IMG/VR virus record: IMGVR_UViG_3300051212_000149
Coordinates: 1 to 23,099 of that record
Source: a virus
Length of the DNA stretch: 23,099 nt
Direction: 5' to 3' (one strand)
Shown here: piece by piece, positions 1-23,099 of the stretch
Numbering within the stretch: the stretch's first letter is position 1
Layout of the letters: the number at the start of each line of letters is the position of its first letter
Program-made: the position numbers and the translations under genes
The notes under the pieces: model-generated
What the model saw: only the letters and a program-made list of their open reading frames with translations
Told to the model about the DNA's origin: nothing
Database searches by the model: none

Positions 1-85
1 AGTTGTAGAGATCTGCCTTGACTCTCTTAAACTTTTGTAAGCGTGACGAAACGAGTCCAATGTACTTGGAGTCAATCAAATCCAT
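1..85 (-). CDS. 61: DNA primase gp61, N-terminal fragment cut by the window edge
   Basis: An ATG at 85 opens a frame that stays open to the left edge (28 codons), starting MDLIDSKYIGLVSSRLQKF. This resembles the N-terminus of T4-like cyanophage primases, where an SSRLQKF-type segment precedes a zinc-binding region with a CPLCG-like motif. That region would lie outside the window, so the zinc ligands cannot be checked. gp61 makes RNA primers and works with helicase gp41, also present here, as the primosome. The start lies 12 nt after the stop of the 140-aa gene. No strong Shine-Dalgarno is visible. The assignment is recognition of a short N-terminus and could be wrong. Confidence 0.65.
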   Translation of the reverse strand, partial: MDLIDSKYIGLVSSRLQKFKRVKADLYN

Positions 86-97
86 TATAAAGGTGCT

Positions 98-520
98 TTA
101 CTTCGCTCTTTCTATTGTAGCAGGGGTAGAAGCAGGAGTCAATAAAGAAGTTGCGGTTGGAATAGCTCCGATTAAGAAGGCAACAATTGCAATTGCTCCG
201 ACTGCTTTCCACTTAAACTGGGATATTGTTTCTACTTTTTCTTCTAACTTTTCTATTCTTTCACCAAGTTCTTTACTAATTGCTTCGTGTTGTTCCTTTG
301 AAGATTCTTTAATATCTTCAATCATTTTAACAATAATATTATCCGTTCGGTTACATTGCTCAATTTTTTCATTATGAACTGCAAGCATTTGACTAATATT
401 TTGACTCGTCTCCCCAATCTTTTGAATCGCAGTATCAATACGCTCCATCATTTGCTCATAAACATTAATACGTTCTTCAAGCAGTGCTATTTTTGTTTCT
501 GTTGATGATGGATTAAACAT
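98..520 (-). CDS. Coiled-coil protein with C-terminal membrane anchor, 140 aa
   Basis: Residues 8-100 are highly charged and heptad-like (ERINVYEQMMERID, EKLEEKVETIS), predicting a long coiled coil. Residues about 104-124 (KAVGAIAIVAFLIGAIP) form one hydrophobic membrane segment followed by a short polar tail. The start at 520 is supported by AAAGGAAG about 8 nt upstream. It lies just after the 72-aa gene (1-nt gap) and just before primase. The architecture of coil plus one transmembrane helix is common among small myovirus proteins of unknown role. A membrane-tethered scaffold or spanin-like role is conceivable, but there is no lipobox or signal peptide to support it. I do not recognise a functional family. 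Confidence 0.85.
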   Translation of the reverse strand: MFNPSSTETKIALLEERINVYEQMMERIDTAIQKIGETSQNISQMLAVHNEKIEQCNRTDNIIVKMIEDIKESSKEQHEAISKELGERIEKLEEKVETISQFKWKAVGAIAIVAFLIGAIPTATSLLTPASTPATIERAK

Positions 521-521
521 T

Positions 522-740
522 TTAGGACTTCCTTTTCTTTTTCTTTTTACGATTTTGTTTTACAAGGTCCCTAAAAAATATATTCCATCCTCTTGTATTT
601 CTATGTCTTAAATCAACTGGTGGATCGTCACCCGCTTCAACTGTTCCAGCAATTTGTCCGCCCCCAACACTATTAGTTGGACCGACACCATTCTCTTCCT
701 TTAAAGTTCTTATAATACCAATAACTCTTTCGATATTCAT
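522..740 (-). CDS. Small conserved cyanophage protein, 72 aa, basic tail
   Basis: I place the start at the ATG at 740-738, not at 767, because it forms a TAATG stop/start overlap with the upstream gene (stop 742-740). The longer form would overlap that gene by 28 nt. The middle is glycine-rich with the segment AGTVEAGDDPPVDLRHR, and the C-terminus is a run of lysines and arginines (KKKKKRKS). I believe the TVEAGDDPPVDLR type of segment recurs in short proteins of T4-like cyanophages, but its function is unknown. The basic tail could bind nucleic acid or an acidic capsid or tail surface (inference). Confidence 0.75.
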   Translation of the reverse strand: MNIERVIGIIRTLKEENGVGPTNSVGGGQIAGTVEAGDDPPVDLRHRNTRGWNIFFRDLVKQNRKKKKKRKS

Positions 741-1111
741 TAGATTGTTTGCAATTGACTTAAACAATTTTGATCTAATTCAATTTCGTTTATTTTAGTC
801 TTGGGATAAATTGGAATACGATTCAGAAATATCAAGAAACTTTTAATTGCTGGCCAAAGTTCTTCCTCTAAATGATAAAACAATAAAGGAACTGTTGCAT
901 CATCAAATACATTAAACAAAATAATAAGGTGATTAAGTATTAAATGAACTTTCAATTCACCAGTATTTTTGTATCTTTTTAATAATCTTTTGATATAACG
1001 TATACGTTTCAAATCCGCCTCAAAGTCATCTCTTGTGACTGCCTGAGGATTATTATAGAATTTTATAGCAAAGAGTAAATAATTACTCTCATTCAACTCG
1101 TCAAATCTCAT
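740..1111 (-). CDS. Conserved hypothetical protein, 123 aa, helical
   Basis: The protein is mostly helical with a basic region (RIRYIKRLLKRYKNTGELK, residues about 36-54) and a hydrophobic middle (HLILNHLIILFNVF). The hydrophobic stretch is interrupted by H and N and reads as a packed helix more than a membrane span. The start at 1111 lies 9 nt after the stop of the WGNKD virion gene. Only a weak Shine-Dalgarno (ATGGTATG) is visible. The stop overlaps the next start as TAATG, so it is probably translationally coupled to the 72-aa gene. I recognise it only as a type of small protein common in T4-like cyanophages and assign no function. Confidence 0.8.
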   Translation of the reverse strand: MRFDELNESNYLLFAIKFYNNPQAVTRDDFEADLKRIRYIKRLLKRYKNTGELKVHLILNHLIILFNVFDDATVPLLFYHLEEELWPAIKSFLIFLNRIPIYPKTKINEIELDQNCLSQLQTI

Positions 1112-1120
1112 ACCATATTA

Positions 1121-1681
1121 TCAAGCGTCTGGGAATCTAGTATCATCAACAGCATCACCAGTAATCATGCTTCCAGCAACTAGTGTTTCAGACTTGACTC
1201 TAAAATTACCGTGCATGTCAGTATAGGTGGTGACTCCAACCCATCCAGCATGTGCTACACCATAAGCACCTGCTTTTCCACCAACTGTGGTCACACCAGC
1301 AACTCCTGCCTCTGTTGTATCTACACCAAAAACTGAGGAATATCTATTTGATTTTGCATCTGGTGCTTTATAAGCAGAATCTTCAATTGAAGAAATAGGT
1401 CTTTGTGTGATGAAATAAGAAGCACCACTAATTAATCCAGTTATTGGATGTGGAATCAGGTACTGAGTTGTAGCGACTGATGCGATAGTATTGCTTGTTA
1501 CAGAAGAAATAACTGCGTGACCGTAAGTTGCGCCAGCACCAACAACAATTACATCACCTTCACTTACAGTGAATCCGGTAGTAGCGAACGTCGTTCCAGT
1601 TCCTGTGATAACCTCTGTTGAAAGGTTGATTTGAACGGTCCCAGCCTGTCCAACTAAATCTTTATTGCCCCAAAGAGACAT
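1121..1681 (-). CDS. Virion structural protein of the cyanophage WGNKD family, 186 aa
   Basis: The N-terminus MSLWGNKD is followed by a beta-rich, Thr/Val/Gly-rich stretch (TVQINLSTEVITGTGTTF) typical of phage decoration or surface proteins. Around residues 140-186 come AHAGWVGVTT and ETLVAGSMITGDAVDDTRFPDA-like endings, which I associate with structural proteins of T4-like cyanophages. AAGGAAAC sits just upstream of the ATG. A perfect TATAAATA late promoter lies at 1713-1720, 32 nt upstream, which fits late expression. The exact position in the virion (head decoration versus tail or neck) is unknown. Confidence is high that this is a gene and moderate that it is a virion protein. Confidence 0.8.
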   Translation of the reverse strand: MSLWGNKDLVGQAGTVQINLSTEVITGTGTTFATTGFTVSEGDVIVVGAGATYGHAVISSVTSNTIASVATTQYLIPHPITGLISGASYFITQRPISSIEDSAYKAPDAKSNRYSSVFGVDTTEAGVAGVTTVGGKAGAYGVAHAGWVGVTTYTDMHGNFRVKSETLVAGSMITGDAVDDTRFPDA

Positions 1682-1712
1682 GTTTCCTTACCTATGAATT
1701 CTTTTCTATTGA

Positions 1713-1720
1713 TATTTATA
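1713..1720 (-). promoter_or_regulatory. T4-type late promoter, perfect TATAAATA
   Basis: The minus strand reads TATAAATA, the T4 late consensus recognised by the gp55 sigma factor with the gp45 clamp as activator (gp45 is encoded in this window). It lies 32 nt before the ATG of the 186-aa virion gene. It starts inside the U-tract of the terminator at 1720-1752, so terminator and promoter share bases. Confidence 0.8.
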
Positions 1721-1752
1721 AAAAAAGGAGACTTTTAGTTTTTGTCTCCTTT
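1720..1752 (-). terminator. Intrinsic terminator after the 54-aa gene
   Basis: The minus strand reads AAAGGAGAC, an 11-nt A-rich loop, GTCTCC, then seven T. The upper part of the stem overlaps the last codons of the 54-aa gene (stop 1737-1735). It separates the tiny-gene pair from the downstream late virion gene. Confidence 0.8.
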
Positions 1753-1899
1753 ACGCAAAACTAATTTTAAAAAGTTTGTCGTTAAGTCTAATATTCCATT
1801 CTCCTCAAATCTTTTTGTTTTTGCTAACCACTCAGAGGCAGTTAACAATAGACCGAGAACAATAGTTACTCCCCAGTTAGTTACAAAACAAGTAATCAT
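1735..1899 (-). CDS. Small one-pass membrane protein, 54 aa
   Basis: The frame runs ATG 1899-1897 to TAA 1737-1735. Its start overlaps the stop of the 57-aa gene as ATGA. The protein begins MITCFVTNWGVTIVLGLLLT, giving one hydrophobic segment (residues 3-22), then SEWLAKTKRFEENGILDL and a basic C-terminus ending RKGDKN. Short proteins of this layout, with one membrane helix and an amphipathic or basic tail, are frequent in phages and sometimes annotated holin-like. Nothing here proves that role. The terminator hairpin overlaps its 3' end. Translational coupling to the 57-aa gene supports it being real. Confidence 0.7.
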   Translation of the reverse strand: MITCFVTNWGVTIVLGLLLTASEWLAKTKRFEENGILDLTTNFLKLVLRKGDKN

Positions 1900-2069
1900 G
1901 CCTGTGGCGTAAAGAGTTTTTCTTTAACCAACTGATAAACTACATTGTCGATACTGTTATCTGTGCTATCAACATACTTCTTGAGCAGGTCGAGAACAAG
2001 ATTCTTAACTGCTGGATGTGTTGCGATTGAAATTAAGAGTGGTTTTACCACTGATACTACTGCGCCCAT
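1896..2069 (-). CDS. Small hydrophobic/amphipathic protein, 57 aa
   Basis: The start ATG at 2069 is chosen because CGGAGGACATC immediately precedes it, a strong Shine-Dalgarno at ideal spacing. A longer TTG-started version from 2108 would add 13 residues with no such signal. The sequence MGAVVSVVKPLLISIATHPA is hydrophobic, followed by an acidic helix (LLKKYVDSTDNSIDNVVYQL). It overlaps the 54-aa membrane protein by ATGA, and a late-type ATAAATA box lies 30 nt upstream. Together the two tiny genes form a late mini-operon ended by the terminator at 1720-1752. Function unknown. A lysis or membrane role is only an inference from size and hydrophobicity. Confidence 0.75.
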   Translation of the reverse strand: MGAVVSVVKPLLISIATHPAVKNLVLDLLKKYVDSTDNSIDNVVYQLVKEKLFTPQA

Positions 2070-2074
2070 GATGT

Positions 2075-2079
2075 CCTCC
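2075..2079 (-). promoter_or_regulatory. Ribosome binding site deciding the 57-aa gene start
   Basis: GGAGG on the minus strand lies 5 nt before the ATG at 2069. It is among the strongest Shine-Dalgarno sequences in the window and rules against the upstream TTG start. Confidence 0.75.
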
Positions 2080-2098
2080 GTATGAGAGTATCCTGGCT

Positions 2099-2106
2099 TA
2101 TTTATC
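2099..2106 (-). promoter_or_regulatory. Probable late promoter, GATAAATA
   Basis: This is a one-mismatch version of TATAAATA on the minus strand, overlapping the stop codon of the 585-aa gene and 30 nt before the ATG of the 57-aa gene. Its position matches the other late promoters here. Confidence 0.55.
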
Positions 2107-3862
2107 AATCAACAGATCCGTATCTTGGATCTTTCGAAATATCTGGCCTGCGACCATAACCAGCTCTACCAGATGGATACATTCTTCTACCTTTCTTGTC
2201 TCTAAGAGATCTGTTATGTGATCTTACATCTGGATTATCATTTCTTTCACCTGGTTCATCCATTTCTCTTCCTTCAGAAGCAACCATTACAATAGGATTT
2301 TTGGCACCCATTGCTCTTAATTTATTCTTGATCAAATTAATCTTCGCGTAATCGCCGCGAGAATCCTTCTCAATTTCTTTAGCAGTATCATTACTATCAC
2401 ATCCACAATCTGCTGCTTCTGCTACTTTTTCGGGAAGACCTTTATGCTTAGTCTTAGCAAATTTCTTTGCTTCTTTCTTAGTCATACTCTTAGCAGCTGC
2501 TTCAACCTCAGGAGATGCTTCTCCCTTCTTCATCTTACCCTTCTTGCGGGAATAAACCATTGCCATAAAACGCTGCTGTGCCTTACTTATTGCTTTTTCA
2601 GCAATCAGTTCACCTTCAATCTCAGTATGAGCATAAACTGCCTTTGGTCCCTTCATTCCAGATTGAGTGCTATCTTCTGGTGAAACCTTTACAACACCAG
2701 AGGAATAATTATCCACTTTGGTTGGGTTTATTTTTCTACCTTGACCCTCTGTACTATCAGTTCCTTCCGACCACAGAAAATCTTCCTTTTTAACCCCACC
2801 CATTTGATCCTTACCAAGTCTTCCAGCGATTATATCTCCTCTGGTGACTTTATCATATGGAGGATAATTATTTGCTAGATTACCATCATTCTTCTTACGC
2901 GATTTCTTTTCATCAAGCATTTCACCTTCTAGTTCATATGAATTTCCTAGCATTTGATCAATTTGTTTTTTCTTTTCATCATTTTGCTGTTTGATTTTAT
3001 CAGCAACACCTTTTGCTCTATCATAAACTGCCTTACCAGCGAGTGCAGTGCCAGCAGCAAGTCCAGCTTTAATACCAAGTCCAACCAATGGATTTTCATC
3101 AAGTTGCTCACCTTCCGGTTCATAAGAAGCAGAAACAGTTTTTCTCTTTTCGATAGCAGCACCAATAGCGGAGCGGCGCTTCATAATATACTTGTCATTT
3201 GGATCATTATGCTTACCATCATTATCTGGATCACTGTCTTCCTTACCGACTGGATCTAGTTTTGGTTTTTTACCACCACGGCGGCGCCCACCACCAGTAG
3301 CACGTGCAGTTTCTTCTCCTCTCTTTCTCTCACCCTCTCTTGGTTCACCATACTCAGTCATCTCAACTTTAAGACCCTTTGCTCTGAGTTGAGTAATCTT
3401 ATCACGAGTTCCATATCTTACATAAGAGTTTCCAGTCTTAGGATCTGTAACTCTAATCTTATACTTCCTATCTCCAAGTGCATTGAGTTCTTCTAAGTAA
3501 TCTGGAACAACTTCTTCAACACCCTCAACAAATACTTTAAACATTGCATTCGCAATATTAGTTGCAACAGAATCTTCCATCATTGGAATAAAGTCTTCTG
3601 CAACAGCAGCCCTCTTTGATGCCATCTGCCTTGCTCTTGCCTTTACAGCAGGAATCGAAGTTGATTTAGCAATTCTTTGGAGAACCATTCTTTCCTGAGT
3701 TGCTGGATCTGCTTTCTTACCAGCAAGCATTTTCTTAACCTCGTAACGAGAATCATAAACAAGTTGTCTTGCCCTTTTTTCGATGCCAGCAGCAGCATCA
3801 GCACCAGGCTTTGCTTCACCACCTTTTCTAGATGGAAGTTCCTCAAAAATATTGTTACTCAT
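2105..3862 (-). CDS. Large charged late protein with DUF3008-like segment and repeated cleavage-like sites, 585 aa
   Basis: N-terminal residues 28-95 are basic and helical (EKRARQLVYDSRYEVKKML). Residues 130-160 form a small folded-looking region (YKIRVTDPKTGNSYVRYG). Residues 170-205 are Arg/Gly-rich, and 208-220 contain an Asp-rich stretch (DSDPDNDGKHND) resembling a calcium-binding loop. Three similar cassettes follow: YEPEGEQLDE (247-256), YELEGEMLDE (309-318) and TEIEGELIAE (413-422). Residues 423-480 match DUF3008 (AISKAQQRFMAMVY, SMTKKEAKKFAKTKHKGLP). The C-terminus is basic and tyrosine-rich. Each cassette ends in an (L/I)xE motif like the T4 gp21 prohead protease site. I infer an internal head or core protein processed during maturation. 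A late-type box lies 36 nt upstream. No Shine-Dalgarno is seen at the start. Confidence 0.8.
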   Translation of the reverse strand: MSNNIFEELPSRKGGEAKPGADAAAGIEKRARQLVYDSRYEVKKMLAGKKADPATQERMVLQRIAKSTSIPAVKARARQMASKRAAVAEDFIPMMEDSVATNIANAMFKVFVEGVEEVVPDYLEELNALGDRKYKIRVTDPKTGNSYVRYGTRDKITQLRAKGLKVEMTEYGEPREGERKRGEETARATGGGRRRGGKKPKLDPVGKEDSDPDNDGKHNDPNDKYIMKRRSAIGAAIEKRKTVSASYEPEGEQLDENPLVGLGIKAGLAAGTALAGKAVYDRAKGVADKIKQQNDEKKKQIDQMLGNSYELEGEMLDEKKSRKKNDGNLANNYPPYDKVTRGDIIAGRLGKDQMGGVKKEDFLWSEGTDSTEGQGRKINPTKVDNYSSGVVKVSPEDSTQSGMKGPKAVYAHTEIEGELIAEKAISKAQQRFMAMVYSRKKGKMKKGEASPEVEAAAKSMTKKEAKKFAKTKHKGLPEKVAEAADCGCDSNDTAKEIEKDSRGDYAKINLIKNKLRAMGAKNPIVMVASEGREMDEPGERNDNPDVRSHNRSLRDKKGRRMYPSGRAGYGRRPDISKDPRYGSVD

Positions 3863-3877
3863 TGGGGGAAAGATTGA

Positions 3878-5098
3878 TTACTTACTTTTTCTATACTTAT
3901 TTATGAATTGTCTTCCCCAAGTACGTCCAGGAACCATTGATTCAACATACTCACGATAAGCATCAGTTCCAACAAGTCTTTGGTCGGCAGGAACTCCACT
4001 TCTATTCGTAAGTTTTGCTTCCATCACATCTTTAATCCAAGACTTAAACATAATATGATCTTCTGTAACACAAATAAGGTAGTTGGTCCCTCTACGAATA
4101 ATTCTACCAACTAAACCTGTATTGAGATTTTCAACCAATTGACCAATTTTGAATATTGCTTCACTCAAATAATTCTCACGAAGAGATCTTTGATCAAATT
4201 TAGGAGCAATTTCCCAAACTTCTGCAACCTGATCTTGAATACCCATTGCAGCACGAACAGTATCAAAAACTGCTCTTGCATCTTTTGGTCTCATTTCTGG
4301 TGGCATTCCTAAACGGAAAGTTTTAAAATCTCCTTCCGCAGCAGCAAGACGCATTCTTGATGCAGAAAGACCTTCCACACCATCGGAGTCTGGATCACGA
4401 TCACCAGCAGAAAGTACCTCAATATTATCAAAAGCATAAAGATTGCCATTGTAATTATTAGCAAGCTTATCAAATTCCTTGACTCTATCAGCACCACCAA
4501 CAATTCTCACATTTGTATATCCATCGTTATGTGCTTTTTTGAGAACATCAAAAATCGTTCTTGTGCTTGCATCATTCATAATCCTTTCACTATGTTGAGG
4601 AAACATAGATCTCATAAGTGACACTTTTGTATCAGGATCGAGTGGATTCTTTTTCTTATCCTGACTACGAGAAGGAACAATCATATAATCACTCCCTTCC
4701 TGCTCTGCCGATGCAGCAGCAGTATCCATTAGTTGAAGGTGTCCAAGATGAGGAGGATTAAAACGACCAAATGCAATTGTCAAAGTTCCCTTTGTCTTCT
4801 CAACTGGTAAGAAATTAACAGGTGGTGCTTCTTGTGCAACTGGTTGTGGAGCAGGTGCCTGTTGCTGCAATGCTGGATCTACAAAATTTGGATCTGAAAT
4901 GTTCTTTTCAGTTTCAGTCTGAGCGGGATCTTTACCAACTGCCTGGCGCTTATTGTAAAACTTTAATCTTCCCTTTTCAGTCTTTGCAACAAACTCACCG
5001 TCCTTATACCAACCGCCATGACCGTCCCCCTGCAACCCAAGTCTTGCTGCCTGTTGTGATGCAGTGGTTTCGATTAAAAACTGGAAGAAATTTTTCAT
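3878..5098 (-). CDS. Nucleotidyltransferase (NMN adenylyltransferase-like) with phage-specific N- and C-terminal domains, 406 aa
   Basis: Residues 104-290 form a cytidylyltransferase-like Rossmann domain. GRFNPPHLGH (111-120) carries the HxGH nucleotide-binding motif, and GLSASRMR (243-250) fits the S-x-S/T-x-x-R motif that contacts phosphates. This resembles NadM/NadR-type nicotinamide-nucleotide adenylyltransferases, with NMN and ATP as likely substrates, though other cytidylyltransferase-fold substrates are possible. Residues 1-58 are a separate module (MKNFFQFLIE start, GDGHGGWYKDGEFVAKT) that I associate with other cyanophage proteins. A Pro/Gln/Ala linker (75-97) follows. Residues 315-406 form a third module (ENLNTGLVGRIIRRG, FINKYRKSK end). 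The leader resembles the T4 capsid-targeting sequence. The start is coupled by TAATG to the 71-aa gene. Confidence 0.85.
   Translation of the reverse strand: MKNFFQFLIETTASQQAARLGLQGDGHGGWYKDGEFVAKTEKGRLKFYNKRQAVGKDPAQTETEKNISDPNFVDPALQQQAPAPQPVAQEAPPVNFLPVEKTKGTLTIAFGRFNPPHLGHLQLMDTAAASAEQEGSDYMIVPSRSQDKKKNPLDPDTKVSLMRSMFPQHSERIMNDASTRTIFDVLKKAHNDGYTNVRIVGGADRVKEFDKLANNYNGNLYAFDNIEVLSAGDRDPDSDGVEGLSASRMRLAAAEGDFKTFRLGMPPEMRPKDARAVFDTVRAAMGIQDQVAEVWEIAPKFDQRSLRENYLSEAIFKIGQLVENLNTGLVGRIIRRGTNYLICVTEDHIMFKSWIKDVMEAKLTNRSGVPADQRLVGTDAYREYVESMVPGRTWGRQFINKYRKSK
3898..3905 (-). promoter_or_regulatory. Probable late promoter, CATAAATA
   Basis: This is a one-mismatch late box on the minus strand, inside the last codons of the nucleotidyltransferase gene and 36 nt before the ATG of the 585-aa gene. 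The spacing is close to that of the perfect box at 1713-1720. Confidence 0.5.
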
Positions 5099-5313
5099 TA
5101 CTTACTTTTTTTACTAAGTTCAATTGATATTGCTCTTTCTTTTGCAATAATGTATTCTAAGACACTTTGTCTGATCTTTATATATTTATTCTTATCTTGT
5201 TTTTTCTTTGTAGAACTTACTTCTCCATCAAAAGTAATATAAACATATTGAATGAAATCTTTAAAATCTTTTCCTTTAAAGTCTTTAATAAGTCTTTTAA
5301 TATAATTTTCCAT
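5098..5313 (-). CDS. Small basic hypothetical protein, 71 aa
   Basis: The protein is lysine-rich and helical (MENYIKRLIKDFKGKDFKDF start, ELSKKSK end). The start at 5313 directly follows the stop of the 408-aa gene (TAAATG) and has AGGTGAGTTAA upstream. The stop overlaps the nucleotidyltransferase start as TAATG, so the three genes form a coupled unit. An AATAAATA string at 5183-5190 lies within it, 85 nt before the next start, and could be a weak internal late promoter. I recognise no family. The basic, late-operon character fits a DNA- or capsid-associated small protein, but this is inference only. Confidence 0.75.
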   Translation of the reverse strand: MENYIKRLIKDFKGKDFKDFIQYVYITFDGEVSSTKKKQDKNKYIKIRQSVLEYIIAKERAISIELSKKSK

Positions 5314-6540
5314 TTAACTCACCTGGAAACCAATTCTGTCTGCTGTTCTTGTTGCATAGTTTGAACTTCTCAAATAAAGATTTCTTAATAATGTTGCCCC
5401 TCCGCCAGCAGATGCTGTGAATGTTGGAGTTCCTGATCTTTTATTCAAGTCCAGTTTAACATAGATCACTCTGGATTGGTTCAAATAAATTTCAAATATT
5501 TGTTTCAACACTCCATTTTGTGGTCCATTTTTCGACCACCCTTCTATCAATTGTTCACATTTATACCTAACCTCACCGACAGTAAGATTTTTTCTGGAAG
5601 GAAAATACTTATCAGTAAATGGTTTTAACAGACCCTCATCAGGAATCTTGGAACTATGATTTGCACCTTTGTAAACTGAGATTATTGATTGAGCAGCCTG
5701 AGAAGACATTTCATCTGGATGAATTAAACTCCACCCATTTAATGCACCTGAGATAACAGTTTCAGATCCAAGAACATTCAAAAGTTGATATTCTTTTGTA
5801 GTTGCCAATAATCCCAGTTTTCCACTTGCACTTGCAGCAGCAGTTACAAACTGTGGTTTAACTTGGTTAGATACACCCCTTGCAGACTTAGCAGATATCA
5901 GATACTCATCAGTGCCAACGATTAATTTATAGTCATATAGTCTTTCACTATCTGGTGGCATATAAATTGTAGCGTTACCTATTCCAGCGGTATTAATAAT
6001 ATTATTCAAGATTCCTCTCTTAATACAAGCAATTGGTCCAATTACCTCCGCATAGTAATTCTGTATTTGTCCCCAAGGAAATGCATCCATTTTTATTCCG
6101 GTGTAATTACCAGCACCATTATCAACATAATCTAATAGTTCAAAAAGATAATCAAATAATTCTCCTGGAATATCGCTCCTAGAATTCAATGCAGAAATTA
6201 TACTATTATAATAAGCAACACTTGAAAAAAATGTTCTATTTTCTAATCCTAAACTAGATGGACTCAATTGAGTTGCTTGTGCTTGCGAAGATCTTGGTTT
6301 TACAAAATAATCAACATTAGCATAATAAACAGTACCATCGGCAGTTCTAAACGCTGCTCGCAAATGATCCTGAGTTAATGAATCAATATAAGTGACTTCT
6401 GTTCCTGGTGACAATGCTCCTGCCGATTCAAAATCATCATTATCGTTTTTAATAAAAACGCTAACAGTCTTTTTTACAGTAGTTTGGTGGTCACTTCCTT
6501 GCCAGTTTCTCTGGAAGTTTAATATACCAGAACTTGCCAT
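5314..6540 (-). CDS. Conserved cyanophage protein of unknown function, 408 aa
   Basis: The N-terminus MASSGILNFQRNWQGSDHQT leads into a beta-rich region (residues 23-80: VKKTVSVFIKN, GTEVTYIDSL, TVYYANVDYFVKP) suggesting an SH3-like barrel. A second part (about 200-245) has DEYLISAKSARGVSNQVKP. The D-E-x-x-x-S-A-K spacing loosely recalls nuclease-type (D/E)xK motifs, but I see no convincing full active site. The C-terminus (GGGATLLRNLYLRSS) is Gly/Arg-rich. The start is 17 nt after the tRNA(UAG) gene with only an A-rich leader and no good Shine-Dalgarno. Its context, upstream of the nucleotidyltransferase and 585-aa protein, points to late expression. It is clearly a real long gene, but its role is unassigned. 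Confidence 0.8.
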   Translation of the reverse strand: MASSGILNFQRNWQGSDHQTTVKKTVSVFIKNDNDDFESAGALSPGTEVTYIDSLTQDHLRAAFRTADGTVYYANVDYFVKPRSSQAQATQLSPSSLGLENRTFFSSVAYYNSIISALNSRSDIPGELFDYLFELLDYVDNGAGNYTGIKMDAFPWGQIQNYYAEVIGPIACIKRGILNNIINTAGIGNATIYMPPDSERLYDYKLIVGTDEYLISAKSARGVSNQVKPQFVTAAASASGKLGLLATTKEYQLLNVLGSETVISGALNGWSLIHPDEMSSQAAQSIISVYKGANHSSKIPDEGLLKPFTDKYFPSRKNLTVGEVRYKCEQLIEGWSKNGPQNGVLKQIFEIYLNQSRVIYVKLDLNKRSGTPTFTASAGGGATLLRNLYLRSSNYATRTADRIGFQVS

Positions 6541-6556
6541 TTTTTGAAATATTTAG

Positions 6557-6629
6557 TGCCCGTGAGAAGATTCGAACTTCCACTGTATGGATTCTAAGTC
6601 CACCCTCTCTACCGTTGGAGTACACGGGC
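6557..6629 (-). tRNA. tRNA with anticodon UAG (Leu-type by codon), short variable arm
   Basis: This is a 73-nt cloverleaf. The acceptor GCCCGTG pairs with CACGGGC, with A73. The D arm contains CTC...GAG with GG in the loop. The anticodon stem GTGGA/TCCAT encloses loop CTTAGAA, giving T34 A35 G36. The variable loop is only 5 nt (ACAGT). The T arm is GGAAG-TTCGAAT-CTTCT. CCA is not encoded. Anticodon UAG reads CUN, especially CUA (Leu). Bacterial leucine tRNAs normally have a long variable arm, so the class I shape is odd and the charging identity is uncertain. It is not an amber suppressor, whose anticodon would be CUA. It lies 5 nt downstream of tRNA-Ala. Confidence 0.8.
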
Positions 6630-6634
6630 AAAAG

Positions 6635-6707
6635 TGGAGAATAGCGGACTCGAACCGCTGACATCCTGCTTGCAAAGCAGGCGCTCTACCAACTGAGCTA
6701 ATTCCCC
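6635..6707 (-). tRNA. tRNA-Ala (UGC)
   Basis: This is a 73-nt cloverleaf. The acceptor GGGGAAT pairs with ATTCTCC (one G-U), with A73. The D arm is AGCTCAGTTGGTAGAGC. The anticodon stem CCTGC/GCAGG encloses TTTGCAA, giving anticodon TGC. The T arm is AGCGG-TTCGAGT-CCGCT. CCA is not encoded, so the host must add it. It closely resembles bacterial tRNA-Ala. It heads a two-tRNA cluster behind a hairpin and a late-type promoter box. Confidence 0.93.
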
Positions 6708-6712
6708 ATGAA

Positions 6713-6726
6713 GACCCCGAAGGGTC
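6713..6726 (-). other. UUCG hairpin ahead of the tRNA cluster
   Basis: The minus strand reads GACCC-TTCG-GGGTC, a 5-bp stem capped by a very stable C(UUCG)G tetraloop. It ends 5 nt before tRNA-Ala. The following U-tract is short (TTC), so it is a weak terminator for the mazG unit at best. It may instead be a 5' leader or processing structure on the tRNA transcript. Confidence 0.6.
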
Positions 6727-6728
6727 AA

Positions 6729-6736
6729 ATATTTAT
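6729..6736 (-). promoter_or_regulatory. Possible late promoter, AATAAATA
   Basis: This is a one-mismatch late box that contains the TAA stop of the 57-aa gene, 22 nt before tRNA-Ala. It would give a late transcript carrying the hairpin, both tRNAs and the 408-aa gene. Confidence 0.45.
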
Positions 6737-6906
6737 TCAATGATCTCAATGTCTTCAATTTGATCATCAAGAGTTTGCAAAACTTCTCTGAGATTTACAA
6801 TCCTGATTGGAGGATATTCTGTACTATATCCTTTTTGTGCTTGATAAACTGCTTCGCGTACAGCATTAGCAGTCCCAAAATCCATTTCTAATGTGACTTT
6901 TTTCAT
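6733..6906 (-). CDS. Small acidic protein downstream of MazG, 57 aa
   Basis: The frame runs ATG 6906-6904 to TAA 6735-6733. Its start overlaps the mazG stop as ATGA. It begins MKKVTLEMDFGTANAVREAV and ends in an acidic stretch (DDQIEDIEIIE). Residues 3-9 look like a beta strand, and the rest is helical. The coupling to mazG and clean reading frame support it as real despite its size. I do not recognise a family. Genes of this type sit next to mazG in related phages by my recollection only. Its stop codon lies within the possible late promoter that leads into the tRNAs. Confidence 0.7.
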   Translation of the reverse strand: MKKVTLEMDFGTANAVREAVYQAQKGYSTEYPPIRIVNLREVLQTLDDQIEDIEIIE

Positions 6907-7319
6907 CGATCGTCAGCAGCACGATTTTCAGAGAAATAAACATCAAAAGCACCTTCAGGATAACGCTTTAAAAGTTTTTGTACATTGCGAGCAACAACAT
7001 CATCAAGAGTCACATTAAGTGCAATACAAGCCTGAGCAACATACCACATGATATCACCCAGTTCAATAATCAAGTGCTCGCGGTTGTCTTCATTATAGGG
7101 TTTTCCTTGGAACACCATTTTCTTTACGATTTCCATAAACTCGCCGCCTTCGGCATTGATACCGACAGAAGCAGTTAGAAGACGTTCAATGTTAGCACCT
7201 TTTTCATCTAGTTGAACCAGACGATCAGAGAGGGCAAGAAAGTCCTTCGATGCGTCGGAAGTTACGGCATCGACAAACTCAGCATACTTATCAAAATTAA
7301 CGTGTTTAGCGGTTTCCAT
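6903..7319 (-). CDS. mazG: MazG-type nucleotide pyrophosphohydrolase, 138 aa
   Basis: This is an all-alpha NTP pyrophosphohydrolase of the MazG type. Magnesium-binding residues are seen in NAEGGEFMEIVKKM (E57, E60, E63) and IIELGDIMWY (E86, D89), giving the ExxE...ExxD signature. The length of 138 aa fits the single-domain phage form rather than the two-domain bacterial MazG. The family hydrolyses nucleoside triphosphates or related nucleotides to monophosphates. Phage MazG has been proposed to influence the (p)ppGpp response, but dNTP or GTP hydrolysis is the better-supported type of activity. The start forms TAATG with the gp41 stop, and the stop forms ATGA with the 57-aa gene, so it belongs to the replication transcript. 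Confidence 0.9.
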   Translation of the reverse strand: METAKHVNFDKYAEFVDAVTSDASKDFLALSDRLVQLDEKGANIERLLTASVGINAEGGEFMEIVKKMVFQGKPYNEDNREHLIIELGDIMWYVAQACIALNVTLDDVVARNVQKLLKRYPEGAFDVYFSENRAADDR

Positions 7320-7897
7320 TAAAATTTAAATCCTTCAAACGACTTTTTAGGTTTCTTGTCTTCGTTGTCATTATACTCGTCTTCGTTTCCAGAGTCAAGT
7401 ATATCTTTTTGTGCCGACTGTTCGCAATCATACAGTCTCATTTTAGCACGGTCAATACCCACAATGAAACGCTTGTAGATAGTGGGGTCATTGTATCGGT
7501 TCTTCAATTGCTTCACCATAATCTGTCCCAACTGTTCAAGCTCTTCAGTGCTAATAAGGGCAAACATAAGATCAGCAGTAGCAGGCAAACCAAAGGACTC
7601 ACTAGTATCAGTAAGTTCAACATCAGAAGAACCATAACCTGAACGAGTGGTCTGAGTAGCGGAGACAATCGGGACATTAAACTCAACGGCGAGTCCCCTA
7701 AGTTCCTCAGCAATTGCTTTGATATACGAATATGAATTGACAGAAAGGTTTGACTTATACCTGCTGGAAGCACATATATTAAGGTAATCAATAAAAATAA
7801 TATCAGGTCTAAATGACTTCTTGAGAGCAAGTTCATTGAGAAGTGCCTTAAAGTGTCCTGAATGTGCAGAAGCAGTTGGATATTCTTTGATAACCAA
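7319..7897 (-). CDS. 41: Replicative helicase gp41, C-terminal part separated by a frameshift
   Basis: This part continues the DnaB-type helicase begun at 8685. RPDIIFIDYLNICAS (about residues 30-44) is the Walker B segment. SATQTTRSGYGSSDVELTD corresponds to the H3 and DNA-binding loop region, and GIDRAKMRLYDC is near the end. Homology continues upstream of this ATG in the same frame (NSIAKKTQGSLV), so the annotated ATG at 7897 is not a natural start. The C-terminus is acidic, then basic (KKPKKSFEGFKF). The stop overlaps mazG as TAATG. The two parts together would give about 455 aa, the right size for gp41. Confidence 0.85.
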   Translation of the reverse strand: MVIKEYPTASAHSGHFKALLNELALKKSFRPDIIFIDYLNICASSRYKSNLSVNSYSYIKAIAEELRGLAVEFNVPIVSATQTTRSGYGSSDVELTDTSESFGLPATADLMFALISTEELEQLGQIMVKQLKNRYNDPTIYKRFIVGIDRAKMRLYDCEQSAQKDILDSGNEDEYNDNEDKKPKKSFEGFKF

Positions 7898-7926
7898 AGA
7901 ACCTTGCGTCTTCTTCGCAATACTAT

Positions 7927-8685
7927 TTACTTTGTTCGTGGGAGATCAACCAGTTGCTGAATCGGTACATTGAGAAGGTTCGCATCAATCCTTTCTGCAA
8001 TTCGCTCTTCTGCCATTTCAAGAGTGATATAGAGAACGGACCTGCCCTGCAGTAAGACGGAGCTAGCCAAATGACACATGAATAGTGATTTACCAACACC
8101 CGTTCCAGCGAGAGCAATATTGAGAGTCTTATTAGGGAGACCACCCTTTGTGATTTTGTTGAAATATTCCAGATCAAACTCGATCTTATCTTCTTTACGA
8201 TGATAAAACTCATATCGTTCCTCATAGTTTTGAAGATAGTCGTGTCCGATATTATTGTCAAACGATACTGCTAAGGCATCAGAAAGAATACTTGGAATCG
8301 CATCACGATTCTTCTTCTCATTATTACCATCGGCAATATGAATAGACTCCATAAGTGCTAGGTAAATAGCACGATCACGACACCACTTCTCTGTGGTGTC
8401 AAGCAACCATTGTTTTTCAACAACAGCATCATTCAGAGAAGCATTGATTTCTCGGATTTCTTTGACTTCAGTTTCATTGAGATCAGTACGATTCTCTACC
8501 TCAATGTTCAGTGCTTCAATGGTGATTGCCGAACCATACTTAACAATGAATTGAACAATCTCTTCAAAAATGACTTTCTCCGATTTTTGCTCAAAATAAT
8601 CTGGTTGTATAAAAGGTATGACTTTTCGTGAGTAATCTTCATTAAATACTAAATTTCTGAGAATGGTTGTCTCAATTCGTTCCAT
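7927..8685 (-). CDS. 41: Replicative helicase gp41, N-terminal part ending at a premature stop
   Basis: gp41 is the hexameric 5'-3' helicase of the T4-type replisome, partnering primase gp61. This part holds the N-terminal helical domain and Walker A, ALAGTGVGKSLFMCHLA. It ends at LVDLPRTK then TAA at 7929-7927. The start is taken at ATG 8685 (MERIETTILRNLVFN) because the longer form from 8715 adds 10 unconserved-looking residues overlapping uvsX further. With ATG 8685 the overlap with uvsX is 14 nt. The whole gene span 7319-8685 is 1367 nt, one short of a multiple of three, consistent with a single lost base. The change must lie between about 7930 and 7947, where both frames are open. Confidence 0.85.
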   Translation of the reverse strand: MERIETTILRNLVFNEDYSRKVIPFIQPDYFEQKSEKVIFEEIVQFIVKYGSAITIEALNIEVENRTDLNETEVKEIREINASLNDAVVEKQWLLDTTEKWCRDRAIYLALMESIHIADGNNEKKNRDAIPSILSDALAVSFDNNIGHDYLQNYEERYEFYHRKEDKIEFDLEYFNKITKGGLPNKTLNIALAGTGVGKSLFMCHLASSVLLQGRSVLYITLEMAEERIAERIDANLLNVPIQQLVDLPRTK

Positions 8686-9679
8686 AAGAGAATTGCTGTT
8701 TCGCGGCAGCATCAAGTTGCTGCATTACTTCTTCGGTAAAATATTGATCAGGATTCTTTAGAATCTCCTTCCCATAAATTTTCTTACCATTAATTTCATA
8801 ACGTCCTGCAACGTTTTTCCACATTCCAAACTGTTCCCCCAATTCAAGGAGACCATAATAACGATCAAGACCACGTTCATCGTAAAATAGACGAACTTCA
8901 ACTTCCTGATTTTCTTTACTCAAACGCGACTTAGCAGTCTTTGCCTTGATAATGTTTCCGACAACTTCTGTTCCATCTTTTTCTTTCTTTTTGCCGAGAT
9001 ATATGATAGTAGAAGCGGCGTACTTAAGACCACTACCACCACCCATCTCCTTAGTAGGAACATAAGCACCGATGACATCATAAGTATGATTGGTTACAAT
9101 CATTGGAATATTTGCCTGCCCCAGTTTGAGAGTAAGCATACGGAAAGCACCTTTAACAAGTTGTGATTTAGTCATATCACGAACTTGCTTATCATTCAGA
9201 GCATCAGTAATCTCTTTCTCAGTGGAAAGCATACCCAAAGAGTCTAACACAAACATACAAGGTTTGCGTTCTTCTGCAGGTTTTTTTAAGTATATGTCTA
9301 CTGCTTTGAGTGCCTTTCCACGAAACTCTTCAATTGTTACAACATTAACTACAACCAGTCTTGAAGTATCAATTCCACGACTTTCTAGAAGAGATTTAGT
9401 GATAGCAGCCTCAGTGTCAAAGTAGAGACAGTAACCATCGGAATGAGTATCAAGAAAATTCTTAACAACGGCGAGAGAGAAAAAAGTCTTTCCAGTACTA
9501 GACTCTCCAGCAATAGCAGTAATCTTATTCCCAGATACACCACCAAATATGCTACCTGAAACCAATGCATTAAAAATGTATGAACCTGTGTCAACATAAG
9601 TTTCAGTCTCATCAATATCGGAGGCAAGTTTCGTGTACTCACCACCAACTTCTTTTACAATTTCTTTTAAAAAGTCCAT
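8672..9679 (-). CDS. uvsX: UvsX RecA-like recombinase, 335 aa
   Basis: This is the T4-type strand-exchange recombinase, which forms presynaptic filaments for recombination-dependent replication and repair. Walker A is GESSTGKT (58-65), Walker B is MFVLDS (142-147), and GGGSGLKYAAS (213-223) fits the DNA-binding loop region. The length of 335 aa is shorter than T4 UvsX (about 390), as I expect for cyanophage forms. The start overlaps the stop of the 54-aa gene as TAATG, and the C-terminal codons overlap gp41 by 14 nt. It is intact, with both nucleotide motifs complete. Confidence 0.95.
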   Translation of the reverse strand: MDFLKEIVKEVGGEYTKLASDIDETETYVDTGSYIFNALVSGSIFGGVSGNKITAIAGESSTGKTFFSLAVVKNFLDTHSDGYCLYFDTEAAITKSLLESRGIDTSRLVVVNVVTIEEFRGKALKAVDIYLKKPAEERKPCMFVLDSLGMLSTEKEITDALNDKQVRDMTKSQLVKGAFRMLTLKLGQANIPMIVTNHTYDVIGAYVPTKEMGGGSGLKYAASTIIYLGKKKEKDGTEVVGNIIKAKTAKSRLSKENQEVEVRLFYDERGLDRYYGLLELGEQFGMWKNVAGRYEINGKKIYGKEILKNPDQYFTEEVMQQLDAAAKQQFSYGTN

Positions 9680-9843
9680 TACGCTACCATCCCGTATTGT
9701 TCACGAAGAATTTTTTTATAGGGTAAACCTTGTTCTCTGAGTTCTTTGACTAGTTTTAGTTTATGGTATAAAGCAGCATCTCCACCAAAACCAAGTGCTT
9801 TCACAATTGTATCAAGTTCTTTATCATTAATAGGCAAATCCAT
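9679..9843 (-). CDS. Small protein between DNA polymerase and uvsX, 54 aa
   Basis: The frame runs ATG 9843-9841 to TAA 9681-9679 and begins MDLPINDKELDTIVKALGFG. It has TAATG overlaps at both ends: its start overlaps the gp43 stop, and its stop overlaps the uvsX start. It is helical, with KLKLVKELREQGLPYKKILR in the middle, and soluble. Because ribosomes would have to pass from gp43 through it into uvsX, it may matter for polymerase/recombinase stoichiometry, or it may bind one of them (inference). The double overlap is strong evidence that it is translated. Confidence 0.8.
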   Translation of the reverse strand: MDLPINDKELDTIVKALGFGGDAALYHKLKLVKELREQGLPYKKILREQYGMVA

Positions 9844-12344
9844 TATGCAAAAAATAATTCAAGGTTTACAGTTTTTTCCACGTTCCACCCAATCGAATCA
9901 AGGATAGATTTGAGTGGTTCTACAAAACTCTTTTCAAATTGTAGTTCATAGTCAATGTATTTGTCAAGACCAAGTTCCTTAGGAAAATCTTGAATAAACG
10001 AGATAATATTCTCTTGAATGATATTAGGTTTTTTTAAATATACAAACTTGATTTTTTCACCATTTGCAATCAGAGAATACTTATTTGTAAGTTTTTTCTC
10101 CTTCACATAATGATTGAAAAGAAGTGCTCCACGAATATGAATCGGAGTCTTTTGAGCGTAGATTGTAGAAGAAGAGTAGTACTTACGAACATCAGAAGCA
10201 GTTCTAGGAAAAGCAATCTGTTCTGGTGGAAGTTTCTTAAACTCTTCGCGGCACTTATCAATAAACTCAATCACATCTTCTTCGGTGCCACTCATCATCA
10301 GTTTGAGTCCATCCTTAATCATCTTGCGACAAGGTGCTGGTGTAGAAGACTTAACTGCTTCAATACCCATCATTTTCAATTTAGGTTCTTCATAACGAAC
10401 ACCTTCGCTATCCCACACATTCAAAATGTATCGTTTTTTGGCAGTCCAGATTCCACGCTCAGCAATATTCTCACGCTTCATCTGCATCTTCTGATCATAA
10501 GCATTCACATAGGTCGCCAGTTCTTGGTAGCAACTTTCAATATACTTCTCAAATTCCACCTGACAGACCTTATCAAGGAACGAAACAACGCTTTGAGTAG
10601 TTTTCTCTCTTCCCTTGTATACACTTTCAACCAAAGGACCCATATTAAGATAGATAGAATCAGTATCAGAAGCAATAACATAATCTACTCCGTCTGTTTT
10701 TAGAATCTTATTGAGATAAGCATTCATCTTGTTCTCGATCCAACGGATCGATACCTGACCCGACAAGGTGATTGCCTCCGCGTTTGCTAGTTTGTAATAA
10801 CGGAAATACTGATTGCCGATAGCACCATAAGCAGAGTTAAGTTGAATCTTCCTCGCCATTTGAATGTTGTTACATCTTGCAATTTCCTTTTCCAACTCTT
10901 TCGTCTTTTTCTTTTCATATTCTTGTTTGGCAGCAAGCATTTTCTTTTTGTAGATAGTTCGATCTTTGTAGATCTTCTCCATCAGTTCTGGAAGAAATCC
11001 ACGAACATCCTTGCGGAACATTGCTCCGTTAGCACAGACTGCTTTGTCCTTATACAACTCAAATGTGACTTCTTGATTCAAAATCTTATCAACAGTCACA
11101 TTTGGATGCCTCTCATCTAGAAGAGTTTCTGGTGAGATGTTGTATTGCATAATAAGGTGTGGATATAGTGAGTTCAAGTCAAAACTGACAACCCAATCAT
11201 ACTTTCCAGGAATCGGTTCCTTTACATAAGCACCAGCATACTTAGAGTCTTTATCAGAACGTTCTTTGGGAGGAATCACAATGTTCCTCTTTTTCAGATA
11301 GTTGTAGATAATCGTATCCCACATTCGGACTTGTGAGAACACATCCGTATAGTTTGCCTTGGCATCATATGCCATCGTCAGAGCAAGTTCAATCAGTTTC
11401 ATCTTGTCTTCCATACGGTCAACAAGTTCCACGTCAATGATGTTGTACTCTACAAACTTTTGCCAACCCTTAGTATAGAAGTCTTTGAACGTATCAAACT
11501 CAGAGTGGTCCAACTTTTTCTGACCAAGTTCTACACTTGCGATGTAGTCAAGACGATAAGATTCCTGTGCCTTATAAGTAAACTTTTTATAAAGATTCAA
11601 ATAGTCAAGTTGACTAATACCACCAACATCATAAGAAATATGCTTACGACCAGCGATAAAAATCTCATCTTCGGTCACAAGACCCCAAGGTGAGAAACGC
11701 TTCATCAACTTTTCTCCAAGAATACGATCCAGACGACGAACAAGGTATGGAATATCGTACAGTTCAATGTTCCAACCAGTCACAACTTCTGGCGTATTCT
11801 CTTCAACCATCCACCAGTTAATGAAGTCCATCAGAAGATCACGTTCATTATCAAACGAACGGTAAATTACATTCTTCTGTTGATTGTTAAACGGACCCAT
11901 ACCCCAGGTGCGAATCTGCTTAGAAGAATAGTCTTGAATCGTAATCAACAGAACTTCTTCGGCAGCAGATTCTACATCAGGGAATCCATTCTCTGATGCA
12001 ACCTCAATATCCAGAGTTGTTACTTTGACTTTACTAATATCAAACTTTAACTCTTCCTCAGGATACATCTCAGAAATATACTGATAGATGTATTGCGTAT
12101 TCCCATAAATTTTAAAGTTTTCTACACCCTCATACTTTTTAATAAACTCACGACAATCACGAATAGAACCAGGTTGAACTGATTCAACATATTCCCCATT
12201 CAAGGTTTGATATTTGGTTTTCTTTTGAGAAGGGACAAAAAGAGTCGGGTTAAACTTCTCTTTGGTCATAAAGTGTTTACCATCTTCATAACCACGGACC
12301 AAGAAGTTGTCCCCGACCATTTGAACGTTTGTATAAAATCTCAT
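9843..12344 (-). CDS. 43: Family B DNA polymerase gp43, 833 aa
   Basis: This is the replicative polymerase with proofreading exonuclease. Exo I is LDIEVASENG (DIE 112-114), Exo II is WNIELYDIPY (191-200), and Exo III is YNIIDVELV (300-308). Polymerase motif A is DLNSLYP (389-395), motif B is KIQLNSAYGA (499-508), and motif C is SDTDS (559-563). All catalytic acidic residues are present. The C-terminus NLELFFA fits a clamp-binding peptide for gp45, encoded nearby. The length of 833 aa is slightly below T4 gp43 (898). The start overlaps the upstream 86-aa gene by ATGA, and the stop is coupled to the 54-aa gene. No intron, intein or split is visible. Confidence 0.98.
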   Translation of the reverse strand: MRFYTNVQMVGDNFLVRGYEDGKHFMTKEKFNPTLFVPSQKKTKYQTLNGEYVESVQPGSIRDCREFIKKYEGVENFKIYGNTQYIYQYISEMYPEEELKFDISKVKVTTLDIEVASENGFPDVESAAEEVLLITIQDYSSKQIRTWGMGPFNNQQKNVIYRSFDNERDLLMDFINWWMVEENTPEVVTGWNIELYDIPYLVRRLDRILGEKLMKRFSPWGLVTEDEIFIAGRKHISYDVGGISQLDYLNLYKKFTYKAQESYRLDYIASVELGQKKLDHSEFDTFKDFYTKGWQKFVEYNIIDVELVDRMEDKMKLIELALTMAYDAKANYTDVFSQVRMWDTIIYNYLKKRNIVIPPKERSDKDSKYAGAYVKEPIPGKYDWVVSFDLNSLYPHLIMQYNISPETLLDERHPNVTVDKILNQEVTFELYKDKAVCANGAMFRKDVRGFLPELMEKIYKDRTIYKKKMLAAKQEYEKKKTKELEKEIARCNNIQMARKIQLNSAYGAIGNQYFRYYKLANAEAITLSGQVSIRWIENKMNAYLNKILKTDGVDYVIASDTDSIYLNMGPLVESVYKGREKTTQSVVSFLDKVCQVEFEKYIESCYQELATYVNAYDQKMQMKRENIAERGIWTAKKRYILNVWDSEGVRYEEPKLKMMGIEAVKSSTPAPCRKMIKDGLKLMMSGTEEDVIEFIDKCREEFKKLPPEQIAFPRTASDVRKYYSSSTIYAQKTPIHIRGALLFNHYVKEKKLTNKYSLIANGEKIKFVYLKKPNIIQENIISFIQDFPKELGLDKYIDYELQFEKSFVEPLKSILDSIGWNVEKTVNLELFFA

Positions 12345-12601
12345 TCGGCAGTTAGTTCAAGATACTTTTCAACGACTTCGGGAGTAGGATCAGCAATAGT
12401 CAATATATCACTGGATCGAATCATATATTCTGTTTGACCAGAAGCTTCCACCCAGGGTTTCATAGATTCTAACCCATAAAAACGATATGGATTAATAAGT
12501 CTACAATCTGGTTCTCCAATGTCGGCAAAAAGTTCTTCCATTTCTGCAATCAAAACTGTATCCACACCAATAAGAATACATTTTACAACTTTATCACTCA
12601 T
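12341..12601 (-). CDS. Conserved small protein upstream of gp43, 86 aa
   Basis: The start is placed at ATG 12601 (MSDKVVKCILIGVDTVLIAE). The longer frame from 12640 would begin with 13 residues translated from the overlapping upstream gene. From 12601 the overlap is only 8 nt (ATGAGTGA). The beginning reads as a beta hairpin followed by a helix, loosely like an Sm/LSM or small barrel fold. PDCRLINPYRFYG and ADPTPEVVEKYLELT follow. Its stop overlaps the gp43 start as ATGA, so it is coupled to the polymerase. It resembles the next gene upstream in overall plan (LxxGxTxI start, acidic end), suggesting distant paralogy. Confidence 0.75.
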   Translation of the reverse strand: MSDKVVKCILIGVDTVLIAEMEELFADIGEPDCRLINPYRFYGLESMKPWVEASGQTEYMIRSSDILTIADPTPEVVEKYLELTAE

Positions 12602-12938
12602 TTTCTTCGTCCTCCTTTTCCTCAACTTCCAAAGAAACACCAGTCTTATTTAAATACATTTCCTTAACCGTGTCAATTGGGTCACAAATTGTGACCACAT
12701 AATCAAGAGTGATTACAAACTTCTTATCTTTCGAAAGAATTAACCAAGGAGTCAAAATTACATCAATCTCATAATTAGACTTACCACTGTCACTTTCAGT
12801 GAGGACGGTTTTTTCCTTTGCTTCAATATAATGAGGATTTTCTAAAAGGTATCCTCTTACAACCTCATCAGAAACAACTTCTTTTGCATCAGTAATTATA
12901 GTCTCTCCTGTTTTCAGGAGCATCAATTTAATAGTCAT
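12594..12938 (-). CDS. Conserved small protein, 114 aa, possible paralogue of the 86-aa gene
   Basis: The start region MTIKLMLLKTGETIITDAKE predicts a beta hairpin similar to its neighbour. The centre has a beta-rich part (NYEIDVILTPWLILSKDKKFVITLDYVVTI, described here in pieces as about residues 55-84) and an acidic tail (EVEEKEDEENE). AAGGAT lies 15 nt before the start, a distant Shine-Dalgarno. It is the first gene after the terminator at 12972-13012, with a TAAAAT box at 12961-12966. It therefore probably heads the polymerase transcript 12938-6733. Function unknown. A small-barrel, RNA- or protein-binding role is speculation from the predicted strand pattern. Confidence 0.75.
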   Translation of the reverse strand: MTIKLMLLKTGETIITDAKEVVSDEVVRGYLLENPHYIEAKEKTVLTESDSGKSNYEIDVILTPWLILSKDKKFVITLDYVVTICDPIDTVKEMYLNKTGVSLEVEEKEDEENE

Positions 12939-12960
12939 TTGGTTTTACTATCCTTCTAGT

Positions 12961-12966
12961 ATTTTA
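12961..12966 (-). promoter_or_regulatory. Possible -10 box (TAAAAT) for the polymerase unit
   Basis: TAAAAT lies 23 nt before the ATG of the 114-aa gene and 5 nt after the terminator U-tract. No good -35 is visible, so this is a weak call supported mainly by the same layout at other terminator/promoter joints. Confidence 0.35.
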
Positions 12967-12971
12967 GCAAG

Positions 12972-13012
12972 AAAAAGGGGAGGCGTCAACTGGATTTTGC
13001 CAGTTGCCTCCC
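12972..13012 (-). terminator. Intrinsic terminator after hsp20
   Basis: The stem is GGGAGGC...GCCTCCC with an inner AACTGG/CCAGTT extension, a 3-nt bulge and a 6-nt loop, followed by CTTTTTC. It is strong and lies 32 nt after the hsp20 stop. Confidence 0.85.
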
Positions 13013-13043
13013 TTGGCATAGCGCCGACGATATTCAATTCTAT

Positions 13044-13484
13044 TTAGAGATAGTCCTTGCGGGCATGATGCTCTGGTACTATTTTCCCAAGTACGATCCG
13101 TAGAAGTCCGTCTTCAAATGTGACTTCGCGGACTTCTGTGTCGTCGGATAAAGTCCACGCTCGTTTAAAACTTCTGCTAGCCACTCCCTTGTGGATAAAC
13201 GTCCTATCCGATTCGGTATCCGCCTTTTGTCCATCAACAAAAAGTTTTCCATACTCTGTGTATACATGAACCTCCTCCTTCTTAAATCCAGCAAGTGCAA
13301 GTTCTAAATGAGATTCAACATTATTTATTTGAATCAGATTATATGGGGGATAGTTTGTGGTCGTTTCGTGAAGATTGAATAGACGGTCAAAATATTCGTC
13401 CATTCCAATACTATTGCGCGTAATTCTTTCCATCAGAGCAGGAAGATCCGCAGCAGTAAACCGTGATGTTGCAAGGTTAGTCAT
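13044..13484 (-). CDS. hsp20: Hsp20/alpha-crystallin small heat-shock protein, 146 aa
   Basis: This is an ATP-independent holdase chaperone. Residues 46-135 form the alpha-crystallin domain: YPPYNLIQINNVESHLELAL at its start, GFKKEEVHV, GKLFVDGQK, and FKRAWTLSDDTEV then FEDGLLRIVLGK near its end. The usual C-terminal I-x-I anchor is not obvious (IVPEHHARKDYL). Short N-terminal and C-terminal extensions are usual for phage forms. AAAGGAGC 7 nt before the ATG is a strong Shine-Dalgarno. It is a single-gene unit bounded by terminators at both sides (13560-13586 upstream, 12972-13012 downstream). sHsp genes are a hallmark of cyanomyoviruses. A role in virion assembly or host stress is inferred. 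Confidence 0.93.
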   Translation of the reverse strand: MTNLATSRFTAADLPALMERITRNSIGMDEYFDRLFNLHETTTNYPPYNLIQINNVESHLELALAGFKKEEVHVYTEYGKLFVDGQKADTESDRTFIHKGVASRSFKRAWTLSDDTEVREVTFEDGLLRIVLGKIVPEHHARKDYL

Positions 13485-13544
13485 TATGGTAGCTCCTTTA
13501 AAAGCGAGTTTGTATTTTGTGGACCCTTACGGCATCCGTATATA

Positions 13545-13550
13545 ATTATA
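13545..13550 (-). promoter_or_regulatory. Probable -10 box (TATAAT) for hsp20
   Basis: The minus strand reads TATTATAATTATATAC with a perfect TATAAT, 61 nt before the hsp20 ATG and just after the regA terminator. A -35 hexamer is not convincing. It would give an own promoter for hsp20, consistent with terminators on both sides of the gene. Confidence 0.5.
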
Positions 13551-13559
13551 ATACTTCTA

Positions 13560-13586
13560 TAAAAAAAGCGGGTCGTAAAACCCGCT
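13560..13586 (-). terminator. Intrinsic terminator after regA
   Basis: AGCGGGT, loop TTTACG, ACCCGCT, then seven T, 6 nt after the regA stop. It is a textbook strong terminator ending the clamp-loader/RegA unit. Confidence 0.95.
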
Positions 13587-13591
13587 CTTTA

Positions 13592-14032
13592 TCATTCGGC
13601 ATCCTCTACCTTTTTCTTTTTAGCACCAATATTATACTTAGTTTCCAGAATCCAGTCTCCCTTATCCTTATAAGCAAGAACTTTGATTTGATTCAAAGGA
13701 GCAATATCTTGAATCTTAGTTACATCAACAATCTCAATCAGACCCCAATCAGCAAGAAGTTGGGCGATACGATTACGACGCTGAACATCATTCACAGTCA
13801 GGTTTGCGTGTTTGCCATCCAAAGCAAACAATTCCTTAAAGTGAACGAGATAATATCTACCTTGCTTGTGCAGAATATGGCAAGACTGATAGATTTTCTT
13901 TTCCTTTCTTGAAGCAACTCCGATTCGGGTCAAAGTCTCACGTACCTTTAGAAAATCATCAGGTTCGTTAAGAATCACTTCCACCATTTGGTCGGGCGTC
14001 CACTTCACTTCAGGTTCTTGAACGACACTCAT
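13592..14032 (-). CDS. regA: RegA translational repressor, 146 aa
   Basis: RegA binds the start regions of many early phage mRNAs and represses their translation, including in T4 its own mRNA and those of clamp-loader and clamp genes. Strong T4-RegA-like segments are seen: PDDFLKVRETLTRIGVA (24-40), IYQSCHILHKQGRYYLVHFK (47-66) and LLADWGLIEIV (92-102). It is longer than T4 RegA (122 aa), with an extra N-terminal 15 residues and a basic/acidic tail (GAKKKKVEDAE). The start overlaps the gp62 stop as ATGA, the T4-like order 44-62-regA with insertions. It is the last gene of its unit. Confidence 0.96.
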   Translation of the reverse strand: MSVVQEPEVKWTPDQMVEVILNEPDDFLKVRETLTRIGVASRKEKKIYQSCHILHKQGRYYLVHFKELFALDGKHANLTVNDVQRRNRIAQLLADWGLIEIVDVTKIQDIAPLNQIKVLAYKDKGDWILETKYNIGAKKKKVEDAE

Positions 14033-14409
14033 TTTGTTCCTCCAGTTTCAAATTTCGATTTAATAAATGTTAGTTGTTCTTTCGTAAGAATCCTCAAAGC
14101 TTGTTTTGCCTTTTCATTACTATATCCATAGTAACGTTTAACATAATCAAGATCTTTGATTTTATCTTGTCGGAGCCAAGGAGAAAACCTCTTCTTAACC
14201 CTCAGACTATTTATAAAAAAGTCATATTGAAGTTTCTTTGGAAGAAAATGATATCGGTTCATTTCATTCGCAAACATAATACAATCGATGTGCCCAGAAA
14301 GACAGCGATTGATAATATAAGGAGCATATTCTTTTTCTAGAGATGGATCTTCGTCAATCAGGTGTTTCTTCGTTTGATTGATCGAGTTTAACCAGTCCTT
14401 CAATTCCAT
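14029..14409 (-). CDS. 62: Clamp loader small subunit gp62, 126 aa
   Basis: gp62 joins four gp44 subunits to load the gp45 clamp. I place the start at ATG 14409 (MELKDWLNSINQTKKHL) because this matches the family N-terminus. The longer frame from 14463 begins with 18 residues lacking family character. Conserved-looking parts are YIINRCLSGHIDCIMFANEMN and KRFSPWLR. It is shorter than T4 gp62 (187 aa), as I expect for cyanophages. It overlaps the end of the methyltransferase gene by 56 nt, unusually long for this window, and has no clear Shine-Dalgarno. It may depend on translation of the upstream gene. The stop overlaps regA by ATGA. Confidence 0.88.
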   Translation of the reverse strand: MELKDWLNSINQTKKHLIDEDPSLEKEYAPYIINRCLSGHIDCIMFANEMNRYHFLPKKLQYDFFINSLRVKKRFSPWLRQDKIKDLDYVKRYYGYSNEKAKQALRILTKEQLTFIKSKFETGGTK

Positions 14410-15226
14410 AATTAAAAAGCAAGAGTTCTTTACGTTGTTTTTGCTCACGCATATATTCCCCAACAGAACGCATCGTATAAGTTAGATCAAACTCGGCAGC
14501 ATTCCAGTTAGTAAAACGATCTTTAACAAGTTGGTCTGAGTTGTAACTCACTAACTGATCCATATCGTTAGCGTCGCAATCAGCAGCAAACTTATCGTGA
14601 TCAAATCCTTTGTGCATTGATCCCTTACGCCCGTAGAGATTATCCTTAATATCATAAGGAGGATCGAGATACATAAAAGCACCTTTGTTTCCATCCATCA
14701 AATAATCATAGGAATAGTTAGTTATGCGCCAATGTTCAATTATCTTAGAATACTCAGGCAGTTTTTCGATCCCCCGCAGACTGAAGTTGGAGATGGAGGC
14801 TTGTTGAGAAAATGATGAACTCTCTGTGAGACCACTGAAACTACACTTATTGACAACATAGAAAGCCACAGCACGGTCAATGCTTGGCAAACTTTGGTCA
14901 TTGATTTGCTCCTTTGCTTTAAGAAAAAGATCTCTTGCTAGTTCTGGAGTATTGTTTGTTGTTTTAAGATTTACCAGTCTGTCTTTAAGATCAATTCCAA
15001 ACATCTGGAGTTGTTGCCAGAAGTTTACAAGAGGTTCATACAAATCATTCACCCAAATATCTAGGCTAGGATATTTTTTGGTGATATAAATTGCAACACT
15101 TCCTCCACCAAGAAATGGTTCTCGGAACTCATCATAGTTGCGAAGGTCTGGAAAATAAGATCCCATTTTTTCACAAGCACGGGACTTACCACCAGGATAC
15201 CTCAAAGGGGTTTTAAGAGACTTCAT
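14354..15226 (-). CDS. dam: D12-class (Dam-type) DNA adenine N6-methyltransferase, 290 aa
   Basis: It transfers methyl from S-adenosylmethionine to adenine N6, probably in GATC, though the target cannot be read from the sequence. TPLRYPGGKSRA (6-17) is the D12-class N-terminal motif, FLGGGSVA (38-45) is the SAM-binding motif, and YLDPPYD (186-192) is the catalytic DPPY. NKCSFSG (126-132) is also typical. All key residues are intact. It sits between gp44 and gp62, splitting the usual clamp-loader pair, and overlaps the preceding 69-aa gene by 14 nt and gp62 by 56 nt. Likely roles are protection from restriction or marking of phage DNA. The position in the replisome operon suggests early expression. 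Confidence 0.93.
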   Translation of the reverse strand: MKSLKTPLRYPGGKSRACEKMGSYFPDLRNYDEFREPFLGGGSVAIYITKKYPSLDIWVNDLYEPLVNFWQQLQMFGIDLKDRLVNLKTTNNTPELARDLFLKAKEQINDQSLPSIDRAVAFYVVNKCSFSGLTESSSFSQQASISNFSLRGIEKLPEYSKIIEHWRITNYSYDYLMDGNKGAFMYLDPPYDIKDNLYGRKGSMHKGFDHDKFAADCDANDMDQLVSYNSDQLVKDRFTNWNAAEFDLTYTMRSVGEYMREQKQRKELLLFNYGIEGLVKLDQSNEETPD

Positions 15227-15422
15227 AATCTTTAGGATGATACTTCAAATACTCTCTAAAAGTGAGTTTCATTTCTTTCTGCGTCATACCACAATGCTTT
15301 GCGGCAGCAGGAACAGTCATTTTAGCGCGAAAGAGACCTTCATTTGCCTCTTTCACATTTTCTGGAGTTGTCTTAACTGGTATTTCATAAAAATCCCACT
15401 TATTAATTTTAAAAAAATTCAT
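15213..15422 (-). CDS. Small HTH-like protein between gp44 and dam, 69 aa
   Basis: The start is at ATG 15422 (MNFFKINKWDFYEIPVKT), overlapping the gp44 stop as ATGA. The longer frame from 15434 adds four residues with less support. Residues about 35-57 (RAKMTVPAAAKHCGMTQKEM) read as a helix-turn-helix of the type seen in small DNA-binding proteins, followed by FREYLKYHPKDYE. It may be a transcription regulator or a DNA-binding accessory to the clamp loader (inference). The gene overlaps dam by 14 nt. I associate a protein at this position with other T4-like cyanophages but cannot name the family. Confidence 0.78.
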   Translation of the reverse strand: MNFFKINKWDFYEIPVKTTPENVKEANEGLFRAKMTVPAAAKHCGMTQKEMKLTFREYLKYHPKDYEVS

Positions 15423-16363
15423 CGAAACTCGCACTCCACCATAATTTCAGTAAGAGCAGCAAGAAGATTTATTTCCTGGTCAGCCACGAACGCACATTGG
15501 TATTGGTACTTAGCAATAATAAGAACAGCAGCAGGAATAGTTGCGGGTGAAAGGCAATCATAAGCGGTGTCATAAATCCTGCGAAGTAGATGAGAAGCGT
15601 CGTTGTCCAAGTTGCCAACCACCCACTTTCGGACCTCAGTAAAGTTCTTATCCTTGAGAGATTTAACCAGTTCATTTACGGAAACATCAGAGAAAGATGC
15701 GAGAATACCAGAATCAATTTTACCACTTACTGAATATCTTTGGCATTCGTTGAGGACTCGTCTCCAATCTGGGAAGTGCTTTTGAATGATTTCGACAAGA
15801 ACTTTTTCATCATACTCGACACCTTCAGTATCCAAGATTTGTTGGAGTCGGCGGAAGAAACTTCCTGCAAGTTTTGCTTTATCTTTTCCTTTGATTCCAA
15901 ACTCGACGACGGCACATCGGGAGTGGAGAGGTTCAATGATTTTGTTTTTGTAGTTGCAGGTAAAGATGAATCGGCAGTTACCAGCAAACTCCTCAATAAA
16001 CGCCCGTAATAGGAGTTGTACGTCGTTCCCTGTGTTATCTGCCTCATCAATAATGACGACTTTGTGTTTAGCAGTTGACGTAAGCGATACGGTGGAAGCG
16101 AAGTTCTTCGCATTGTTTCTGACAGTATCGAGGAATCTACCTTCGTCGGATCCATTGATGACATAGACATCTACTCCCAGTTCATTGCAAAGTGCTTTTG
16201 CCACTGTGGTCTTACCAATGCCAGGAGGACCAGCAAGAAGCATATTTGGAATTTCACCCTTATTTAGAAAGTCCTGAAATGTCTTCTTGGTACTTTCAGG
16301 AAGAATACAATCTTCAATTGTTTTGGGACGATACTTTTCAACCCAAATAAAATCACTATTCAT
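15419..16363 (-). CDS. 44: Clamp loader ATPase subunit gp44, 314 aa
   Basis: This AAA+ ATPase opens and loads the gp45 sliding clamp on primer-template DNA. VEKYRPKTIEDCI (8-20) is the conserved N-terminal motif, Walker A is GPPGIGKT (45-52), and Walker B is VVIIDEADN (102-110, DEAD box). Sensor 1 is FIFTCNYKNKI, and the arginine-finger SRC motif is at 148-150. The length matches T4 gp44 (319 aa). The start lies 3 nt after the stop of the 170-aa gene, and the stop overlaps the 69-aa gene by ATGA. It is intact. Confidence 0.97.
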   Translation of the reverse strand: MNSDFIWVEKYRPKTIEDCILPESTKKTFQDFLNKGEIPNMLLAGPPGIGKTTVAKALCNELGVDVYVINGSDEGRFLDTVRNNAKNFASTVSLTSTAKHKVVIIDEADNTGNDVQLLLRAFIEEFAGNCRFIFTCNYKNKIIEPLHSRCAVVEFGIKGKDKAKLAGSFFRRLQQILDTEGVEYDEKVLVEIIQKHFPDWRRVLNECQRYSVSGKIDSGILASFSDVSVNELVKSLKDKNFTEVRKWVVGNLDNDASHLLRRIYDTAYDCLSPATIPAAVLIIAKYQYQCAFVADQEINLLAALTEIMVECEFR

Positions 16364-16366
16364 AAT

Positions 16367-16879
16367 TTAGACCCATTCTGGTTTTCGTTCTGGCATACGG
16401 AGATAATTACCCGCAACCCAAGGTTTAGAAGCAATATATTTTTTGTATGCAGTAAATGTATCAATACTATTATCAAACTTCCACTCCTCAGGCATAGCAC
16501 GAGCAAATGGTGTTACTTCTGTGATCTTCCCCTTTGGAAACAAATAATATGCTTGCAGTAAAGTATTATAACATGAATGCTGCTTACCATACCGAAGATG
16601 ATATTCATCAGAAAGATTCATCCCATGCTTAATCAACCAATAGGCATTGTGGATACTATCCATTGCCCATTTGGTACAGGGATGATTACGAAACGCACCC
16701 TTTTCAGTTCGGTAGGGAGTGTTATCAGTCTTGTACAAAGGACCGTAACCATGACCCCATTTTTCAGATGCCACAATGGAAAGCATTTGGCAGCATTCCA
16801 AGGGCATTTTGACAACGTGTTTGTCAGGAAGACAGATAGCACTTTCAGCAGGCCAAGGAGAAGTTACAAAAATGTTCAT
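16367..16879 (-). CDS. Conserved phage protein between gp45 and gp44, 170 aa
   Basis: The sequence carries clear conserved-looking blocks: MNIFVTSPWPAESA, LPDKHVVKMPLECCQMLS, GAFRNHPCTKWA, RYGKQHSCYNTLL, TPFARAMPEEWKF and a C-terminal YLRMPERKPEW. The many H, C, D and E residues in these blocks suggest an enzyme, possibly nucleic-acid-acting given the neighbours. I recognise this as a family occurring in T4-like cyanophages, and similar proteins exist in other phages and bacteria. I am not certain of its Pfam name. A pyrimidine-dimer glycosylase label is sometimes in my memory for it, but I cannot support that here. It overlaps gp45 by ATGA and sits 3 nt before gp44, inside the replisome operon. 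Confidence 0.85.
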   Translation of the reverse strand: MNIFVTSPWPAESAICLPDKHVVKMPLECCQMLSIVASEKWGHGYGPLYKTDNTPYRTEKGAFRNHPCTKWAMDSIHNAYWLIKHGMNLSDEYHLRYGKQHSCYNTLLQAYYLFPKGKITEVTPFARAMPEEWKFDNSIDTFTAYKKYIASKPWVAGNYLRMPERKPEWV

Positions 16880-17541
16880 CCAAATGTTGAATCGGGTTCC
16901 AGAGCAATATAATACTTCAAATTGTACTTGCTGTTGGTGAATTGAGACAAAAGTTTAGAAGATACCACAACATCATAAGCACCAGGAATAATCTTGATGT
17001 TTTCTACCTTGAAGTTGAATGTGAACTCAGCATCGGTCTCACCAACCACAATCGAGTATTCGTTAGAAGTGTCATTCTTCTTATCACGAACCACCAGTTT
17101 GACCACACCTGCTTCACCAACTGCTGAAAGGTCGGGGAGTTGATAGACCGCCGCTGCTTTGAGCAGTTTTTCCAGGGTCACGCTATCCAATTGGAAACAC
17201 ACATCTTCAGAAGGAAGTTGAATGTCCTTATCGGGAGGAGAGATAATGACGTTAGGGTCAGCAAAGAAATACTTCACACGACGCTTGCCTTCCTTGATGC
17301 TCAAATACGACTCTTCAACAAAGTCAAGGTCAGGGTCCTGATGAAGACTCAGACCGTTGAGAAACTGGTTAAGATCATAAATGGCAAAATCACGAGGAAA
17401 CTCTTCGGTGATGTCTGCCTCAGCAAGAATGTTCTTTGCGACAGAAATCGTGCGGAGACGATTGCCTTTCTTCACAAGAATTGAGTTGTTAATGCCAGCA
17501 AAGTTCTTGAGAAGGGCGAGAGTATTATCAGAAAGTTTCAT
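16876..17541 (-). CDS. 45: Sliding clamp gp45, 221 aa
   Basis: This is a trimeric processivity clamp for gp43 and, in T4, the activator of late transcription through gp55 and gp33. The N-terminus MKLSDNTLALLKNFAGIN matches T4 gp45 closely, so the start is ATG 17541. An in-frame ATG at 17562 would add seven residues. Other family segments are FAIYDLNQFLNGLSL (61-75 approx.), FTFNFKVENIKIIPGAYDV and YIALEPDSTFG at the end. The length equals the T4 protein (228 aa) closely. No strong Shine-Dalgarno is seen, and RegA-type control of the start is possible. The stop overlaps the 170-aa gene by ATGA. Confidence 0.96.
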   Translation of the reverse strand: MKLSDNTLALLKNFAGINNSILVKKGNRLRTISVAKNILAEADITEEFPRDFAIYDLNQFLNGLSLHQDPDLDFVEESYLSIKEGKRRVKYFFADPNVIISPPDKDIQLPSEDVCFQLDSVTLEKLLKAAAVYQLPDLSAVGEAGVVKLVVRDKKNDTSNEYSIVVGETDAEFTFNFKVENIKIIPGAYDVVVSSKLLSQFTNSKYNLKYYIALEPDSTFG

Positions 17542-17564
17542 AGTTTTGTTTTGGAGTTTCATAA

Positions 17565-18164
17565 TCAACGGAATTCGGAAAGACCATTATCTTTACGAGA
17601 GTAGTGCCCATCAAAGTGGAGCAGAAGCATAGCATAATGAATCACTTTCATCAAGTCACGCTTATTGCGCCCATCCTTATCACCATAGCGGCTACTATAC
17701 TTCAAGATATTAGATTGGCAGAATCCAACAGCAAGATCTTTTGCTGCCATTAAATCGATGGTTTGAATATCTTTGTAGTCTTCATTATGACCACAATAGT
17801 GACTACCATAAGTGCTAGTCACATACTCCTGAATATCTTTCAGGATTTTATCTTCGTTATATTTCCAGAGATGATTTTTAGTTTCGCTCATAGCAGGAGT
17901 TTTTGTCAAATTAAGTGTTCCATCTCCACCATCGGATAAGGTGAATTGGTATTGAGAATAAGGAGAATTCAAAGTCAAATGATCGTCTCCCATACCACCA
18001 GGAAGGTGTGATCCAAGAACAAGCATATCTGGTGATTGATTGGGATTTCCAGTCAAACTAATCCCATCATCTTCCCAAAAGTCTTGATTTGAAAGATGTG
18101 AGGTATTAAGTTTAAAATCGTTTTCTGAATAAGGATACTCGTCCATAATAAAAGGGGAAGTCAT
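17565..18164 (-). CDS. DUF3310 protein with a variable N-terminal extension, 199 aa
   Basis: Residues 95-192 carry the DUF3310-like core: KYNEDKILKDIQEYV, IQTIDLMAAKDLAVGFCQ, NILKYSSRYGDKDGRNKRDL and HYAMLLLHFDGHY. DUF3310 proteins are widespread in phages and have been labelled nucleotide-kinase-like, but no reaction is established. Residues 1-93 are low-complexity-like, rich in D, N, S, G, P and L, and look like an independent, fast-evolving part. GGGGGAGGTTAATT before the ATG is one of the best ribosome sites here. The gene lies 22 nt after cobS and 23 nt before gp45, so it is probably cotranscribed with both. Confidence 0.85.
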   Translation of the reverse strand: MTSPFIMDEYPYSENDFKLNTSHLSNQDFWEDDGISLTGNPNQSPDMLVLGSHLPGGMGDDHLTLNSPYSQYQFTLSDGGDGTLNLTKTPAMSETKNHLWKYNEDKILKDIQEYVTSTYGSHYCGHNEDYKDIQTIDLMAAKDLAVGFCQSNILKYSSRYGDKDGRNKRDLMKVIHYAMLLLHFDGHYSRKDNGLSEFR

Positions 18165-18170
18165 AATTAA

Positions 18171-18176
18171 CCTCCC
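18171..18176 (-). promoter_or_regulatory. Strong ribosome binding site for the DUF3310 gene
   Basis: GGGAGG on the minus strand lies 6 nt before ATG 18164. The strength contrasts with its neighbours cobS and gp45, which lack clear sites, suggesting higher translation of this gene. Confidence 0.7.
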
Positions 18177-18185
18177 CCAATTATA

Positions 18186-19319
18186 TCAGAATGGAGCGGG
18201 TTGGTCAATATACTCTACGGTCAGTTCAGAATTAGTAGAAGGCATCTGGAAGTCAGCATCCACCTTATCATACAATTCCAGGAAAGATTGCTTAGTCTCA
18301 TCATCAAAACGAGAAGTGCAAACATCAATTGCCTTTGCCTTGTTACCAAAGATGCTGTAAGCGCGAATGATGTGAACCAGGCGGCGGGTACTGATGATTT
18401 CCTCAATACCACCATCGTAAAAGGTCTTACGGATGATGTCTGCCCAGTCAACCAGGCGCTTGCAGAAGTCACGGTCTTCCACACCAAGGTCCAAAGCAAT
18501 GCCTTCCAGAATCTTCTGCTCAACAGCAGGAGCAGGATAGGACTGCTCAAAGGTCACAGGAAAACGCTCAAGGAATGCCTCATTAAGAACGTTAGTGCCG
18601 ATAAAGCGTCCATCATCAGAACCCTTGCCTTTGGTATTGGCAGTAGCGATAACGTTGAATCCTGCGGCAGGTTTTACAAAAAGACCAATCTTTTTCAGGA
18701 AGACTCCCTTACCTTCTAGCACAGATTGTAGACAAAGGATTTTGTTGGAGGCAAGGTCAATCTCGTCAAGGAGCAAGATCGCTCCACGTTGAAGGGCTTC
18801 AATAACTGGACCGTTATGCCACACAGTAGCACCATCAACAAGGCGGAATCCACCAATAAGATCGTCTTCATCAGTCTCAATCGTAATGTTTACACGAATC
18901 AGTTCACGTCCCAGTTGAGCACACGCTTGTTCAACAGAGAACGTTTTACCGTTACCCGACAGACCCGTAATGAACGTGGGATAAAAGATACGGGACTGAA
19001 TAATTTTTTTAATATCAGCAAAGTTACCAAACTTGACGAAGGTATCATCTTTATCAGGAATAAGATTTTGTTCTACAGCAGGAAGGGCAGCAGGTGCTTG
19101 ATATGCCTGCTCCATTTTACCAACAACAGTCGGAGTCACTTCCAGATTCCAACGCCCACGACCAGTCTTATAATCTTCCAGGCGGCGAGTCACAGTCTGA
19201 TAGTTCAGACCGCGAGAGGCACAAAAACCTTTGAGATCGCCAGTGGTGATTTCAGAACCGTAGAGCTCTTTAATAGATTCAATCAGTTGAGCGTCGTTCA
19301 CAGCAGACTTGCGAGACAT
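18186..19319 (-). CDS. cobS: CobS-like (MoxR-type) AAA+ ATPase, 377 aa
   Basis: Residues 1-60 form an HTH-like N-terminal region (LKGFCASRGLNYQTVTRRLEDY). Residues 95-345 are an AAA+ domain of the MoxR/CobS group. Walker A is GLSGNGKT (119-126), Walker B is ILLLDEIDLA (181-190), sensor 1 is IATANT (224-229), an arginine-finger candidate is ERF (251-253), and sensor 2 is STRRLVH (310-316). Phage copies are named cobS after the cobaltochelatase subunit, but the true substrate in cyanophages is not shown. MoxR ATPases work with VWA partners, and the next gene upstream encodes one. It is preceded by a terminator and a TATAAT box. Confidence 0.92.
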   Translation of the reverse strand: MSRKSAVNDAQLIESIKELYGSEITTGDLKGFCASRGLNYQTVTRRLEDYKTGRGRWNLEVTPTVVGKMEQAYQAPAALPAVEQNLIPDKDDTFVKFGNFADIKKIIQSRIFYPTFITGLSGNGKTFSVEQACAQLGRELIRVNITIETDEDDLIGGFRLVDGATVWHNGPVIEALQRGAILLLDEIDLASNKILCLQSVLEGKGVFLKKIGLFVKPAAGFNVIATANTKGKGSDDGRFIGTNVLNEAFLERFPVTFEQSYPAPAVEQKILEGIALDLGVEDRDFCKRLVDWADIIRKTFYDGGIEEIISTRRLVHIIRAYSIFGNKAKAIDVCTSRFDDETKQSFLELYDKVDADFQMPSTNSELTVEYIDQPAPF

Positions 19320-19351
19320 AATGTAGTTAGGTGGTTTGTTTCAACAAAGTA

Positions 19352-19357
19352 ATTATA
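19352..19357 (-). promoter_or_regulatory. Probable promoter of the cobS-gp45-gp44 unit (-10 TATAAT)
   Basis: A perfect TATAAT lies 33 nt before the cobS ATG. TTGGTT, 16 nt upstream, could serve as the -35 and would sit inside the loop of the terminator hairpin at 19363-19386. This overlap implies that terminator and promoter are one composite element. Confidence 0.6.
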
Positions 19358-19362
19358 CAAGC

Positions 19363-19386
19363 AAAAAAGGGGCAACCAAGTGCCCC
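19363..19386 (-). terminator. Intrinsic terminator after the CobT-like gene
   Basis: GGGGCA, loop CTTGGT, TGCCCC, then TTTTTT. It lies 22 nt after the stop and directly after the repeated 3'UTR element at 19388-19407. Confidence 0.93.
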
Positions 19387-19387
19387 A

Positions 19388-19407
19388 TGTGACAGTTTAA
19401 AAAGTGG
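19388..19407 (-). repeat. Repeated 3'UTR element, copy 1
   Basis: The minus strand reads CCACTTTTTAAACTGTCACA, starting one base after the CobT-like stop codon and ending at the terminator stem. It matches copy 2 at 21611-21630 in 19 of 20 positions. Same strand, same position relative to stop and terminator. Confidence 0.85.
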
Positions 19408-19408
19408 A

Positions 19409-21553
19409 TCAGGCAACAAGTTCTACAAATTCACCCAGAATCCTTTTATTCATTTTTTTGGACTTGAGACTCTTGGCAAAAGCAGTCTTGATTTGAGTCT
19501 TGGTTGCATCTTCGGCAACTTCAAACTCCGTATCTTGAGAAAGTGCAGTAGCGGAAAGACCAAAATAAGAATGATACCCAGACTTTTTGAGAGTAAATGA
19601 TTTTTCCTTCCTCCAAGAACTCATCACCTTTTCATACTCTGGCCCATAGTATCCACAATAACGACGAATAAAGTTACCAGCATCACGACCTTCTAGAACA
19701 CGAATACCGATGAAGTTAATGTCAGCAAACTTGTCCCGCAGATTATGAAGAAACACATCCGTGATTTGGTGCCATTCACAATCAAGAGAGTAAGTATTTC
19801 CAGTTTTACGATCACGCAAAAAAGAACTGAATCCAATCGCAGCGGTGCCGAGGTATGGATCTTCCTCCCAGTGACGCTTGACTTCGCGGTGATACTTGAT
19901 ACCGCAAGACTCGCCATCAGTCAGAATCACACACTGAACTTTCTGAAGTTTGTTTTCCTTTTGGAACTTGGGCAGAATCTGATGAAGAGAAATCAGTGCC
20001 TCATTGAGAGGGGTTCCAGAAAGAGAAAGTCCCAAAGGAATCGAATAACGAGCATAGCAGTTACGTCCAAAAGAATAAGCAAGACGGAAAATATTCCTCA
20101 TTTGTTCTTCCAGAGTCTTACCGTTTACATTGCTGGTCAAAAGATTCATCATCGAAAACCACTCACCAACCTGAACCAATCCAGGTTTCTTTTCATAGGC
20201 AAGTTCCCGAAGATTTGCCTTGCCTTCTTCATTGTAAGAAACCAAAGGATAGTCAGTTGTAAAAGCATAAACTTCAAACGGAATTGCAACTTTCTTACAG
20301 AACCAAACAAGGTTGAAGAGTTGCTTGACTGTATCCAACATTACATCACACATTGAACCAGACCAGTCCAGAACGAACACCAGACCGTGATTCTTACCGT
20401 TAGCAAGAGTCGTAACCTTCTTGAAGAGATCTTCGTTGTATTTGTAGGTGTGAAGTTTAGAGCAGTCCAGAACACCAGTGCGAGCAGTGGTAGCACGAGC
20501 ATAAGAATCTGCTGCCTTGCGGCACTCAAACTCTTTTACCAGGTAGTTGACTTCTTTTTGAGCAGAACGCTTGAACTCTACAAACTGCTTATCAACTTCA
20601 CCAAAAAGGTCTTCATACTTATATCCAGTATTTTCCAAATAAGAGTCCCAAGAGATTTTACAGTTGGAGTGAATATCAGCGTTTGGAACGATCACTTTTT
20701 TCAGGTCAAGATTAGGCAGTTCCAGATAGACATTTTCGGGACCACTGTTATTGACCAAATCTTTCAGTGCCTCTTCCAGAGACTCCATTGTCTTGACTTC
20801 GGGTTCTTCCTCAGTTTCTCCCCCAGTTTGTTCCTTAGTTTGTTGAGTAGTTTCTTCAGAAGAAGGAGAACCCTCAGAACCCTCAGACTCAGGTTGATTA
20901 TTTTCACCTTCCTGCTGGTCAATGAAGTCGGAAGCGGGTTGATTATCAGCACCACTCTGCTGGGACTCAAGATTGTCCAGAGAAATCTTGGTTTCTTGCT
21001 GCTGCTTCTGCTTACAATACTTGTAAAGTGCCTCTGCTGCCACGAGCACATCAGCAAAGGTTTCAGTATCGGCAATCAGATTGATGATTTCAGTCTCTTC
21101 ACCACGCTCAATGGGAATATCAATATAGTTTCCAATCTTGAACCACAGGTTTGCACGGTCGGCAAGGTTATAAGTTTCGAGTTTATCATCACCAATCTGG
21201 AAGAAATCATCGTCAGCAAGTTCCTTATAACCGTTGAAGAAAGTCTTAGCAAGACCAGCATAACGACGCTTCATCAGTTTCTCAATGCGGGCATCTTCAA
21301 CCACGTTCACAAACTGCGGGGGAACTTTTACCTTCTCCAACCAGTCCTCATCAGGAGTATAGAGAGCGTGACCGACCTCGTGACCCACCAGAAGGTCATA
21401 CACGGTGTTGCTTGCCTTCTCCCACATCGGCAGAGTCAGCACACGGGTATGAACGTTGAAGCAGGCAGTCTCCACTTTCTTGTGCTCAACCACAAGGTCT
21501 TCGGTGGCAAGAAGTTTAGCAAGTTGGGACTTGATTTCGTGACGGACGGTCAT
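19409..21553 (-). CDS. CobT-like zincin/VWA protein, 714 aa
   Basis: Residues 53-65 (DLLVGHEVGHALY) carry HExxH (HEVGH 58-62), followed by NVVEDARIE (83-91), where E86 would be the third zinc ligand as in gluzincins. Residues 190-260 form a Gln/Glu/Ser-rich acidic linker. Residues 390-640 form a VWA domain with MIDAS D-x-S-x-S (FVLDWSGS, 393-400) and ILTDGES (543-549). This layout resembles CobT of cobaltochelatase, but with an intact protease-like zinc motif. It probably partners the CobS-like ATPase encoded just downstream as an AAA+/VWA machine. It is a single-gene unit between terminators. No signal peptide or membrane helix, so it is cytoplasmic. Confidence 0.9.
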   Translation of the reverse strand: MTVRHEIKSQLAKLLATEDLVVEHKKVETACFNVHTRVLTLPMWEKASNTVYDLLVGHEVGHALYTPDEDWLEKVKVPPQFVNVVEDARIEKLMKRRYAGLAKTFFNGYKELADDDFFQIGDDKLETYNLADRANLWFKIGNYIDIPIERGEETEIINLIADTETFADVLVAAEALYKYCKQKQQQETKISLDNLESQQSGADNQPASDFIDQQEGENNQPESEGSEGSPSSEETTQQTKEQTGGETEEEPEVKTMESLEEALKDLVNNSGPENVYLELPNLDLKKVIVPNADIHSNCKISWDSYLENTGYKYEDLFGEVDKQFVEFKRSAQKEVNYLVKEFECRKAADSYARATTARTGVLDCSKLHTYKYNEDLFKKVTTLANGKNHGLVFVLDWSGSMCDVMLDTVKQLFNLVWFCKKVAIPFEVYAFTTDYPLVSYNEEGKANLRELAYEKKPGLVQVGEWFSMMNLLTSNVNGKTLEEQMRNIFRLAYSFGRNCYARYSIPLGLSLSGTPLNEALISLHQILPKFQKENKLQKVQCVILTDGESCGIKYHREVKRHWEEDPYLGTAAIGFSSFLRDRKTGNTYSLDCEWHQITDVFLHNLRDKFADINFIGIRVLEGRDAGNFIRRYCGYYGPEYEKVMSSWRKEKSFTLKKSGYHSYFGLSATALSQDTEFEVAEDATKTQIKTAFAKSLKSKKMNKRILGEFVELVA

Positions 21554-21575
21554 AGGTTTGATTTCTTATAGAACC

Positions 21576-21581
21576 ATCATA
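21576..21581 (-). promoter_or_regulatory. Possible -10 box (TATGAT) for the CobT-like gene
   Basis: TGTATGATGG lies directly after the terminator U-tract and 23 nt before the ATG at 21553. No clear -35. The same TATGAT occurs at 23080-23085. Confidence 0.4.
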
Positions 21582-21582
21582 C

Positions 21583-21609
21583 AAAAAAAGAGGGTGGTTA
21601 GACCCTCTT
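21583..21609 (-). terminator. Intrinsic terminator after the 207-aa gene
   Basis: AAGAGGGT, loop CTAACC, ACCCTCTT, then a run of T, 23 nt after the stop codon, directly after 3'UTR element copy 2. Confidence 0.92.
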
Positions 21610-21610
21610 A

Positions 21611-21630
21611 TGTGCCAGTTTAAAAAGTGG
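21611..21630 (-). repeat. Repeated 3'UTR element, copy 2
   Basis: The minus strand reads CCACTTTTTAAACTGGCACA, starting two bases after the stop of the 207-aa gene. It differs from copy 1 at one base (G for T) and again abuts a terminator hairpin. Confidence 0.85.
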
Positions 21631-21632
21631 TA

Positions 21633-22256
21633 TCAAACACCTTTTACTTTCTTTTTATCTTCTTTATCATCAAATCCTGGCATTTGATAAACTTTTCCAC
21701 CAGTAATACCTTTTGGTCTACCACCATCACCAGAAGCTCCAGGTTTTCCTCCACTATAAGCCATTCCTCTATTCTCAACAATACTCTGCTTCCACTCTTC
21801 ACTCATATTTGCCATAATAGCAAGAGCTGCCTTATTGGTGTCTGCGTAACCTTCTGCAACCAGGTGCTCAAGAATGTAGTCGAAAAAGTCAGTTTCTACT
21901 TCTTCTTTCATTTTCTTTTCTTCTGGTCTCTTACCAAAAGTTTTATGAACCATTTTATCTAACTTATCGTGAAACTCACTTTCCTTCTCTTTACTTGCAC
22001 CTTCTTCTTCCTTTTCACCCTTTTCTTCCTCCTTATCAAGTTTTAACTCGTCAGGAGCATACTTCATTGTTTTACCATCTTCACGCTTGACGGTATAGTA
22101 CTTACCCTTGCCTTCTGGGTCAACTTTTACAATCTCACCTTCCATTCCACTTGCCTTACAGACAACTTCATCACCAACCTTAAAGTGGGATTCAGAAATA
22201 TTTGTATAAACAGAAGCATATGCTTCCATTAAACCTTTAACTTGTTTTGCTTCCAT
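21633..22256 (-). CDS. Late protein with capsid-targeting-like leader and KOW/SH3-like segment, 207 aa
   Basis: The leader MEAKQVKGLMEAYASVY is nearly identical to the next gene upstream and contains LME-A, a gp21-type cleavage pattern. Residues 24-72 (HFKVGDEVVCKASGMEGEIV, then YYTVKREDGKTMKYAPDEL) look like a small KOW/SH3 barrel. Residues 74-120 are very acidic/basic. Residues 124-161 (FFDYILEHLVAEGYADTNKA, ANMSEEWKQSIVE) match the paralogue. The C-terminus is Gly/Lys-rich. A late-type AATAAATA box lies 20 nt before the ATG. Nothing points to an enzyme. I infer a head-internal or virion protein. Confidence 0.8.
   Translation of the reverse strand: MEAKQVKGLMEAYASVYTNISESHFKVGDEVVCKASGMEGEIVKVDPEGKGKYYTVKREDGKTMKYAPDELKLDKEEEKGEKEEEGASKEKESEFHDKLDKMVHKTFGKRPEEKKMKEEVETDFFDYILEHLVAEGYADTNKAALAIMANMSEEWKQSIVENRGMAYSGGKPGASGDGGRPKGITGGKVYQMPGFDDKEDKKKVKGV
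22206..22256 (-). repeat. 51-nt direct repeat encoding the shared leader, copy 1
   Basis: The first 51 nt of the 207-aa gene match the first 51 nt of the 187-aa gene (22843-22893) at 48 positions. All three differences are silent or nearly so (one codes Gly versus Asp at position 8). This near-identity at DNA level suggests recent duplication or gene conversion of the leader. Confidence 0.85.
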
Positions 22257-22275
22257 TTTTCAACAGTTTTTTAGT

Positions 22276-22283
22276 TATTTATT
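22276..22283 (-). promoter_or_regulatory. Late promoter, AATAAATA
   Basis: A one-mismatch late box 20 nt before the 207-aa gene start. It begins at the end of the U-tract of the terminator at 22284-22307. Confidence 0.65.
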
Positions 22284-22307
22284 AAAAAAGGAGGTCTTAT
22301 GACCTCC
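22284..22307 (-). terminator. Intrinsic terminator after the 187-aa gene
   Basis: GGAGGTC, loop ATAA, GACCTCC, then TTTTTT, 22 nt after the stop. Directly joined to the late promoter of the next gene. Confidence 0.95.
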
Positions 22308-22329
22308 AAATAAATTATTTAAGTTAAAA

Positions 22330-22893
22330 CTAACCTTTCTTTTTACCTTTTTTACCACCATAAGTTTTATACATTGCAGCAGCTGCTACTGCCGCTGGAT
22401 CCTCTGCACCACCTTCTTTTGCTCTCTTCTCTACTTCTTTAAATCCAGTTCCAGGACCAGACTTACCAATTTCTTCACCCTCAACTCTCTTCATGGCAAG
22501 TCTATGACGACCAGCTTTGGTTCCATATTTTGCTTCGATAATTGACTCTCTCCACTCTTCACTCATATTAGACATAATAACGAGTGCTGCCTCTTCAGTA
22601 TCAGCATAACCTTCATCAAGAAGATGACCCTTTACAAGATCAAAAAGATCTACATCTTGGTTGAGATTTTGCTTAATTTTTGCACCCTGTTCTGCCTTAG
22701 TTACAGTACCACGACCCTTTCCAACGGGAGCAATAACCTTACCAATTGCCTGAACGACTGGATTTTTAGCAGCAGCATCAAGACCTTTTTCTACTGCTTT
22801 TTGAAGATCTTCCGAAACAACTTCTTGTTCTTCTGGTTGGGCATAAACAGAAGCATATGCTTCCATCAAATCTTTAACCTGTTTTGCTTCCAT
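22330..22893 (-). CDS. Late protein with capsid-targeting-like leader, 187 aa, paralogue of the 207-aa protein
   Basis: The leader MEAKQVKDLMEAYASVY is followed by an Ala/Lys/Val-rich helical part (residues 28-80). Then comes the shared block LFDLVKGHLLDEGYADTEEA (83-102) with SNMSEEWRESIIEAKYG (108-124). (L/I)xE sites occur at LME (9-11), LDE (92-94) and IIE-A (118-121). The C-terminus is Ala-rich then strongly basic (KTYGGKKGKKKG), which could bind DNA. A perfect TATAAATA lies 20 nt before the ATG, so late expression is well supported. No Shine-Dalgarno is clear. A processed internal capsid protein is my inference, and no enzymatic motif is seen. Confidence 0.82.
   Translation of the reverse strand: MEAKQVKDLMEAYASVYAQPEEQEVVSEDLQKAVEKGLDAAAKNPVVQAIGKVIAPVGKGRGTVTKAEQGAKIKQNLNQDVDLFDLVKGHLLDEGYADTEEAALVIMSNMSEEWRESIIEAKYGTKAGRHRLAMKRVEGEEIGKSGPGTGFKEVEKRAKEGGAEDPAAVAAAAMYKTYGGKKGKKKG
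22843..22893 (-). repeat. 51-nt direct repeat encoding the shared leader, copy 2
   Basis: Matches 22206-22256 at 48 of 51 positions, on the same strand. It codes for the leader of the 187-aa protein. Confidence 0.85.
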
Positions 22894-22908
22894 TTTACGA
22901 ATACTTTT

Positions 22909-23055
22909 TCAAATATTTATAAATGAAGAAGCGTCCCCGTGTTGGAGACGCTTCTTGAGTGCTTGGCGACGGGCCTTTGCTTGTCGGAGTGCTTGCGGTT
23001 TCAGTTTCCGCTTCTGGGGTTTACCAGAGTTGTGTTGCCAGTTAGGGAGTTTCAT
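22909..23055 (-). CDS. Small, very basic protein, 48 aa
   Basis: The frame runs ATG 23055-23053 to TGA 22911-22909 and begins MKLPNWQHNSGKPQKRKLKP. Residues 13-37 are rich in Lys, Arg, Gln and Ala with little acid. AGGAGGA sits 2-8 nt before the ATG, the strongest initiation signal near this edge. The 3' part of the frame contains the hairpin at 22926-22956 and the late promoter at 22914-22921, so coding, terminator-like and promoter sequences overlap. Codons such as CGG, CGC and GGG make it less AT-rich than its neighbours. A nucleic-acid- or RNA-polymerase-binding role is possible but unproven. The ORF could be fortuitous, but the ribosome site argues otherwise. Confidence 0.6.
   Translation of the reverse strand: MKLPNWQHNSGKPQKRKLKPQALRQAKARRQALKKRLQHGDASSFINI
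22914..22921 (-). promoter_or_regulatory. T4-type late promoter, perfect TATAAATA
   Basis: The minus strand reads TATAAATA, 20 nt before the 187-aa gene. It overlaps the last codons of the 48-aa ORF. With 1713-1720 it is one of two perfect intergenic matches in the window. Confidence 0.8.
22926..22956 (-). terminator. Terminator-like hairpin at the end of the 48-aa gene
   Basis: AAGAAGCGTC pairs perfectly with GACGCTTCTT around an 11-nt loop that can extend with CC/GG pairs. The trailing sequence CATTTATAAATA has only a short U-tract, so termination may be partial. The hairpin is inside the coding frame. Confidence 0.65.
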
Positions 23056-23058
23056 TCT

Positions 23059-23063
23059 CCTCC
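23059..23063 (-). promoter_or_regulatory. Ribosome binding site of the 48-aa gene
   Basis: GGAGG, part of AAGGAGGAGA, lies just upstream of ATG 23055. It is the main support for this short gene. Spacing is a little tight (3 nt after GGAGG). Confidence 0.65.
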
Positions 23064-23079
23064 TTGTGCTTGTGAGGAC

Positions 23080-23085
23080 ATCATA
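23080..23085 (-). promoter_or_regulatory. Possible -10 box (TATGAT) for the 48-aa gene
   Basis: CCGTATGATG lies 24 nt before ATG 23055. The -35 region would be at or beyond the window edge. The same hexamer precedes the CobT-like gene at a similar distance. Confidence 0.35.
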
Positions 23086-23099
23086 CGGGAAAAACCTTT

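Follow-up and report, generated by a model that had tools for sequence, protein, structure and literature searches.

A T4-type capsid-targeting leader proposed for a virion nucleotidyltransferase and for unrelated proteins of T4-like cyanophages

In the capsid-targeting sequence of the T4 internal protein IPIII, residues 4 and 7 serve mainly for targeting and residues 8 and 10 for processing (PMC9026906). Several virion proteomes of T4-like cyanophages list puzzling enzymes. One of these is the product of T4-GC190, a cyanophage core gene, which was among the proteins detected in S-SM1 virions and listed as virion structural (Sullivan et al. 2010). Homologues were reported in the virions of S-SCSM1, S-CREM2 and S-SZBM1, which brings the T4-like cyanophages with a virion-detected member of the family to at least four. 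Both Wang et al. 2022 and the authors of the S-CREM2 study proposed that the enzyme is carried in the virion and acts on host NAD, and both acknowledged possible carry-over in virion mass spectrometry. Since carriage and a role in NAD metabolism are already published for homologues, the injection proposal is not new. No paper on a cyanophage capsid-targeting sequence was found, in a search that fell short of most subscription journals, and the leader as an explanation of virion carriage is absent from the literature searched.

The window (the whole stretch of DNA analysed here) corresponds to a virus fragment from IMG/VR, 23,099 bases long, whose replication genes follow the order of P-SSM2-like T4-type cyanophages; its virus is T4-like and infects ocean cyanobacteria. 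Positions 3878-5098 of the minus strand encode a nucleotidyltransferase of 406 amino acids belonging to T4-GC190/phrog_395 ('cytidyltransferase'): it matches phrog_395 at 1.7e-102, is 67% identical to PSSM2_194 from P-SSM2, whose record is noted T4-GC 190, and is homologous to the family over its full length, with conserved synteny in the vicinity of mazG, primase and nrdA. Its translation begins MKNFFQFLIE-T, as the first-pass annotation of this DNA had read it, and residues 1 to 10 (5069-5098, minus strand) constitute a leader of the capsid-targeting type with a predicted cut after E10 (LIE-T). Like the T4 sequences, it occupies about ten residues at the extreme N-terminus and combines an aromatic residue at position 4 and F7 with L/I8 and E10; carriage by otherwise unrelated phage proteins was found in relatives, not within the window fragment. 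The match to T4 MKTYQEFIAE at M1, K2, F7 and E10 proposed in that annotation is exact against the T4 record, and its statement that the T4 internal proteins share this leader holds for IPII and IPIII, but not for IPI, which starts MKTFKEF and has its (I/L)xE site at residue 19.

The conservation of the leader was studied in homologues collected independently of it. One of the search patterns used for a first set of 80 homologues was the leader itself, so that this set was excluded from the conservation test and a second one was collected with catalytic-domain patterns only. The second set comprised 80 loci, three of which had no 5' end, leaving 77 complete homologues: 71 start with the strict form MK-x-[FYL]-xx-F-[LIF]-x-E, five with a form one residue shorter (MKFKQFLSEA and similar) and one with a displaced E (MKSFFQFLES). 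Among the 70 distinct proteins with a strict leader, K2 is present in 100%, F4 in 96%, F7 in 100%, L/I8 in 93%, E10 in 100% and A11 in 89%, the constancy of F7 and E10 being partly a product of the filter, and positions 3, 5, 6, 9 and 12-13 vary. The fixed positions 4, 7, 8 and 10 are those which in T4 participate in targeting (4 and 7) and in processing (8 and 10). The enzyme of pelagiphage HTVC008M is kept without E10, and one relative (L063) presents D10, a residue which blocks cutting in T4. A lack of conservation among homologues had been named beforehand as an outcome that would speak against the leader; conservation is what the catalytic-domain-only set gave. The stronger idea that the leader always accompanies the enzyme fold was rejected, stand-alone homologues from jumbo phages having no leader.

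Chance resemblance was rejected as well. The leader was matched by 14 of the 6881 ORF starts considered in seven phage genomes or segments, against a mean of 0.24 and a permutation maximum of 2 under a composition-preserving null in which residues 2-13 were permuted; the regular expressions used had been widened after T4 and cyanophage examples were seen, the key positions coming from T4 genetics. In a 50-kb segment of T4, the only leader matches were IPII and IPIII. The gp21-type protease (PF03420), which would perform the cut, is present in all nine of the related genomes, records and controls searched, and cyanophage gp23 retains L-x-E at the T4 cleavage place (SFLAE-A, LLTE-A, ILTE-A and ILTE-T, compared with SFLTE-A in T4, the hyphen marking the cut). 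No gp21 gene was seen in the 23-kb window, a fragment without head genes.

A search of other cyanophage proteins, recommended in the first-pass annotation, revealed the leader on unrelated proteins, among them a SAM lyase, a kinase, DUF6267 and DUF5661. S-CREM2 is a distant cyanophage of cluster C whose virion proteome has been published (PMC10665884). In this phage, the leader is carried by the SAM hydrolase (SAM lyase) gp6, the small protein gp13, the kinase gp14 and the cytidylyltransferase gp154, and all four are in the virion proteome, a set of 52 out of 219 annotated proteins (p = 0.0029, on small numbers). The Cas9-like nuclease gp12 of the same phage, also in the virion list, has a displaced leader, LRFASFMAEA, slightly further in. 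In S-CRM01, the leader-bearing genes g127-g131 are contiguous and place side by side the enzyme (MKLFNQFFKEA), g129 (MKKLDQFLTE), a kinase (MISFDQFLSE), g131 (MNFSEFLEA) and an N-module protein. Searching IMG/VR with the bare DNA pattern of the leader gave 80 loci, 79 of them at ORF starts and 55 in the family of the window enzyme; the remaining ones are mostly unrelated and include DUF6267, DUF5661, DUF192, metallopeptidase-like and polynucleotide-kinase-like proteins. A second small family keeps a leader in two distant cyanophages (MKTFKQFMSESVNISGDFNGNLY at L110 44215-44535 and MKSFKSFLSESVNISGDFNGNLY at L321 32311-32628), and further leader-like starts, MKSLSQFIIETQ and VKTYQQFNES, are observed in P-SSM2_211 and _213 (L082 31595-33316 and 34760-35512).

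This distribution bears on the possibility that the enzyme is targeted to the head and cut there as a component of the prohead core or of packaging, and not as a delivered enzyme. Such a role would suit a core gene listed as virion structural and an enzyme which sits in a run of virion-type genes, but it is implausible for a SAM lyase, a kinase or, with its displaced leader, a Cas9-like nuclease; moreover, G119, H120, S245 and R250 are invariant, while leader-less stand-alone versions occur in jumbo phages, and we regard this alternative as unlikely. The same distribution argues against a still less probable one, according to which the protein is an ordinary metabolic enzyme made late, its detection in virions reflects carry-over, and its N-terminus forms an amphipathic helix that serves a local purpose, for instance dimerisation. 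In favor of the latter, AlphaFold2 (AF2) models residues 4-19 of the window enzyme as a helix, and the two groups of proteome authors allow for carry-over. Against it, the leader is common to unrelated proteins and to T4 IPII and IPIII, conservation tracks the positions of the T4 capsid-targeting sequence, and at least four phages have yielded members of the family from their virions. The correspondence between leader and virion detection has exceptions: the leader protein S-SCSM1_30 is unflagged as a virion protein in its annotation, and S-SZBM1_191, another one, is absent from the available portion of the S-SZBM1 virion table. Conversely, a virion NMNAT without such a leader was reported for the non-T4 phage S-CBWM1, and other routes into the virion therefore exist.

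The surroundings of the gene provided additional evidence. ATAAATA, the motif at the heart of late promoters of the T4 type, has nine copies on the minus strand of the window and none on the plus strand. One copy (5183-5189, minus strand) lies 91 nt upstream of the ATG of the enzyme, and others lie within 110 nt upstream of ORFs of 585, 70 and 186 amino acids and of two ORFs with the start MEAKQVK; none was found within 110 nt upstream of the replication genes of the window. The 585-amino acid ORF (2105-3862, minus strand; motif 42 nt upstream, at 3898-3904) is adjacent to the enzyme and homologous to S-SCSM1_92 and _93 (4.8e-18 and 6.9e-12), both annotated as virion proteins, and the 186-amino acid ORF (1121-1681, minus strand; motif 38 nt upstream) is homologous to the virion protein S-SCSM1_95 (3.1e-28). 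Two ORFs at the other end of the window (22330-22893 and 21633-22256, minus strand), with the motif 26-27 nt upstream, have a common start, MEAKQVK[DG]LMEAYASVY, then diverge, and resemble the virion protein S-SCSM1_89 (MDSKTFNSLSEAYAAVY); their L-x-E followed by AY may represent a second class of head-targeting leader. The minus-strand ORF at 1896-2108 is listed with a TTG start, which is probably incorrect; 39 nt behind an ATAAATA there is an ATG, at about 2066.

Behind the leader, the nucleotidyltransferase domain (residues 103-285; 4244-4792, minus strand) is recognized by Pfam as CTP_transf_like (1.1e-9) and modelled by AF2 with a pLDDT of about 88. It contains, as the first-pass annotation had noticed, an HxGH motif (HLGH, residues 117-120, within PHLGH at 116-120; 4739-4750, minus strand) and an SxSxxR motif (SASRMR, residues 245-250; 4349-4366, minus strand). 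G119 is invariant, and so are the second His of the former (H120) and the first Ser and the Arg of the latter (S245 and R250) in 26 relatives. The two flanking modules described at that stage are real. The N-module (residues 12-56, GDGHGGWYKDGEFVAKTEKGRLKFYNKRQ; 4931-5065, minus strand), with strands modelled at 29-47, is shared with the Cas9-like nuclease and the kinase found in S-CREM2 virions (comparisons at 1.3e-10, 6.7e-6 and 1.5e-4); outside the enzyme family, gp12 and gp14 were its only carriers among the sequences then compared, both at L103 7704-12846, with the leader displaced in the former and full in the latter. The C-module (residues 308-365; 4004-4177, minus strand) is a small beta domain according to comparison and modelling and has a weak match in the window ORF 21633-22256. 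Elsewhere, it occurs as an ORF of its own, seemingly mis-annotated as 'ribonucleotide reductase alpha subunit' (L236 2340-2618, S-RIM44 gp099, phrog_4808).

Which reaction this domain catalyzes is a separate matter. The modelled domain matches NadD, CoaD and NMNAT structures in Foldseek at 1e-6 to 1e-4, and it combines (H/T)xGH and SxSxxR in a nucleotidyltransferase fold, as NMN adenylyltransferases do. The NCBIfam equivalog models for NMNAT remain far below their cut-offs (23 bits against 112 for TIGR00482, 18 against 341 for TIGR01526), and assigning a substrate from sequence or fold had to be abandoned: NCBIfam, a PDB profile search and Foldseek all fail to separate NadD, CoaD and other nucleotidyltransferases, and the modelled fold cannot tell NMN- from phosphopantetheine-adenylyltransferases. 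The structure prediction suggested at the outset thus yielded the nucleotidyltransferase fold but not an adenylyltransferase identity, NadD and CoaD being matched equally. The first proposal of a packaged NMNAT-like enzyme is supported in part, strongly as regards head targeting. The enzyme may perform adenylyl or cytidylyl transfer, with NMN as one possible candidate, and an NMNAT role is a reasonable guess from sequence with the curated models far below cut-off.

A different function was considered for the same delivered enzyme, namely nucleic-acid end chemistry or RNA repair instead of NAD metabolism, performed with DUF6267 with or without a P-loop kinase. DUF6267 adjoins the enzyme in many loci, shares phrog_455 with a nucleotidyltransferase-containing protein and carries the leader in some copies, and at two loci (L118 11230-12507 and L152 8262-9539) leader, nucleotidyltransferase and P-loop kinase are fused in one chain. 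The DUF6267 model (AF2 pLDDT 87) has no significant fold match in the PDB, the best one being a tRNA ligase with an E of 0.58, and a P-loop kinase following a nucleotidyltransferase equally fits NadR, so that we give this function a minor, though not negligible, share of belief; the association with DUF6267 and the kinase fusions fit either chemistry. DUF6267 was also tried as a ligase and this was rejected, the KxDG motif being its only mark and the fold match not significant. In many phages DUF6267 lies upstream of the enzyme with that motif in the form K-W-D-G-A-P (L134 6418-7623, L299 1541-2731, L083 4809-5783), and pelagiphage HTVC008M encodes a similar kinase in a neighboring gene of its own (L235 1100-1762).

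Taken together, the position-specific conservation, the leader on unrelated virion proteins, the published proteomes and the late-promoter motifs strongly support targeting of the enzyme to the head through a leader with a gp21-type site, and the predicted cut after E10 is probable. We propose that F4 and F7 would attach the precursor to the prohead core, that a gp21-type protease would cleave behind LIE (residue 10) while the head matures, in the way that it cleaves gp23 at L-x-E, and that the mature nucleotidyltransferase would stay in the head among the DNA. By analogy with T4, it would most likely be ejected with the DNA and could act ahead of any phage gene expression. The same leader, sometimes with the same N-module, would load other unrelated proteins and form a small injected repertoire. 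As a whole, we consider this scenario fairly probable. We lean more cautiously toward its generalization, in which one N-terminal address of T4-like cyanophages, MKxFxxF[LI]xE, sometimes with a shared DGHG N-module, loads a variable set of injected effectors (nucleotidyltransferase, SAM lyase, kinase, Cas9-like nuclease, DUF6267 and metallopeptidase-like proteins). Since related viruses put the leader on unrelated proteins, it may reveal which proteins are injected and, if the generalization is true, would allow the injected effectors of marine and freshwater phages to be predicted from sequence. Such a ten-residue rule grounded in T4 genetics would account for the enzymes seen in virions, allow more of them to be predicted in genomic and metagenomic data, and provide a tag for packaging proteins into cyanophage heads. 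Should the cargo act immediately on host metabolism or defence, our view of how infection begins, in its first minutes, would change for these abundant photosynthetic hosts.

Compared with known systems, the window enzyme does not differ from cyanophage T4-GC190 (phrog_395: P-SSM2_194, S-SM1_190, S-SCSM1 ORF91), being a member of the same family. The virion NMNAT-like proteins of S-SCSM1, S-CREM2 and S-SZBM1 are its homologues, for which delivery and an NAD role were proposed; S-CBWM1 gp39, which published work places in the same group, has neither leader nor modules and almost no sequence similarity. The enzyme resembles NadD, NadM, NadR and CoaD in its fold and in the (H/T)xGH and SxSxxR motifs, but falls under every curated equivalog cut-off, which precludes assigning a substrate. 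Finally, it shares with the T4 IPI-IPIII system the N-terminal decamer with an aromatic residue at position 4, F7, L/I8 and E10, and a diverse cargo behind a constant leader, with a gp21-type protease in its relatives. Its body is not of the IPI-III type, the leader alone matching: the T4 internal proteins are small and have no enzyme domain, whereas the cargo predicted to be packaged here by its leader is a nucleotidyltransferase of 406 amino acids with two extra modules.
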